A program made the position numbers and the translations under genes. Shown piece by piece: positions 1-64,000 of a stretch of 64,000 nucleotides of DNA. Position 1 is the stretch's first letter; every line of letters starts with the position of its first letter. The notes beneath the pieces are model-generated. The model did not search any database. It was not told the DNA's origin and saw only the letters and a list, made by a program, of their open reading frames with translations. Source of the DNA: a bacterium (GTDB lineage: Bacteria; Electryoneota; RPQS01). Location: positions 214,806-278,805 of the forward strand of contig JAHDVH010000003.1 in NCBI GenBank assembly GCA_023382385.1, written 5' to 3'.

Positions 1-488
1 TTAGTGCCACTCCCAACCACACCTGCCTGCCGAGCCAGTGCGTCTGAAAACTGAGTTACGGGGAGTTCTGTGATTTCGCGGGTATCTACAGTACGGACTG
101 TGCTTGCTACGTCCCTTTTGACAACATCCCGCTCTGCCGTTATGGTCACTTCCTGGCCCTCAAGCACGGTCTCTTTTAAGCGGATGTTTAGCTCGGTCGT
201 CTGTTCGGACGCAATCGTAACTCCGGTCACGTTTTGTGTCTCGAAGCCAATGGTTGTCACTTTTACCGTGTACGTACCGATTGGCAAGTTCAGAACAAAA
301 AACTCGCCGTCCACATTTGTAGTCGCTCCGCGAATTGTTCCTTCCACCGTTATATTTGCACCGGGGATAGGGTCATTCGTGCTGGCGTCCACAACTGTGC
401 CGGCGAGTTTTCCGGTGCCTTGAGCCCAGGCAGCTGACGAAGCTGCAAGTGCGACAAGGCCCCAAAACAGTCGTTTCAATTTGTTCAT
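1..488 (-). CDS. TonB-dependent receptor, N-terminal part (cut by window edge)
   Basis: Reading the minus strand from the ATG at 488 gives an open frame to the window edge (about 162 residues). It starts with a signal peptide ending near AWAQ, followed by a carboxypeptidase-regulatory-like beta-sandwich (GTVVDASTNDPIPGANI, then NVDGEFFVLNLPIGTYTV). After it come VTITAERDVVKRDVAST and a stretch typical of the start of the TonB plug (ITELPVTQFSDALARQAGV). This architecture is characteristic of large outer-membrane receptors of the FCB group, which import siderophores, glycans or other nutrients with TonB energy. The start is supported by GGAGG about 5 bases upstream. The barrel lies outside the window, so the substrate cannot be inferred. 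Confidence 0.85.
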   Translation of the reverse strand, partial: MNKLKRLFWGLVALAASSAAWAQGTGKLAGTVVDASTNDPIPGANITVEGTIRGATTNVDGEFFVLNLPIGTYTVKVTTIGFETQNVTGVTIASEQTTELNIRLKETVLEGQEVTITAERDVVKRDVASTVRTVDTREITELPVTQFSDALARQAGVVGSGT

Positions 489-623
489 GCGACACCTCCG
501 GGCAGGACTGCCCGTTCGCGTAGGTAGGCGGGAGTTATTCGGATTGCAACAAAAACCGCGTGCTGGCTTGCCTCTTCCGATGAAAGGGCAATGGGAGCAG
601 CACACGGCGAGCAGGACTGACTG

Positions 624-652
624 AAGTTAATATCAATCCGTTGAATTGTCAA
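624..652 (-). promoter_or_regulatory. Candidate sigma-70 promoter for the TonB receptor gene
   Basis: On the minus strand a perfect TTGACA (647-652) is followed after 17 bases by TAACTT (624-629), a weak -10 element. The predicted transcript would have a leader of about 130 bases before the ATG at 488. The -35 match and spacing are good, the -10 is poor. The rest of 489-865 shows only the glnN terminator. Confidence 0.4.
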
Positions 653-818
653 GGGTTTAGAGAGCAATTTCGGACTCTTTCCTCCGGCTAAATACTTGAG
701 TTTGGATTGTTTTTCGGCTGTTCAATTCTTCATAATTGCACAATATTCAACGTATTAGTGACCCGTAACGCTCGAGAGTTTGCGTCTTCTCACGTTGTGT
801 GACCTCTTAACATAAGAA

Positions 819-842
819 AAGCCCCTGCGAATACAGGGGCTT
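819..842 (-). terminator. Intrinsic terminator of glnN
   Basis: A 9-bp perfect stem (AAGCCCCTG pairing with CAGGGGCTT) with a six-base loop lies 24 bases past the glnN stop. On the minus strand it is followed by TTTTCTT. Confidence 0.85.
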
Positions 843-865
843 CAAGAAGCACTGTGCTGCGTAAC

Positions 866-3052
866 TTAGCTCAGGTGAAGCAACTCTCGATACTTGGGCA
901 TTGGCCACAGGCTGTCGTCGACTATAACCTCAAGTTCATCCCCCGAGGCACGCAGCTCTTGCATCGCAGGAATGATAAAGTCCCGATAATACGATGCAAC
1001 CAGCAGATGATCATCCGTTTCAGGGACCGCAGCTCGTGCTCGATCGAGGTGCTTCAATCGCGAGATGAAACGCTCGATTGCCTGAGTCACCAATTCCAGC
1101 AGACCTCTTTGACCGGCAAGCGGGACGGCCGACAGCACTTCTTCAGCGGCATCAATTGTCTCGGCAACATTTCGCTGATACTCCAGGGCCGCAGGCAGGA
1201 TTTGTGTTGCACCGATTGACGACATAAGGCCTGCTTCAATGCTGATCGTCTTAATATAAGTATCGAGCTTGATATGATAGCGGCTGTAAAGTTCAGACTC
1301 ACTAAGGATACCAAGTTTAGAGAAGAGTTCAACGGATTTCGCCGTCTTAAATGCGGGAATCGCGTCGACCGCTGTACGAAGATTCGGGAGGCCGCGCCGT
1401 TCAGCCTCTTTATGCCACTCCAATGAGTAACCGTCCCCTCCAAAAAGCACATCTTTGTGAGCTGCAAGTTCGCGCTGAACTGTTAATCGAACCGCATCGT
1501 TGAACACTTGGCCTTGCTGTAGCGCACTCTCAATCTCGGCTGCCATGTGATTCAGGGATTCTGCCACAATCGCATTGATAACCATATTCGGCCGCGCTAT
1601 GTTCTGTCCGCTTCCGACCGCACGAAACTCGAACTTGTTGGCCGTGAACGCAAATGGCGACGTTCTATTACGGTCTGAATCGTGCAGGGGCAGCTGTGGC
1701 AGGGATGAAACCCCGATATTCAGATACTCCTGCTTCTTTGTCTTATGCGTCAATCCCTCGATTATGGATTGAACGACTTCGCTTAGTGTATCCCCGAGAT
1801 AGACGCTGATTATGGCGGGCGGAGCTTCATTTGCTCCCAAGCGGTGATCATTTGCCGGCGTCGCGATGGCAGCTCGAATCAGATCGGAATGCAAGTGGAC
1901 GGCGCGAACGACAGCCGTCAGGAATACCAGGAATTGAGCGTTCTCGTGCGGAGTATGGCCGGGTTCAAGCAGGTTATTCCCTTTGTCGTCAGCCATTGAC
2001 CAGTTATTGTGCTTGCCGCTGCCATTAATTCCCGCAAACGGTTTCTCATGCAGCAAGCAGGCAAATTCGTGCCTCGCCGCAACGCGCCGCATCACGGACA
2101 TCATGAGCATGTTGTGATCGGTGGCAATATTGGCCCGTTCGAATACAGGTGCTATCTCAAATTGTGCCGGTGCCACTTCGTTGTGCCGCGTCGTCACCGG
2201 AATGCCAAGTTTATACAGCTCCAGTTCGAGGTCTTCCATAAACCCCAGCACTCTCTCAGGGATCGAACCGAAGTAATGATCCTCCATTTCCTGACCCTTC
2301 GGGGGGCGTGCGCCAAATAGTGTGCGGCCGCACGTCATTAAGTCCGGACGCTGGAGGTAGAGTGCGCGATCCACAAGAAAATACTCTTGCTCGCAGCCCA
2401 CGGTTGTGACAACCTGTTTCGCCTCATTGCCGAATAACTTCAGCACGCGAATCGCCGCCTGGCTCAACGCATCAATGGAACGCAGAAGCGGCGCTTTCTT
2501 ATCAAGAGCATGGCCATTGAATCCGAGAAAGACGCTCGGGATATAGAGCGTCTTGCCGTAACGGCCTTCCATCAGGAAAGCCGGGCTTGTGGGATCCCAC
2601 CCAGTGTATCCGCGAGCTTCAAACGTTGAACGCGTTCCGCCAGAGGGGAAACTCGAAGCGTCCGGCTCGCCTTGCATCAGATTGGCGCCAGTAAACTCTG
2701 TGATGACTCCGCCATCCTGTGTCGGAATCAAAAACGACTGATGCTTCTCAGCCGTTAATCCGTGTAACGGGTGAAACCAGTGCGAGTAGTGTGTCGCGCC
2801 ACGAGCCTGCGCCCAATCTTTCATCGCGGCGGCAACAACATCTGCCGTCGCCGGGTCGAGCGACGTGCCGGAGTCGTGAATCTCCAGCAGGTGTTTGTAT
2901 ACTGGTTTCGGCAAGACCTGACGCATCACTGACAGAGAAAACACGTTCAGTCCGAAGAGTTCGGACGGTTGAACCGGCTGACTTGCTCCATTTCGAATGG
3001 TTCCATTCGCTGTTTGCTGGGAGTGATCTGTGCGAAACACTGTCTTGCTCAT
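866..3052 (-). CDS. glnN: Glutamine synthetase type III
   Basis: Makes glutamine from glutamate, ammonia and ATP in the cytoplasm. At 728 residues from the chosen start it matches the large GSIII (GlnN) family, not the 450-residue GSI. Recognisable parts (numbered from the chosen start) are the family N-terminus (LFGLNVFS), the metal-binding EQEYFLVD near 221, HNEVAPAQFE near 290 and the ATP/ammonia-site GSGKHNNWS near 345. The frame is open 33 codons further upstream, into the thioesterase gene. The ATG at 3052 (MSKTVFRTD) is preferred because it leaves the upstream gene intact, has AAGG nearby and gives the usual length. It follows the thioesterase gene by about 50 bases and ends in a strong terminator, so it may be co-transcribed with it. 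GSIII enzymes are common in Bacteroidetes, cyanobacteria and relatives. Confidence 0.95.
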   Translation of the reverse strand: MSKTVFRTDHSQQTANGTIRNGASQPVQPSELFGLNVFSLSVMRQVLPKPVYKHLLEIHDSGTSLDPATADVVAAAMKDWAQARGATHYSHWFHPLHGLTAEKHQSFLIPTQDGGVITEFTGANLMQGEPDASSFPSGGTRSTFEARGYTGWDPTSPAFLMEGRYGKTLYIPSVFLGFNGHALDKKAPLLRSIDALSQAAIRVLKLFGNEAKQVVTTVGCEQEYFLVDRALYLQRPDLMTCGRTLFGARPPKGQEMEDHYFGSIPERVLGFMEDLELELYKLGIPVTTRHNEVAPAQFEIAPVFERANIATDHNMLMMSVMRRVAARHEFACLLHEKPFAGINGSGKHNNWSMADDKGNNLLEPGHTPHENAQFLVFLTAVVRAVHLHSDLIRAAIATPANDHRLGANEAPPAIISVYLGDTLSEVVQSIIEGLTHKTKKQEYLNIGVSSLPQLPLHDSDRNRTSPFAFTANKFEFRAVGSGQNIARPNMVINAIVAESLNHMAAEIESALQQGQVFNDAVRLTVQRELAAHKDVLFGGDGYSLEWHKEAERRGLPNLRTAVDAIPAFKTAKSVELFSKLGILSESELYSRYHIKLDTYIKTISIEAGLMSSIGATQILPAALEYQRNVAETIDAAEEVLSAVPLAGQRGLLELVTQAIERFISRLKHLDRARAAVPETDDHLLVASYYRDFIIPAMQELRASGDELEVIVDDSLWPMPKYRELLHLS

Positions 3053-3101
3053 GTGCGCCTTTTGGGTTGGATGGTATCCAGAAGTGTCAGAAAGGAAAGT
3101 A

Positions 3102-3476
3102 CTAAGTGCGGGAAATCGGTTTTGGGCGGCCGTGTTCGTCGACACATACAAACACGGCGCTTGTCTTTACGACAACGGTCCCATGTGTCGTGACAGCTTC
3201 TATCTCGAAAGAACAGCTTGTGCGGCCAATGCGCGGATTCATGCAGAAAAAATGGATGATGTCGCCTTCACGCACCGGATGGTGGAACTCGAACTCGCCA
3301 AACTTGAGAGTTACCATGTACCGTTCACCGGTGTGCTCATGCGCAAATATCGCCGCCGCTTCATCAACCCAAGCCATCATATTCCCGCCAAAGAGTGTAC
3401 CATTCACTCCAAGGTTCTGTACCATGCAAAGCTTGGATGATACCTTGTAGCGTTGAATTGACTGCGAGTCTGTCAT
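3102..3476 (-). CDS. Acyl-CoA thioesterase-like hotdog protein
   Basis: A 124-residue single hotdog domain. It has the N-terminal region LGVNGTLFGGNMMAWVDEAA typical of YciA/BFIT-type acyl-CoA thioesterases: the Gly-rich turn followed by the central helix with an Asp. The second half contains the expected beta strands (VTLKFGEFEFHHPVREGDII). It probably hydrolyses acyl-CoA esters in the cytoplasm; chain-length preference cannot be read. Its ATG lies one base after the TAG of the upstream metalloprotease gene (TAGTATG), so translation is likely coupled. That is an odd pairing of a secreted protease with a cytoplasmic thioesterase. glnN follows on the same strand. Confidence 0.85.
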   Translation of the reverse strand: MTDSQSIQRYKVSSKLCMVQNLGVNGTLFGGNMMAWVDEAAAIFAHEHTGERYMVTLKFGEFEFHHPVREGDIIHFFCMNPRIGRTSCSFEIEAVTTHGTVVVKTSAVFVCVDEHGRPKPISRT

Positions 3477-3477
3477 A

Positions 3478-5613
3478 CTATTTCACAAGAAGCAGCTTGC
3501 GTTCGGCCTTGAAAGAGGCGGCCTCCAAACGATACACATAAAGTCCGGTGGCAAGGTCGCTCGCCTCTAAGCTGAGGACGTGACGGCCGGCATTGTAACC
3601 GCGATTGCCAATCAACTCGCGAACCAGTTGTCCTTGTATGTTGTACAACTTGAGACTGACTGCGGCGTGTTGAGGCAAGTCGAATGCAATCTGCGTCACC
3701 GCATTGAACGGATTGGGATAGTTTTGATGCAGCATAAACTCGGTTGGCAGCAAACTCGACTCGTCTGAACTCAAATTCGGAGTACCGTTGGCAATCAGTT
3801 CGACCGAGTCCGGCGAACTCGCAGCCGAGTGATGAATGATCAGCCACCCACGCACCTCCCCGAGTTCCGTGGGTGATACGCGCGGATACAAGCGAAGCAA
3901 TGGCCCGGGCTGCAGGACAGCGGGACCGCTGAAGTTAATCGAAAACGGCGACTGCGTGCTCACTGAGTTGATAACCAATGGCACGTTTCCAACCGTGCGA
4001 AGTCCGATTAAGGTACTGTCTACTGTGGCAATCGGAACATCACCGAAATTCGTCGAAGACCCGGTGAACAGTATCAGCGAAGACGTTATGGCAAAGGCCG
4101 ACACTTCACAGGTCAGGACGCCGCCCGGTCCGTTGTGATTGATGACCAATTCTCCGCTGTGAAAACCTTCTGTCTCCCCGTTGAATGTCACAGTAATGGG
4201 AAGGTCGCTGTTCGGCGCAAGCGACGTTGGGCCGACAGGTGAGACGGAAAATGGTCCGCTGACTGTGATTGATGAGACAGCGAGTTGACCTGCCTGCGGA
4301 GGATTGGTCAAAACGACCGCTCCAGCAACAGTTTCTCCCACCTGAGTTGAGTCAATCCGGAGCGGACATCCACTGAGGTAAGGTGTTGCAGGATCCACTG
4401 ATTCAATCGTCAAACGATAGAGCTGAATCGTGTTGTTTGTCGCACCATTAACCAGCACTTTCAAATTTGTCTGGCCTTGAGGAACATCATAGCGGAAAAT
4501 CTCTTCGGTTCCTCCTGCAGGCTGGGAGTTGGATATGACCAATGGACTGCCGTTGGAATCAGTCAGGGTTAGATTGAGATTCTGATTACTGTGTGTGCTG
4601 TAGGGAGTGCCGGCTTCGCAGCTTCCATCGTTATTCTGTTCACCTTCGAGGTAATCATACCCGTCAGGAGCAAGTGTAACGGTCAATGAACGTCCGTTTA
4701 CGATACTGAATTCCCACCAATCCGTGTCGGCGTCGTCATCAAGACTTGCAAGTTCAAGAACCCTGGTTCCGTCGATCAGACCAAGACTGTGAGCAGAGCT
4801 TTGGGTGTCGTTTGGCTCGTAGGGATCCCCGTAGCCGCGCTGCCCAGCAAGAATATCGTCGTGCTGTGGCCCATCGAACGCCGAGGTGTACGTCGGTTCC
4901 ATGAGTTTGGTGGTGTTAATCGGGCAAACATGCTCGATTCCCAAGCCATGACCGTGCTCATGGGCAACAATGTTTCGGAAAAACCGGTAATTGTTGGTTC
5001 CGGAGGCCCAATTCTCGTCAGAGTCCAGCACCATATCGCCACGGTCTGGAAAGTAGTTGTAGGCCAATACCCCGCTTTGTCCGTCAATCGGAACCATTGC
5101 TATTCGAACATCGCCGCGAGCTCCGATAACTCCCGGACTACTGTTCCCGAATGCGGCTCCATCATCGGCAACCTGCATATAGGTATTTCCCGTAACGTCC
5201 GACCAGCCAGCGAAGACCTGCGCAAATAAATCCTGCCAAACCTGTTGATTCCCGAACAATTGGTTCATTCGTGTGTATAAGCGGCTGGCTTGTCCCTGAA
5301 TCAGCACGCCGTCCGGGACAAAGCTGTAGGTCAAAGTAACTCCTGTGCCCTGACTGCCTGTACTCCCATTAGCTGTGTTCTGCCAGCGTCCGCCGAGGTT
5401 GAAATCCAACGCACCCTCCCTGTCCAGCAATCGGTGGGTCCATTCTGCCATGTACCCAGCATCGGTGCCTTCGGCAAAGCAGACCGCGAGAGGCGGGAGC
5501 TGCGGGGAGAGTTCCGCTTTCTGGGCTGACTGCTGGTGATCGGTTGTGGCAGGAGCCTGCCAAATCATGCCCACCAAAGATGCAGCGGCTATGCAGAAAA
5601 TCACGTGGCGCAT
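3478..5613 (-). CDS. Secreted matrixin-like zinc metalloprotease with C-terminal sorting domain
   Basis: 711 residues. An N-terminal signal peptide (MRHVIFCIAAASLVGMIWQ) is followed by a metzincin domain with the zinc motif HEHGHGLGIEH (residues 218-228) and a downstream Met-turn (KLMEPTY). A pre-peptidase-like region and two repeats of ASH/choice-of-anchor type (FSVSPVGPTSLAPNSDLPI and FSINFSGPAVLQPGPLLRL) come next. The last 85 residues are a type IX-like sorting domain starting HQNYPNPFNAVTQIAF and ending YVYRLEAASFKAERKLLLVK. It is probably exported and cell-surface attached or released. The ATG is preceded by AAGGA at good spacing. It is divergently paired with a paralogous protease at 5839. 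Confidence 0.9.
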   Translation of the reverse strand: MRHVIFCIAAASLVGMIWQAPATTDHQQSAQKAELSPQLPPLAVCFAEGTDAGYMAEWTHRLLDREGALDFNLGGRWQNTANGSTGSQGTGVTLTYSFVPDGVLIQGQASRLYTRMNQLFGNQQVWQDLFAQVFAGWSDVTGNTYMQVADDGAAFGNSSPGVIGARGDVRIAMVPIDGQSGVLAYNYFPDRGDMVLDSDENWASGTNNYRFFRNIVAHEHGHGLGIEHVCPINTTKLMEPTYTSAFDGPQHDDILAGQRGYGDPYEPNDTQSSAHSLGLIDGTRVLELASLDDDADTDWWEFSIVNGRSLTVTLAPDGYDYLEGEQNNDGSCEAGTPYSTHSNQNLNLTLTDSNGSPLVISNSQPAGGTEEIFRYDVPQGQTNLKVLVNGATNNTIQLYRLTIESVDPATPYLSGCPLRIDSTQVGETVAGAVVLTNPPQAGQLAVSSITVSGPFSVSPVGPTSLAPNSDLPITVTFNGETEGFHSGELVINHNGPGGVLTCEVSAFAITSSLILFTGSSTNFGDVPIATVDSTLIGLRTVGNVPLVINSVSTQSPFSINFSGPAVLQPGPLLRLYPRVSPTELGEVRGWLIIHHSAASSPDSVELIANGTPNLSSDESSLLPTEFMLHQNYPNPFNAVTQIAFDLPQHAAVSLKLYNIQGQLVRELIGNRGYNAGRHVLSLEASDLATGLYVYRLEAASFKAERKLLLVK

Positions 5614-5838
5614 GCTGTTATCCTTAAATAATTGTTTTGCAATACTTAATCGTCGAAGCGGAGACCGTCTATAAACGTTTAAAATACGTATCGGTTAGGC
5701 CGAATGCAAGCACTTTGGCAGATTCCTTGCTGTGGAATATGCGGAGTTGGTTGTTGCTAAATTTCCTTCGCAGCATTCCGGCCTTGCATCTGCCTCGAAT
5801 TGCTATTAACTTAAGCTTTCGCCATGTCTTGGCATTAG

Positions 5839-8802
5839 ATGCAGATGCTATACTTTACGATGAAACCAATGGGTCCTGGGATGAAAGCTTGTTTGGTCGG
5901 TTTTCGCGTCTTATTACTTACCCTCTTTGGGTTGCTTGTTTCCGTTCCGTCTACCGTCTGTAGTGCTGATGTGATTTGCCCGGATTGCGGCAAAGTCGTT
6001 GAGAACGATTCACCGTGGGAAGCGGTAACTGCATTAGAGAACAAAGACACTTGGAAGAGCGCTTTGGCGCCTAAAATGTACTGTTTCGATCCGGGTACAC
6101 CTGAGGACGTTGTTCAGTCACTGGTGAATCGAATCTACAACAACCCTGCCTCCTACATCAGCAGCAGTCGTTGGACGGCAACAGCATCGGGCACGACCGG
6201 AGCTCAAGGTGAGCCGACGGTCCTCACGTACAGCTTTGTGCCGGACGGAACTACCGTTCCTGATGATCCACCGCCGAATGGCTTTGGGAATCAGGTCAAT
6301 AACATCCATGCCATGATGATTGCGAAATTCGGCAGCGTTGCCAACGGTAAGGCGAAGTTCAGACAGGCTTTCAATCAATGGCAGGCGCTAACAGGTTTAA
6401 CCTATGTGGAAGAGACGAATGATGATGGCGCTGCTCTGTTTTCTTCACCCGGTGTGCTTGGCGTCAGGGGTGACATTCGACTCTCGGCAATCCCCATGGA
6501 TGGCTCGTCCGGAGTCCTTGCTTACAACTACTTTCCGAATACCGGAGACATGGTATTGGATAATGCCGAAAGCTGGCAGAATTCCAGCTCGGACTATCGG
6601 TTCTTTCGCAATGTAGTCACCCATGAAGCGGGACACGGTATCGGTCTGTCCCATGTCTGCCCGGATGATTGTCAGTTTCTGATGGAGCCATACATCTGCA
6701 CGGCATACGATGGCCCGCAGCATGACGATATTCGTGGAGGTCAGCGGCAATACGGAGATACGACCGAAACCAATGACTCGCCCGCAACTGCGACTTCATT
6801 AGGCAGTCCCGCTAATGGCACAACGACGGTCACAAATCTGTCAATAGACGACAATGGCGATCAAGACTATTTTGCCTTCACTGTGCCGACGAACAAACAA
6901 ATCACGGTAACCGTTACTCCTGTCGGAATGTTCTATGACCAGTGTGCGCAGACTCAGGCTTGCGCATGTGCGGCAGGGGACACAGTAAGGACCACAGACG
7001 ACGTGAATCTGTCCGTGCGGCTTATCGGCACAAACGGTTCCACGATTCTGGCGGAGGCAAGCAGTCAACCTGCCGGCGTGGCGGAGACCATTCCTAATAC
7101 AGCCCTTCCGACTGCGGGAACGTACTACATTCGGGTCTACCAGGGCACGACGAATGCGATCCAGTTGTACAATCTCAGCTTCACCTTGTCCAATCTTGTG
7201 GTGCCGTCAATAACTGTGTCACAGCCAAATGGTGGCGAGTTTTGGAATGCGGGCACTAATCAGACGATTACGTGGACGTCCACAAGTGTGACAGGTAATG
7301 TGAATATCGAACTGAATCGGAATTTCCCGGGCGGAACGTGGGATATGCTGTTTGCGAATACGGCGAATGACGGAACGCAATTGTGGAACGTCGTTGGTGC
7401 AGGCGGAACTGAAGCCAACTGCAAGGTTCGCGTGACGAGCATCAACACCCCGAGTGCGACAGACGAATCCAACAATGTGTTCACGATCTTCTCGCCTTCC
7501 ATTCAGGTTGTCCGGCCGAACGGCGGAGAAGTTCTAAACGGTTCTGCTCTTGAGCAGATAAATCTTATTCCGAGTGGAATCACAGGCAACGTCCTTGTGG
7601 AATTGAATCGTGGATATCCCGCCGGAACGTGGGAAAACATCGGTTCCATTCCGAACACAGGCGGCACTCTTGTGTTTGGCGGTCCGCCCACAACGACCGC
7701 TCGAATTCGATTGACGTCAATTAATCAGCCGAGCGTGTCGGATATTTCCGATGCGAATTTCGAAATCTACGTTGTGAATCTTCCGCCAGTCATTAAACAT
7801 GATCCGAAGGGGGATCAGTCACCTGGCAACTCGGTTGTCACTGCTGTAATCACGGATGATGCCGGTCCGATCACCGCAACGCTTTACTATCGTCCCTCAG
7901 GTGGCGGGGCATTTTCCTCCGTGAGCATGCCTTCAACCGGAAACCCGAATGAGTTCGCAGGACAATTTGTTGCGGTCGAAGGAAGCTACGACTACTACCT
8001 GCAGGCGCTGGATGCTTCAGACTTCGCCGCGACCGATACCTTTAGTTTCGATGTCAAGGCCTGCGAAGACGTGATTGCCTTCGATGACGGAACTACAGAA
8101 GGGTACAATTGGGCCTACGAAACGCCGTACTCGTGGGCTGTGAAATATGCGCCCGAAGCGTATCCGTTTTTACTGTGCGGATTTGAAGTGGCTGTTGCGA
8201 AGTTCCATCCAGACAGCAGCCATTCCCGAATCGGTGCCAGAGTTCTGCTTGCTGACGGAATCGGAGGCCTGCCCGGTACTGAGATTTGGAGTGAGATTAG
8301 TGGCTCGGTCGGCAATGTGATCGGAGGTCTTCCCGCCGGTCAAGTTGCGTGGGCGCGAGTCTTAACTCCTGAAACACCGTTGATTATGAACCAACCGTTC
8401 TTTGTGGCCGTCGATAATCCCCAAGGCGGCGCATACGAGGCCTTCGGTCGTGACGATAACACCAATAGTAGCAACAGCTATTTCTACGATGGCTGCGATT
8501 CGCTATGGTATAGCGAGAACGATCTGGTCCCCAACGCGCAAGGCGGACAGCGTATGATTCGATTGCTGGGGGCATCGGTTCCACCCCCAAGCGAATTGGT
8601 CATTCTCTCAAGCGGAAATGACATCGTTCTCTTTTGGGCGAGTTCCGGTGCACCTTATTATCGAGTCTACAGTTCGACAACCACCGGAGGGCCTTTCACG
8701 ACGCTTGAAGGTTCAACTTCCGATACGACCTTCACAGATCTTGGTGCCGTCATGTCGAATGATCTCAAGTTCTATGTGGTTGTAGCCTCTGCGACTCCCT
8801 GA
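5839..8802 (+). CDS. Secreted matrixin-like zinc metalloprotease, paralogue without sorting domain
   Basis: Up to 987 residues. After a signal sequence (hydrophobic core LVGFRVLLLTLFGLLVSVP) comes a metzincin domain closely similar to the divergent neighbour. Its zinc motif is HEAGHGIGLSH (262-272) and its Met-turn is FLMEPYI. A pre-peptidase C-terminal-like domain follows, then two PNGGE repeats of the Ser/Thr-rich Kre9/KNH type (SQPNGGEFWNAGTNQTITW and VRPNGGEVLNG), a beta-sandwich, and a terminal fibronectin-III-like stretch. No YPNPFN sorting domain is present, unlike its partner. The start is uncertain: ATG codons at 5839, 5860 and 5881 all keep the signal peptide and none has a clear ribosome site; the later ones give more typical signal peptides. 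Upstream 5614-5838 is shared with the divergent gene. Confidence 0.88.
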   Translation: MQMLYFTMKPMGPGMKACLVGFRVLLLTLFGLLVSVPSTVCSADVICPDCGKVVENDSPWEAVTALENKDTWKSALAPKMYCFDPGTPEDVVQSLVNRIYNNPASYISSSRWTATASGTTGAQGEPTVLTYSFVPDGTTVPDDPPPNGFGNQVNNIHAMMIAKFGSVANGKAKFRQAFNQWQALTGLTYVEETNDDGAALFSSPGVLGVRGDIRLSAIPMDGSSGVLAYNYFPNTGDMVLDNAESWQNSSSDYRFFRNVVTHEAGHGIGLSHVCPDDCQFLMEPYICTAYDGPQHDDIRGGQRQYGDTTETNDSPATATSLGSPANGTTTVTNLSIDDNGDQDYFAFTVPTNKQITVTVTPVGMFYDQCAQTQACACAAGDTVRTTDDVNLSVRLIGTNGSTILAEASSQPAGVAETIPNTALPTAGTYYIRVYQGTTNAIQLYNLSFTLSNLVVPSITVSQPNGGEFWNAGTNQTITWTSTSVTGNVNIELNRNFPGGTWDMLFANTANDGTQLWNVVGAGGTEANCKVRVTSINTPSATDESNNVFTIFSPSIQVVRPNGGEVLNGSALEQINLIPSGITGNVLVELNRGYPAGTWENIGSIPNTGGTLVFGGPPTTTARIRLTSINQPSVSDISDANFEIYVVNLPPVIKHDPKGDQSPGNSVVTAVITDDAGPITATLYYRPSGGGAFSSVSMPSTGNPNEFAGQFVAVEGSYDYYLQALDASDFAATDTFSFDVKACEDVIAFDDGTTEGYNWAYETPYSWAVKYAPEAYPFLLCGFEVAVAKFHPDSSHSRIGARVLLADGIGGLPGTEIWSEISGSVGNVIGGLPAGQVAWARVLTPETPLIMNQPFFVAVDNPQGGAYEAFGRDDNTNSSNSYFYDGCDSLWYSENDLVPNAQGGQRMIRLLGASVPPPSELVILSSGNDIVLFWASSGAPYYRVYSSTTTGGPFTTLEGSTSDTTFTDLGAVMSNDLKFYVVVASATP

Positions 8803-8823
8803 CAAGTTTCGTTTGGATTCATT

Positions 8824-8847
8824 GAGAGCCCGGGCAACCGGGCTCTC
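8824..8847 (+). terminator. Terminator after the plus-strand metalloprotease
   Basis: A 10-bp perfect stem (GAGAGCCCGG / CCGGGCTCTC) with loop GCAA, 21 bases past the stop. The following tract GTGTCTCT is T-rich but not a clean T-run. Confidence 0.7.
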
Positions 8848-9067
8848 GTGTCTCTAATTCCTGCATTTATAGCAGAATATTCCCTTTCCATGTGGACTGA
8901 TGCGCTTCAAACAATAAGAGAAACTCTTGCTAAGGTTTTGTTAATGCCAAGTTGCGTTTTCTTGCAGATGTCATCTCAATAGCTTACCTTTTCACTTGTA
9001 AGGGAACAGCGAGGTGTTTACGTTGAGTCGAAACCCAAAACGGTCAACACCGGGAGGTTGAACGATA

Positions 9068-10438
9068 ATGAACAATCCAAGAGTTTGCTGCGTCTTCTTC
9101 GCGCTGCTGCTTTTCCTCGCCTCGGCCGACGCGCAACCCATTCAAGTTGGGTTTGGATATTGCGCTGAAGCAGAGCCGATCGGTTGCGGCTGCAGTTTGC
9201 CGACACGAGTACCCATTGCAGATGGCGAGAACTCGTGGTGTATCTTCTGGGATCGCAATGGAAATGGTCCGGACGAGTTGGACGAATTGCTGGCAGAAGG
9301 AGTTGGCTATGGCCAGGCTAACTACAGTTGCAAGCCGTTTAATGGCGTGGAGTATTGCGGCTCTGAAGGCAGTTTCTTTGCCGATCAGTACTTGATCATC
9401 GGGATTCCACCCGTGCCGCCCGATTCTTCAAGTTACTTCATCAAAGTGACAGGCGAGAGTTGCTGCTGGGTGTCCGATACCTTTGTCGTTGAAGTGGGTT
9501 TTCAGGAAATCTATCTCGCCGATGATGACTGGACTTGTGAAGACATCGCGTGTCCATTTGGTGAAGCACCTAATCCAGTACAGAGCATTTCCGCCACGAT
9601 GGATGCATACTGTCTGCAAGTTGATTTCACTTGGGAACACGATGGTCAAAACGTGACCGGCTTCAATCTATACACGAGAACTGATCCGGGTCAGCCTTGG
9701 CTCTTTCTCCGTCCGTTCTCTGGGACGGAGCGTTCTGGCGGAATCCCCGCATGCGTGGACGGACCGATTCAGATTGGATTACGGGCAGTGAACGGTGCAC
9801 AGATGTCGGACATTGTCTTTACGACAGGGACGACGTACCTGCGTCATTTCCCGGATCAGGGCGCCGTTCAATGGGTCGGTGGAAACGACTACAGACTTAA
9901 CCTGGTGAGACCACCCGCAGGTGGCAGTTGTGCTGCGTTCTTGTGGTTCGACTTCTATTCCGGGGGGAGTTTCGTGGAGCGGGTTCTGTCGGTAACCAAC
10001 TTTGAGCGCGTATTAGAGATGACGTTCGACGTCACGCTTCCGACACCGCCCAACGCAGACTGCTACATTGTCATGCTTGACAGCTTCCCGGATCCTCTGA
10101 ATCCCATGTACGGTTGCGGTTTGACGGATACAGCATTCTTTACAGTGGATGCAGGCGATGCGCCTAGTCTTGTCCGCGAGTTCAACTTGCATCAGAACTA
10201 TCCCAACCCTTTCAATCCAGTCACTACTATCGCTTTCATTCTTCCATCAACCGGCTACGCGGAGCTTGCAGTATTCAATTTACAGGGTCAACGTGTCGCA
10301 ACGCTTCTGTCGGGGGTCGCGACCGCTGGTGAGCACAGAGTCGAGTGGTCGGCGAGCGATATCGCTTCTGGAGTGTACATATACCGTCTGCAAACGGATA
10401 CCCACTTGTCGACTCGCAAAATGGTGTTGATGAAGTGA
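9068..10438 (+). CDS. Secreted cysteine-rich protein with C-terminal sorting domain
   Basis: 456 residues. It has a signal peptide ending near ASADAQ, a Cys-rich N-terminal half (about a dozen cysteines, including YCAEAEPIGCGC, suggesting disulphides), a fibronectin-III-like middle (VDFTWEHDGQNVTGFNLYTR), and a sorting domain (LHQNYPNPFNPVTTIAF ... VYIYRLQTDTHLSTRKMVLMK). The N-terminal half matches no family I recognise. The tail is the type IX-like signal also seen at 3478 and 33794, so surface delivery is likely. The ATG is preceded by GGGAGG. It is a single gene with a terminator just downstream. Confidence 0.8.
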   Translation: MNNPRVCCVFFALLLFLASADAQPIQVGFGYCAEAEPIGCGCSLPTRVPIADGENSWCIFWDRNGNGPDELDELLAEGVGYGQANYSCKPFNGVEYCGSEGSFFADQYLIIGIPPVPPDSSSYFIKVTGESCCWVSDTFVVEVGFQEIYLADDDWTCEDIACPFGEAPNPVQSISATMDAYCLQVDFTWEHDGQNVTGFNLYTRTDPGQPWLFLRPFSGTERSGGIPACVDGPIQIGLRAVNGAQMSDIVFTTGTTYLRHFPDQGAVQWVGGNDYRLNLVRPPAGGSCAAFLWFDFYSGGSFVERVLSVTNFERVLEMTFDVTLPTPPNADCYIVMLDSFPDPLNPMYGCGLTDTAFFTVDAGDAPSLVREFNLHQNYPNPFNPVTTIAFILPSTGYAELAVFNLQGQRVATLLSGVATAGEHRVEWSASDIASGVYIYRLQTDTHLSTRKMVLMK

Positions 10439-10456
10439 CGGGAAGTCATTTCAACG

Positions 10457-10486
10457 AACAGCCCGGCGAATTCTCGTCGGGCTGTT
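10457..10486 (+). terminator. Terminator between convergent genes
   Basis: AACAGCCCG pairs with CGGGCTGTT. Pairing continues inward through a G-T pair and three more pairs to a four-base loop ATTC, giving about 13 bp. TGTTTTGG follows on the plus strand. It probably serves the plus-strand gene mainly and may also stop the minus-strand operon ending at 10508. Confidence 0.8.
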
Positions 10487-10507
10487 TGTTTTGGCTTTCA
10501 TCTTCAG

Positions 10508-11218
10508 CTAAGGCGATTTCACTCGCTTCAGAGTTCCTTGAACTCTAAACTCCGCATTGTACGGTGTGTAGTCCAAAACGATGTCGTAGGCCGGGCCTTC
10601 GTCAAAAGTAAGATACAACACTGTCGCTTCATCAGCAGCGGCATACTTTCCGCGTACGGGCGGCACGAAATTGCTTGTCCAGCGACACGTGCTGCTCACT
10701 CGGACATCGTCCAACCAGCCGTCAAAGCCGCGCGGCTTGTCATCATCCCCAATCCCGTTGCCTATCCAAACTGGCTTGCGCGTAACTGTGAGCGGCACAT
10801 CAATCACGGTCGCGGAGAACAGATTGCCATCCACGAAGAACCGCAAGGACTTTCCATCATATGTCACAGCAACGTGCTGCCACTTCCAATATGTGACTGC
10901 GCCCTTCTCAGAGAGCTGCCAGCCTGCGTCGCGACTCGGTCGAAAGCCAATGCGGGCATCGTCGGAAAGGTAGAATGTCAAACCACTCTTCTCCTGATCA
11001 AGGATTCGTCCTCGCCCTCCACCACCCTGAGTCCTCGGACGCACCCAAGCCTCAAAGGTGTACTCACGGGCGCCCTTGATCGACTGCAAACCATCGATGT
11101 GTTCAATCTTGCCTCCGGCGGTCTTGCCGTCCAGATCCAGACAGTAATTCCACGACCGTGGTTGCGAGAAGAGCAAGGCAGTCGACGAGATCAGGATGAA
11201 CAGAACCCGAAGAATCAC
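10508..11218 (-). CDS. Secreted LamG-like (concanavalin fold) domain protein
   Basis: 236 residues with a signal peptide (LRVLFILISSTALLFSQP) and one LamG-like jellyroll domain. Typical strands are YTFEAWVRP, KSGLTFYL, WQHVAVTYDGKSLRFFVDG and FDGWLDDVRV. Such domains bind carbohydrates or proteins; the ligand cannot be told. It starts with GTG, and GTGA overlaps the TGA of the DUF6305-like gene by four bases, which fixes the start and makes it the last gene of a seven-gene operon. Its link to the poly-gamma-glutamate-type genes upstream is positional only. Confidence 0.8.
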   Translation of the reverse strand: MILRVLFILISSTALLFSQPRSWNYCLDLDGKTAGGKIEHIDGLQSIKGAREYTFEAWVRPRTQGGGGRGRILDQEKSGLTFYLSDDARIGFRPSRDAGWQLSEKGAVTYWKWQHVAVTYDGKSLRFFVDGNLFSATVIDVPLTVTRKPVWIGNGIGDDDKPRGFDGWLDDVRVSSTCRWTSNFVPPVRGKYAAADEATVLYLTFDEGPAYDIVLDYTPYNAEFRVQGTLKRVKSP

Positions 11219-11766
11219 TCTTTCGCCTTCTCCTCAACTGAATACTTTGTTCTCAGCAACGGTCCCAAATCGGTAATCTTTTCAACCACCGAATAGTTGA
11301 TTTTTCGCTCGTCGGCTATCGACTTAAAGAACCCGTCATCGTCTCCCCCGGACACTACAATCAGCTCGTTGGCAAGGCCCGCGCCCAAGCGATTGAACTC
11401 GTCAGAGAGAGCGCCTCGGCGGTTCTTTCCGCCGACATGGACTGCCAATACCGGTATGCCTTGCTTCGCGGCGCTTGACAGAAGTTCTGTAACACGGGAT
11501 GATTCTTGCTCGGAACTTACCTTGGCAGCGCCGAGTCCCTTACTTGAACCTCCCAGCACGACAATGACCGACTTGTTTCCTTCAAGATGGGTGGTATTCG
11601 CCAGTGGCTCATATGTAAATGGAATATTCTCGCGAGTCAAGAGCGTCTTGAGCATCTGTGCGTCAGCGCTTTGTCCCGCAGAGGTCAACAACACAGGTGC
11701 CGCCAAGTCTGCGGCCAGCGCCCTGATTGTGAACAGCACAAGGGTGAGTATTGAACTTCGAAGCAT
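11215..11766 (-). CDS. DUF6305-like exported protein
   Basis: 183 residues from the ATG at 11766, which is preceded by GAGAGG and followed by a signal peptide (LRSSILTLVLFTIRALA). The body reads APVLLTSAGQSADAQMLKTLL, later VVLGGSSKGLGAAK, GIPVLAVHVGGKNRRGALSDEF and ELIVVSGGDDDGFF. These blocks match my recollection of the DUF6305 family. The motifs suggest an alpha/beta fold with a substrate-binding glycine loop. No enzymatic role is known to me. The frame extends further upstream into the deacylase gene, but that extension is unlikely. It sits between the deacylase-like gene (14-base gap) and the LamG gene (4-base overlap). Confidence 0.7.
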   Translation of the reverse strand: MLRSSILTLVLFTIRALAADLAAPVLLTSAGQSADAQMLKTLLTRENIPFTYEPLANTTHLEGNKSVIVVLGGSSKGLGAAKVSSEQESSRVTELLSSAAKQGIPVLAVHVGGKNRRGALSDEFNRLGAGLANELIVVSGGDDDGFFKSIADERKINYSVVEKITDLGPLLRTKYSVEEKAKE

Positions 11767-11780
11767 AATGTCCTCTCTTC

Positions 11781-12908
11781 CTATTCTTTTCCGGCTGAGG
11801 AGAAATAGTGTCCCAAGCCGTTTTCTTGAATGTCTGAACAATCCGGAATGCCGACTGCAATAACAGCGCGATCGGGATGCAGTTCGTTGAAACTCTTGTT
11901 CAACATTTTGAATCCGGCGATGTGTCGGCCGACGCGCACGCCTAACGAAATTCCGTCGGGCCCATAAGGAACTCGCGTCAGATTAATCTCCGCTGCTTGA
12001 ACGTACATCGGGTCTTTCCCCGTAAGTATCAAATTTGCGTCTGTCTTCCCGCGCAATCGACCTTGAATTGCATTGGCCGACTCCATGAGCGTCGCAAGGC
12101 ATGGTGTATGATCACCAAGCTCCCGGTGCGAAAGGCCGCGAAAGTTGGCCGGAGATGGTTCAAGCGAGAAGTCCAGCCCTTCAAGCTGCAATTCGAGAAC
12201 CGCGATCGAAGCGCAATCCATCGCCCTTTCGTGCGCCACGATCGCATTGACCACAGGATACTCAAGCGACGCCTCGTGCATGTCAATCACCAAATCCACC
12301 CGCTCGCTGCGCACCAATTCTGCAATGGCATGTCCGATTCGCTGTGTGAAATTTCCGTCCGATCGACCCGGATAGCTACGATTGAGATTTCGACTGTCCA
12401 TCCCCGAAAGCAGTTGTCCTGAGGGATAGTGCACAAATACTTCGGGATCAGGCCATTGATCAAGCGGATTTGTATAGCGGCTGCCCATTCTGAAACTGCG
12501 TGACCCTGTAGGAGTCTCGATTGCAAATGTCGCCGGAAACGCTTCGCCTGGTGTCGTGTGCGTGAGCGCGGAGTGGTTGGCACGCGGAACAACCAGAATT
12601 CGCCCTTGCTCCATCGTCAGATTTTCTATCAGTAGATATGCGGCGAGGTAGCTTGCCGGTTCGTCGCAATGTGTTCCCCCCAAAACAAGTAGCGTCCCGC
12701 CACTAAGAGTGTCCCCAAACTCCATGACTTCGGTGTCTCCGCGCGTTCCCAGAAGCGGCGGATAGTAATCGGACAGTTTCTTGATGGCAGTAAGCGAGCG
12801 CGTTGGGAACAACGTTTCATCAGAATGCGCCTGCCGAAACTCGAATCCCGTCACGACACAGAGCGCAGTCGTGAGAATCAGTAGAACAAAAGCACGGGCC
12901 AACTTCAT
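11781..12908 (-). CDS. Succinylglutamate desuccinylase/aspartoacylase-like zinc hydrolase (exported)
   Basis: 375 residues with an N-terminal signal or anchor (ARAFVLLILTTALCVVTG). The zinc-ligand pattern of the M14-related deacylase family is present: GGTHCDEPAS supplies His and Glu, and the later IDMHEAS supplies the second His and a nearby Glu. SRNLNRSYPG resembles the Asn-Arg substrate motif of aspartoacylases. It probably removes acyl or amino-acid groups from small amide substrates outside the cytoplasm. Its ATG overlaps the stop of the 49-residue gene (ATGA). The neighbourhood (gamma-glutamyltransferase, poly-gamma-glutamate system protein, permease) suggests a gamma-glutamyl or N-acyl amino acid substrate, which is inference. 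Confidence 0.8.
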   Translation of the reverse strand: MKLARAFVLLILTTALCVVTGFEFRQAHSDETLFPTRSLTAIKKLSDYYPPLLGTRGDTEVMEFGDTLSGGTLLVLGGTHCDEPASYLAAYLLIENLTMEQGRILVVPRANHSALTHTTPGEAFPATFAIETPTGSRSFRMGSRYTNPLDQWPDPEVFVHYPSGQLLSGMDSRNLNRSYPGRSDGNFTQRIGHAIAELVRSERVDLVIDMHEASLEYPVVNAIVAHERAMDCASIAVLELQLEGLDFSLEPSPANFRGLSHRELGDHTPCLATLMESANAIQGRLRGKTDANLILTGKDPMYVQAAEINLTRVPYGPDGISLGVRVGRHIAGFKMLNKSFNELHPDRAVIAVGIPDCSDIQENGLGHYFSSAGKE

Positions 12909-13054
12909 TTGAACAGGAACACGCGCATGATAATCGGAATCAGAACCACCGTTGCGGACAACTGACGCCGCCAGTCTGATTCTCGAAACAATTCACGGAG
13001 AGTCAAGATTCCGACACTCAGTGCAATCAGCCAGTATATCCAAAAGAGGATCAT
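12905..13054 (-). CDS. 49-residue two-segment membrane protein
   Basis: A tiny ORF fixed by its neighbours: its ATG shares one base with the stop of the permease gene (TGATG), and its stop overlaps the next start (ATGA). The sequence has two hydrophobic segments, about residues 2-19 (ILFWIYWLIALSVGILTL) and 32-48 (SATVVLIPIIMRVFLF), joined by a charged loop (RELFRESDWRR). The frame is open further upstream, but that part lies inside the permease gene. It may be a reduced partner of the DctM-like permease in place of the usual four-helix small TRAP subunit; this is inference. No family recognised. Confidence 0.6.
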   Translation of the reverse strand: MILFWIYWLIALSVGILTLRELFRESDWRRQLSATVVLIPIIMRVFLFK

Positions 13055-14331
13055 CACGCCAGCCCAAACAATTTTGCAAAGTCGTTTGCGAAGTAGATCA
13101 TCAGAAGCGTTACCGCGATTGAAAGAGCGATTGGCCAGACACAAAATTTCAGAATTCTGACAGTGCTGTTTTCGCCCACGACCGGTCCCGCAAGCAGAAT
13201 AGCCAGGCGCGTCGGAGGCATGTAGTCGCCAACCGATGCAAGCATGGAAAGTGCCGCAGCGACGAGAATATTGCTGCGATCAAGCAATGACAGCAGAATC
13301 GGCACACCCAAAACGACGCTTGCACCGTATGCGGAAACTCCTCCAAACAACGGAACGAGTACGGCCATGCCAAGGTAAAGCTGCCAGTCAGGCAAGGACA
13401 GCAGGTTTATCACGATCCACCCGCGCGCGCCGCTTAAGGTCAGAACTTCAATAAATGCACCGATTCCTGCCAGAAGCGCAAGAATCGACAGAGATTCGCG
13501 AGTAGCCCAGGTCGCACTATCCTTGATCGAGACTCGATCACCTGTGAAGAGCCCGACGACTGCGCTGAGAATGAATATCAAGGGTATCCCGACATAGGGA
13601 ACAACTCCCGGAACAAACTTCTCTCCCAGCATCAGACCTGCCAGAACCACAAGCGGCAGATAGAGCTTCAATCCGTATTCGCCGAAGCGAGATTGTGGAA
13701 GAAGTGTTAAGGCAGTCTGGGGATCAAAAGACTTGAAGTATCCGCCCATCAACAAAAATGCCGACAGCAGGGCAAGCGGGATAGTCGCAAGCAGCAGTGG
13801 CAGATCAAATCCAATGTACGGCATGTCCACGCCGCCACAAATCAGCATCGCGCAGATGTTCACGGGCGGTGCAACCATACCGAAGAAAGCGCCGGTCGCG
13901 ATGAAAGCTCCGGCCACTGCAGGCGGTGCGCCCGTGCTCAAAAGCAACGGCGCAATCATCGCACCCGTCGTCAGAACGCAGGGTGCGGTTAGACCTGTGA
14001 ACATACCGGGAAACATCACAAGCAACATCAGCAATGAGATCAGCAGAACCTTGTGGCGGCCGAAGTTCTGCACAACCCAGACGTTCAGTGTACCGAGAGC
14101 ACCCGAACGCTCAAAGACTGCCATGAAGAACAGCGATGAGATTACAATGAGCATTGGATCCAAATAGAGCATGGATCCTTCAACCAGATATCTTAGTCCC
14201 AATCCATTGCCCGAAGCCAAGCTTCCACTTGCCGCCGACAACAAAAGAGCAACACCCGTAGGTATCCTCAACAGAAAGATCGCGCCGCATAGAGCGGCAA
14301 TCATGACGCCAAGGACAGCTCCTTCGCTCAC
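13054..14331 (-). CDS. TRAP-type transporter large permease (DctM-like)
   Basis: 425 residues, almost wholly hydrophobic, about 11-12 membrane segments, the usual length of DctM subunits. Typical blocks include LRIPTGVALLLSAASG near the start, GMFTGLTAPCVLTTGAMIAPLL, ATGAFFGMVAPPVNICAML and the C-terminal LASVGDYMPPTRLAILLAG. It belongs to the DctM/ion-transporter superfamily that imports organic acids with sodium or protons. Neither a normal small subunit (DctQ) nor a binding protein (DctP) gene is adjacent. The GTG start overlaps the TGA of the upstream gene (GTGA). The substrate is unknown; context suggests a glutamate-containing or N-acyl compound. Confidence 0.8.
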   Translation of the reverse strand: MSEGAVLGVMIAALCGAIFLLRIPTGVALLLSAASGSLASGNGLGLRYLVEGSMLYLDPMLIVISSLFFMAVFERSGALGTLNVWVVQNFGRHKVLLISLLMLLVMFPGMFTGLTAPCVLTTGAMIAPLLLSTGAPPAVAGAFIATGAFFGMVAPPVNICAMLICGGVDMPYIGFDLPLLLATIPLALLSAFLLMGGYFKSFDPQTALTLLPQSRFGEYGLKLYLPLVVLAGLMLGEKFVPGVVPYVGIPLIFILSAVVGLFTGDRVSIKDSATWATRESLSILALLAGIGAFIEVLTLSGARGWIVINLLSLPDWQLYLGMAVLVPLFGGVSAYGASVVLGVPILLSLLDRSNILVAAALSMLASVGDYMPPTRLAILLAGPVVGENSTVRILKFCVWPIALSIAVTLLMIYFANDFAKLFGLA

Positions 14332-15308
14332 CTCTTCTCCAAGAAGTACACCGGCGAAGTACCAAGTCTGGGCAATGGAGACGGATCCACCGGAATTCCC
14401 GCATGCTGAGCAAGCTCTTCAACCTGCAGAAGATTCAAAACCGGCACTCCGGCAGCAAGGAAGTCAAACACCAATCCTCCAGTGGAGGTTGACACGGAAT
14501 TCTCCCAGTTCTTGCTATCAGGGCGAATGTAGCCCCCCGGAAGCTCCCGACCTTCAGGTCCTGTGCCGAGCATCAAATGGTTTCCGCCAACGTTGATCAG
14601 GAGTGAGTAGCTTTGCGGATTCCCGACGGCAGCCTGCCGCTCTTCGTATTGCGCGCGACGGTTGCCCGCATCGAGTAGTCTGTATCCGAGTCGCGCGCAC
14701 CTCTTTCTTAGAAAGTCAAGCGTTTCCGCGGTCAATCCGCCCCCAACATCGCCCGTCCCGCCCAGTGTCACAAGATCGCTGCGTTTGTTCAACAGGCCTT
14801 CTCTGACAAGCACGTCCTCCATATCAATCCAGGTCATATCGAGCTGATTGGCGCCATAACTTGACGCCCCGAGGCTTGCTATACGGAGCGACGGTACGCC
14901 AAGAGTCTCAAGTGCGCAAATCAAGTTCAGATTTAGTCCCGGCAGAGAACCGGTCATCGTGACCAGGACTGAATCTTTCTTTGAAAGACCGTGCTCTTGC
15001 AGCAAACGAGTCAAATAGGCTGCAAAGTCAGGATTCGTAGCCGTACGTTTGGCCGCAAGATAGCCCGGTGTCGTAGTCAAAGGTGTAAACTCTTCACCTA
15101 CCAGACCAGTCCGATTGATGTCATTCTTCGAGTTGACTATTCCCAATCGATGTTTGGTCAGGTAGATCTCTCGAGAGGCGCGCTGCGCTTTCTGAGCAGC
15201 TTCGAGCATTAACTCGTACGAAGGGTGGCGCGATTGTGACTCTGCGTGAGCAACGGCACAAAGCAGCAGACAAATGAGGACCTTCTGGCCGCTAATCAAG
15301 TGACGCAT
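14328..15308 (-). CDS. Poly-gamma-glutamate system protein (PgsW-like)
   Basis: 326 residues from the ATG at 15308, with GAGGG six bases upstream and a signal peptide ending near AVAHAES. Characteristic blocks are VLVTMTGSLPGLNLNLICALE, SLRIASLGASSYGANQ, TWIDMEDVLVREGLL, TLGGTGDVGGGL, LLINVGGNHLMLG and GVPVLNLLQVEELAQHAGIPVDP. They match my recollection of the family labelled poly-gamma-glutamate system protein (TIGR04332), found beside PgsB/PgsC in other bacteria. Its biochemical role is not established. No PgsB or PgsC homologue is present in the window, so a synthetic role here is doubtful. The GTG at 15314 is a weaker start alternative. Confidence 0.75.
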   Translation of the reverse strand: MRHLISGQKVLICLLLCAVAHAESQSRHPSYELMLEAAQKAQRASREIYLTKHRLGIVNSKNDINRTGLVGEEFTPLTTTPGYLAAKRTATNPDFAAYLTRLLQEHGLSKKDSVLVTMTGSLPGLNLNLICALETLGVPSLRIASLGASSYGANQLDMTWIDMEDVLVREGLLNKRSDLVTLGGTGDVGGGLTAETLDFLRKRCARLGYRLLDAGNRRAQYEERQAAVGNPQSYSLLINVGGNHLMLGTGPEGRELPGGYIRPDSKNWENSVSTSTGGLVFDFLAAGVPVLNLLQVEELAQHAGIPVDPSPLPRLGTSPVYFLEKR

Positions 15309-15316
15309 TCGCACCC

Positions 15317-17071
15317 TCAGTAGCCGTCTGCCGCACCGTCACGACGAGGGTCAGAACTCCCTACCATTCGTACCTGCGAGTTCTTGGGAAAGTGAATGGC
15401 CTGCACTCCTCCGAAGTAGTTGCTGATCGGTGCATCCGGGTATAGCTTCCACCCTTTCAGTGCAAGGGCATCCAGCGTGGATTGAGGTAATCGAGGCTCA
15501 TAGACTAACGTCATTCCGGCCGGAAAGAAGCGCGGCAGGTCGAGAGCTTCGTTCAGCGGTAGATCGAATTCGAGTACAGCGAGTATAACCTGCACAAGTG
15601 CCGCAGGAATCCGCGCTCCGCCCGGGGTGCCGATCACCATCACGGGTTCGCCATCTCTTAGGATGATGGTTGGCGCCATGCTGGATACCGGGCGATGGTG
15701 CGGCGAAATCGAATTTGCACCGGTCGTATCTCGATCGAAGTCCGCCATATGATTATTGAGCAACAATCCTAATTCGGGAACCATGACGCCAGAACCGAAG
15801 AAATAGTTGATGGACTGGGTAAGCGATAACAAGTTTCCGTCTTTGTCGGCCACCACAAGGTGAGTCGTATTGCCTGGGCCAAATGCGCGGACGGAATCCA
15901 ACGGAAGTAGTTTAGACACCACCGTATCCATCGGCAGTGAATCCCGGACCTCCGAAAGGTAGGTCGGAGACAACAGAGTGTCTACAGGAATGCGTGAAAA
16001 CCCCGGGTCACCAAGCCAAGCAGCTGCGTCGGTGCGTGCTTTCCGAATCGCTGTGGCCACCGTATGAATATAATCCGGTGTCAATAAACCCTTTCCTTGA
16101 ATGTCATACGGTTCAAGCAGCTTCAGTGTTTCCAGCAGAATTAATCCTCCTCCTGCTGGCGGGGATGTCGTTACTATCTCATAGTCGCGATATCTAACGC
16201 GAAGCGGTTTCCGTTCTACTGGTGCATATCGATTTAGATCGGACTCAGACACAAACCCACCATGGGACTTGACGGCACTTGATACTTGAGCGGATACAGG
16301 AGGAAAGTAGAAACTCTCAAGGCGTGTATGTGACAGGAACTTGAGCAATGCGCTTAACTTCGGTTGAGTCACGCGAAATCCTGCAGGCGGCGGCAAGCCC
16401 TCATCAAGAAAGACACGTGCAAGATTTGAGTCTGAGGAAAGCGTCTCGAGATTGTCAAGAATGATGGAGCTTTGTTTCTCCGAAACCAAGTAACCAGAAT
16501 CGGCGACTGCTACTGCGTCCGCAAACAGCTCAGCCAGAGTCTTCGTGCCGAACCGGCGATGCAAGGTTTGCCATCCAGCAGGTGCACCCGGAACAAGAAC
16601 GGACGTCCCACCTGTGCGTTGCGCCAATCGCAACGTGTCAAGCGGATTGAAATAGACCGACCTGCTCATTCTTGCCGGCGCAGTCTCTCGATAATCCAAG
16701 AGGAAAGTTGAGTCGGCTGCCGCGTCATAGTATAAAGCGAAACCGCCGCCACCTAACCCACTTGCATGAGGCTCGGTAACATTGAGCATTGCCAACGCAG
16801 CCAGCGCGGCATCTACGGCATTTCCACCGGACTCCAGCACACGCTTACCAGCGGCAGCAGCAAGCGGATGTGCACAGACCACCATTCCATTGTTAAACGC
16901 TGATAAATCTGCGCGGACGAAATTCGTATCCAGCGGCGCAGGCAAAGGCTCGACAACTGCCGGGGGCTTTGTCGAGGCGCAACCTAAGACGAGCAGGACG
17001 CAAGTGGCACCAAGCAGCTGGAAAATTATTCTTTTCCAAGCATTTGTGGGGATAAAATGGAGACATGACAT
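15317..17071 (-). CDS. ggt: Gamma-glutamyltransferase, lipoprotein type
   Basis: 584 residues from the ATG at 17071; a TTG 24 bases upstream is also open. The signal peptide ends in a lipobox (LLVLGC, Cys about residue 31), so the enzyme is probably lipid-anchored in the periplasm or outer membrane. The Ntn-hydrolase precursor shows MVVCAHPLAAAAG, GGNAVDAALAALAMLNVTEPHASGLGGGG (as two joined blocks) and the self-cleavage site GNTTHLVVADKDGNLLSLTQ, where the first Thr (about 402) becomes the N-terminal nucleophile. GGSAR-like GTPGGARIPAALVQ is also present. It cleaves or transfers gamma-glutamyl bonds, as in glutathione or poly-gamma-glutamate. First gene of the seven-gene operon. Confidence 0.93.
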   Translation of the reverse strand: MSCLHFIPTNAWKRIIFQLLGATCVLLVLGCASTKPPAVVEPLPAPLDTNFVRADLSAFNNGMVVCAHPLAAAAGKRVLESGGNAVDAALAALAMLNVTEPHASGLGGGGFALYYDAAADSTFLLDYRETAPARMSRSVYFNPLDTLRLAQRTGGTSVLVPGAPAGWQTLHRRFGTKTLAELFADAVAVADSGYLVSEKQSSIILDNLETLSSDSNLARVFLDEGLPPPAGFRVTQPKLSALLKFLSHTRLESFYFPPVSAQVSSAVKSHGGFVSESDLNRYAPVERKPLRVRYRDYEIVTTSPPAGGGLILLETLKLLEPYDIQGKGLLTPDYIHTVATAIRKARTDAAAWLGDPGFSRIPVDTLLSPTYLSEVRDSLPMDTVVSKLLPLDSVRAFGPGNTTHLVVADKDGNLLSLTQSINYFFGSGVMVPELGLLLNNHMADFDRDTTGANSISPHHRPVSSMAPTIILRDGEPVMVIGTPGGARIPAALVQVILAVLEFDLPLNEALDLPRFFPAGMTLVYEPRLPQSTLDALALKGWKLYPDAPISNYFGGVQAIHFPKNSQVRMVGSSDPRRDGAADGY

Positions 17072-17204
17072 AGGCCTTAAATGAACAAAAATCAAATGCT
17101 AAAAGCAAGGAATTCTGTGTCTCTCGGAACGTGCTTCAAGTGGCAGCAAGCCTCCAGAAAATTCAGTGAAACATCGCGAAGTTAACAAAAACAATATCTT
17201 ACAT

Positions 17205-17229
17205 TTGAAACAATATTTGACTATTTCAA
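17205..17229. promoter_or_regulatory. Inverted repeat, candidate MarR operator
   Basis: TTGAAA (17205-17210) and TTTCAA (17224-17229) form an inverted repeat with a 13-base spacer. It overlaps the -35 box of the marR promoter. Position fits an autoregulatory operator; the arms are short. Confidence 0.35.
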
Positions 17230-17245
17230 GTTTCACGCTTACATT
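17217..17245 (+). promoter_or_regulatory. Sigma-70-type promoter of the marR-efflux operon
   Basis: TTGACT (17217-17222), a 17-base spacer and TACATT (17240-17245) place the transcription start near 17252, about 40 bases before the TTG start of marR. Confidence 0.6.
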
Positions 17246-17290
17246 GTCCGACCTTACATAAATCATTTGAACTCTGTTTGAGGGTTTGCT

Positions 17291-17782
17291 TTGAATTATA
17301 ATCCGGATGAAATTTTCCCCTTCTGGGTCAACAGGACGGCTTTCATTTTTCGGGCACTTTTTGAACAAAGAGCCGAGCCGTTCGGCCTGAAGTGGCTCGA
17401 GGGAGTAATTCTCCTCAAGCTCGGCATGGGTCATGATACCCTTGCCGATCTGGCCCGAAATCTCGACCAGTCCCACCCTGCTATCCTCCGTCATCTCGAC
17501 AAACTCGAGGAATTGGGCTTAGTTGAACGAACCAACCATCCTGAGGACAGACGAGTCAAGATTCTCGTGTTGACCAAAGCAGGGAAGTCCCGTGTTGCGG
17601 AGCTACAGGACATGACCAGCAGACTCTCGAATGAGTTCCGCGCGAGATTTGGCAGCGATCGGATCGCTCAGGCCATCACACTAATGAAAGAGGTGGTAGC
17701 GGCATACGCTGAAGACGGTCTTCAGAGTTGCCCAATTGACGAAGAACATCATGACTCAGATAAGCAGGCAGGACATGCGTAA
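17291..17782 (+). CDS. MarR-family transcriptional regulator
   Basis: 163 residues with a winged helix-turn-helix: TLADLARNLDQSHPAILRHL is the recognition part, then LEELGLVERTNHPEDRRVKILVLTKAG forms the wing, a near-consensus MarR signature with the Asp-Arg-Arg of the wing. It presumably represses the efflux operon that follows and dissociates on binding a small aromatic or toxic ligand. The start is TTG, supported by GAGGG six bases upstream and by the promoter spacing. Its 3' end overlaps the start of the TolC-like gene by eight bases. Confidence 0.9.
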   Translation: MNYNPDEIFPFWVNRTAFIFRALFEQRAEPFGLKWLEGVILLKLGMGHDTLADLARNLDQSHPAILRHLDKLEELGLVERTNHPEDRRVKILVLTKAGKSRVAELQDMTSRLSNEFRARFGSDRIAQAITLMKEVVAAYAEDGLQSCPIDEEHHDSDKQAGHA

Positions 17783-19202
17783 CTTCTACTTACTCTCGCT
17801 TGGCATGGCGCTTCTGGCTGGAGGGTGCGGATATGTTCAAAGGCATAATGCACCACAAATCGCTGACTTACCTTCAAACTATCACACCAGCTCGGAACTG
17901 AGCGAGTTTCGCGATGAAGCATGGTGGGTCGAGTTTGGAGATGAGACTCTAAATCAGCTCATGAATGAAGCAATTTCAAATAGTCCGAGTCTCGAGGCAG
18001 CCTTGGCGCGACTGCAACAGTTCCGTGCCCAGAGCAGAGCGACGCGGGCGAGCCTCTTCCCAACTCTGACCGCTTCCGGATCCTATCAAGACGGCGAGCG
18101 CGCATTCGGAGGTTTTGGGAAAATCGAGCTGGGATACTACGACGTTAACATAACAGCTCAATATGAGATTGACTTATGGGGAAAGCTGTCGGCTCGGCGG
18201 AGGGCCGCATTTGGCGATTTATTGGCTTCGGAAAACGACGCGCGTGCGGCCTTGCTGACATTGACGTCACAGATTGCGCGGACGTATTTTCAAATTCTTG
18301 ATCTTCGCGAGCAGCAGCGACTGATTGACCAGACCATCGCTGCAAATCAGAGCGCTTTTGATCTTGTGAAGAGTCGCTATGCATTGGGCATCGTCACGTC
18401 CCTCGATGTCTATCAATCGGAGTCCAGCCTGGCACAATCACGCGCACAGAGATCAACTATAGAGGCTTCGCTGGCCGCGATGGAGCATTTGCTGTCCGTC
18501 TTGCTCGGGCGCTACCCTGAAGCCGGAATTGCAGGTAATATGATTTCTCTCCCGCCGGCGGTCGTAGACATCGGGACGGGATTGCCTTCTGACTTGCTTG
18601 AGCGCAGACCCGATATACGATCTGCACGGGCACGGCTGCTCGCTTCGGATGCGCGTTGGGCATCTGCAAATGCCGCCCTCCTCCCGAGTTTTACGCTTAC
18701 CGGATCTTATGGGAACATTAACAAGAACCTGGAAGACGCGCTTGACCCCGAGAACTTGCTTTGGAATCTTGTTGCGGGCTTAACGGCACCGATTTTTCAG
18801 GGCGGTCGATTGGTAGGAGAAGCGCAGCGATCTGAAGCTGTTTTCTATGAAACTGCTGCAAACTACAAAGCGGTCGTGCTGAATGCTTTTAGGGAGGTTG
18901 AAGACGCGCTGGTCCGGGGTGAAAAACAGAAGGAACGCATTCTCGAGCTGGAAAGGCAAACTGCCGCTGCCGGTAACTCACTCCGAGTCGCGGAAGATCA
19001 GTATCGGCAAGGCGTCATTAACTACCTGCAAGTGCTGATTGCACAAAACTCTTACTATCAAGCTCAAAGTGCCCTAATCAGCGCGCGGCGAGAACTTATT
19101 CAGAATCGAATTGACTTAGCGTCCGCGCTCGGCGGCTCGTGGACGGACGAAATACTGGGGAACCGTGAGCCGTCGCCGAAACTGCATACGGAGGTTCGTT
19201 GA
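17775..19202 (+). CDS. Outer-membrane efflux lipoprotein (TolC/NodT family)
   Basis: 475 residues from the ATG at 17775, which gives a compact lipoprotein signal (MRNFYLLSLGMALLAGGC, Cys18). ATGs 24 and 39 bases upstream are less likely. Two outer-membrane-efflux repeats follow: the first with WWVEFGDETLNQLMNEAISNSP, the second with LLERRPDIRSARARLLASDA and ending in the coiled-coil region (YRQGVINYLQVLIAQNSYY). It forms the trimeric exit duct of the tripartite pump with the next two genes. The stop is followed within three bases by the MFP start. Confidence 0.92.
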   Translation: MRNFYLLSLGMALLAGGCGYVQRHNAPQIADLPSNYHTSSELSEFRDEAWWVEFGDETLNQLMNEAISNSPSLEAALARLQQFRAQSRATRASLFPTLTASGSYQDGERAFGGFGKIELGYYDVNITAQYEIDLWGKLSARRRAAFGDLLASENDARAALLTLTSQIARTYFQILDLREQQRLIDQTIAANQSAFDLVKSRYALGIVTSLDVYQSESSLAQSRAQRSTIEASLAAMEHLLSVLLGRYPEAGIAGNMISLPPAVVDIGTGLPSDLLERRPDIRSARARLLASDARWASANAALLPSFTLTGSYGNINKNLEDALDPENLLWNLVAGLTAPIFQGGRLVGEAQRSEAVFYETAANYKAVVLNAFREVEDALVRGEKQKERILELERQTAAAGNSLRVAEDQYRQGVINYLQVLIAQNSYYQAQSALISARRELIQNRIDLASALGGSWTDEILGNREPSPKLHTEVR

Positions 19203-19204
19203 AC

Positions 19205-20367
19205 ATGACTGCCGAGAAAAAGAAGTTCAAAATACTTTTGCCTGTCTTAATCATCGTGGGTGGCTTCCTCCTCATGATGGGACTGATTGCGAGCCGCAAG
19301 AAGCCGGAGTCGAGCATTCCGAGCTTTGCCGGCGTGCTGGTTGAAGTGCAATCAGTATCGAAAGAATCCCACCGCGCAACGGTCAGCGGTAGTGGAACCG
19401 TGCGAGCTAAGCAAGAAGTCTCTCTATCTCCTCAAGTAGGAGGGAAGGTGGAATGGGTAAGTGAGCAGTGCGCCGCCGGCGGCGAGTTTCGCAAGGGCGA
19501 TATCCTATTCCGGATTGAGTCGATTGACTACGAGCTTGCGGTTGAGCAAGCTCGGGCACGAGTCGCGCAATCGGAATATCAGCTTGCAGTCGAACAGGCA
19601 CAGGCGGACGTCGCCAAGCGGGAGTGGAATCGAATGGAGGAAAGCAAAGCCGCTGTCGCCGACACACCAACTTCACTCGTCCTGCGCGAACCCCAACTAA
19701 AGCAAGCGGAGTCCAATCTTGCGTCTGCAAAGGCCGCTCTCGAGCAAGCCGAACTCGCGCTCGAGAGGACAAGAGTTCGTGCTCCTTTTTCAGGACGAAT
19801 ACGTCGTGAATCCGTTGATGTGGGCCAGATGGTCTCGCCGGGTATGCCGGTGGGCAGTCTGTACTCGACTGATGTCGTGGAAATTGAGGTCGGATTGCCT
19901 GTTGAAGAACAGAGGTGGCTTGAGATTCCGGGTTCACCTGCGACAGTGACATTGAAAGTTGATAGAAACGACTTCACCTGGAGTGGCAAAGTTGTGCGTT
20001 GGGTCGGTGCGCTGGACAGCGTGGGGCGACTTGCACGTGTGATAGTGGACGTTGCAGCACCTTATGCAGAAAGAGAAGACGGCGGGCCGGTCCTTGCGGT
20101 CGGCAGTTTTGTGAACGTGGATATCCTTGGAAGAGAGATGCCCGATGTTGTACAACTTCCGCGTTCAGCCGTTCACAGCAACGACATCGTCTGGATCGCA
20201 AGGCCGGATAACACTCTCGAGTTGAGGCCCACCACGTGCATTCTAAGAACCCGCAACTTTGTCTATCTCAGCCAAGGGCTTGATGCGGGCGAACGTGTTA
20301 TACTGACCAGTATTTCCGGCGCAGCGGACGGTATGAAGCTACGCATTGCAAACGGAGGCTCGAACGG

Positions 20368-20371
<4 letters not shown>
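19205..20371 (+). CDS. RND efflux periplasmic adaptor (MFP/HlyD-like)
   Basis: 388 residues. One N-terminal membrane anchor (FKILLPVLIIVGGFLLMMGL) is followed by the split biotinyl-lipoyl domain (VSGSGTVRAKQEVSLSPQVG and later RVRAPFSGRIRRESVDVGQM), a helical hairpin between them (LKQAESNLASAKAALEQAEL), and a beta-barrel/membrane-proximal domain. It links the inner-membrane pump to the TolC-like duct. GGAGG lies 10 bases upstream of the ATG; a TTG at 19199 is an alternative. It ends in ATGA, overlapping the RND gene. Confidence 0.92.
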
Positions 20372-23568
<3,197 letters not shown>

Positions 23569-23591
23569 AGTTCTTGATTGTACCGTAACGC

Positions 23592-23616
23592 TGCGGGCGG
23601 CCATTGGCCGCCCGCA
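23592..23616. terminator. Strong hairpin between convergent efflux operon and nrdJ
   Basis: An 11-bp perfect stem (TGCGGGCGGCC / GGCCGCCCGCA) with loop ATT. The T-tracts on both sides are weak (AAGTGTTT on plus). It sits 24 bases past the RND stop and 27 bases before the nrdJ stop, so it may act for both. Confidence 0.65.
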
Positions 23617-23642
23617 AGTGTTTAGAATTCGGGGCTAACGGA

Positions 23643-26600
23643 TCAGCTGCATCCGCTCGTGCTGCCGCACGTCGTGCACTTCAGACAAGTACCGTTGCGC
23701 ACCATTGTGAAACTGCCGCATTCACTGCACGCGTCGCCTTCATAGCCTTGGCGGCGGGCGAGTTCAATCAGCTGCGACTTGCTCTGTCCTGCTACGTGTC
23801 CGTTCGTGTGGTGGTTTTCGCCGTAGGAAGCGGTTTCGTGAGATTGCGTCTGGGATTGAGCTTCTTCCACTGTTGAAGCAGAAGCAGTTGCGTAAGCCTG
23901 CGTCGAGGGGGAGTCTTCTTCACGGTCCGCTTTCTCCTCTATGGTGTCGTGGGCGATCGGAACGACGGCGACTTCGCCTTCGGGAAGGCGCCGGCTGCCG
24001 TTGATTGCGTCACTTCGCGAAGTTTCGGTTTGTGCGTCCACCACGTGCGCGAGATCATGGCGTTCAAGATAGCTGATCGCCAGTTCGCGGAACACGTAGT
24101 CAATCACCGACGTCGCATACTTGATGTGGTCATTACCTCCGACCGGACCATTGGGATCGAATCTCGTAAACACAAACGCGTCTACATACTCTTCAAGCGG
24201 AACGCCGTGCTGCAGACCAAGGCTCACCGCGATCGCAAAACAGTTCATCAGGCTGCGGAACGACGCGCCTTCCTTGTGCATGTCCAAAAAGATCTCGCCG
24301 AGCATTCCGTCTTCATACTCGCCCGTGCGCAGATAGATCTTGTGACCGCCGATACGCGCCTTCTGTGTATACCCGTAGCGGCGATCCGGCAGACGGCGGC
24401 GGCGGGTAGTCGTGACAATCTTCTGCACGGTCTCTGCAACCACATCGCGTTCAGCTGACTCTTCCTCCAGCCCGAGTGAGGCGATGCCAAAGTCGTCGGC
24501 GGTGGCATTCAACGGCTGGGAGAGTTTTGAGCCGTCACGATAGAGCGCCACAGCCTTCAACATCATGCGCCAACTCTGGTAGTACGCATCCTTGATGCTC
24601 TCCACAGATGCGTGACGCGGCAGGTTAATTGTCTTGGAGATTGCTCCGCTGATGAACGGCTGTGCGGCACCCATCATCTTGAGGTGCGCCAGCGGCTGTA
24701 TGTATCTTTGGCCGTAGGCCCCGCATTTGTTAGCGCAGTCGAATACGGGAAGATGCTCCGGCTTCAAGTGCGGCGCACCTTCAATCGTCATCCTTCCACA
24801 CACATAGTCATTGGCCTGACGGATTTGCTCTTTGGTGTAACCCAGAGCCGTCAGCAAGTCTCCGCCCGCGACCCGCAAGTCGCTGTCAGATATTTTCAAA
24901 CGGTCGCGAACGACATCCGCCCCGATTATCCACGGTGCAACCGCGAAATTCAGGCTGATCGCACCCTTAATCTGCTCCTCAATTTTGTCAATGGAAGCAT
25001 CCGGCAGCCCTTTGGCGCGCAAGCTCTCACGGTTGATGTGTGGCGCGCCGTCAAGCGTGCTCATTCCTGACACGTACTGAGTAATCTGGCGGATTTCTGC
25101 CTCGCCGTAGCCGAGGTTTTCAAGGGCGATCGGAACGCTACTATTGATGATTCGGAAGTAGCCGCCTCCGGCCAGTTTCTTGTATTTCACCAGCGCATAG
25201 TCGGGCTCGATGCCTGTCGTGTCGCAGTCCATAACAAGTCCGATCGTACCCGTCGGCGCCACAACGGTCGCCTGCGCGTTTCGATATCCGTTCTGAACAC
25301 CGAGCGCAAGTGCTTCATCCCAGACGTCGCGAGCGGCGTCTGCGAGATACTCGGGGCAATGCGCAACGTCAAGCGGGATGGGCGGGACGCTCAGCCCTTC
25401 GTACCCGTCCAAGGTTCCACCGTATGCCGCGCGCCGATGGTTGCGAATGACGCGCAGCATGGGCTCATGATTGCGCTGGTAGGCAGGGAAGGCGCCTATC
25501 TGACCCGCCATTTCAGCCGACGTGCGATACGATTCGCCCGTCAGAATTGCCGTGAGCGCCGCGCACCACGCGCGGGCATCTATGCTGTCGTAGGGAATGC
25601 CCATGACCATGGCGAGCGTGCCAAGATTGGCATATCCCAAACCCAGCGTGCGATACTCGTAGGAGCGACGGGCAATATTCCGTGACGGGAATTGCGCCAT
25701 CTCGACCGAGATATCGAGCACGGTCGTCCAAATCCGAATGGCATGGCGATACGATACGACATCGAACGTTCGGCTGGCCGGATTGAGAAACTTCATCAAA
25801 TTCAGGCTTGCCAGATTGCACGCCGTATCGTCAAGGAACATGTACTCACTACAAGGATTCGACGCTTCAATTCGACCGTCCACCGGGCAGGTATTCCACT
25901 CGTTGATCGTCGTGTCGAACTGCAATCCCGGATCGGCGGAGGCCCAAGCGGCTTCCGAAATCTGTTCCCACAAGTCGCGGGCGCGCAGCGATTTGGTGAC
26001 GCGGCCATCAATACGGGCTTTCAAGTCCCACTTTTCGTCACGCTCAACTGCGCGCATAAACTTGTTGGTCAGGCGAACCGAGTTGTTCGAGTTCTGGCCG
26101 GACACCGTTTGATAGGCGGCGTTGTTCCAATCCGTGTCGTACGTGTCTATCCGCATCGCGGTATAGCCCTGAGCGGCGAACTGGAGTGTTCTGTGAATAT
26201 AGGGATCAGGAATGAAATCCCTGCGGGCGCGCGTTATGGCTTGAGCAAGCCTAAGATTCTGTTTGGGATTCAGACGGGATTCCTGCGACAACGCTGGGTC
26301 ATGTGCTGCGGCAAGAATTTCGTTGAGGCGGGCTTCACATACTCTGGAGCCGGCAACGAGTGCGGCGACTTTCTGCTCTTCTACGACTTTCCAGCTAATA
26401 AACTCTTCAATATCCGGGTGGTCTGCGTCGAGGCAAACCATCTTTGCGGCGCGGCGCGTCGTGCCGCCCGACTTAATTGCGCCTGCGGCGCGATCACCAA
26501 TCTTTAGAAAGCTCATCAATCCGCTCGAGACGCCGCCGCCGGAGAGTATTTCGTCTTCGCCACGCACCTTGGAGAAGTTGGTACCCGTCCCCGAGCCATA

Positions 26601-27278
26601 TTTGAAGAGCCGAGCTTCGCGCACCCAGAGATCCATGATCCCGCCTTCGTTGACGAGATCGTCTTCGACAGACTGAATGAAGCAGGCATGCGGCTGCGGC
26701 CGCTCGTAAGCGTTTTGCGAGCGCTCAAGCTCACCGGTCCGGGAGTTCACAAAGTAGTGGCCCTGCGCGTGTCCCTCGATGGAGTAGGCCCAATGCAGAC
26801 CGGTATTGAACCACTGCGGGCTGTTGGGAGCGCAGAATTGGGCGGCCAGCATATACTGCAGCTCGTCGAAGAAAACCCGGGCATCGTGTTCACTGTCAAA
26901 GTAGCCCGATTTCCAGCCCCAATAGGTCCAACAACCGGCCAAACGCCGGAACACTTGCCGCGAATCGCGCTCACCACCGAAGCGGCTGCTTTCGGGCATC
27001 TTGTCCAGAATCGACCAATCCGGTTCATGGCGAAGCAACCATTCCGGTACGCCCTCTTCCCAAACCGGCCGGGTGGCCATAGGGACGCCCGCTTTGCGCA
27101 GGTACTTTTGAGCGAGCACATCCACCGCCACCTGCGACCACGTTTCAGGCGCGTAAACGTCTTTTGCTTCAAACAGAACCTTACCTTCTGGGGACGTCAG
27201 CTTGGACATCCAAGGGATGAACCGAAGGCCCGTATAGGCCTCTTGCCCCTCAATTGTATGGAAACGAGAAAACTTCAA
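23643..27278 (-). CDS. nrdJ: Adenosylcobalamin-dependent ribonucleotide reductase (class II)
   Basis: 1211 residues, the long NrdJ subtype. Blocks seen include [59 protein letters not shown], the active-site stretch [20 protein letters not shown] and [20 protein letters not shown]. Two TSCPD-like segments and a C-terminal zinc-ribbon ([18 protein letters not shown] then CGS) follow. It reduces ribonucleotides to deoxyribonucleotides with a cobalamin radical, independent of oxygen. The start is TTG, supported by AAGGAG six bases upstream. Residues before the zinc ribbon (about 1110-1165) are low-complexity. See the possible NrdR boxes upstream. No nrdR or other reductase gene is in the window. 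Confidence 0.96.
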
Positions 27279-27378
27279 GCGCGGCTCCTTGAACCCGGTG
27301 TGAACAATCCTTCTCCCTGCACCAGACGCTACCCTTGTTCATCCGCGCACGCCTCTCGCACATACTTATCATACTGTA

Positions 27379-27407
27379 TCTATACATTCTCTAACTCGAA
27401 ACCACAA
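27379..27407 (-). promoter_or_regulatory. Candidate nrdJ promoter
   Basis: On the minus strand TTGTGG (27402-27407), 17 bases, then TATAGA (27379-27384). The predicted leader is about 95 bases. The -35 element overlaps a NrdR-box-like sequence. Confidence 0.4.
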
Positions 27408-27417
27408 TATCTGGTAT
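27402..27417 (-). promoter_or_regulatory. NrdR-box-like sequence upstream of nrdJ
   Basis: ATACCAGATATTGTGG (minus strand) fits 12 of 16 positions of the published NrdR consensus as I recall it (acaCwAtATaTwGtgt). A second, poorer copy (11 of 16, but with an unbroken 10-base core) lies at 27514-27529, 112 bases away. NrdR boxes normally come in pairs about 31-32 bases apart, so the pair is atypical. Confidence 0.35.
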
Positions 27418-27785
27418 TACGTAGCTGGGGCCGTAATATAGGCGTGAGCCGGCAGTCAGTCAAGGGATATAACACTATTTCGCAAAATGTTTTTGGCTTA
27501 ACAAGTACACAAATCACAATATATTCCACTCGTGATTGAGGAAAATCAATAGGATGAGGGTGAGGTGTTAGTTAATTTGAGGTGGATTCTGACTTTGCGA
27601 GCTAAGATCATGTAACATTTTGCAAGATATGTCTTTACTGTGCATATGAGCAAACCTCTCTACTTAGCATTTGCTAACACTTTCAGGGGAGAGTATACGA
27701 GTTTTTGTTCATATGTGCAACTCCTTCGGACAAGATTTTCGAGAAAAACACATGCTAATGACCCACATCTTTCTGCACTTGGAGC

Positions 27786-27814
27786 TTGACAATATCAGGT
27801 AGGTGCCGTATATT
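27786..27814 (+). promoter_or_regulatory. Consensus sigma-70 promoter of the S18-L28-L33 operon
   Basis: TTGACA (27786-27791), exactly 17 bases, TATATT (27809-27814): the best promoter in the window. Start expected near 27821, about 60 bases before the rpsR ATG. Confidence 0.75.
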
Positions 27815-27882
27815 TCGGAGCTTTGGCATACAGGGTCCTGAGAGGGCCGCTTCGAGATCATACCAAATTTTTCGCAATCCTC

Positions 27883-28122
27883 ATGGCAAAGATTCGCACT
27901 AACCTGTCCCGGAAGCCGTCGTACCTGGCGGAGCACGGAATCAAGCATATTGACTACAAGGATATCAAGCTGCTGCAGCGGTTTATTGCCCCGAACGGCC
28001 GCATCCTGCCCCGCCGCTTGACACGACTCACCCGTCAGGAACAGCGCGTGATGACGCTGGCGATCAAGCGTGCCCGCCATATTGCTCTGTTGCCGTTTGT
28101 ACAGGACGCGGAAGCGTACTGA
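27883..28122 (+). CDS. rpsR: 30S ribosomal protein bS18
   Basis: 79 residues from the ATG at 27883. The family core is clear: [24 protein letters not shown] and the C-terminal [14 protein letters not shown]. It binds bS6 and 16S rRNA on the small-subunit platform. No cysteine is present. The frame is open 20 codons upstream, but that segment contains most of the promoter-proximal leader and lacks homology. bS6, often encoded next to it, is not adjacent here; it is instead followed by L28 and L33. Confidence 0.95.
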
Positions 28123-28156
28123 GTTCCGGACCGAATTTAAAACACCTATTTGAATC

Positions 28157-28399
28157 ATGTCTCGAGTTTGCCCAATAACAGGACGCCGCCGCCATAAGGC
28201 ACATAATGTCAGCCATGCGAACAACAAGAGTCGCAAGTGGCAATATCCGAATCTGCGTACGAAGCGCTTCTTTGACGAAGCGACCGGTCAGTGGATTCGC
28301 GTACGCGTATCGGCGCGCGGTCTGAAGACGCTGACGAAGAATGGCCTGCCCGCCGAGTGGCGCAAGGTCCTTGAGATGCACGCCCAGCTGCAGGGCTAA
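28157..28399 (+). CDS. rpmB: 50S ribosomal protein bL28
   Basis: 80 residues, full length for the family. It has the opening [26 protein letters not shown] (in two parts), then [22 protein letters not shown]. Only one cysteine (Cys5) is left, so the four-Cys zinc site of C+ versions is absent. It lies 34 bases after rpsR and 11 bases before rpmG, in one operon with the promoter at 27786. Confidence 0.95.
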
Positions 28400-28410
28400 G
28401 GAGTAAGAAG

Positions 28411-28596
28411 ATGGCGAAGAAAGCAAAAGAAGGCCGCATCATCGTTACGATCGAGTGCACAGAAGCGCGGGGACAAGGCCTGACGCCGAGCCGCTACAGC
28501 ACGATGAAGAATCGTAAGAATACGCCGGATCGTCTGGAGTTGATGAAGTACAATCCGAACCTCCGCAAGATGACGCTGCACCGCGAAGTGCGCTGA
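28411..28596 (+). CDS. rpmG: 50S ribosomal protein bL33
   Basis: 61 residues: [20 protein letters not shown], then [23 protein letters not shown] as separate blocks, and KMTLHREVR, a near-consensus L33. It has one cysteine only, so no CxxC zinc pair. AAGGAG lies eight bases upstream of the ATG. A strong terminator follows. Confidence 0.95.
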
Positions 28597-28626
28597 TTCA
28601 TCGGAATAGACGGAGACACACGTTTG

Positions 28627-28652
28627 AACGGGCCGACTTTTGTCGGCCCGTT
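28627..28652 (+). terminator. Terminator of the ribosomal-protein operon
   Basis: An 11-bp perfect stem (AACGGGCCGAC / GTCGGCCCGTT) with loop TTTT, followed by TTCATTTC, 30 bases past rpmG. Confidence 0.9.
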
Positions 28653-28665
28653 TTCATTTCAATGC

Positions 28666-28697
28666 AAAGCCCCCGACACTTTGATGTCGGGGGCTTT
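28666..28697 (-). terminator. Terminator of the DUF2135 lipoprotein gene (possibly bidirectional)
   Basis: A 13-bp perfect stem (AAAGCCCCCGACA / TGTCGGGGGCTTT) with a six-base loop, 41 bases past the stop at 28739. It has A/T at both edges. Confidence 0.85.
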
Positions 28698-28738
28698 ATA
28701 GTCAAGGCAAATTAACAGACGCCGCTACTTGCACCGAC

Positions 28739-30082
28739 TTAGCTTTTGGCCGGTCGTTCTACTTGTCGCGTAACGGGACCTGTGCGGGACGGCAGCCACG
28801 TTATTGTCGAACCCGTTATGGTGAAGCGAGCTACTTCGATAGTCTCGCCATTATTGATTGTCCGGGCGTAGGTTCTCGTATTGCCTCTCACGACCGTACG
28901 GACGTTGATTGACTGTGATGCGATACCATTCCCACAGTCGGAGTACCAGTCCACTTCGACTTTGTATTCTCCCGCAGGCGGAGACGTCGTCCAATAGATA
29001 TTCTCGGGACGGCCGTTCTCGTAGTTTCCACAAAGGTTGTCGCGATCCAGAATTCCACCGGTGCTTGATGGGTTGTTTCCATAATAGCACATCACGCCTG
29101 TGGGGTCTGTCACCCAGAGGTCAAGGTCGAGCGAGAGGACGTTAAACCATGTGAGTGTGACTTGAATGTCTCCTGTTCCAACCGGCGTGGTCGCAGTGGG
29201 GATGCACGCGCAGCGACCGGTATCCGCACCAACGAAGTCACTGGACAGCAGATCAACGCAGTCCGGCGAGTTATAGTGCCAAGCGTTTGCAATGGTAATT
29301 GGTTCAGTGAAGCGATGATGATACTGGCCCGGATTTAAGGGATCCTGACGCTGCAGGCAGAACGTATAGGTTCCTTGAGCGAGATACCAGTTACCGCGAT
29401 TGGTCCAGCCGATTTCACCGGGAGGTGCATAGAGAACACCCTGTCCAACTTCCGGAATCCAATCGGCCTGATAGGGATACTCCAGCTCGTAGGTCTCGAC
29501 ACAGAGATAGAGCCAAGTGTTGCCGATGTTGTTGACTTCCAAACAACCGCTGGCATCATCCACCAAGCCTCGGCCCGTGATGTACCACGGGGAGAGTTGA
29601 TAGGTCTGTGCCTTGACCGTACGCGTCTCAGGATCGTATTCCGTGCCGAAATACTCAGGCTGTCCGGTGGTCGGGTTCTGTCTCCACAAGCTTAGCTCAC
29701 CGGGGTCACCGTCGCCGGGCACCGGAATGGCGATTTCCACCGGTCGCGCGAAGGTGAAGCCCTCAGGGCCGAAAATGTACACGTCTGAGAGTCTGTTCAG
29801 ATTCTGAGGCGGAGTTACTTGCACGTCATTGTTCCGCTCGATTGAAAAGACAACCGAGGCAGGATCCCCGTTGGCCATTGGCGGCACGGCTCCCACAGGC
29901 ACGACGATGCGGGCGCCCGCAGGTGTCTCGATCGTGCCGGATGTCGTACTGGTTACCGTTCCGCTCGCATTCTCGGTCTGCGGCTGCGGGTTATTATTGT
30001 TGTCTTCATCGTCGTCGCTGGGGCATCCAAGGATCAGCAATAGTGATGTCAAAAAAATTGCGAGATACCACTTCGTCTTCAT
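28739..30082 (-). CDS. Lipoprotein with ZU5-like and DUF2135-like domains
   Basis: 447 residues. The lipobox LLLILGC places the Cys near residue 20, followed by an acidic, Asn-rich linker (DDDEDNNNNPQPQ). The next part resembles a ZU5 domain (SGTIETPAGARIVVPVGAV ... VVFSIE). Near residues 310-400 is a DUF2135/YfaP-like segment (VTLTWFNVLSLDLDLWVTDP, then CYYGNNPSSTGGILDRDN). It is probably anchored in the outer membrane and exposed; function unknown. GGAGG lies upstream of the ATG. It is monocistronic with its own terminator. Confidence 0.8.
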   Translation of the reverse strand: MKTKWYLAIFLTSLLLILGCPSDDDEDNNNNPQPQTENASGTVTSTTSGTIETPAGARIVVPVGAVPPMANGDPASVVFSIERNNDVQVTPPQNLNRLSDVYIFGPEGFTFARPVEIAIPVPGDGDPGELSLWRQNPTTGQPEYFGTEYDPETRTVKAQTYQLSPWYITGRGLVDDASGCLEVNNIGNTWLYLCVETYELEYPYQADWIPEVGQGVLYAPPGEIGWTNRGNWYLAQGTYTFCLQRQDPLNPGQYHHRFTEPITIANAWHYNSPDCVDLLSSDFVGADTGRCACIPTATTPVGTGDIQVTLTWFNVLSLDLDLWVTDPTGVMCYYGNNPSSTGGILDRDNLCGNYENGRPENIYWTTSPPAGEYKVEVDWYSDCGNGIASQSINVRTVVRGNTRTYARTINNGETIEVARFTITGSTITWLPSRTGPVTRQVERPAKS

Positions 30083-30309
30083 CAGGCACCTCCGTCATAA
30101 AAGTTATTAGGATAAAATGAAGTTGTTCTTCGCTACTATAATTTAATCCGTAGAATGGCGTAGACAAGAGGCCGGATTGTGTCCTATTGAGCGTATAGGA
30201 GTTTGTTTGAGACGAACAGACAATTATGGAGAGCGATTGTGCGTCCTCGTAATTGACGGGAAATGATTGTTTGTCACATATCATTTCTGGAAGCGATGCC
30301 AAAGAAAAA

Positions 30310-30331
30310 GGGGCGGCCATTTGGCCGCCCC
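30310..30331 (-). terminator. Terminator of the tricorn-type protease gene
   Basis: A 9-bp perfect stem (GGGGCGGCC / GGCCGCCCC) with a four-base loop. On the minus strand it is followed by TTTTTCTTT, 24 bases past the stop. Confidence 0.88.
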
Positions 30332-30354
30332 TCGAGCGAGTTTGTCTGTCAATC

Positions 30355-33300
30355 CTATTGGGTCGGGCCGGTCGCCGCCTTTTTAGGGAACGGCGGCATC
30401 GGAGGATACTCCATCGGGTTGTTCTTGATCTGGTCGCGGCACCACTTAATTGCATAATCGAGTTGGTCGTCCTTGCCTTCCAAAAGGTTCTTGGGAAGAT
30501 TCTCGACTTCAACAGTCGGGTCAACGCCCGGTCCCTCGATTAGCCATTTCCCGTCAGCTCCCCAGCCAGTGAACTCGGGCTGAGTAGAACCGCCGCCATC
30601 AATAAACGGCTTGCCTCCGCGAATTCCAACCCATCCACCCCACGTGCGCATTCCGACCAGTGGTCCTAAGCCAAGTCGCTTCCAACCTTCCGAAAACGTC
30701 TCGCCATCCGAACCGGTTTGCTCGTCACAGAGGGCAATTTTATGTCCGAAGAACGAAGTGTAGGGATCGTGATCAACGGCACCGTTGCGAGCCATCCCCC
30801 ATGTCCAGATCTTCCGGTCAATCTGAGACAGTATCCAGCGAGCGATGTTGCCTCCTCCGTTGTTACGCACGTCAAAGATGAAAGCCTTCTTTCCGTAGAC
30901 TTGCGGATAATATTCGCGCATGAACTGCTCCATGCCAGCGCCGCCCATGTCCGACAAGTGAAGATACGCGATGTCGTCGCCACCGTGTTTCTTCACGTAG
31001 TCCATTCGACCCTTTACCCAGTCCCAGTAGCGTAAATCGCCTTCACTGCGCATCGTCCGCACGACATACTCGCGTGCACCATCCAGCGAGGGTTTGTCGT
31101 TCACGGATACCATCACGAGCTTGCCGCCTTTGTTCGAGAGCAGTTCGAAATAGTTCTTGACCGAATTCACCGGTTTACGATCGATGGCAACAAGGTAGTC
31201 ACCCGCTTTGACATTGATGCCCGGCTGCATAAGCGGGCTGGAGCGATCTTTGTCCCAGGGATCTGGAGCGAGGATGCGGTCGATTTTGTAATAGCCATTA
31301 GATTCGCGGGTGACATCAATCCCGAGCAATCCGACACTTATCCCACGAGCAGATTCGCGGTCACCACCCATAATGTATGCGTGTCCGGCATTCAGTTCAC
31401 CGAAGAGCTGGCCGAGCACGTCATTCAATTCATCGCGATTTGAGATACGATCCAGGAGCTTGGCATAGTGTTCACCCTGTTTCTTCCAGTCCACGCCGTG
31501 CATTCCGGGATCGTAGAAGAAGTCGCGCTGCAGGCGCCAAGCTTCCCAATAGATTTGCCTCCACTCAGCCTGCGGGTCAACGTCATGCGTCCATTCGTCG
31601 AGCTTTAGACCTTTGTCCTTGTCATCCTTGTCCGGCTCAGGCTCCTTTGTGTCACCGGCATCCAACATGGTGAATCCGCCCTTTGTGCGAACCACCAGTT
31701 TCTTACGGTCGAGCGAGAACGAATACCCGCGCACATCGTCAATGACTTTGTGCTCCTTCTTCTTCTTGATATCAAAACAGCGCAAAGACACAGCGGGATT
31801 CTCATCGTGGACGTTGCTCTTCCAGCCGCGTACATCAAACGCCACGTAGTAGAGCTTGCCCTCCACAGCGCCCAACCCTGTGTACCGGCCTGGATCGGCA
31901 GGCAACAGAACGATTCGATCAACCAGGCCGTCCCAGTCAATCTTGACCTCTACTTTCTTCTCTTCCTTCTTGTCTTTGTCGTCCTTCTTATCCTTCTTGT
32001 CCTTCTTGTCTTCCTTCTTCTCGTCATCCTTTTTCTCGTCGTCTTTCTTGCTTCCCTCTATCGTGTTGTCATCATAGAGATAAGGACTCTTGGTGTCCTT
32101 TGACAAGGCAAGGGCGAAGAGCTGGCTTGTGCCCAACGTGATGAAGCTGTAATCATTCTCGCCGGAGTAGGGATTCATGAATCTCTGAGAAACAAAGTAA
32201 AGCCACTTGCCGTCCGGATCCCAAGTCGGAGATCCGCTGTCAAACATCGGATCTGTGACCAAGTGGCTGACCTTCTCCTTCATGTCATAAATCTTGACTC
32301 CGCCGAACTTATTCGGCAGCGACACACCATAGGCTATATAACGTGAATCGGGGGACCATTCGTATGAACTGATCTCCCAATCCGAGGTATCGATGACGGA
32401 GGTGGCGCCGGTTTTCAGATTAATCAGTGCGAGTCTGCGATCCTTATTACCGGCAACCCCCCACTCCCCGTCCGGCGACATCTCGATGCTGAAGTTGTAA
32501 GTTGACGGACCGGGTGCGACTTTGCGGGCTTTACCCTTGCCGTCTGCAGGATAAGCCCACAGCGTTTGTTCGCCCTCTTGATCCGTCCACGCGTAGATCT
32601 CCTTGCCATCTTTGCTGTAGAAGGGGTTCTTCTCGCGCGCACCCGGAGACTCGGAGACTCGCAGTATTACGCCGCGACGCTCAGTGGAGGCTGTAAACAG
32701 TTCTCCTCGGGCACCCAGAACAATCCGCTTGCCGTCGGGCGACAGGCCGAAGTCACTGGTGTAGTCGTCAGGGCTGACGAACTTATCACGGGCCTGTAAA
32801 CGTTCGCCTGGTAACTGGACTCTGACCAGCGTTTCATTTCCGGAAGCAAGGTCATAAACGTAGATGTCGGGGCCAACGGAGTATGAGATCTTGCCATCGG
32901 CGATGCTCGGCCAACGGAGGTCCCAATTCGTGTGCCTCGTAAGCTGCTCGATTCCTGTGCCGTCAGGATTCATGCGATAGAGATTGTCGCGGTCGTCGTT
33001 ATTGCGAACGTAATAGATCTTATCCCCAAACCACATCGGCGTGGCATCATTTCCCTTCCACGTCGTCACTTTCTTGTAGTCATGGCTCTTCGTGCTGCCA
33101 ACATATATGTCTTCGGCCCAGCCTCCCTGATAACGCTTCCACGTCCTGAATCCCAATGAGAAGCGGGTATATGCAATCCGGTTGCCTTTTGGCTCGAATG
33201 CGATGTGTGCTGCCTCGGGGACTTCCACCTTAACGGGCCAATCCCCATCCACAGATACAGTGAAGATTTCACTGTTGTACTGGCCGTTCAAGAATGCGGT

Positions 33301-33669
33301 GCGATAAGCAACTTTGCCGTCCGGTGTCCACGCCGCAACCCATTCAGCACCGGGATGATAGGTGAGCCGACGTGGTTCACCGCCGTCAGGTGAGATGACG
33401 TAGACGTCGACGTTGCCATCATAGTTCGCGCTGAAGGCGATCCACTTGCCATCGGGTGAGAACATTGCGAAACGCTCTTCACCGCTGGCGGAAGTCAAGC
33501 GGCGGGCAACTCCGCCCGAGAGCGGTGCAATCCAGAGATCATTGTCCGCCACGAAGGCGATCTGATTTCCGTACGTGGTTGGCCATCGGTAGTAACCGTC
33601 CCACGGCGCGGCGAGCACTGTAAGTGCGGTAACCCAGAGAAAGGCGAGAGAGGCGAGAAGTAACTTCAT
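30355..33669 (-). CDS. Tricorn-type S41 serine protease, exported
   Basis: 1104 residues with a signal peptide (KLLLASLAFLWVTALTVLA). Two WD40/PD40-like beta-propellers follow, with repeated FSPDGKWIAF and LSPDGKRIVL motifs, then a charged linker (about residues 535-580), a tricorn C1 helical part, a PDZ domain (INVKAGDYLVAIDRKPVNS) and an S41 catalytic domain. His of GELNAGHAY (about 763) and Ser of TGSDGE (about 987) fit the tricorn catalytic His and Ser. It degrades peptides in the periplasm or at the surface, with the propellers acting as entrance filters in the archaeal relative. The export signal distinguishes it from cytoplasmic tricorn. Single gene with its own terminator. Confidence 0.92.
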   Translation of the reverse strand: MKLLLASLAFLWVTALTVLAAPWDGYYRWPTTYGNQIAFVADNDLWIAPLSGGVARRLTSASGEERFAMFSPDGKWIAFSANYDGNVDVYVISPDGGEPRRLTYHPGAEWVAAWTPDGKVAYRTAFLNGQYNSEIFTVSVDGDWPVKVEVPEAAHIAFEPKGNRIAYTRFSLGFRTWKRYQGGWAEDIYVGSTKSHDYKKVTTWKGNDATPMWFGDKIYYVRNNDDRDNLYRMNPDGTGIEQLTRHTNWDLRWPSIADGKISYSVGPDIYVYDLASGNETLVRVQLPGERLQARDKFVSPDDYTSDFGLSPDGKRIVLGARGELFTASTERRGVILRVSESPGAREKNPFYSKDGKEIYAWTDQEGEQTLWAYPADGKGKARKVAPGPSTYNFSIEMSPDGEWGVAGNKDRRLALINLKTGATSVIDTSDWEISSYEWSPDSRYIAYGVSLPNKFGGVKIYDMKEKVSHLVTDPMFDSGSPTWDPDGKWLYFVSQRFMNPYSGENDYSFITLGTSQLFALALSKDTKSPYLYDDNTIEGSKKDDEKKDDEKKEDKKDKKDKKDDKDKKEEKKVEVKIDWDGLVDRIVLLPADPGRYTGLGAVEGKLYYVAFDVRGWKSNVHDENPAVSLRCFDIKKKKEHKVIDDVRGYSFSLDRKKLVVRTKGGFTMLDAGDTKEPEPDKDDKDKGLKLDEWTHDVDPQAEWRQIYWEAWRLQRDFFYDPGMHGVDWKKQGEHYAKLLDRISNRDELNDVLGQLFGELNAGHAYIMGGDRESARGISVGLLGIDVTRESNGYYKIDRILAPDPWDKDRSSPLMQPGINVKAGDYLVAIDRKPVNSVKNYFELLSNKGGKLVMVSVNDKPSLDGAREYVVRTMRSEGDLRYWDWVKGRMDYVKKHGGDDIAYLHLSDMGGAGMEQFMREYYPQVYGKKAFIFDVRNNGGGNIARWILSQIDRKIWTWGMARNGAVDHDPYTSFFGHKIALCDEQTGSDGETFSEGWKRLGLGPLVGMRTWGGWVGIRGGKPFIDGGGSTQPEFTGWGADGKWLIEGPGVDPTVEVENLPKNLLEGKDDQLDYAIKWCRDQIKNNPMEYPPMPPFPKKAATGPTQ
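31936..32060 (-). repeat. Lys/Asp/Glu low-complexity tract inside the tricorn gene
   Basis: About 42 codons encode almost only K, D and E (for example KKDDEKKDDEKKEDKKDKKD). The plus strand reads as imperfect TCCTTCTTG-type repeats. It links the second propeller to the core. Confidence 0.85.
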
Positions 33670-33745
33670 GGAAATACCTTATTTGCAGGACAAGGAGAAA
33701 GGACTATGGGAGCAATCTGTTTCGAGTGAATTGCTTAAGACAAAA

Positions 33746-33776
33746 TGGCCCCCGAAGTATAGGACTCCGGGGGCCA
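33746..33776 (-). terminator. Terminator of the sorting-domain protein gene
   Basis: TGGCCCCCGAAG pairs with CTCCGGGGGCCA (one G-T pair) around a seven-base loop. TTTTG follows on the minus strand, 18 bases past the stop at 33794. Confidence 0.8.
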
Positions 33777-33793
33777 AATTAAGTTGCATCAAC

Positions 33794-35869
33794 CTACTTC
33801 AGCAACATCATCTTGCGGACGGTTGTGAAGTCACCGGCCTGCATGCTATAGAAGTAGATTCCTGACGGCAGATTGGCACCGTTAAACGAAGCGGTGTATT
33901 CACCTGCAGACAATGGTTCATTTACGAGCACGGCCACTTCCTGACCGAGCATGTTGACCACCGTCAAACGAACATCAGCCTGCACCGGCAGCGAGAAACG
34001 GATATCTGTCTGCGGGTTAAAAGGATTCGGATAGTTCTGCTTCAGCGAGAATTCATTCGGAATCGGCAAGTTAATGTCGCGAACAGCGGACGCTGTGGTA
34101 TCGCCACGACCACGCAGCAGGACCGGGAAGGCCGGGTTGTTTCCTGCATTGCTGTTGATGGTAATGATGCCGTTCCAAGTGCGATGAACCGGCGGGTCGA
34201 AAGTAATCGATACATCACGGCTTTGTCCGGCGGCAACTGTGAAACTCGTCGGCGATATTGAATATGCAGGCGCAGTTGAACCCGGGGTAATCGTGATGCT
34301 CGTGACGTTAAGCGGATCAACGCCGCCGTTGTTGAAAACGGTCAGAGTCTGCGTCACAGCAGGAGCGGCAGGATGCACGTCACCGAAGTCGACCGTATCG
34401 CGATCGGTGTCAATCACGGGGAACGGCGGAACCGCGGAAGAGGTGTCAAAGTAAACCTGCATCAAGAGGTTGCCGCCATCGTCTTCGAAGAACTGTGCAC
34501 CGTTATTCGAGACTTGGAAGGCAGTCACGCCCATCGCAACATTCTCCGCTGCGTTCGGCGGATCTTCGTCGTAGCCCATCGTGATACCAGTCTGGAACAG
34601 GTATGCTGCGGCAATCTTCTGTCCCGGGAACAGCGTGACGTTGGGAGTCACGTTAATGGTGTTCCAACCCTGCACGACAGCGGGAGTTGCGGTCCACAAC
34701 GGGTTGCCGGCGGGCAGACCGGTCGCGTTGTCGATCATGTAGAAGCGGAAGTCTCCGTTGCCCGGACCGCCAACATTGACACGGAATTGCGTGATCTTCG
34801 CAGGATACTCAGCCGGAACGAACTTCAACGCCCAACCTGAGCCAGCGCCAAAGCCAATGTAGCTGTCCGCAGTCTCTTCATTGTCGTCGTAGCGGTACCA
34901 GCGGTGATTCCCGCCTACAAAGAAACGCAGCCAAGTCGTATCGTTCTCGGTATTGTTATCTTCACCCGTCAGGACGATAGAGCGGGCGATGTACTCGCCT
35001 TCCGCGGCCGGCGTAAAGACATTGCCGGTCGAGAGTGTCGTCGTAGCACCGACGGCGAGTGCGCCGCCGATCAAATCTTCAGAGAAGACTTCGCTGCCAC
35101 CCGGTCCCGTCACGGAAAGTTCAACCACGTACGCCGTGACAGGCGACGTACCAACATTCGAGATCTCCTGATCAAACAAAACGTCTTCGCCAAGCAGGAA
35201 ATCGAACGCCGTTTGATTGTTCACATCATTGGATAGGTCCCCTGCAGCCAAGTCCGTGAAGACACCGCCGGAGACGCCGCCGATGCGCAGCATCCAGTCG
35301 CCGAGCGTGTTGTTGTACGTTCCGAACTTGCCCTGAGTGGAAATCTGGCTGCGACCCGCCGTATTGGCATTGTCATAGACCGGATTCCAGTTCGTGTCAA
35401 ACTGTGGACCGCCGGGAACGGGTCCGAACAAGACCCAGAAATCCGAACCGCCCGTTACGGTAACTGAATTATTGAAATTCACATCGATCCAGCCAAAGTT
35501 CGGCAGCGGAGCTGCACGAACGGCGACAGCTTGCTCACCACCTGGTGCAGGGGTCGCGGTATACACAATCAACGAGCACGGAGCAGGCGAGCTCGTTCCG
35601 TCAATTGCATACATGTATCCGCTCAGGATGGTAAAATCCACCGGTGCGGTGAATCGCACACGGCACCAGTAGTTCAAGGATGTGATGAGTCCGCTTGGCG
35701 AATTGTTGTCATAAAGCAACGTATCCGGCTGCGGGTCATCGAGGACTCCGGTGATTTCGATTGAGCGGTCGCCCTGTCCTTCAGGCCAAACGATAGCAGC
35801 GTTGTCCGAAGCCATGGCGGACAGCGCGGTAGTCAGGCAGAGGAGCAGGATCCATTGGGTCCAACGCAT
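33794..35869 (-). CDS. Large secreted protein with ASH-like repeat and C-terminal sorting domain
   Basis: 691 residues from the ATG at 35869 (GGAGG six bases upstream), which starts a clean signal peptide (MRWTQWILLLCLTTALSAMA). An N-terminal beta-rich region is followed by a CARDB-like segment (FDQEISNVGTSPVTAYVVEL), a second sandwich and a choice-of-anchor/ASH repeat (DTVDFGDVHPAAPAVTQTL ... YSISPTSFTVAAGQSRDVSI). The sorting domain is LKQNYPNPFNPQTDIRFSLP ... IYFYSMQAGDFTTVRKMMLL. No enzymatic motif was seen; an adhesin or structural surface protein is plausible. The next 128 bases (35870-35997) show no feature I can support. Confidence 0.82.
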   Translation of the reverse strand: MRWTQWILLLCLTTALSAMASDNAAIVWPEGQGDRSIEITGVLDDPQPDTLLYDNNSPSGLITSLNYWCRVRFTAPVDFTILSGYMYAIDGTSSPAPCSLIVYTATPAPGGEQAVAVRAAPLPNFGWIDVNFNNSVTVTGGSDFWVLFGPVPGGPQFDTNWNPVYDNANTAGRSQISTQGKFGTYNNTLGDWMLRIGGVSGGVFTDLAAGDLSNDVNNQTAFDFLLGEDVLFDQEISNVGTSPVTAYVVELSVTGPGGSEVFSEDLIGGALAVGATTTLSTGNVFTPAAEGEYIARSIVLTGEDNNTENDTTWLRFFVGGNHRWYRYDDNEETADSYIGFGAGSGWALKFVPAEYPAKITQFRVNVGGPGNGDFRFYMIDNATGLPAGNPLWTATPAVVQGWNTINVTPNVTLFPGQKIAAAYLFQTGITMGYDEDPPNAAENVAMGVTAFQVSNNGAQFFEDDGGNLLMQVYFDTSSAVPPFPVIDTDRDTVDFGDVHPAAPAVTQTLTVFNNGGVDPLNVTSITITPGSTAPAYSISPTSFTVAAGQSRDVSITFDPPVHRTWNGIITINSNAGNNPAFPVLLRGRGDTTASAVRDINLPIPNEFSLKQNYPNPFNPQTDIRFSLPVQADVRLTVVNMLGQEVAVLVNEPLSAGEYTASFNGANLPSGIYFYSMQAGDFTTVRKMMLLK

Positions 35870-35997
35870 GGGATGCCTCCAGTTCTTGGTATCTACAAAC
35901 ATAACAACGATTTCCGGGATTAAACCACCTATTGATTGCAGGGAATCAAAATAACGGAATTCTTGAAGATAAGGAATTTGTCAGAAAAAGGGAAGCC

Positions 35998-36591
35998 CTA
36001 ATCGTTCGAATAGAGTCTTTGTTCAGCAATATAGTTGCGGACTGCTGCAGGAAGCCATTCTGATGTGTCGCGGCCTGCTCTGATTGCTCGGCGAATGTCT
36101 GTTGCTGAGACTGGAATTAGTGGTGTTTCCAGAAGTCTGACGCGGCTCAAATACTTGTTGGGGGCTTCATTTAAGTCAATCCCCGGGCGGCGCAAGACGG
36201 CAACTCTTGCATGCGAGAAGAGGTCTTCGGGGTTCTTCCAACGGGGTAGCTCAACCAGCGAATCCGCGCCCACGATTAGCCAAAGGTCGTGTTCGCCGGG
36301 AGGAAGGTCCGCTAAGACTCTCCGAATAGTTTCCGTCGTATATGCTGGGCCGCTGACCCGCTCTTCGGTATCAGACAGTTTAAGTGCGGGGAATTCCTGC
36401 AAGGCCAGTCGCAGCATTTCCTTGCGATGGCGGTATTCAGTCAGCGGTTTGTGCAACTTATGGGGGGGATGCGGATTGGGCAGCATCCACACTTCGGGCA
36501 GGCCAAGTTCGATTCGCGCGGCTTCGACTGTGCGCAGATGACCGTAGTGGACAGGATCAAAGGTGCCGCCGAAAAGTCCGAGGTGAATCAT
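35998..36591 (-). CDS. nadD: Nicotinate-nucleotide adenylyltransferase
   Basis: 197 residues. It shows the nucleotidyltransferase motif LFGGTFDPVHYGHLR at the N-terminus (residues 5-19), PNPHPPHK, and the C-terminal VSATDIRRAIRAG. It converts nicotinate mononucleotide and ATP to deamido-NAD in NAD synthesis. Its ATG overlaps the bamD stop (ATGA). It is the last gene of the operon beginning with the HU gene. Confidence 0.95.
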   Translation of the reverse strand: MIHLGLFGGTFDPVHYGHLRTVEAARIELGLPEVWMLPNPHPPHKLHKPLTEYRHRKEMLRLALQEFPALKLSDTEERVSGPAYTTETIRRVLADLPPGEHDLWLIVGADSLVELPRWKNPEDLFSHARVAVLRRPGIDLNEAPNKYLSRVRLLETPLIPVSATDIRRAIRAGRDTSEWLPAAVRNYIAEQRLYSND

Positions 36592-37364
36592 GGAGCTTTT
36601 GCTTGCCCGGCATCCGATTCGAGTTGGCGGCCAAGATTACCGACTGCCTGTCGAAACCTTCCCTGCGGAAAGCGGCGATTGTAGTCAGCAACGGCCGCTT
36701 GCGCACGCACATTTTCCTTTAGTTTCATCAATGCACGAATCTTATCGTAAGCTGCTTCGTCCGCAAACGACGTATCATAGTAGTCGGCCAGTATAGCATC
36801 TGAGTAAATCACCACAGAGGCATACTCTTGCAGCTTCAAGTACAGCTTCAGCCCCGCAAACTGCTTACGGGCAAGTTTCTCACGGCATTTTGAAAGGTAA
36901 ACATAGGCACTGTCTGTATACTCGTTCTGCGAATACTCCTCAAGAAACCGCTGGAAGCCGCTGAGTGCCTGTTCCGTATAGGTTTGGTCCAGCCTATAAT
37001 CAGGGGTCAACTCGAACTGGCAGCGCGACTCGTAATAGGCCGCGCCAGCCGCCAGTGGGCTGGAGGGAAACTGTTGCGCGAGTCTGCGAAAGTCGTCCGC
37101 AGCGACAATGTAGTCGGCCTGCTCGAAACCGGCAAGCCCGAGATAGAAATACGCCGAGTCGATGATCGACGAACCCGAATAGTTCAGGGTAATGTCCCGG
37201 AGCAACTGCTGAGCACGATAGTAACGTTCCCGCGCGAACAGGTCTTTTGCGCGCTCCCAATCCGCATCCACCCCTTTATCGGAGATGAAGCGTGTTTGTT
37301 GCGCGCAGCCAAAGACAAGTAAGGTGAGAAGCGTAACGAAGAAGCTGCGACTGGATATGGTCAT
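36588..37364 (-). CDS. bamD: Outer-membrane assembly lipoprotein BamD
   Basis: 258 residues from the ATG at 37364. The lipoprotein signal (MTISSRSFFVTLLTLLVFGC) has its Cys at residue 20. TPR-like helices follow: ERAKDLFARERYYRAQQLL, IDSAYFYLGLAGFEQADYIVAADDFRRLAQQFPSSPLAA (two blocks) and the tail AQAAVADYNRRFPQGRF. It belongs to the Bam complex that inserts beta-barrel proteins. No Shine-Dalgarno sequence precedes the ATG; upstream codons are open but would encode no signal peptide. It is co-transcribed with other envelope genes (lnt, a barrel protein), which fits. Confidence 0.9.
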   Translation of the reverse strand: MTISSRSFFVTLLTLLVFGCAQQTRFISDKGVDADWERAKDLFARERYYRAQQLLRDITLNYSGSSIIDSAYFYLGLAGFEQADYIVAADDFRRLAQQFPSSPLAAGAAYYESRCQFELTPDYRLDQTYTEQALSGFQRFLEEYSQNEYTDSAYVYLSKCREKLARKQFAGLKLYLKLQEYASVVIYSDAILADYYDTSFADEAAYDKIRALMKLKENVRAQAAVADYNRRFPQGRFRQAVGNLGRQLESDAGQAKAP

Positions 37365-37399
37365 TGAGGAGGTATGAACGGAATTCTGGAGCGCAACTT

Positions 37400-37636
37400 C
37401 TACCTGCTGCGCGTTGTAAAAAGAAGTATAAACAGTCCGGCGGTGGCCCCGACGATTGCCACCGGCAATATCCAAGTCGTCAGAGCATTCTGCGAAGACA
37501 GCCCAATGGTGTCGGCACTCTGAACCACTGAAACTGTATCGCTAACCAAAGAGTCAGGCGCGGTCTGTTCCAATGCCTGAGCAAAAAGCATCTCCGACAG
37601 AACGAGGAAGAACGCTGACCGGATTAAAGTCGCCAT
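37400..37636 (-). CDS. Small exported protein with one C-terminal membrane segment
   Basis: 78 residues from the ATG at 37636: a signal peptide (TLIRSAFFLVLSEMLFAQ), a short Ser/Thr/Asp-rich linker, and a membrane helix near the end (TWILPVAIVGATAGLFILLF) followed by TTRSR. No family recognised. Its start lies inside the 3' end of the barrel-protein gene (13-base overlap), so translation is probably coupled. bamD starts 35 bases after its stop. Confidence 0.6.
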   Translation of the reverse strand: MATLIRSAFFLVLSEMLFAQALEQTAPDSLVSDTVSVVQSADTIGLSSQNALTTWILPVAIVGATAGLFILLFTTRSR

Positions 37637-38613
37637 GCGAGGGTAAACGCAGTATAGCCTTCTACCGGTCTTCCGCTTTCGTAGATTAGAGCTGCGGCAA
37701 CCGATACGACGTCTTCCGGCATCCGTAAGCGATCCTCTTTGCTTCGAAACCAATTCGCGTCAAGCAGCCCCACTCCTCCGGTTAACGCAGCCCTGCGGCT
37801 TCGTGGAAACAGAATTCCGCCCGTACGTAATGCGACGGCCCGCACGGGGCGCCACTCGGCACCAACTCGCGGCTCGAGGAAGCCCAAATCATCCGATTGA
37901 GACAGATTCATCAGCTGAAAAGCGATCGAGTATTCCTGCTGCTGGAGTGCGACGGATGCAGTAGTGCCTTGATCAACTCTGCGGTCTAACGGATGGAGCC
38001 AGCGCTCACCAGTCGCGGGGTACCGCTGATAGTGTAAACCCACTTGTACCCCCCGAGGTTTCAGGATGATTCCGTAACTGAAACCCTCGCCGTCACCCTT
38101 TTGGTCCCGTGAATAGAAGTCGACCCTTCCTCCTACCTGCACACGTTGATGCAACAAAAGCGTGGCCAACAAACTTGTCTGATACTCCGTCAGTGCATAT
38201 TTGTCGGGCGGTTCGCGGAAACGAGTATGGTCTGATCGTCGCATCACCGGCTCTCCGAGGATGGCCGTAGCGCCGGCCCAGCGAAAGCGAGCCGAAACTG
38301 ATCGCACAAGCAGGCTCGAAATGTCCCCGATCTGCTGCAGAGAAGAACGTGTGTCGGCTGTTTGGTCGAAGTAATCCTGAAGCTGGAAACATCCGTTTCC
38401 ATTCAAGACCCCCGCCGCACTGATACGGCGCTTCTGCGGGAAGGCTACAAATCCGGCGGGATTTTGCGAACCAGCGGAGGTTGAGCCATACATCGCTCCG
38501 GTGGCTGCGCCCATAGCCAGATCTCGTGACACACCGGGCTGTGGAAGAAGTGCAATCCATTCCACCGCTATCGCTTGAAGAGTGCATAGAAGAACGGCGA
38601 TGATCAGTCTCAT
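37624..38613 (-). CDS. Predicted outer-membrane barrel protein (PorV/PorQ-like)
   Basis: 329 residues from the ATG at 38613, which overlaps the lnt stop (ATGA). A signal peptide (RLIIAVLLCTLQAIAVEW) is followed by GVSRDLAMGAATGAMYGSTSAGSQNPAGF. That stretch resembles the AMGGAxxA...NPAGL opening of PorV/PorQ and FadL-related proteins, and alternating beta strands run to a C-terminal aromatic/Leu end (YTAFTLAWRL). Probably a 14-strand-type barrel; role unknown. Its place between lnt and bamD supports an envelope function. Confidence 0.65.
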   Translation of the reverse strand: MRLIIAVLLCTLQAIAVEWIALLPQPGVSRDLAMGAATGAMYGSTSAGSQNPAGFVAFPQKRRISAAGVLNGNGCFQLQDYFDQTADTRSSLQQIGDISSLLVRSVSARFRWAGATAILGEPVMRRSDHTRFREPPDKYALTEYQTSLLATLLLHQRVQVGGRVDFYSRDQKGDGEGFSYGIILKPRGVQVGLHYQRYPATGERWLHPLDRRVDQGTTASVALQQQEYSIAFQLMNLSQSDDLGFLEPRVGAEWRPVRAVALRTGGILFPRSRRAALTGGVGLLDANWFRSKEDRLRMPEDVVSVAAALIYESGRPVEGYTAFTLAWRL

Positions 38614-40115
38614 GTCTGATCCGACGCTCCGTACCTGCGAGAGCGCATCCAGAGTGCTGCTACAACTATTGACAGCAAGCCGTAATAGATAACAGGCCAC
38701 GTTCGAGCCAGACGAACGGCGAGCGTTATGTCATTGCGTGCAGGGAGTTCACCGAGGATGTAACCCGCCTGGTCATATCCAACAGTCGCAAGGTAGCGGC
38801 CACTTGGCAGAACAAGTGCGCTTATTCCCGTATTCGCAGCACGGACAATCGCCCGACGAGTTGCCACGGCTCTAAGTCTGGTCAGCGCAAGATGCTGATA
38901 CGGACCGCTGCTGTGACCATACCACCCGTCGTTGGTGATATGTCCAAAGAACGTTGCTCCTTTCATCACGGCATCCGCCGCAACTTCAGGGAACACGACT
39001 TCAAAGCAAATCAGGCACGCGAACGCTGGAAGATCTTTTGCAGGAAAGACAACAACCGAATCCGCAGGTCGAAACTCCGCTTGTCCAAGATGCAGACTTC
39101 CCAAAAACGGAAACAGCTTCTGACCGGGAATTCGTTCACCAAATGGAACAAGATGAACTTTCGCAGAACTCTCGAGCTGTAGTGAGTTGGGCCGAATGAC
39201 AAACGCGGCATTCAGTGGAACCTGTTCGCCGTCGGCATCAATAGTGTAGTCGGTAGCCCCTGTCAAGATCACGGATCCAATTCTCTCTGCGAGGGCGAGA
39301 ATCGAATCAGCCGCCCAGCCGCGATACCGTAATGGCATCGGTACGGCAGTTTCGGGCCAACTCACGAAATCGACATCCTGGCCCTCTAACTGGCGGGTCA
39401 GATCAAGATGATCGTGAAGGATATCCGCGCCGCTCATCTGCCACTTAATTTCGGCTGGAGTATTGGCTTGAACAGCGGCCGCGCGAAAAGTCGATGGCGA
39501 CCAGTCAGTTTGAGTTGAACGCCATGTCCCAAAAATCACCGGAACAACGATCAGGCATATTGCGATATAGGCAAGATCCCTACGGCGGGCGCTCCAAGAG
39601 ACAAAGAACAATGCATTGGACGACAGAACCCAAAACGAAAGACCGGGCACGTCGATCCATTCCGCAATCTGAATGGCCGATATCGATGCGGAAAGAGTCA
39701 GTCCCCACACCGCCCAAGGGAAACCCATCTCGCCGGTTCCCCAGAAGATCTCCAAAGCAATATAGAGCACGACAAAAAGCGTCGCCGCTTCCACGACGGA
39801 AAGTGCCTTGGCAGTTCGATGCACCGCCCAAGCGACCACGCCCCAAATGGTTGCCAGGATGGCCACCATTAACGCGGCAGCGACGGCGGACATAAGCCAC
39901 GGTGCTCCGGAGTTCAGGCCTACCCAATAGAGGATCCCTGCAAAGAACAGATAGCCTGCTCGCCAAGCGCGGCCAAAGACTTTTGCTTCCGAAGTGTCAG
40001 TCGCAGACCACAGGAAGGGAATCAGTGCGACGAACGCCAACGGCCAGAGCGAAACAGGGGGAAAGGCCAGGGCTCCCAGGACGGCCGACAGCCAAAACCC
40101 CCACCTGCGATTCAT
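38610..40115 (-). CDS. lnt: Apolipoprotein N-acyltransferase
   Basis: 501 residues. Seven or so N-terminal membrane segments precede a periplasmic nitrilase-like domain. The catalytic triad is visible: Glu in SWPETAVPM, Lys in AKVHLVPFGERIP and Cys in LICFEVVFPE. HITNDGWYGHSSGPYQHL is the usual substrate-side motif. It adds the third acyl chain to lipoproteins at the inner membrane, relevant to the lipoproteins encoded here (Ggt, BamD, the TolC-like protein). It starts two bases after the oxidoreductase stop. Confidence 0.95.
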   Translation of the reverse strand: MNRRWGFWLSAVLGALAFPPVSLWPLAFVALIPFLWSATDTSEAKVFGRAWRAGYLFFAGILYWVGLNSGAPWLMSAVAAALMVAILATIWGVVAWAVHRTAKALSVVEAATLFVVLYIALEIFWGTGEMGFPWAVWGLTLSASISAIQIAEWIDVPGLSFWVLSSNALFFVSWSARRRDLAYIAICLIVVPVIFGTWRSTQTDWSPSTFRAAAVQANTPAEIKWQMSGADILHDHLDLTRQLEGQDVDFVSWPETAVPMPLRYRGWAADSILALAERIGSVILTGATDYTIDADGEQVPLNAAFVIRPNSLQLESSAKVHLVPFGERIPGQKLFPFLGSLHLGQAEFRPADSVVVFPAKDLPAFACLICFEVVFPEVAADAVMKGATFFGHITNDGWYGHSSGPYQHLALTRLRAVATRRAIVRAANTGISALVLPSGRYLATVGYDQAGYILGELPARNDITLAVRLARTWPVIYYGLLSIVVAALWMRSRRYGASDQT

Positions 40116-40117
40116 CG

Positions 40118-41146
40118 CTAACTTTCCGCGCCGATCAGCACTTCGCGGTTTTCGGAGGCGGAACGATACGTTGCCTCAATCACTTCGAGAATATGGGCGG
40201 CATCATCCGCTGGTGAGACGAGCTTCGCTTTGCCGTTGATGACATTGTAGAAGTGCTCAAACTCATACTCGAAAGACTTGTTGTACAAAGTTTGCGGCCG
40301 AAGCTGCGGGCCTGCTGGCGTTACATTGACCAAGCTGCCGTGAATCTCTTTTGTAATTTTCAAAGGATTCAGCTCTGCGAGTCCTTTGTTTCCGCTAAAC
40401 ACCGTCATTGCCGCAGACTCGTCCGACAAGTAGGCCCACGTCGCGTTAAGTTGCAGTGCCGCGCCATGCTGGAAACAGTAGTAGGCCGAAAACGTGTCTT
40501 CAACTCGAAGACTTAGACGATCCTTGGATGTCGTCGCCGTAACACGCTTGATCTTCGGCTTTCCCAACACCCACCAGCACATGTCCAGCAGCTGGAGTCC
40601 GAGGTCCATCAGGACTCCGCCGCCCGAGATTCGAGATTCATGCAGCCATGGACTTCGTGACCAAGTTTCTTTGCGCTTCAACCAATTCGCACGCACCACC
40701 CGGACGGTTCCCAATTCTCCCCCCTGAACGAACTCGTGGAGCACCATGACGTCAGGACGAAAGCGAAGATTCATTCCGACCATGAGTACACGTCCGGAGT
40801 CCTTGGCAGCCTCTGCCATCCGCCTTGCTTCTTCCGACTTACGGGCCATCGGCTTTTCAACCAGCACATGCTTGCCAGCGTAAAGCGCACCGAGGGTCAG
40901 GGCGAGGTGGGAATTCGTCGGTGTATTAATATGCACGGCATCAATTTCCGGATCGGCAAACAGCCTCTCTGCGTCACCATAAAACTTGGGAATGCGTTCC
41001 CTTTCCGCAATGGCCGCAGCTTTGGCGTAATCGTTATCAGCAATCGCCACGAGGTCAGCGAGACCACTCTTCTTAATAAGTGGAATGTGAAAGAGCTGGC
41101 TGACGCCGCCTGCCCCAACGAGTCCGACTCTGAGTTTTTCGGGCAT
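40118..41146 (-). CDS. Gfo/Idh/MocA-family NAD(P)-dependent oxidoreductase
   Basis: 342 residues. The Rossmann motif VGLVGAGGVSQLFHIP is at the N-terminus; HINTPTNSHLALTLGALYAGKHVLVEKP carries the family EKP catalytic lysine; the C-terminal dimerisation domain contains ISGGGVLMDLGLQLLDMCWW. It acts on a sugar or sugar-like alcohol in the cytoplasm; the substrate is not predictable. It is embedded between ruvX and lnt with short gaps (14 and 2 bases), so it is co-expressed with envelope genes. Confidence 0.9.
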   Translation of the reverse strand: MPEKLRVGLVGAGGVSQLFHIPLIKKSGLADLVAIADNDYAKAAAIAERERIPKFYGDAERLFADPEIDAVHINTPTNSHLALTLGALYAGKHVLVEKPMARKSEEARRMAEAAKDSGRVLMVGMNLRFRPDVMVLHEFVQGGELGTVRVVRANWLKRKETWSRSPWLHESRISGGGVLMDLGLQLLDMCWWVLGKPKIKRVTATTSKDRLSLRVEDTFSAYYCFQHGAALQLNATWAYLSDESAAMTVFSGNKGLAELNPLKITKEIHGSLVNVTPAGPQLRPQTLYNKSFEYEFEHFYNVINGKAKLVSPADDAAHILEVIEATYRSASENREVLIGAES

Positions 41147-41160
41147 TCTTGGTCTCTGAG

Positions 41161-41577
41161 TTACTGAGGACTTTCCTCTTCATCCAAAAACGACTGCAGC
41201 AGCAATATCGCTGCCGCCATGTCGAGTTTACCGCGTTGTTTGCGCTGCGAAATTCCAATACTGGAGAGCGATGCACTTGCCGAATGCGAAGTGAAGCGTT
41301 CGTCATGAAGTTTCACGGGAATGCCCAGCTTTGCAACACTGTCGGCAAATCGGCGAGCCGCCAATGCGGAAGCCCCCTCACTGCCCTTCAGTGAAACGGG
41401 CAAACCCACGATGATGAGGTCGATATCTTCCTCACGAATCGTCTTGGCAAGCAATGGATAAAAAGCAGACTCTTCGGCAGGCCAGACTGCAAGTCCAACC
41501 GCCAGTCGCCGTGCTTCATCCGAAATCGCAACTCCAATGCGGCGCGTTCCCCAGTCCAATCCGAGAACGCGCGGCAT
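41161..41577 (-). CDS. ruvX: Putative Holliday junction resolvase / pre-16S rRNA nuclease (YqgF)
   Basis: 138 residues, standard length. RNase H-fold motifs are GLDWGTRRIGVAISDE (first Asp), LIIVGLPVSLKGSEG, HDERFTS and KLDMAAAILLLQSFLD (last Asp). In E. coli YqgF takes part in 16S rRNA 5'-end processing; a resolvase role is proposed by homology. It starts two bases after the HU-like stop. Confidence 0.93.
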   Translation of the reverse strand: MPRVLGLDWGTRRIGVAISDEARRLAVGLAVWPAEESAFYPLLAKTIREEDIDLIIVGLPVSLKGSEGASALAARRFADSVAKLGIPVKLHDERFTSHSASASLSSIGISQRKQRGKLDMAAAILLLQSFLDEEESPQ

Positions 41578-41579
41578 TG

Positions 41580-41906
41580 CTACAGTTCGCCAGCCGGAAT
41601 CTGGTCCAGAGGAGTTTTCAGAGACTCCTTGAGCAGCTTGCCCGGTTTGAAATGCGTTTTGCGGCGCGCCGCGACGTAGATGATTTCATTTGTCTTGGGG
41701 TTGCGCGCCTTTGGCTTGGGTTTGGTCTTCTTTACCTCGAAGACCCCGAAATCACGGATTTCAATCCGCAATTCCGGCTCGTCTCCCGCCATAATTTCGC
41801 GCAGCACGGTAAACGTATCGTTTACCACCTTGGCAACCGTGTCGGGCCGCTCATTGCTCCGCAGGGCTACACGCTCTACCACATCTTTCTTGATGTAAGT
41901 TCGCAT
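41580..41906 (-). CDS. HU/IHF-family DNA-binding protein
   Basis: 108 residues. The fold is recognisable from KKDVVERVALRSNERPDTVAKVVNDTF, IEIRDFGVFEVKKTKPKPKARNPKTNE in blocks (the DNA-binding arm with RNPKT) and the tail FKPGKLLKESL. It bends or compacts DNA as a dimer. Compared with HU (90 residues) it has a slightly longer C-terminus. GGAGGAGG precedes the ATG. It appears to be the first gene of the HU-ruvX-...-nadD operon. Confidence 0.9.
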   Translation of the reverse strand: MRTYIKKDVVERVALRSNERPDTVAKVVNDTFTVLREIMAGDEPELRIEIRDFGVFEVKKTKPKPKARNPKTNEIIYVAARRKTHFKPGKLLKESLKTPLDQIPAGEL

Positions 41907-41983
41907 TCAGCCTCCTCCGCTGATCCTCTGAGAGTTTCTATCTGTTCTCTTGCGCAATATTCAATAAACCTTGCTTACTCGGA

Positions 41984-44245
41984 CTACATCGGCATCATGC
42001 CGGACGGAATCTCCTCGTCGAGTCGTTCAACATGGACAACTCCGGGGATGGCCCGCATACGTTTCAACACTCGCTGCAAATGCTGCAGTGATTTCACTTC
42101 CAGTACGAACCGGCCAACCGCGAACATGTCTTCCCGCTTCATTTCGATGTACATGATGTTCACATCTTCCTTGGACAACGAAACCGTCAGGTCTCCCAGC
42201 AACTGCGAGCGGTCCTCAGCCATGATCCGCACGCGTACGTTGAACTTGGCTTCGCGGTCTGCATCCCATTCAACTTTAATATTGCGCTCGGGATGACGCA
42301 TCAAAAATGGGACATTCTTGCAATCCACGCGATGCACGACAACGCCCTTGCCGGTGCTGATGAAACCGGTTATCTGGTCGCCCGGCAAAGGCTGGCAGCA
42401 GGTGCCGAAACTGATAGCAACCTGGCCCATGCCCTGGATGCGAATGCCGGCTTCGCTTCCCTTTACGCGACGGATGACCTTTGACAACACATTGGCCACC
42501 GGACTTGACGGCACCGGCTCGGGCACCAACTTGCGGACGACGTGCTCAAGTGTCAAATCACCCGCTCCAAGTGCTGCGAAGAAGCTGTCCAACGCGTTAT
42601 GACCGAAGAGCTGAGCCGCTTCCGTCAGCTCCTTATCGGTCTTCTTGTTCCGCAGTCTTGTCAGTTCTCGAGTCAGCATTTCGCGGCCGAGTCGTTCAGA
42701 CTCTTCAAAGTGCTGCTCCTTGAGCCACTTCTTGATCTTGTTGCGCGCCCGACTTGTCTTGACGAATTGGAGCCAGTCGGGATTAGGTCTTTGATTCGGC
42801 GAAACGATGATCTCAACCACGTCACCGGAATGCAATGCCGTTTTGAGCGTCGCAATCTGTCCGTTTATCTTCACCGCCATCGCATGCAGTCCGACATCGG
42901 TATGTACTGCGAAAGCAAAGTCCACCGGCGTCGATCCAACGGGCAAAGTCAAGAGTTTTCCGCGCGGGGTGAAGACGAAGATTTCGCCCTCAAACAGATT
43001 GATCTTGAGGTCCTCAAGATACTCGCGCGAGTCATTGGCCTCGGACTGATTGTCCAACAAAGAACGTAACCACTCAATTTGGCGATCGAGTTCCTTGCGG
43101 CTTTGGTCGCCCTCTTTGTACCGCCAGTGCGCCGCAATTCCGAACTCTGCGCGGCTGTGCATATCGTCCGTGCGAATTTGAATCTCAATCTTGCGCCCGT
43201 CCGGTCCGAACACTTTCGTGTGCAGCGACTGATACATGTTGGACTTGGGCGTTGCAATATAGTCCGTGAACTTGTCTTGGATCGGGGTGTATAGCGAGTG
43301 CACGATTCCAAGCGCGTAGTAGCACTCTTCGGACTTCGGGACGATAATGCGGATGGCCAGCAAATCGAGAATTTCTTCGAATGAATAGCCGCGCGTCTTA
43401 ATCTTATTATAGATCGAATAGAGGTGCTTCGGTCTGCCGATTACCTGACCCTTGATCCCTGCTTTCCGCAATTCGGCCTGAATCCGCGCCGTTTCGCGAT
43501 GAATGATGCGCTCCCGCTCGTTGCGCTTCAGCGAGACTTTTTCGGCGAGCTCATGATAGGCCCGCGGATTAAGAACCTTAAAGGCGAGATCTTCGAGTTC
43601 CCATTTGACCTGATAGACTCCGAGCCGGTGCGCAAGGGGAGCGTACACGTCCATCGTCTCGTGCGCGATGCGCTCTTGCTGCTTTCGACTCATGTGGCCG
43701 ATCGTACGCATATTGTGTAACCGGTCGGCAAACTTGATCAGGATCACCCGCAGGTCATTGACCATCGAAAGCAGCATCTTATGCAGATTCTCCGCCTGCT
43801 GCTTCTCTTTCGATTCATATTTCAGCTCGGGGATCTTGGTAACACCGTCCACCATCTTGGCAACGCCGTCACCAAACGCCGCGCGCAGTTGGCTCATCGT
43901 GGTTTCCGTGTCTTCCACGACGTCGTGCAGCAAACCGGCGGCAATCACGTCCTCGCGCATATGCAACTCGGCAAGGATCTCCGCGACTGACAAGAGATGC
44001 GTGATGTAAGGCTCGCCCGAGAGTCGCCTCTGGTTCTTGTGCGCATCATAGGCGAAATGAAACGCCCGTTCCACCAGGCTGAAATCGGCCTGCGGAAAAA
44101 CCGTCAGCAGTGCGACGCGAATAGAATCGAGCGCGCGCACAAACTCCGGCTCGATCCGCTCATACTGCGGACCGGCAAGCGGAGGAAGGACAGTCGCACT
44201 GTTTTGTGCTTCTGCTTCCACGAGTTTACGCGCGGACTCGGCCAT
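41984..44245 (-). CDS. spoT: Bifunctional (p)ppGpp synthetase/hydrolase (Rel/SpoT)
   Basis: 753 residues. The N-terminal HD hydrolase has HDAHKNQRR-like DAHKNQRRLSGEPYITH, LLHDVVEDTETT and IKFADRLHNMRT. The synthetase follows with GRPKHLYSIYNKIK and EIQIRTDDMHSRAEFGIAAHW in blocks. A TGS domain (IFVFTPRGKLLTLPVGSTPVDFAF in blocks) and a C-terminal ACT domain (VRIMAEDRSQLLGDLTVSLS) come last. Both catalytic halves look intact, so it probably makes and degrades the alarmone as the only Rel-type enzyme here. It starts 26 bases after dnaB. Confidence 0.94.
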   Translation of the reverse strand: MAESARKLVEAEAQNSATVLPPLAGPQYERIEPEFVRALDSIRVALLTVFPQADFSLVERAFHFAYDAHKNQRRLSGEPYITHLLSVAEILAELHMREDVIAAGLLHDVVEDTETTMSQLRAAFGDGVAKMVDGVTKIPELKYESKEKQQAENLHKMLLSMVNDLRVILIKFADRLHNMRTIGHMSRKQQERIAHETMDVYAPLAHRLGVYQVKWELEDLAFKVLNPRAYHELAEKVSLKRNERERIIHRETARIQAELRKAGIKGQVIGRPKHLYSIYNKIKTRGYSFEEILDLLAIRIIVPKSEECYYALGIVHSLYTPIQDKFTDYIATPKSNMYQSLHTKVFGPDGRKIEIQIRTDDMHSRAEFGIAAHWRYKEGDQSRKELDRQIEWLRSLLDNQSEANDSREYLEDLKINLFEGEIFVFTPRGKLLTLPVGSTPVDFAFAVHTDVGLHAMAVKINGQIATLKTALHSGDVVEIIVSPNQRPNPDWLQFVKTSRARNKIKKWLKEQHFEESERLGREMLTRELTRLRNKKTDKELTEAAQLFGHNALDSFFAALGAGDLTLEHVVRKLVPEPVPSSPVANVLSKVIRRVKGSEAGIRIQGMGQVAISFGTCCQPLPGDQITGFISTGKGVVVHRVDCKNVPFLMRHPERNIKVEWDADREAKFNVRVRIMAEDRSQLLGDLTVSLSKEDVNIMYIEMKREDMFAVGRFVLEVKSLQHLQRVLKRMRAIPGVVHVERLDEEIPSGMMPM

Positions 44246-44271
44246 GTTTCGAACAATACTTCCAAATTCAA

Positions 44272-45768
44272 TTAAAACGGCGTGTCATCAATTGGCGGCA
44301 GCGAATTATCACCATAATCGGCGCCTCCTTCTGATGCGACTGCTTCGTGTGATACTTCACCCGATTCCAACGGCGCGAACATGGTATACTCTTTCAAGAA
44401 AGTCAGCGCCACAGACCCTGTCGGGCCATTTCGATTCTTGGCAACGATAATCTCAGCAAGTCCCTGGATCGGGTAAGAATGACTTCCGATTTCGTAAGTC
44501 GGGTCTTTCTTCCCCTTGTAGATATCCTTGTAGTATTCAGGACGGTAAACAAACATGACGACATCCGCGTCCTGCTCGATTGCGCCTGAATCGCGCAAGT
44601 CAGACAGCATCGGTTTGCGGTCTCCTCCCCGCGACTCCGGAGCGCGAGAGAGCTGGGAAAGGCAGATAATGGGAATCTTTAGCTCTTTCGCAAGATTCTT
44701 CAAAGACGCAGAAACATAAGCGATCCATTGCTGCTGATTATCCGGCATCTTAGGCGGAGAGATCAACTGCAAGTAGTCGATCACTATGAGATTGATTCTG
44801 TGCTCAAGCCACAACTGCCGTGCGCGGGCACGGAGGGTACTCATGTCCAAACCTGGCGTATCGTCAAAGAACAACTGATAGTCGGCGAGCCGACCTGCTG
44901 ACATTGACAGACGGCTGTACTCTTCCCGCGTCATTCGACCTGTCCGCACGCGCTGCAAACTGATGTGCGACTCTCCTGAAAGCATTCGGAGCACCAACTG
45001 TCGCACGTCCATTTCAAGGGAGAATATTGCAACGCTGGCATTCCCGCGATGCGCGGCTCCGACCGCGATATTCATGGCAAGTGCAGTCTTCCCCATAGAA
45101 GGCCGAGCTGCTATGATAATCAATTCACCAGGGTTAAAACCGGTCGTAAAGTCATCGAGTCTATCAAAGCCCGAAGTCAACCCGTGCAAATGGCCCTCTC
45201 GGGTTTTCATCACTTCAATGTGATCGATCGTCGACTTGACGGCATCCCAAGCGCTTATCGCATTGCGACCGCGCCTGCGGCCAATCAGATTCACAAGATC
45301 GCTTTGCACTTTTTCAAAGACCACATCGGCTCGCGCAGTGGGATCTGTAGCCGCAGTCGCAGCCTCGGCACTTAACGCGATAACATTTCGCAGGAGCGCC
45401 TTTTCATGCACGATTGCCGCATAGTGCTCTATATTCGCCGAAGTCGGCACTTCAGCCGCAAGCTCACTGAGAAACGGGACTCCGCCCACTTCCTCAAGCT
45501 TACCAAGTCTCCGCAACTCCTCAGTGACCGTGATTAGGTCGATTGGCTCACGACGAATGTCAAGCTCGCCCATACACTTGAAGAGAGATCTGTGGTGCGG
45601 GCGATAGAACGATTCGGGTTCCACCAGATGTGCTATTCGAGCAAACGCAGCGCCGTCGGAGAGCAGGGCACCCAACAGGGCACGTTCCATCTCGGGAGAT
45701 TGCGGCGGAACCTTCACCCCGGTAAGATCTGGCGCTTGTGCGCGTTCTGAAACAGCGGGATAGGTCAC
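44272..45768 (-). CDS. dnaB: Replicative DNA helicase
   Basis: 498 residues. The N-terminal domain (PPQSPEMERALLGALLSDG) is followed by a RecA-like ATPase with Walker A ARPSMGKTALAMNIA, Walker B region INLIVIDYLQLIS, and SQLSRAPESRGGDRKPMLSDLRDSGAIEQDAD in pieces. It unwinds DNA at the replication fork. The start is GTG; GGAG lies about ten bases upstream. No intein is present. Confidence 0.96.
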   Translation of the reverse strand: MTYPAVSERAQAPDLTGVKVPPQSPEMERALLGALLSDGAAFARIAHLVEPESFYRPHHRSLFKCMGELDIRREPIDLITVTEELRRLGKLEEVGGVPFLSELAAEVPTSANIEHYAAIVHEKALLRNVIALSAEAATAATDPTARADVVFEKVQSDLVNLIGRRRGRNAISAWDAVKSTIDHIEVMKTREGHLHGLTSGFDRLDDFTTGFNPGELIIIAARPSMGKTALAMNIAVGAAHRGNASVAIFSLEMDVRQLVLRMLSGESHISLQRVRTGRMTREEYSRLSMSAGRLADYQLFFDDTPGLDMSTLRARARQLWLEHRINLIVIDYLQLISPPKMPDNQQQWIAYVSASLKNLAKELKIPIICLSQLSRAPESRGGDRKPMLSDLRDSGAIEQDADVVMFVYRPEYYKDIYKGKKDPTYEIGSHSYPIQGLAEIIVAKNRNGPTGSVALTFLKEYTMFAPLESGEVSHEAVASEGGADYGDNSLPPIDDTPF

Positions 45769-45860
45769 CGCGCAATAACTCCTATCGAAATGACCGGTGA
45801 AGCATTACTTTGTCTTTGGATTCACTAAAGGCAAAGTGTTACTCCGGACCGGCAAAAATA

Positions 45861-46559
45861 TTACAACTTGTCGAAGAGTTCGCGCAACATCCTGAAGTCG
45901 GCATCCCCATAAAGCTTCTGGGTCATATTGCGCAGATAGTACGCGGGGTGATAGGTCACCAGCAGTTTCATTCCCTGCCACTGCATCACACGACCTCTGA
46001 GTTCCTTCATCGGGAGGTCAGTACCAAGCAGCTCGTTTGCCGCATGCTTACCAAGACAAACGATGATATCCGGGCTTATCAGAGAAAGCTGAGTGCGCAA
46101 ATACGGTCGGCAAGTGGCTTTCTCTTCGGGAAGAGGATCGCGGTTTCCCGGCGGACGGCATTTCAACGTATTGCAGATATAGACGTCCCGGCGATCAAAA
46201 CCTGCCGCTGCGAGCATCTCATTCAGCAATTGACCGGCCCGCCCGACAAACGGAATGCCGGTTTGATCTTCTTCTTGACCCGGCGCTTCGCCGACGAAAA
46301 CTATTCGCGCTCGCGGGTTGCCATCGCCAAACACGAACTTGGTTCGCGTATTGCCAAGTGAACAACGAGTGCAGGAGTTTATATTCTTCTCGAATTCCGC
46401 AAGAGAGTTGGGAAGAGGAACAACTGCGCCGTCAAGCACTCTCAATTGAAGCAACTCGGGTTCTACGTACTTTCTCAAACTGCTCTCTGGCAAATAGACT
46501 TCATCTTCAAAGAGCGAGAGTGTCCTGAGATACTCAATTGCGGCTCGGCCGGAACTCAT
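45861..46559 (-). CDS. Uracil-DNA glycosylase, family 4 (Fe-S)
   Basis: 232 residues. The two N-terminal cluster cysteines are in CTRCSLGNTRT, and two more lie in CNTLKCRPPGNRDP and ATCRPYL. Active-site motifs are FVGEAPGQEEDQTGIPFVG and TYHPAYYLRN. It excises uracil from DNA. About 55 residues precede the core. The ATG overlaps the coaBC stop (ATGA). It ends the yicC-gmk-rpoZ-coaBC cluster. Confidence 0.93.
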   Translation of the reverse strand: MSSGRAAIEYLRTLSLFEDEVYLPESSLRKYVEPELLQLRVLDGAVVPLPNSLAEFEKNINSCTRCSLGNTRTKFVFGDGNPRARIVFVGEAPGQEEDQTGIPFVGRAGQLLNEMLAAAGFDRRDVYICNTLKCRPPGNRDPLPEEKATCRPYLRTQLSLISPDIIVCLGKHAANELLGTDLPMKELRGRVMQWQGMKLLVTYHPAYYLRNMTQKLYGDADFRMLRELFDKL

Positions 46560-48388
46560 GCCACAGGTTCAGTCTTGGCAGCCTTCTTCTTGGCTCTCTT
46601 TGCAGTCTTCTTCTCCACCCGTTCTGCGACTGCCGGCGTAACCTCTGCCTTCTTTTCCGCCTGAGGTTTGGAGACTTTCTTTGCGGATTTCTCTGGTGCG
46701 GCTGTTGGCACGGCCGCCTTCACCAGAGGAACTTCAACAGGCTTTGCGACTTTCTTCTTGTCACGTGGAAGTTTCTTCTTCGGCGACTTTGGCGTTTCAG
46801 CCACAACTGGTTTTGGCAAACTTACGACTGTTGATTCCGTCCTGACAGCGCTATCGGGTTGCGGCGTCATCTGCTTTGCGCCCATCGCGGCGGCTTGCCG
46901 CTCCCGACGTTCGCGTGCACGGCGGCCGCCTCTGCGCGACTTCTTTTTGCCACCCTGCGCGGGCACAGTCATGTCTGCCTTTGGCGCCACGCCGTTCAAA
47001 GGCTTGGCGGTCTCTTCAACCTGTTCTTCAAGATCAAGGCCTGCAAGATCCACAAGTCCCGGTCCGGCGGTTGGCGCAACGTATGTCAATTCTTCAGCGA
47101 GGTCGCGGTCAAGTTCGAGATCCTGCTCCGGTTCCGGCAGCGGATTTCGATAGATCTCCATGACCGCGTTCAGAATCTCGCGCGCAACCTCACGCTTGCT
47201 TTGAAGCGGCAGATCCTGCACATTGCCCGTTCGATGAATAATGAACACCTGATTTGTTTCGCCCTGAAACCCGCTCCCTTTGGCCAAGGGGTTATTGGCA
47301 ACCACGATGTCGAGGTGCTTTTCACGCAGCTTGCGCAGCGCGTTCTCCAAGACGTTTTCAGTCTCCAGCGCAAATCCAACGATGATGCGGTTCCCTTTGT
47401 TCTGAGACATGCTTTTCAGGATATCTTCAGTTGGCACCAAATGCACGTCAGGATCCGGCTCGCCCTTTTTTATCTTGTTCGTCGCAGTGGAAGCAAATGT
47501 GTAATCACTCACAGCTGCCGACATCAAGAGTATGTTGCAGTGCGGAAACTCGCGTTTAACCGTTTGAGCCATTTGTGAGGCTGTCGTAATACGCAGCAAT
47601 CTGACTCCGCTCGGGGGAATGACATCCGTCGGCCCACAAATGAGCGTGACTTCCGCACCGCGCTCACGGGCTTCTTCAGCGAGTGCGAAGCCCATTCGGC
47701 CGGATGCACGGTTTGTTAAAACCCGTACCGGATCCCAGCTCTCTTCGGTTCGCCCGGCAGTGACAAGCACGCGCACACCTCGGAGATCTTGGGGAGCGCT
47801 TAGCAAATGATGAACTTCAGCAAAGATCGTCGCTGGCTCAGCCAATCTGCCGACGCCCGGGTCCTCGCCCGGACGTGCCATTTCTCCAGATTCCGGAGGC
47901 ACGATTCGATAGCCGTGGCGCTTCAGCGTACTGACATTTTCCTGCACTGCGGGATTGGCCCACATGCGCGGATTCATCGCTGGACAGAGAATTCGACGGC
48001 GCTCGCAAGCGAGCAGAATTGTAGTCAGAAGGTCATCGCCCAAACCATTCGCGACACGTCCCAGGTGATCGGCTGTCGCGGGCGCAACCACAACGATGTC
48101 CGCCCACGTTGAGAGTTCCGTATGCCATGGCGATTCCTGCCCCGGCCCGGGAAACATCTCGACGAAAACGGAGCGTGCGGTAATCGCCTCGAATGAAAGC
48201 GGAGCTATGAACTTGGTCGCGGCAGGTGTCATCACAACCTGCACTTTTGCTCCGGCCTGAATAAATAAACGTGCGAGTTCCACCGCTTTGTAAGCGGCAA
48301 TTCCCGCCGTCACGCCCAGCAGAATCCTCCGACCGGCGAGGTCCCCACTCGGTCTCAGATCCCTCTCAGGGCGGCGGTTACTCTTCAT
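46556..48388 (-). CDS. coaBC: CoaBC (phosphopantothenoylcysteine synthetase/decarboxylase) with long basic tail
   Basis: 610 residues; the catalytic part ends near 415. The FMN-dependent CoaC half has GVTAGIAAYKAVELARLF, His in SPWHTELSTWAD, and LCPAMNPRMWANP. The CoaB half shows VLVTAGRTEESWDPVRVLTN, SAAVSDY and VGFALETENV. These are steps two and three of coenzyme A synthesis. In the CoaC flap the usual LACG/LASG-type motif reads GEMARPGEDPGVGR, so the Cys seen in E. coli is absent. About 195 residues after the core are rich in Lys, Ala, Pro and Glu (KKKSRRGGRRARERR, KKTAKRAKKKAAKTEP), likely disordered and not part of known CoaBC. The ATG overlaps the rpoZ end by 11 bases. Confidence 0.92.
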   Translation of the reverse strand: MKSNRRPERDLRPSGDLAGRRILLGVTAGIAAYKAVELARLFIQAGAKVQVVMTPAATKFIAPLSFEAITARSVFVEMFPGPGQESPWHTELSTWADIVVVAPATADHLGRVANGLGDDLLTTILLACERRRILCPAMNPRMWANPAVQENVSTLKRHGYRIVPPESGEMARPGEDPGVGRLAEPATIFAEVHHLLSAPQDLRGVRVLVTAGRTEESWDPVRVLTNRASGRMGFALAEEARERGAEVTLICGPTDVIPPSGVRLLRITTASQMAQTVKREFPHCNILLMSAAVSDYTFASTATNKIKKGEPDPDVHLVPTEDILKSMSQNKGNRIIVGFALETENVLENALRKLREKHLDIVVANNPLAKGSGFQGETNQVFIIHRTGNVQDLPLQSKREVAREILNAVMEIYRNPLPEPEQDLELDRDLAEELTYVAPTAGPGLVDLAGLDLEEQVEETAKPLNGVAPKADMTVPAQGGKKKSRRGGRRARERRERQAAAMGAKQMTPQPDSAVRTESTVVSLPKPVVAETPKSPKKKLPRDKKKVAKPVEVPLVKAAVPTAAPEKSAKKVSKPQAEKKAEVTPAVAERVEKKTAKRAKKKAAKTEPVA

Positions 48389-48683
48389 ACTTTTTCTGAA
48401 TCTTTCCGTCTACCATTTCGCGCAGTGAGAGTACAACGGGCTTGTCGAACACGAGTTTCTCGCGTTCAATTTCTTCAATCTCTACAGAATCATCGCCGCT
48501 TTCGGCACGCGCTCGCGCCGCAGCCTGCTCGAGCATCTCAGTCTGACCCAGATGGCGATCAACGCGCCGTTTTTGCAGCTCTCCAATTTGGCGTGCGCGG
48601 CGCGCAATGATTAACACGGCTTCGTATACATTTTCTGCTTTGCCGACAAACGATTCGGGATGGGTGTCAAGTGAGTAAGGCAT
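48378..48683 (-). CDS. rpoZ: RNA polymerase omega subunit
   Basis: 101 residues from the ATG at 48683 (AAGGA just upstream). Weakly conserved but recognisable: ENVYEAVLIIARRARQIGELQKRR is the omega core, and an acidic C-terminal part follows (ESGDDSVEIEEIEREKL). The position between gmk and coaBC is the classical one for rpoZ and supports the call. It helps assemble the beta' subunit; in other bacteria it carries part of a ppGpp site. Confidence 0.82.
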   Translation of the reverse strand: MPYSLDTHPESFVGKAENVYEAVLIIARRARQIGELQKRRVDRHLGQTEMLEQAAARARAESGDDSVEIEEIEREKLVFDKPVVLSLREMVDGKIQKKYEE

Positions 48684-48744
48684 GTCTTCCTTGTTTAGTT
48701 TCCTGTTGGAGTTCCCCCCCGTTTCCGGGAATCCACCTCTTTTG

Positions 48745-49314
48745 CTATACCGAGGGCCAACGCGCTTCAATGCAGGTCAGCACGTCAGTAACGGCCTGTT
48801 CAACTTCCTGATTTATGACTACACAGTCAAAGCACTTTGCCTGTGCCAATTCCATTTCGGCTCGGGCGAGTCTTCGCTCGATTATGTCTGGTGCATCCGT
48901 TCCGCGCCTGACCAATCGTTCCTTGAGGACTTCCAGCGATGGTGGCTGAATGAAAATGGTCAGAGCTTGAGGGTAAAGTCGCTTGATACTTGCAGCTCCC
49001 TTGACGTCCAAGTCCAACAGCAATGTCCTACCGCTTTCAAGCGCGTGATCAACGTCAGACTTAAGCGTTCCATAGAGATTGCCGTGCACGTTCTCGTATT
49101 CCAGAAACTCACCAGCGGCAATCTTTTCTTCAAACTTCTCCCGAGACAGAAAGTGATAGTCTTCTCCGTCTCTTTCCTCGTCGCGAGGCGGCCTGGTTGT
49201 TGCACTGCAAGAGAATTCCCACTCGGGGTGCTTCTGGCGAATATGCCGGATGACAGTGGTTTTACCTCCGCCGGCAGGAGCCGCAAATACGACCAGACGA
49301 CCCGTTCTATTCAA
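48745..49314 (-). CDS. gmk: Guanylate kinase
   Basis: 189 residues. The P-loop is FAAPAGGGKTTVIRHI, with Gly-Gly-Gly in place of the common Ser-Gly-Ala; SCSATTRPPRDEERDGEDYHFLS in blocks is the GMP-binding region; LLLDLDVKGAASIK is Walker B. It makes GDP from GMP and ATP. Homology requires the TTG at 49314: no ATG or GTG lies before the P-loop. It overlaps the yicC stop by eight bases, so coupling may compensate for the weak start. Confidence 0.93.
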   Translation of the reverse strand: MNRTGRLVVFAAPAGGGKTTVIRHIRQKHPEWEFSCSATTRPPRDEERDGEDYHFLSREKFEEKIAAGEFLEYENVHGNLYGTLKSDVDHALESGRTLLLDLDVKGAASIKRLYPQALTIFIQPPSLEVLKERLVRRGTDAPDIIERRLARAEMELAQAKCFDCVVINQEVEQAVTDVLTCIEARWPSV

Positions 49315-50185
49315 GATTCTGGACTTGCTCTCGCAACCGCTCGATTTCCTCGCGGATGCTGACCGTCAAGTGTGACACTTCGAGGCTTGACGTCTTTGAA
49401 GCGATTGTGTTAGCCTCGCGATTCATCTCCTGCAGCAGGAAGCCCAGCCGCTTACCGACTTGACCCGTTGGACTAGTAAGAGTTTTGCGAAACGCGGTTA
49501 AGTGTCCATCAAGCCGGACGCATTCTTCCGTGATGTCGAGGCGATCAGCAATGAGCGCAAGCTCAAGTTCGAGCCGATTTTCATCGTAGGATTCGTTGCT
49601 GACCAAGCGCTGGACTCGATCCTTTAGCTTCTCCAAAGTGCGAGTCGGCAATCCCTCCTGCGCCAGCTTAACCTCACTTAACGCGGCCGAAATCAAATCC
49701 AGCCTGCCAAGCATGTCCCGCATCAGTACGTCGCCTTCCTGCCGCCGCATCAGTCTAAGATTCTGAATCGCCAGTTCTGTCGCGGCCAAAGATAACTTCA
49801 AGAGTCGATCGGTGACTTCCGGCGCATCAACAGGAGTGGTAACCTCCGGGAACTGAAGCAAATGGTCGAGATGCACGGTTTCACTGATGCGAAGTTCTGC
49901 ACAGAGCTCCTGCAACTGTCCGGAAATCCGCTTTGCCGCATCAATGTCGATGCGTGCAGCTGTGGGCAGTCCACTGCGATTCTCGGTCAAGGTCAGCGAG
50001 ATCTTTCCGCGCTCTACGCCTTTCCTGCAGAGTTCGCGCAACTCTGCTTCAAAGATCAGCAATGTCCTCGGTGCACGGAATCCAAAGTCAAAGTATCGGT
50101 TATTGAGCGTTCTCAGTTCCGCGCCGACTGTCAGTCCGTCTTCAGTGACTTCGCCCCTGCCGAAACCGGTCATCGAGTATATCAT
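49307..50185 (-). CDS. yicC: YicC-family endoribonuclease
   Basis: 292 residues, standard. It opens IYSMTGFGRGEVTEDG, then LRTLNNRYFDFGFRAP, and ends with LGFLLQEMNREANTIASKTS, the DUF1732 signature. E. coli YicC cleaves small RNAs such as RyhB. It is directly upstream of gmk, the usual arrangement. The start has no strong ribosome site. Confidence 0.93.
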   Translation of the reverse strand: MIYSMTGFGRGEVTEDGLTVGAELRTLNNRYFDFGFRAPRTLLIFEAELRELCRKGVERGKISLTLTENRSGLPTAARIDIDAAKRISGQLQELCAELRISETVHLDHLLQFPEVTTPVDAPEVTDRLLKLSLAATELAIQNLRLMRRQEGDVLMRDMLGRLDLISAALSEVKLAQEGLPTRTLEKLKDRVQRLVSNESYDENRLELELALIADRLDITEECVRLDGHLTAFRKTLTSPTGQVGKRLGFLLQEMNREANTIASKTSSLEVSHLTVSIREEIERLREQVQNLE

Positions 50186-50223
50186 GATCTGCGTAATGGC
50201 GAAGTGAGGTTGTCCATGGCAAG

Positions 50224-51198
50224 CTAAAATATCACCCCAACCGAAACGCGATGCGTCAGGCCGAGGTCTTCGTGGTCTTCCAATGCGGCATGTACGGCCA
50301 GACTGCCGAAGTGTAACCCTGCGCCAGCCGTAAATCGTTCTCCGTTCATCCCGCCCCGTAGCGCAACGGTGTTCGCAATCAAGTACTCGGCGCCGATGTG
50401 CGGCTCGATCGAGACAGGTCCTGCGTCTACGACTTCCGCTTCACCACGACTCTCAAATCGCGTCTCTGCATCAGCTGCAAGAGTGAGTTCCGCGTTCATG
50501 GCATGCAACGGAGCAGACCAACTTCCTCCAACTACGAGGCTCGGCAGAATTGACTCTGTTCGACCTGTTGACCAAGCCATCGTCGACGTAGTCACGTCTT
50601 TGATTACGGCTCCAATTTCACTGCGATCGCCAACTGTTCGGTGAACGCCAACGTCGAAGCCTAAACCGATTGCGGTCTCACTCGCCACTGTCTTGTTCAA
50701 GAGCTTGGCTGTTCCGCCGACGTCCCACCCACGGCCAAGAGTCTTTCCCCCGGAAGCCATCACCGCCCATTCATGATCTCCCGTTTGTCCATCTGCAATT
50801 ACGCGATTCGCGTCGGAGAGTGGCTGGGTAGGATCTTCAAGCTTCGTGAGCGGAATATCTGTGACCCTTGAATACAGAACTGTCACGGCACCAGCCACAT
50901 GATTGTGCATCGGGGTGGCGTATGCCAAGTAATCATAAGTAAAAAGGTTGTCAAACTGGGAAGCATGCATGAATTCAACTGAGCGCTTCGACAGTCCGGC
51001 AAGGCTTGCGGGATTGTAGTAACCCGCAGTTGCCGGCAATGGGGATGCAGTTGCTGCACCGCCCATAGCAAGTGCGCGTGCACCTGCCCCTAGGTCCAGA
51101 AACTCCCCAGCGTAGCGACCGATAACCCATTGCGCACAAGCGGTTTGGGTCATAACCATGAGGGCCACAACAATCCCCCAGCATCGCATGATCAGCAT
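50224..51198 (-). CDS. PorV/PorQ-family outer-membrane protein
   Basis: 324 residues from the ATG at 51198, chosen because GGAG lies six bases upstream and a signal peptide follows (MRCWGIVVALMVMTQTACAQ). The mature start YAGEFLDLGAGARALAMGGA ... AGYYNPASLAGL is the PorV/PorQ/UPF0164 hallmark, and the rest is beta-barrel-like. In type IX secretion PorV takes cargo from the translocon to the attachment complex. Together with the three sorting-domain proteins here, that role is possible but not shown. Confidence 0.78.
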   Translation of the reverse strand: MLIMRCWGIVVALMVMTQTACAQWVIGRYAGEFLDLGAGARALAMGGAATASPLPATAGYYNPASLAGLSKRSVEFMHASQFDNLFTYDYLAYATPMHNHVAGAVTVLYSRVTDIPLTKLEDPTQPLSDANRVIADGQTGDHEWAVMASGGKTLGRGWDVGGTAKLLNKTVASETAIGLGFDVGVHRTVGDRSEIGAVIKDVTTSTMAWSTGRTESILPSLVVGGSWSAPLHAMNAELTLAADAETRFESRGEAEVVDAGPVSIEPHIGAEYLIANTVALRGGMNGERFTAGAGLHFGSLAVHAALEDHEDLGLTHRVSVGVIF

Positions 51199-51389
51199 GC
51201 CTTGCTCCAATCGTTGCATCTTAAGTCCATCGTCAACACGCGATACACAACGATTACAAACTATCATAATCTTGCATATTGAGCGGTGAAGTACAAAGCT
51301 GTGATCAATAATACTGTGGCGGAGTTCGCCGATGGCCCTCCACTTATTTGGCCTATATTCTGTAAAAATAAGGATAAACTGATGGAGAG

Positions 51390-53999
51390 TCAAGAACTTT
51401 TGGACGGCTTTGCACTCTCGCGATTTTCAACTAAACTCTTAATTTCATATAATTTAGCCAGTGCATCGCGAGGAGTTAAGTCATCCAGATTGAGGCTTCG
51501 GAGGGCATCCGTTACTCTCTGAGTATCGGATTCAAATAGAGTTAGCTGGACACGGGGAGTGTTTATTGGGGGTGGTTGATTGGACTTGGCGGGGTTTTCT
51601 TCCCAGCTTGGAAGCAGTTCCCGCGCTCGCTTGACGACTTCGTCAGGCAATCCGGCCAAACGTGCGACTTCGATTCCATATGAGCGGTCAGTTTCGCCGC
51701 GTGAAATCCGATGGAGAAAAACAACGCGATCCCCCCATTCCTCAACGTCCACCCGCGCGTTAAAGATCCGAGGGAAAAACGTGGTCATCTTATTTAATTC
51801 GTGATAGTGTGTTGCAAAGAGCGTTTTGCCGGCAACTTCTGAGTGTTCATGAAGATACTCCGTGATTGCCCATGCCAATGAAAGTCCGTCATAGGTAGAT
51901 GTCCCGCGGCCAACCTCGTCAAGGATCATCAGCGACTTGCGAGTAGCATGCCGCAGAATGTTTGAGACCTCTGACATTTCCACGAGAAAAGTCGACTCAC
52001 CTCCGGCAAGATTGTCACCTGCTCCGATCCGCGTAAAGATGCGGTCTACTACTCCAATTTCTGCAGACTCAGCCGGAACAAACGATCCCATCTGTGCGAG
52101 CAAGACTATCAGAGCGGCTTGACGCAAGTAGGTGGACTTACCTGACATATTCGGTCCAGTGAGGATCATAATCTGCTGTTCGTCCGGATCCAGGTAGAGA
52201 TCGTTGGGAATAAAACCGCTTCCTTGCGAGACCAAGTGTTCGACGACTGGGTGACGGCCTTTCGTAATACTTAGTTTCACCCCATCTCCCACTCGAGGCC
52301 GAACAAATTGACGCTCACGAGCAATCATCGCCAAACTGACAAGAACATCTAACTCTGCAAGCGCGCGTGCGATCTTTGTGAGTTCTTGAGCGCGGCTTAC
52401 CAGTTCTGCGCGCAAGGATTCCCAGATTTCCTCTTCAATACCGGCGATTTTCTCGTCGGCGTGAAGAATCTTTTCTTCCCATGACTTCAGTTCAGGTGTA
52501 ACATAGCGCTCGGCGCCTGTCAACGTCTGTTTGCGAATATAGTCCGCCGGTATGCGGTCCTGATGAGCGTTGGTCACTTCAATGTAGTACCCGAAGACCT
52601 TGTTGTAACCTATCTTCAGCGATGGTATACCGGTTCTATTGCGCTCCTTGACTTGATGCTCCTGCATCCAAGTCCGTGCTCGTGTTCCAATGGTTCGCAA
52701 TTCGTCGAGTTCTGCGGAGTAGCCGACTCTGATGGCCTTGCCCTCACCAATCATCGCTGGCGGATCTTCAACAAGGATTGATGAGATCAGACCAGTGATT
52801 TCCTGCGGCATGCGAAGCTCGCTTTCCAAACGACACAGAGGAGATCCCGATTGTTTTGTCAAGAGCTTTAAAACAGCCGGAAGTTTCTCAAGCGTGTTTC
52901 GAATCGCCACTGCGTCGCGCGGGGACGCACGCCGAGTTGTCAGGCGGGAGAGAAGTCGTTGCAAATCCGACGTATCACGCAACTGGTCGGAGAGCTGATT
53001 GGCCAGTTGTGCATCCAGATAAAGCGTCTCTACTGAGTCCAGGCGCAGATTGATCTCAGCAATGTCCGTCAGAGGAGCGAGTAGCCACCGACGAAGAAGT
53101 CGTCCGCCAGCCGCTGTGCGTGTGCGATCTATCGCCGCAAGCAGCGTCGCATCGCGCCTGCCGCTAAGTGACTCCACCAGTTCGAGATTCCTTCGTGTGG
53201 ATGCGTCGAGCACCAGCTCACGGCCGACACTAAACACTCGAAGGTCCGGAAGTAACTCCACCGGGTTCTTATGCTGAGCTCTCAAGTAGTGCAAAAGCGC
53301 ACCCGCAGCTTGCACGGCAGGAGACATGTCATTCAATCCATAGCCTTTCAGATTCGCAACATTCAGGTGCGTCCGTAAAGCTCGGTCTGCTCCGTCTTCT
53401 GCAAAGTGCCAGCGCGGCACAGGCGTGATTGTGCAATCCGGTAGTTCAGTCAGCAACTCGCGCGAGCGTATCTCTTCCTCCGCTGACACGATCAACTCTG
53501 CCGGTTCCAACGCCTGCAAGCGAGCTGGAAGCTCGGACAGGGGTAAAATTCCAGCAAAGAACTCCTGCGCGGTTACATCTGCATAGGCCAGACCGCAATG
53601 CGCTTCATCCAAATACAAAGCTGCAAGATAGTTGTTTCGCTGCTCTTCTAACTGATTGACCGAAAACGTCGTTCCAGCCGACACAACTTCGGTAACACCA
53701 CGCTTGACGATACCTTTAGCTTGCCTGGGGTCCTCCAACTGATCGCAGACTGCGACACGGTATCCTGCACGTGTCATTCTGCTAAGATAGTTTTCCAGCT
53801 GATGGTGCGGAAATCCCGCAAGTGGAACATCGCCTTCTTTGCCGTTGTTGCGTTTGGTCAGCGTCAACCCAAGCACTTCCGAGGCAGTTCTTGCGTCATC
53901 GTAGAAAAGCTCGTAGAAGTCACCCATGCGGTAGAACAGGATCACGTCCGGGTACTGGGACTTGATCTCAGCGTACTGTTTGAGCATGGGTGTTGACAT
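51390..53999 (-). CDS. mutS: DNA mismatch repair protein MutS
   Basis: 869 residues. The mismatch-reading FYRMGDFYELF (Phe-x-Glu) is at about 23-33. Connector, lever and clamp regions follow, then the ATPase with Walker A LTGPNMSGKSTYLRQ and Walker B SLMILDEVGRGTSTYDGLS, and the helix-turn-helix end (RARELLPSWEE). It recognises base mismatches with MutL. No C-terminal beta-clamp motif is obvious. The 190 bases between its stop and the PorV-like start contain no recognised element. Confidence 0.96.
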   Translation of the reverse strand: MSTPMLKQYAEIKSQYPDVILFYRMGDFYELFYDDARTASEVLGLTLTKRNNGKEGDVPLAGFPHHQLENYLSRMTRAGYRVAVCDQLEDPRQAKGIVKRGVTEVVSAGTTFSVNQLEEQRNNYLAALYLDEAHCGLAYADVTAQEFFAGILPLSELPARLQALEPAELIVSAEEEIRSRELLTELPDCTITPVPRWHFAEDGADRALRTHLNVANLKGYGLNDMSPAVQAAGALLHYLRAQHKNPVELLPDLRVFSVGRELVLDASTRRNLELVESLSGRRDATLLAAIDRTRTAAGGRLLRRWLLAPLTDIAEINLRLDSVETLYLDAQLANQLSDQLRDTSDLQRLLSRLTTRRASPRDAVAIRNTLEKLPAVLKLLTKQSGSPLCRLESELRMPQEITGLISSILVEDPPAMIGEGKAIRVGYSAELDELRTIGTRARTWMQEHQVKERNRTGIPSLKIGYNKVFGYYIEVTNAHQDRIPADYIRKQTLTGAERYVTPELKSWEEKILHADEKIAGIEEEIWESLRAELVSRAQELTKIARALAELDVLVSLAMIARERQFVRPRVGDGVKLSITKGRHPVVEHLVSQGSGFIPNDLYLDPDEQQIMILTGPNMSGKSTYLRQAALIVLLAQMGSFVPAESAEIGVVDRIFTRIGAGDNLAGGESTFLVEMSEVSNILRHATRKSLMILDEVGRGTSTYDGLSLAWAITEYLHEHSEVAGKTLFATHYHELNKMTTFFPRIFNARVDVEEWGDRVVFLHRISRGETDRSYGIEVARLAGLPDEVVKRARELLPSWEENPAKSNQPPPINTPRVQLTLFESDTQRVTDALRSLNLDDLTPRDALAKLYEIKSLVENRESAKPSKSS

Positions 54000-54026
54000 G
54001 ATATTGAAAATACTTCAGTCGTGAAA

Positions 54027-54047
54027 CGCCGCCCCTCGGGGACGGCG
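54027..54047 (-). terminator. Hairpin between the SPOR gene and mutS
   Basis: CGCCG/CGGCG plus CCCC/GGGG with one bulged A. It is followed on the minus strand by only TTTC, so termination may be weak. It may also reduce read-through into mutS. Confidence 0.45.
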
Positions 54048-54077
54048 CGGTAAATGAGATAGGTTTCTACTGAGGAG

Positions 54078-55004
54078 CTAAGGTGAAGTTACCAATACAG
54101 CAGGGCAATTGTGCTTCGCTTTGATCTGATCCCCGATTCGGCGAGCAATCTCCTTCTTTGCATACCCACCCACGCGAACTTGCAGCAAGTGATCCTTTGG
54201 CACCAGTTCAACTCTATATCCGTCTTTACGAAGTTTCTCGGCAAATTTGTTCGCGTTCTCGTGGTTGCCAAAAGCACCGACCTGGATGTACCACTCTCCT
54301 GCATCCGTTGCATCGAAATCAATTGGAGTCGTAGGCTCCGTTAGAACTTGGACATCTGGAGTGACTTCCTGCTGCTGCAGAGCTGCCGGCACGTCTGTTT
54401 CGGCGTTCGGCTTGGTCAGCTTCTTCTCGTCCTTCAGACCAGCTGCCTGCAGCTCGTTCACTGATTCCGCGGCTTTCGCATTGTAGTCAAGCGTAAAACC
54501 TGATTCTGTTGCCTCGCGTGACTTCGCTTCTAAGGAGTCGGGCTGTTCAGAATGCTGCTCCTCGCGGGCCTGACGCGAGGGATCCAGCCTTTCCACGTTT
54601 GACCTTGTGGATTTCGCAATCAGCGGCCTCTCGACCTCATACGCAGAGGGTGAAAAGTTCTCCGGTCCACCGGTCGACTTCCCGGGCGCAGCTTCCAACA
54701 CGAGCGCCGAAATGTCGATTCCCATGCTTGCGGCTTGCAACAATCTTTCCTGTGCAAACTCGTCGCAGTCGGTACCGGGGAATCGTGCAGAAATCTCTCG
54801 ATAGATAAAACACGCCTCAATTGCATTAGGCTCACGAAGAGCGTCAAGCAGAAGCTGGTACCGCTCTGGAGCGCCGGACTCTGCGATGATCTGTTGCGCC
54901 TCCAGTATGCGGCCCTCACGAAGCAAGTCAACTGGCGACTTTTTCACCGACTGGGCCAGACATGCCGAAGACAGCATGAGCATTGTCAAACAAAGTCTAA
55001 ACAT
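54078..55004 (-). CDS. SPOR-domain exported protein
   Basis: 308 residues from the ATG at 55004, which overlaps the lapB stop (ATGTTTAG). A signal peptide (FRLCLTMLMLSSACLAQ) precedes a short TPR-like helical part (VDLLREGRILEAQQIIAES) and a long Gln/Glu/Pro-rich linker. A C-terminal SPOR domain (WYIQVGAFGNHENANKFAEK ... LLQVRVGGYAKKEIARRI) ends the protein. SPOR domains bind denuded peptidoglycan at division sites, so a cell-wall or division role is likely. Confidence 0.85.
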   Translation of the reverse strand: MFRLCLTMLMLSSACLAQSVKKSPVDLLREGRILEAQQIIAESGAPERYQLLLDALREPNAIEACFIYREISARFPGTDCDEFAQERLLQAASMGIDISALVLEAAPGKSTGGPENFSPSAYEVERPLIAKSTRSNVERLDPSRQAREEQHSEQPDSLEAKSREATESGFTLDYNAKAAESVNELQAAGLKDEKKLTKPNAETDVPAALQQQEVTPDVQVLTEPTTPIDFDATDAGEWYIQVGAFGNHENANKFAEKLRKDGYRVELVPKDHLLQVRVGGYAKKEIARRIGDQIKAKHNCPAVLVTSP

Positions 55005-56139
55005 TGTACGTGTCAACTTTGTGACATTGAGGACACAACCAAATCGGCTCGCGGGAGACATGGCCGCAACTCGAACAGGAATACTCGTAATTCTCCTTCA
55101 TCACACGCGAAAGCACGTCGCGCGACATGTTCAGTACTCCGTCCACATCATGCACGTCATGATAAAGGCGAATCAAGCGGCGTCGCAGCCAAAGGCTGTC
55201 GGGATTCTGCTCCAGCCCATCGCGAAGAACGGTAATCGCTCCACCAGCATCACCTTTCTTGCGCAAAAAGCGCGAAAGAGCCGCGTAAGCATGGACGTTT
55301 TGCGGGTAGCTTTGAATCACGCTGCGGTATATCTGCTCGATTTCCGAGAATCTACCCAGGTCGAATAGCTGCGATTCCAGTCGCTCGAACGCCACATAGC
55401 TCTGTGCGGGATTCACGTCAATCAATCGACGCCAAATCTTGACGGCATCTTCTATGCGCCCCTCACGAACATAAGAATCGCCCCAGTAGAGATACGGCGC
55501 AACCAGCATAGCATCATGCTTAATCGCTTGACGAAATTGGATGCGGCCGTCACGTTCTTTGCCGCCTGAGCAGATTCGCTGGCCTTCGAGAGTCTTGAGA
55601 ATCGCGAGCCTTCTTGCCGCAGACGATGTACTGAGACCATTGAGCTTTTCGGCGGTCTCATAAGCTTGTTGCCATTGGCCCTGAGATGCAAGCAATTCGC
55701 TTTTGTTCTGCAGAGCCCAAGCATCCTTCTTCGAAACACCCAACATCTGATTCACGCACTCAAGAGCGCGTCCGGTATCACCGGCACGAAGATAGTCATC
55801 CGTCAGAGCCCGATAGACATCGAGCTTCTGGCGGTCCGAGATATCACCGCGCAACGTCAAGGACCGATGAATCTTTATTGCGCGGGCAAGATCTCCGGAT
55901 TGAGCGTAGAGTGCTCCAAGCCTCAGGTACGCATCAATATTTTCTGTGTCAGACGTTACGGTTTCGCGCAACTTTTGTATTGCGCGAGCGGTATCGCCGT
56001 CCAGCACAGCTTTCAATCCCTCCGCGTAAGGCGTAGTCTGGGAGACGCTGCGACGGACTTTCCAGTCTTTGAAGTAAGTCGCAGCACCAATTCCACCGGC
56101 GACCAACAGAAGTAAAAAGAGAAACTCAAAGAAGCTCAT
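54997..56139 (-). CDS. lapB: LapB-like TPR protein with rubredoxin-type metal site
   Basis: 380 residues. It has an N-terminal membrane anchor (FFEFLFLLLLVAGGIGAATYF), about eight TPR units (for example AYLRLGALYAQSGDLARAIKIHRSL), and at the C-terminus two CxxC knuckles, YSCSSCGH and WLCPQCHK. This is the LapB (YciM) plan. In E. coli LapB, encoded with LapA, controls LPS synthesis through FtsH and LpxC. The ATG overlaps the lapA stop (ATGA), as in E. coli-type lapAB. Confidence 0.88.
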   Translation of the reverse strand: MSFFEFLFLLLLVAGGIGAATYFKDWKVRRSVSQTTPYAEGLKAVLDGDTARAIQKLRETVTSDTENIDAYLRLGALYAQSGDLARAIKIHRSLTLRGDISDRQKLDVYRALTDDYLRAGDTGRALECVNQMLGVSKKDAWALQNKSELLASQGQWQQAYETAEKLNGLSTSSAARRLAILKTLEGQRICSGGKERDGRIQFRQAIKHDAMLVAPYLYWGDSYVREGRIEDAVKIWRRLIDVNPAQSYVAFERLESQLFDLGRFSEIEQIYRSVIQSYPQNVHAYAALSRFLRKKGDAGGAITVLRDGLEQNPDSLWLRRRLIRLYHDVHDVDGVLNMSRDVLSRVMKENYEYSCSSCGHVSREPIWLCPQCHKVDTYNV

Positions 56140-56456
56140 GACGGATTGACTCCTGTGCCGGAAGTGTCTTCTTCAAGCGCGAAATTCCGCAGGCGCTCAA
56201 GCTCGTTTTGCAGCGCTTGATTTCGTCGCTTTTGCGCAGATATCTCACTTCGTAAGCGCAATTGATTTACAATGGCCACAAGCATGCTGGCCGCGTATCC
56301 CACTAATGCGGCCAGAAAGAGCATGAAGGAAAGCGGCAGATCCGGCGATTTCCATCCTATCAGCTCAATATGCACCTTGGGATCGGCATTCTGAGATAGA
56401 AAACCGACCAAGAAGAATACTACAATCAGAATTATCAGCCAGCGAAGAATCCACAT
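56136..56456 (-). CDS. lapA: LapA-domain membrane protein
   Basis: 106 residues with two membrane segments (WLIILIVVFFLVGFLSQN and FMLFLAALVGYAASMLVAIV) and a cytoplasmic coiled coil (RNQALQNELERLRN), the DUF1049/LapA layout. It is the partner of LapB; GGAG lies upstream of the ATG. The miaB stop is 24 bases upstream. Confidence 0.87.
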   Translation of the reverse strand: MWILRWLIILIVVFFLVGFLSQNADPKVHIELIGWKSPDLPLSFMLFLAALVGYAASMLVAIVNQLRLRSEISAQKRRNQALQNELERLRNFALEEDTSGTGVNPS

Positions 56457-56480
56457 GGCAATATCTCCATTTGTTGCGCG

Positions 56481-57872
56481 TCAGGACAGGCGCGCGCCGT
56501 GGAAGGTAAAACCCGACAATGCTTCCAATCGCACCTGCACAAGGTCCCCGACGCTCTCGCCATTCATTGAAAGAACTACGGGTCGAAAATCGGGTGTGCG
56601 GCCCGCCCACATGTTCTTATCCTTTGGCGCAGTGCCCTCTATCAATACGCTTGTCTGTTTTCCAAGTTGCGCCTCGTTACGCTCACGCGCGATAGACTGC
56701 TGCAGAGTGATCAGACTCTCGAGGCGCTCTATCTTAACATTCTCTGAAACATCATCCTTCAAGCGCGAGGCCGCCTTGGTGAGGGGACGTTCCGAGTATT
56801 TAAACATGAAGGCCGTATCGTAGCGCACTTCTTGCATCAGTCTAAACGTATCCAGGAACTCGTCGTCGGACTCTGTGGGAAATCCTACTATTACATCCGT
56901 TGAAAGCGCGAGATCAGGAATAATCTTTCGTGCCAGCTCAATGATCTCAAGATACCGCTCTCGAGTGTAAGGGCGGTTCATTTCCTTCAACACGCGATTA
57001 TTCCCTGATTGCACAGGCAGATGCAAATAAGGGCAAATCTTCTCGTGGTCTCCCATGGTACGTAACAATTTCTCGGAAATATCCGAAGGATGCGACGTCA
57101 TGTAACGCACACGGGAGATACCAGAAATGCCGGCTACTGCAAGGAGGCAGTCCGCAAAATCGCGGCCTTCCCAGCGATAGGAGTCCACGTTTTGACCCAA
57201 CAGCATGACATCACGAACGCCCTGTTCGACCAAATGTTCGACTTCACGCAGAATGCTGGGCAGAGGGCGGCTGCGTTCGCGTCCACGAGTTCGAGGCACC
57301 ACACAGAAGCTGCAGAATTTGTCGCAACCTCTGATGATCGTCACGAAGGCTGTCACTCCACCATGATGCCGCGGTAACACATCATCGTAAAGTTCTTCGC
57401 GCAGCAACGTGGTTTCCAGCAAGCCTGGAGTTCCGGGCGGGGAGATGAAACGCTCTTCAAGCAGAATCGGTAACCGGCGATATGAGTCCGGGCCGACCAC
57501 CATGTCCACGTAGGGATGCGACTCCAACACCTCTTTCCGCTTGGCTTGCGCGACACATCCAAGTATCCCTATGACCATTGAAGGATTCTGCTTCTTGAGC
57601 GACGAGAGATTTGCAAGCTGTCCCAACGCCCTTACTTCAGCGGTTTCGCGTATCATGCACGTGTTCACGAGCACCACATCGGCCGAATCAGGCGAATCGC
57701 AAAAACGATAGCCGGCCTCGCCAAGCATGCTTTCAATCGTCTGCGAGTCCGAAACGTTCATCTGACAGCCGTACGTCTGAATGAAGATGCGCGGGCCATT
57801 GCCGTTTACTCCGGCCAACGGGGCTCGTGCCGTCTCGGGCAGGTTGTGGGAAAGCGTAACTAACTCGTGCAC
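56481..57872 (-). CDS. miaB: tRNA-2-methylthio-N6-dimethylallyladenosine synthase MiaB
   Basis: 463 residues. The UPF0004 domain has the first cluster cysteines in FIQTYGCQMNVSD, VLVNTCMIRE and GILGCVAQ. The radical-SAM motif is GCDKFCSFCVVPRTRGRE (CxxxCxxC), followed by LPVQSGNNRVLKEMNR, and a C-terminal TRAM domain. It methylthiolates A37 of tRNAs. The start is a GTG three bases after the sfsA stop with no Shine-Dalgarno; a downstream start before GPRIFIQ cannot be excluded. Confidence 0.95.
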   Translation of the reverse strand: MHELVTLSHNLPETARAPLAGVNGNGPRIFIQTYGCQMNVSDSQTIESMLGEAGYRFCDSPDSADVVLVNTCMIRETAEVRALGQLANLSSLKKQNPSMVIGILGCVAQAKRKEVLESHPYVDMVVGPDSYRRLPILLEERFISPPGTPGLLETTLLREELYDDVLPRHHGGVTAFVTIIRGCDKFCSFCVVPRTRGRERSRPLPSILREVEHLVEQGVRDVMLLGQNVDSYRWEGRDFADCLLAVAGISGISRVRYMTSHPSDISEKLLRTMGDHEKICPYLHLPVQSGNNRVLKEMNRPYTRERYLEIIELARKIIPDLALSTDVIVGFPTESDDEFLDTFRLMQEVRYDTAFMFKYSERPLTKAASRLKDDVSENVKIERLESLITLQQSIARERNEAQLGKQTSVLIEGTAPKDKNMWAGRTPDFRPVVLSMNGESVGDLVQVRLEALSGFTFHGARLS

Positions 57873-57875
57873 GGT

Positions 57876-58565
57876 TTACAAATCAATTGTGATGGGTTTG
57901 TTTAATCTAATTTCCGACTCAGACACGAAAGCTTGCATTGCGAGGAGCTTCACTCCTGTTTGATAAGCATCTCGCAGTGTTGTCCCGTATACCGGATCAA
58001 TTTCGTCAGCAGGTGAGAATTTTCGCGCGAGGTGGTGCTGTACAACGTAGAGCATGTAGGCTTCGCGGCCCGACAAGACAAACTCCATGAGTTCATGCAG
58101 GTGTCGCGTTCCGCGCTCGGTCACGCTGTCGGGAAACTGAGCAATTCCATCTTCGACCAAAGTCACGTTCTTGACTTCAAGCAGCGCGTCCTCGTCGCCC
58201 AACATGAAGTCGATCCGAGATCCGCTTGGTAACTTATGTTCGCGGCGGAATCTGGTGAACTTTGAGAGTTCCGGAATTGCACCCTGCTCGAGTGCTTCCG
58301 CCGTTATCACATTCGGCACCTGCGTATTGATGCCTACCCATGATCCGGCAATTTCAACCAACTCCCAAGTGTAGGGAATCTTGCGCGTCGGAGAATCCGA
58401 ATAACTGATCAGGACGGGTGCACCGGCGATACACAGACCCTTCATGCTGCCCGTGTTCGGTGTCACTGCCGTTATCACGCCGCCTTCATCAAGCAAGATG
58501 TCAGCCAGGAACCGTTTGTAACGCCTGACCAGTTGTCCCCGCAAAAGTGGTTTTGGCAGCAACAT
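57876..58565 (-). CDS. sfsA: SfsA family protein
   Basis: 229 residues, standard. Typical blocks are RGQLVRRYKRFLADILLDEG, AVTPNTGSMKGLC, RIDFMLGDEDALLEVKNVTLVEDG in parts, and DPVYGTTLRDAYQTGVKLLA. The fold includes a nuclease-like core; SfsA was named from sugar fermentation stimulation in E. coli, and its activity is not settled. It lies 24 bases after hisS and just before miaB. Confidence 0.93.
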   Translation of the reverse strand: MLLPKPLLRGQLVRRYKRFLADILLDEGGVITAVTPNTGSMKGLCIAGAPVLISYSDSPTRKIPYTWELVEIAGSWVGINTQVPNVITAEALEQGAIPELSKFTRFRREHKLPSGSRIDFMLGDEDALLEVKNVTLVEDGIAQFPDSVTERGTRHLHELMEFVLSGREAYMLYVVQHHLARKFSPADEIDPVYGTTLRDAYQTGVKLLAMQAFVSESEIRLNKPITIDL

Positions 58566-58589
58566 CGCGTGATGGAGCGAGGCAATTCC

Positions 58590-59951
58590 TCAGGATCCAC
58601 CTTCAGTCGTGAGTCCCAGCTGCCGGCAAAGCGTGGATGCAAGTCGGTCCGCTGGAAGTGTCACCTGTTGCTGCGTTCGCAAGTTCTTGAGTGAAATTTC
58701 ACCACGCGCACGCTCGTCAGGACCGGCAATAACGACAAACGGGATTCTCTGCTGATCAGCGTATGAGAATTGTTTCTTCATGCGGTCATCGTCATACCAG
58801 ATCTCTACGCGTAGTCCTGCACGCCTAAGCTCCGCCGCAAGCTCAAGATAGTTCGCAACGCCCGCATCATCAAATCTCGCAATCAAGACCTGTGTTTCCG
58901 ATGGTTCCGACGCAAATTTCTCAAGTTGAGTCAGCGCAGTTTGAATGCGATCCAAACCGATCGTTGTTCCGGTTGCCGGTACATTTGCTTTTGAGAATGT
59001 TGAAACCAAGCCGTCATACCGACCTCCGCCCGACAATGAACCAAGGTGCGGAAGCGCGGGCAAAACGGTTTCAAAGATCGGTCCGGTGTAGTAGTCAAGA
59101 CCGCGAGCAAGCGTCGTGTCGAAGGACAGCCTGCCTTCGGATACTCCTAATTCGTGTGCGGCTTGAAACACCGTTTCAATTTCAGAGAGTCCCGCTTGTG
59201 CCGCCTCATCCCTCGAAATCATGTTGCGAGCAGACGAGAAGTCGGGAGATGTTCCTCCTGAAGCCATAAGTTCAGTAACTCGCTTACGGGCGTCTGCGGC
59301 GGGAATGCCATGTCTTGAGAACTCTTCCTCCACTCCGTCCCAACCTATCTTGTCCAGTTTGTCGAGACATCGGCAGAAGTCGAAGAAGTGTGATTGGTCG
59401 CCAGTGATCAAGTGCGAAAGGCCAGCAAGGAACTTGCGGGATGAGAGCCGAATTCGGAAATCCTCAAATCCAATCGACGCAAGGACCTCGTGTGTCAGTG
59501 CGAGTATTTCCGCGTCTGCGAGTGGTGATTCCGTTCCAAGAATGTCGGCATCACACTGCACAAACTCACGATATCTACCCTGCCGCGGCTGAGGCCGGTC
59601 TGCTCTCCACACCGGCTGAATCTGATAGCGTTTGAATGGCCGAGGCAGTTCCGCATACTGTGCGACCACGCGAGCCAAAGGAACCGTTAAGTCATACCGC
59701 AATGCTATCGCACTTTCTACAGAGTCCTCTGCGTCGCCACGCGCCCGCCGAATCTCGTAGATCAGTTTGTCATTTTCTTCCGACTTTCCGGTCAGTATTT
59801 CGAGATATTCGATTGCCGGCGTTTCCAGAGGCTGAAAGCCGTATCGCCGGTATGCCTCTTCAATCACGGCCAACAAGCGCCGTCTGGGAATCAGTTCAGA
59901 AGGCAAGAAATCGCGAGTACCGCGAAAAGTGCGAGGCTCGATTCTACTCAA
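58590..59951 (-). CDS. hisS: Histidyl-tRNA synthetase
   Basis: 453 residues. Class II motifs are seen: FRGTRDFLPSE at the N-terminus, ALRYDLTVPLARVVAQY (motif 2 region begins), RPQPRQGRYREFVQCDADI, the histidine-binding LARGLDYYTGPIFE, and SLSGGGRYDGLV plus GTTIGLDRI. It charges tRNA-His. The only possible start is TTG at 59951; a stop (TAA) lies six codons upstream inside a terminator T-tract, and there is no Shine-Dalgarno site. The leader hairpin suggests control by attenuation. Confidence 0.94.
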   Translation of the reverse strand: MSRIEPRTFRGTRDFLPSELIPRRRLLAVIEEAYRRYGFQPLETPAIEYLEILTGKSEENDKLIYEIRRARGDAEDSVESAIALRYDLTVPLARVVAQYAELPRPFKRYQIQPVWRADRPQPRQGRYREFVQCDADILGTESPLADAEILALTHEVLASIGFEDFRIRLSSRKFLAGLSHLITGDQSHFFDFCRCLDKLDKIGWDGVEEEFSRHGIPAADARKRVTELMASGGTSPDFSSARNMISRDEAAQAGLSEIETVFQAAHELGVSEGRLSFDTTLARGLDYYTGPIFETVLPALPHLGSLSGGGRYDGLVSTFSKANVPATGTTIGLDRIQTALTQLEKFASEPSETQVLIARFDDAGVANYLELAAELRRAGLRVEIWYDDDRMKKQFSYADQQRIPFVVIAGPDERARGEISLKNLRTQQQVTLPADRLASTLCRQLGLTTEGGS

Positions 59952-59981
59952 ATTGTAAGCTACTGTTTAGTATAAATAAAA

Positions 59982-60038
59982 AGCCCCGCAAGCAGGGCTG
60001 ACGTGGAGCACATTGCCTCCCACGGTTTAGGTCCACCC
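59982..60038 (-). promoter_or_regulatory. Structured leader of hisS with mutually exclusive hairpins
   Basis: On the minus strand, AGCCC (59995-59999) pairs with GGGCT (59982-59986) and TTTTTATTTAT follows, a terminator ending about 20 bases before hisS. The same AGCCC bases can instead pair with GGGTGGAC (60031-60038, with 59995-60002; one G-T pair and one mismatch), enclosing a 7-bp inner hairpin CGTGG.AG / CTCCACG (60002-60008 with 60017-60024). The two folds exclude each other, as in an attenuator. No known RNA family was recognised. Confidence 0.5.
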
Positions 60039-60106
60039 AGCTTACCTATCCAGTCAATATCTGAGTTTTGAGCCGAAAAATCAAGGGTATAGCTCTTACT
60101 GCAGGG

Positions 60107-61831
60107 CTAATTGTCCGGAACCGCAAGGTCGATCACGGAGAACTTCTCGACGTCGACCAGCCCATGATCTGTTAACTTCAGGCTTGGGATCACGGGGAGA
60201 GCGAGAAAGGAAAGCGCCATAAACGGTGAAGAGAGTTTGGAACCCAGTTCTCGTGCCGCATGATGCAACGCTTCAATCTCGGGTGTCACCTCTCTGGCGG
60301 ACTTATTTGTCATTAAACCTGCGACGGGCAGGGACACCGAAGCGGTTACTTTCCCATCTCGAACCACCACCCAGCCGCCCTGAATCTCGGCAAGTCTTTG
60401 CGCCGCTATGAGCATGTCTTGATCATCCATGCCCACACAAATGATGTTATGAGAGTCATGACCAACGGTGGACGCGAGCGCACCGTCCTCCAACCCGAAT
60501 CCGCGAACAAATCCCTTTCCCACATTGCCATTCTTGCCGTGCCGTTCAATCACAACAAGTTTTGCGATATCTTGCGTGGAATCTGCGTGCAATACTCCGT
60601 TACGGACGGGGAGACTGGCAGTCGAGCGGCCGGTCACAATCTGGTCAGGGATCACGTCAATGACGTTTACTTGCTTTGTCGACGCATTGACTACAAAACT
60701 CTCGGTGGAAAGTGGCGGGAGGGTTACCGTTTCGGATACCGCTGAGACATCACTTTTTTTGATTGGAACGAGCAATTCGCCTTCACGAGCCACTTCGATA
60801 CCTCGTCGGAAGACGCGCAGGGGGCGAAATTCCTTCAGGTCTTCAAGCACGACCAAATCCGCATGGCGTCCCGGCAAAACCGCCCCGGTGTGTCTGACCC
60901 CAAATATCTGTGCAGTGTGAGTGCTCGTCATGGCAACAGCAAGAATAGGATCTAACCCGAGTGATACCGCCTTTCGCAGTGTTGCATTCATATGTCCTTC
61001 AATAAGCAGTTCGTCTGCATGCCGATCATCAGACACAAATGCGAAGCGATGAGCATTTTCCGGTCTAACCAGCGGCAGAAGGTTTCTCATGTTCTTCGCG
61101 GTTGATCCTTCACGAATGAAAACCGCCATGCCGCGGCGGAGCTTCTCCTGTGCTTCCAGAAGCTGCGTGCTCTCATGATCCGTGGCAATACCTGCGGCAG
61201 CGTACGCATTCAACCACTTGCCGCTGACACCAGGAGCATGTCCATCGACCGGTCTGCCGTTTGCCAAATCTACTTTGCGGAGCACAGACTCATCGCCCAG
61301 AATCACGCCGGGGAAATTCATGACTTCCGCGATGCCGAGAACTCGGGGATGAGTCAGAAATGTCTGCATGTCCTTCCACTCAAGAACTGCGCCGGCTGTT
61401 TCCATGTGTGTCGCGGGAACACAAGACGGAATCATGACCCAAACGTCCAGAGGGAGATTCTCTGAACTGTCCAGCATGAACTGAATGCCGCGAACGCCAA
61501 GCACGTTTGCAATCTCGTGCGGGTCGCAGAACACACCACCAGTGCCGAACGGAACGACCGTACGGGCAAACTCCGGCGGTGTCATCAATGTTGACTCGAT
61601 ATGAATATGCCCGTCTAAGAATGCGGGTGCAAGATAACGACCTTTAAGGTCAATCGTCTCGCGTGCTTCGTAGTCACCGATTCCAGCAATCCGGCCTTCG
61701 AATACTGCAACGCCCGCCTCTTCAATCTCATAGGAAATCGTATTGATCAGGCGGGCGTCTTTCAAGAGCAGGTCGGCGGGTCGGTCGCCTCGGGCGACCT
61801 CGAGCAGACGTTGCTTGGAGGAAACATCCAC
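60107..61831 (-). CDS. ade: Adenine deaminase
   Basis: 574 residues, usual for bacterial Ade. Amidohydrolase motifs are FLDGHIHIESTLMTPPEF (metal HxH), GTGGVFCDPHEIANVLG, and VSDDRHADELLIEGHMN. The C-terminal half has GKGFVRGFGLEDGALASTVGHDSHNI in blocks. It converts adenine to hypoxanthine for salvage. GTG start with GGGA upstream, 16 bases after the MCE gene. It precedes hisS, from which it is separated by the attenuator-like leader. Confidence 0.94.
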   Translation of the reverse strand: MDVSSKQRLLEVARGDRPADLLLKDARLINTISYEIEEAGVAVFEGRIAGIGDYEARETIDLKGRYLAPAFLDGHIHIESTLMTPPEFARTVVPFGTGGVFCDPHEIANVLGVRGIQFMLDSSENLPLDVWVMIPSCVPATHMETAGAVLEWKDMQTFLTHPRVLGIAEVMNFPGVILGDESVLRKVDLANGRPVDGHAPGVSGKWLNAYAAAGIATDHESTQLLEAQEKLRRGMAVFIREGSTAKNMRNLLPLVRPENAHRFAFVSDDRHADELLIEGHMNATLRKAVSLGLDPILAVAMTSTHTAQIFGVRHTGAVLPGRHADLVVLEDLKEFRPLRVFRRGIEVAREGELLVPIKKSDVSAVSETVTLPPLSTESFVVNASTKQVNVIDVIPDQIVTGRSTASLPVRNGVLHADSTQDIAKLVVIERHGKNGNVGKGFVRGFGLEDGALASTVGHDSHNIICVGMDDQDMLIAAQRLAEIQGGWVVVRDGKVTASVSLPVAGLMTNKSAREVTPEIEALHHAARELGSKLSSPFMALSFLALPVIPSLKLTDHGLVDVEKFSVIDLAVPDN

Positions 61832-61847
61832 TATGTGGTTCCCATGT

Positions 61848-62732
61848 TTAGAAAATCACAATCTTCTGGCGCATACCCTTGGTTCGAAGATGATGCGACA
61901 GAGAGTCCACCTCAATCAAAGTTTCATTCAAACGATTATATAGCTCATCGTCGGTGAGTAATTTGCCCATTGTGCCTTCGCCTGAGTTGATTCTGGCCAT
62001 AAGCAACCGCATTTGGTCGGCCGCCGCCGTCAGCGAGGTCATAGCAGAATCTACTCCGGCCAGCGTGCCGTCAGACTTGTCGTTGAGTTTCTCAGTCAGT
62101 TCGCGTGCCGAGGCCATCGCAGCCCGCAAGTCTGATAACGATGCCTCGAGAGTACGGCGATTGGTTTGCAGCATTTCATTGCTTTGCTCCGCAACTCCTG
62201 CCGCATTGCGCATCAGTCGATTGAGATTGCTTTGATTGGACGTATCTCCGAGCACGGTATGAACATCTAACAGGACAGAGTCCAGGTGGCCTAACGTGGT
62301 TTCCAAACGGTCGGTGAACTCCTGGAATTTCCCCATAACAGCCCCCACACCCTGCGGTTCAGTACCGCGCAGAGGTTGAGAAATATCTGCAAGGGGAAGT
62401 TCGCTACCGGTGTAGATCGAAAGAACTTGTCCTGCCATTACCGTAGGAGATTCGATGGTGGCGACATAGTCTGAGTATAGCTTTACGTCTTCATCAATGC
62501 TCGCTGTAACCCTGACGAATCCGTCAAAGAACTGAATGCGGTTCACTCGGCCTTTTACCACACCGTTGGCAAGCGTGTTTGCGCCGTTCTCAAGACCACC
62601 TGTCGTCTTAAAGATTATCGTCACTGTATAGCGCTTGGCATTCAAGCGGTAGCCCTTACCCCAAATGATCCCGCCGATCAGAATGACCAGCGATGCCAAC
62701 ACCGCCGCACCGACTTTGATTTCCTGTTTCAT
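61848..62732 (-). CDS. MlaD-like MCE-domain protein
   Basis: 294 residues. One N-terminal membrane helix (GAAVLASLVILIGGIIWGKG) is followed by an MCE domain (YTVTIIFKTTGGLENGANTLANGVVKGRVNRI in blocks) and a long helical C-terminus (RTLEASLSDLRAAMASAREL ... LTDDELYNRLNETL). Such proteins form hexameric periplasmic channels that bind lipids in Mla-type transport. No MlaE/MlaF genes are in the window; they could lie elsewhere. It starts four bases after the EIIB stop. Confidence 0.88.
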   Translation of the reverse strand: MKQEIKVGAAVLASLVILIGGIIWGKGYRLNAKRYTVTIIFKTTGGLENGANTLANGVVKGRVNRIQFFDGFVRVTASIDEDVKLYSDYVATIESPTVMAGQVLSIYTGSELPLADISQPLRGTEPQGVGAVMGKFQEFTDRLETTLGHLDSVLLDVHTVLGDTSNQSNLNRLMRNAAGVAEQSNEMLQTNRRTLEASLSDLRAAMASARELTEKLNDKSDGTLAGVDSAMTSLTAAADQMRLLMARINSGEGTMGKLLTDDELYNRLNETLIEVDSLSHHLRTKGMRQKIVIF

Positions 62733-62736
62733 TTAC

Positions 62737-63234
62737 TTATCCGCGATAGGCCACCGGTTTGGTGGCGGGAAGGTCTTGACATGAGATGCGAACACCCCGT
62801 CGGAGCATTTCATCGAGTGCCATGCGATCCCAATTAGATAGATAGACATAGGGGACAAGCTCTTCAGAACCCTCGCGGAAATGCAATCCGCCGAGGTGCA
62901 GTTTTTTTAAACCTACGCCCTTGTGAATCAGCTTGAGCGCGTCGCCAGGGCTTTCCAGTACAAGCATGGACTTCGTTGCGGCATAATTGCCGTTGGTCAA
63001 TCCGGCTACGGCGTCATCCATGGAGACAATTTCCACGCGAACATCGTCAGGAACCCCCGCTTTGAGTGCTGCGGAAAGCCCCCGATCAGCTACGACCCGA
63101 TCATTTGCAAGGACTAGATGCTCCAATCCCAACGCATGCGCCCAACCCACGACCACCTGGCCATGAAGCAACCGGTCATCAATTCGAATGATGGGGAAGT
63201 CGCTTTTCTTGCGACCCCAGGGAAGTGAAATCAT
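62737..63234 (-). CDS. PTS mannose-family EIIB component
   Basis: 165 residues. The active-site loop IIRIDDRLLHGQVVVGWAH contains the phosphorylatable His, and the rest fits EIIB-Man (VEIVSMDDAVAGL, KLHLGGLHFR). It takes phosphate from EIIA and passes it to sugar in the membrane complex. No EIIC or EIID gene follows; an MCE gene does. The ATG overlaps the EIIA stop (ATGA). Confidence 0.9.
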   Translation of the reverse strand: MISLPWGRKKSDFPIIRIDDRLLHGQVVVGWAHALGLEHLVLANDRVVADRGLSAALKAGVPDDVRVEIVSMDDAVAGLTNGNYAATKSMLVLESPGDALKLIHKGVGLKKLHLGGLHFREGSEELVPYVYLSNWDRMALDEMLRRGVRISCQDLPATKPVAYRG

Positions 63235-63608
63235 GCAGGGAGGCGAGACTGAATACCGCGCATCGCATCACGCTCGATGGTTTCGGCAAGTTCAGAGAGT
63301 GGAAGTTTGTCCCGTTTCGTGAAGAAGGACAGTAACATGGGCAAGTTCACCCCAGATACAATTGAGGCTTTCCCCGGCAGGTGAACAAGCCCGCAACACG
63401 CCATGAACGGCGATCCGCCGCAAAGGTCTACCATGATGATCGTCGGCTCGCTGGTGAGCAAGTCTCGGACGCGGGATTGGATCTGGTCGAGGGACAACCC
63501 GGAGTTTGAAAGCACGTCAACACCTTCCTGAGGTCCCAGGACTGAAACCGCGGCATCGTACAAAGACTGGCCGAGCGAACCATGGGTGACTAGAATCACG
63601 TGCGTCAT
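63231..63608 (-). CDS. PTS mannose-family EIIA component
   Basis: 125 residues. VILVTHGSLGQSLYDAA carries the active His (His9), and IIMVDLCGGSPFMACCGL is the conserved strand-loop of EIIA-Man. It accepts phosphate from HPr. It starts eight bases after hprK. The combination with hprK suggests a regulatory or transport PTS branch. Confidence 0.92.
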   Translation of the reverse strand: MTHVILVTHGSLGQSLYDAAVSVLGPQEGVDVLSNSGLSLDQIQSRVRDLLTSEPTIIMVDLCGGSPFMACCGLVHLPGKASIVSGVNLPMLLSFFTKRDKLPLSELAETIERDAMRGIQSRLPA

Positions 63609-63616
63609 ATCAAGGG

Positions 63617-64000
63617 TTACTCGAAGTCTTTCTCAAGGTAAGACTGCAATCTCGATTTGTTGTCCATGACTTCCGTCAAAGTCCTGCTGAATTCGCGTGC
63701 AGGGTGGAACCCATAGACCTTCAAATGCAGGTTCAAAGCAATAGCCTCGGCAATCACCGTGATATTCTTGCCGGGATAGATTGGAAGCACGACGTGGGGG
63801 ATTTTGACACCGAGATACTCTTTGAAATTCTCGTCCAACCCCGTCCGCTCATAGTCCATGTCCGCGCGCCACTCGACCAACTCGACCTCAGTCTCAACGC
63901 GCTTCTGCTGGCGAACTGCACGAACTCCAAACATGGCGGCCACATCAATAATCCCAACGCCGCGAATTTCCATGTAGTGTTTTAGAAACTCGCGGCCGTG
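63617..64000 (-). CDS. hprK: HPr kinase/phosphorylase, C-terminal part (cut by window edge)
   Basis: The frame runs from the right edge (HGREFLKHY, then MEIRGVGIIDVAAMFGVRAV) to the stop at 63617, giving 127 residues of the C-terminal half. EIRGVGIIDV is the HprK signature region, and the following VELVEWRADMDYERTGLDE and VVLPIYPGKNITVIAEAIALN in parts agree. It phosphorylates HPr on serine and reverses this with phosphate. The Walker A part lies outside the window. A later ATG at 63973 would give only an internal start. Confidence 0.93.
   Translation of the reverse strand, partial: HGREFLKHYMEIRGVGIIDVAAMFGVRAVRQQKRVETEVELVEWRADMDYERTGLDENFKEYLGVKIPHVVLPIYPGKNITVIAEAIALNLHLKVYGFHPAREFSRTLTEVMDNKSRLQSYLEKDFE

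Follow-up and report, generated by a model that had tools for sequence, protein, structure and literature searches.

The window analysed here, a stretch of 64,000 nucleotides from contig JAHDVH010000003.1 of assembly GCA_023382385.1 (phylum Electryoneota), contains seven open reading frames on the minus strand between positions 10508 and 17071. Read from the gamma-glutamyltransferase (GGT) to the LamG gene, they are separated by gaps or overlaps of +8, -4, -1, -4, +14 and -4 bases, with starts at 17071 (GGT), 15308 (TIGR04332), 14331 (permease), 13054 (49-aa protein), 12908 (deacylase), 11766 (DUF6305) and 11218 (LamG). A sequence-only reading of the same DNA had proposed this layout and the identities of the genes. 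We reproduced the former in full, and family searches bear out the latter, finding GGT, TIGR04332, DctM, AstE/AspA, DUF6305 and LamG. The features are:

15317..17071, minus strand: gamma-glutamyltransferase (PF01019), exported, possibly a lipoprotein, with Thr402 kept and without the lid loop
14328..15308, minus strand: TIGR04332 family protein (TIGR04332 model), exported form
13054..14331, minus strand: DctM-like permease (PF06808), about 12 hydrophobic segments
12905..13054, minus strand: 49-aa protein with two hydrophobic segments, recognised by its position after the permease and its homologues elsewhere
11781..12908, minus strand: AstE/AspA-type zinc amidohydrolase (PF24827), deacylase-like, exported
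11215..11766, minus strand: DUF6305 protein (PF19823), exported, predicted Rossmann/flavodoxin-like fold
10508..11218, minus strand: LamG protein (Laminin_G_3), exported, accessory
10453..10490, no strand assigned: hairpin between the operon end and the converging gene (z -4.5)

On its 3' side the operon meets a converging gene for a secreted protein (9068-10438). The hairpin between them has a T-rich tail on the plus strand only, the operon strand having no T run after it, and as a terminator it would thus suit the converging gene. On the 5' side lies a divergent MarR gene at 17291, with an efflux set.

The GGT scores 438.8 bits against PF01019 and 414.9 bits in a second family search, and its Thr402 aligns with residue 1 of the small chain, the N-terminal nucleophile threonine. 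It also matches the CapD chains (3g9k). Its description as a lipoprotein in the sequence-only reading is weak: a VLGC motif can be seen by eye, whereas a simple lipobox pattern gives no match. The lid loop is absent, since the protein aligns without a gap to 4y23, which we take to be a B. licheniformis-type GGT, and has ten residues fewer than 2e0w, presumably the E. coli enzyme. The corresponding stretch measures 28 residues, against 38 in the second GGT of the genome (C1:735753), where the loop is present. Among GGT ORFs longer than 450 aa (the pieces in L085 and L139 fall below this), the loop is missing in all ten distinct GGTs of the operon's own family f1 (28 residues), in the nine Spirochaetota GGTs compared (27-29) and in the five from other groups (28). 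Family f3 is mixed, with 28 residues in three of the eight GGTs compared and a longer stretch of 35-37 in five. PMC6202685 describes the lid loop as present in most known GGTs. According to passages of PMC9073855 it influences which donors are selected by their size, and the GGT of B. subtilis, which has no lid loop, hydrolyses poly-gamma-glutamate. The operon GGT is of this lidless type, like the polymer-hydrolysing Bacillus enzyme, and is predicted to share its activity.

The permease scores 35.8 bits against DctM (PF06808, cut-off 23.8), a weak similarity by which it resembles TRAP large subunits, and its one distant solved relative is a TRAP DctMQ (E 0.03). None of the operon proteins matches the small subunit DctQ. 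Searches for the binding protein DctP, made with PF03480 only, gave no match in ten genomes of the family, the operon's own included, against matches in six of 14 control genomes. DctP is found somewhere in the three other module-bearing genomes tested, so that its absence is not universal. The 49-aa protein matches no family, yet other genomes encode homologues of it after the permease.

The zinc enzyme scores 39.6 bits against AstE_AspA_cat (PF24827, cut-off 25). The zinc ligands H80, E83 and H211 are present in all 38 sequences compared, operon copy included, and E276 in 37 of them (the count covers ORFs of at least 330 aa and at least 300 bits). The enzyme therefore carries the H-x-x-E and distal H zinc ligands and the catalytic E that we take to be the AstE/AspA zinc amidohydrolase motif, and belongs to that family by this site check. 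Profile comparison pairs it with DoeB/AspA-type deacylases and, weakly (E 0.001), with secreted proteins of the H. pylori type, which we take to be of the M99 kind, the label M99 itself coming from Pfam. The nearest relatives are N-acyl amino acid deacylases, with no known polymer hydrolase among them. As for the remaining proteins, the DUF6305 protein scores 157.7 bits against PF19823 and the LamG protein 76 bits against Laminin_G_3, while the protein first described as TIGR04332-like reaches 284.2 bits, well over the curated cut-off of 100, and can be called a family member outright.

The sequence-only reading had characterised the locus as lacking a polymer ligase and had suggested looking for pgsBC elsewhere in the genome. 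The first statement is correct for the operon, which is not itself a synthase locus (family searches find neither PgsB nor PgsC among its proteins), and for its family, where pgsC is absent from the fetched stretches of all ten permease loci. It fails as a general statement, since pgsC lies within the fetched stretch of 12 of the 27 loci outside the phylum. The search of the genome (G000; 2.9 Mb in 7 contigs, 98% complete) was positive: another contig encodes a PgsC over cut-off (122 bits, C1:279536-279925), adjoined by PgsB (403 bits) and a second copy of TIGR04332 (246 bits). Beyond these lie two more genes, X1 and X2, neither of which reaches a Pfam cut-off. The five genes stand in the same order in 20 further pgs loci fetched from the phylum, save where the contig ends inside X1 (L102) or X2 (L103).

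The two TIGR04332 copies are distinct. By crude hydropathy, and within this genome, the ligase-linked paralogue has a C-terminal membrane helix that the operon copy is without. In a tree of 56 rows (with only the C-terminal 345 and 370 residues of the L182 and L147 ORFs), the 11 copies of the operon's family form a clade of their own (100/99), as do the 21 copies of the phylum that are linked to the ligase (100/100). The branch splitting the f1/f58/f3 side from the ligase-linked side has a support of 93/94, and two short f6 copies group with the latter.

Within the family the permease is found in 10 of 11 genomes. Nine of the ten permease loci have the order GGT-TIGR04332-permease, and the tenth (L073) begins inside TIGR04332 at a contig end. 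In eight the 49-aa protein comes next, then the zinc enzyme; seven have DUF6305 and three LamG, a gene absent from all other loci scanned. Two loci (L068 and L069) have a different sequence after the permease, and in L070 the contig stops inside the zinc enzyme gene. In G032 a GGT-TIGR04332 pair reaches the contig end and the permease has no match; we kept this genome out of the permease-negative count since its TIGR04332 runs to the end of the contig. All counts were made after removal of duplicate rows (L010, L011, L012 and L014 are contigs of L070, L075, L073 and L067; L008 is a contig of L069 and L009 of L068), and L200 and L201 stand outside all of them.

Elsewhere in the phylum the association loosens. 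All nine genomes of family f3 have the permease (41-45% identity) beside a GGT, their fetched stretches contain neither zinc enzyme nor DUF6305, and in five a 49-aa-like gene lies on the opposite strand; when four f3 loci were read one gene at a time, three continued with genes that by eye resemble Wza and Wzc. Family f6 has permease-49aa-zinc enzyme in one of two loci and the permease alone in the other. The GGT-permease pair thus occurs more freely than the complete set does. In families f2, f4, f5, f7 and f8 (16 genomes), as in G032, TIGR04332 is present and the permease has no match; pgsC is present in all eight pgs loci fetched from these five families. PgsC accompanies the permease in 17 of the 19 permease-bearing genomes tested in the phylum, G005 and G006 being left aside; it was not found in G030 (80% complete) and G036 (88% complete), two module-bearing genomes of the operon's family.

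The core of permease, 49-aa protein and deacylase-like zinc enzyme, often with DUF6305, GGT and TIGR04332, is kept outside the phylum as well, in Spirochaetota and six other families, and apart from families f3 and f6 the succession permease-49aa-deacylase is present in 34 of 37 permease loci. When 392 Spirochaetota genomes were scanned with the permease profile (A2; E 1e-40 or better), 15 were found to carry it, in 16 loci. In every one of these the 49-aa protein and then the zinc enzyme come after the permease; 15 have DUF6305, 10 a GGT, and 10 pgsC and TIGR04332. Of the 392 genomes 25 have a PgsC match: the 15 permease-bearing ones without exception, and 10 of the 377 others (Fisher 7e-21, kinship ignored). 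Four of these 25 matches are below cut-off, including those of permease-bearing G284 and G381, and the match in G394, which has no permease, is weak and contains a stop. In 10 of the 15 permease-bearing genomes pgsC lies on the same contig, within 2.5-6.1 kb. One Spirochaetales MAG (L013) encodes on a single strand GGT-DUF6305-permease-49aa-zinc enzyme-PgsB-PgsC-TIGR04332, its PgsB scoring 193.6 bits, below the model cut-off of 222.7. Such same-strand runs of module and pgsBC also occur in L139, L142 and L148, and in L185 with pgsBC first. Some of the Spirochaetota clusters include extra hydrolases: L141 has two further genes of the AstE type, and in L143, L144 and L146 Peptidase_C69 genes (four proteins tested) stand between the deacylase and pgsB.

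A wider draw of 386 genomes, 39 from the operon's phylum and 347 from others, gave the permease in 10 of the 347, in 11 loci. Ten of these have permease-49aa-zinc enzyme and the eleventh stops inside the permease. PgsC is matched in all ten genomes, in three cases below cut-off; the lowest score, 51.5 bits, comes from a genome that is complete. In family f14 the order is pgsB-pgsC-TIGR04332-DUF6305-permease in two of three genomes. Three genomes of family f58 have the operon's own order, GGT-TIGR04332-permease-49aa-zinc enzyme, so that one refuting condition set by the sequence-only reading, a gene order restricted to close relatives, fails. Overall, 42 of the 44 permease-bearing genomes tested have PgsC. 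The gene set exceeds chance, given that the orders GGT-TIGR04332-permease and permease-49aa-deacylase are kept across loci: it is a conserved, PgsC-bound module of a carrier and predicted exported hydrolases. Our literature searches found no description of this gene set, in agreement with the sequence-only reading, which knew of none. The module is also accessory. Since PgsC occurs without the permease in 10 Spirochaetota genomes and in the loci of families f2, f4, f5, f7 and f8, the permease is not required for polymer synthesis or export.

What might such a module do? We regard it as about an even call that the seven genes form a poly-gamma-glutamate turnover module, in which exported enzymes would hydrolyse the polymer and a permease working without DctP would take the products back up. 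The reactions and their direction are deduced from the enzyme types, the lidless GGT and the accessory pattern. PgsB and PgsC, encoded elsewhere in the genome, would make the gamma-linked polyglutamate, which would be exported. The lidless GGT would take single glutamates off its amino end, as the Bacillus enzyme does, and the zinc enzyme, the near-constant partner of the permease, might cut from the opposite end or deacylate end products. A zinc hydrolase in such a role has a parallel by analogy: passages of PMC4497714 report cleavage of the polymer by the zinc enzyme PghP, a relative of carboxypeptidase A. Import of glutamate or short gamma-oligoglutamate, without a DctP binding protein, would then fall to the permease and its putative small subunit, the 49-aa protein. 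In the weakest step of this scheme, TIGR04332 and DUF6305 might bind or pass on polymer ends or product. The presence of several hydrolases and a carrier in Spirochaetota clusters suits breakdown and uptake better than assembly. Of the two alternatives originally offered, remodelling of a polymer made elsewhere gains support from the pgsBC locus on another contig, and uptake of N-acyl-glutamate or gamma-glutamyl compounds independent of the polymer becomes less likely given the near-strict co-occurrence with PgsC.

Some observations sit less easily with turnover. The similarity to DctM is weak, and sequence does not reveal the direction of transport; deacylases of N-acyl amino acids are the nearest relatives of the zinc enzyme. 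The f3 pair of permease and GGT comes without deacylase or DUF6305 in the fetched stretch, most of the f3 GGTs compared have the longer loop, and L068 and L069 diverge after the permease. DctP occurs in three other module-bearing genomes, and PgsC was not found in two genomes that have the module, although both are incomplete.

One might instead propose that the genes mature or anchor a capsule, a CapD-like GGT transpeptidase joining the polymer to an envelope acceptor with the zinc enzyme as a trimmer of ends and the permease and 49-aa protein as aids to export or envelope transit. The GGT's match to CapD chains speaks for this, as CapD is itself a GGT-family enzyme encoded in the cap operon of B. 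anthracis (passages of PMC4497714). The title of a reference in PMC5542703 calls the 47-aa CapE necessary in B. anthracis, which invites comparison with the 49-aa protein. But genomes with PgsC and no permease show that export does not need the permease, the Spirochaetota hold several hydrolases rather than one transferase, and in 6 of 16 Spirochaetota stretches no GGT was seen, all of which makes anchoring a rather unlikely account. Nutrient scavenging, independent of the cell's own polymer, would fit the resemblance of the permease to TRAP large subunits, and the compounds taken from the surroundings (gamma-glutamyl peptides, glutathione or N-acyl-glutamate) would be of the kind that GGT and AstE-type enzymes generally act on. 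This is at odds with the near-strict co-occurrence and frequent clustering with PgsC and with the presence of TIGR04332 in the same operon, and we find it more doubtful still. Finally, the permease might work outwards, exporting glutamate or short oligomers that the exported enzymes lengthen or exchange, so that the polymer grows outside the cytoplasm. Passages of PMC9073855 report that the B. subtilis GGT can add several gamma-glutamyl units in turn, a trait inherited by a loop-bearing mutant. Yet the same passages give the lidless GGT a hydrolase character, and the zinc hydrolase as near-constant partner of the permease likewise speaks against this reading; outward transport seems to us very improbable.

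Poly-gamma-glutamate has mostly been studied in Bacillus, where the polymer is released or anchored. If turnover is the right reading, the polymer would be recyclable through a carrier-linked set of hydrolases travelling with PgsBC across phyla, the very small conserved membrane protein, like DUF6305 and TIGR04332, would receive a first role, and a type of carrier without DctP could be named. More tentatively, and with less than even odds, poly-gamma-glutamate would in several phyla be a reversible outside store, built by PgsB/PgsC and degraded and re-imported by this undescribed module, with a new DctP-free class of carriers (DctM-like protein plus two-helix 49-aa subunit) and with TIGR04332 duplicated into 'build' and 'break' paralogues.

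The module resembles several known systems in part. With AstE/AspA deacylases and M99-type carboxypeptidases its zinc enzyme shares the zinc motif, an RNxNR motif and profile matches (weak for M99-like proteins); unlike them it is permease-linked and N-terminally exported, and only short stretches of it resemble solved relatives. As in TRAP transporters (DctPQM), the permease matches the DctM large subunit, whereas no DctP was found in ten of ten family genomes, the operon has no DctQ, and in its place the partner is the 49-aa protein with its two hydrophobic segments. The TIGR04332 protein matches the same model as the 'poly-gamma-glutamate system protein' associated with pgsBC, of which the same genome has a pgsBC-linked copy. 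It differs in belonging to the separate clade of 11 rows, which is linked to GGT and mostly to the permease and has no ligase beside it. To our knowledge the Bacillus pgs/cap loci include no permease, AstE-type zinc enzyme or DUF6305. TIGR04332, present in the operon's genome, gave no match in any of 14 control genomes, one of them B. subtilis; in that species ggt is unlinked to pgs (passages of PMC4497714). What the operon's genome and these Bacillus loci (with GGT, PgdS or CapD) have in common is a PgsB/PgsC synthase together with an exported enzyme of the GGT family that acts on the polymer, an action that is predicted for the GGT described here.

The predicted poly-glutamate synthase locus on another contig of the source genome (C1) continues beyond its synthase genes:

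L004:7746-9754 (the fetched locus; C1:276345-278353), X1 and X2, exported proteins, after pgsB-pgsC-TIGR04332

The order pgsB-pgsC-TIGR04332 followed by X1 and X2 is found in the pgs loci fetched from the phylum, with 2 of the 20 truncated at contig ends. A Pfam search with X1 and X2 returned nothing above the cut-off; judged by eye, the sequence of X2 reads like a putative outer-membrane barrel.

In the window, the seven-gene operon is flanked as follows:

5839-10438, adjoining the operon, PF00413, a large metalloprotease of matrixin type, and PF18962, a Por secretion tail protein
17291-23568, divergent from the operon, consecutive genes for a MarR regulator, TolC-like OEP, HlyD-type adaptor and AcrB-type pump

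Three Spirochaetota clusters carry one or two Peptidase_C69 genes, placed between the zinc enzyme and pgsB:

L143:4372-6012, Peptidase_C69 gene(s)
L144:3744-7008, Peptidase_C69 gene(s)
L146:3653-6849, Peptidase_C69 gene(s)

The open frames around the Spirochaetota permease matches of L121 (genome G381), L123 (G418) and L132 (G352) were each reported with one internal TGA, which may be an error or recoding.

Parts of the module are duplicated in two loci. L137 has the permease-49-residue protein-zinc enzyme cassette twice in tandem, and its permeases score 543 versus 296 bits, one of the two copies having diverged. In a Spirochaetales MAG (L013:6231-8267), a single protein of 678 residues is the zinc enzyme doubled, with two stretches matched by Pfam. 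In three loci of family f3 (L089, L090, L092), which pair GGT and permease, a divergent gene like that of the 49-residue protein stands ahead of the pair and genes that by eye resemble Wza/Wzc come after it.
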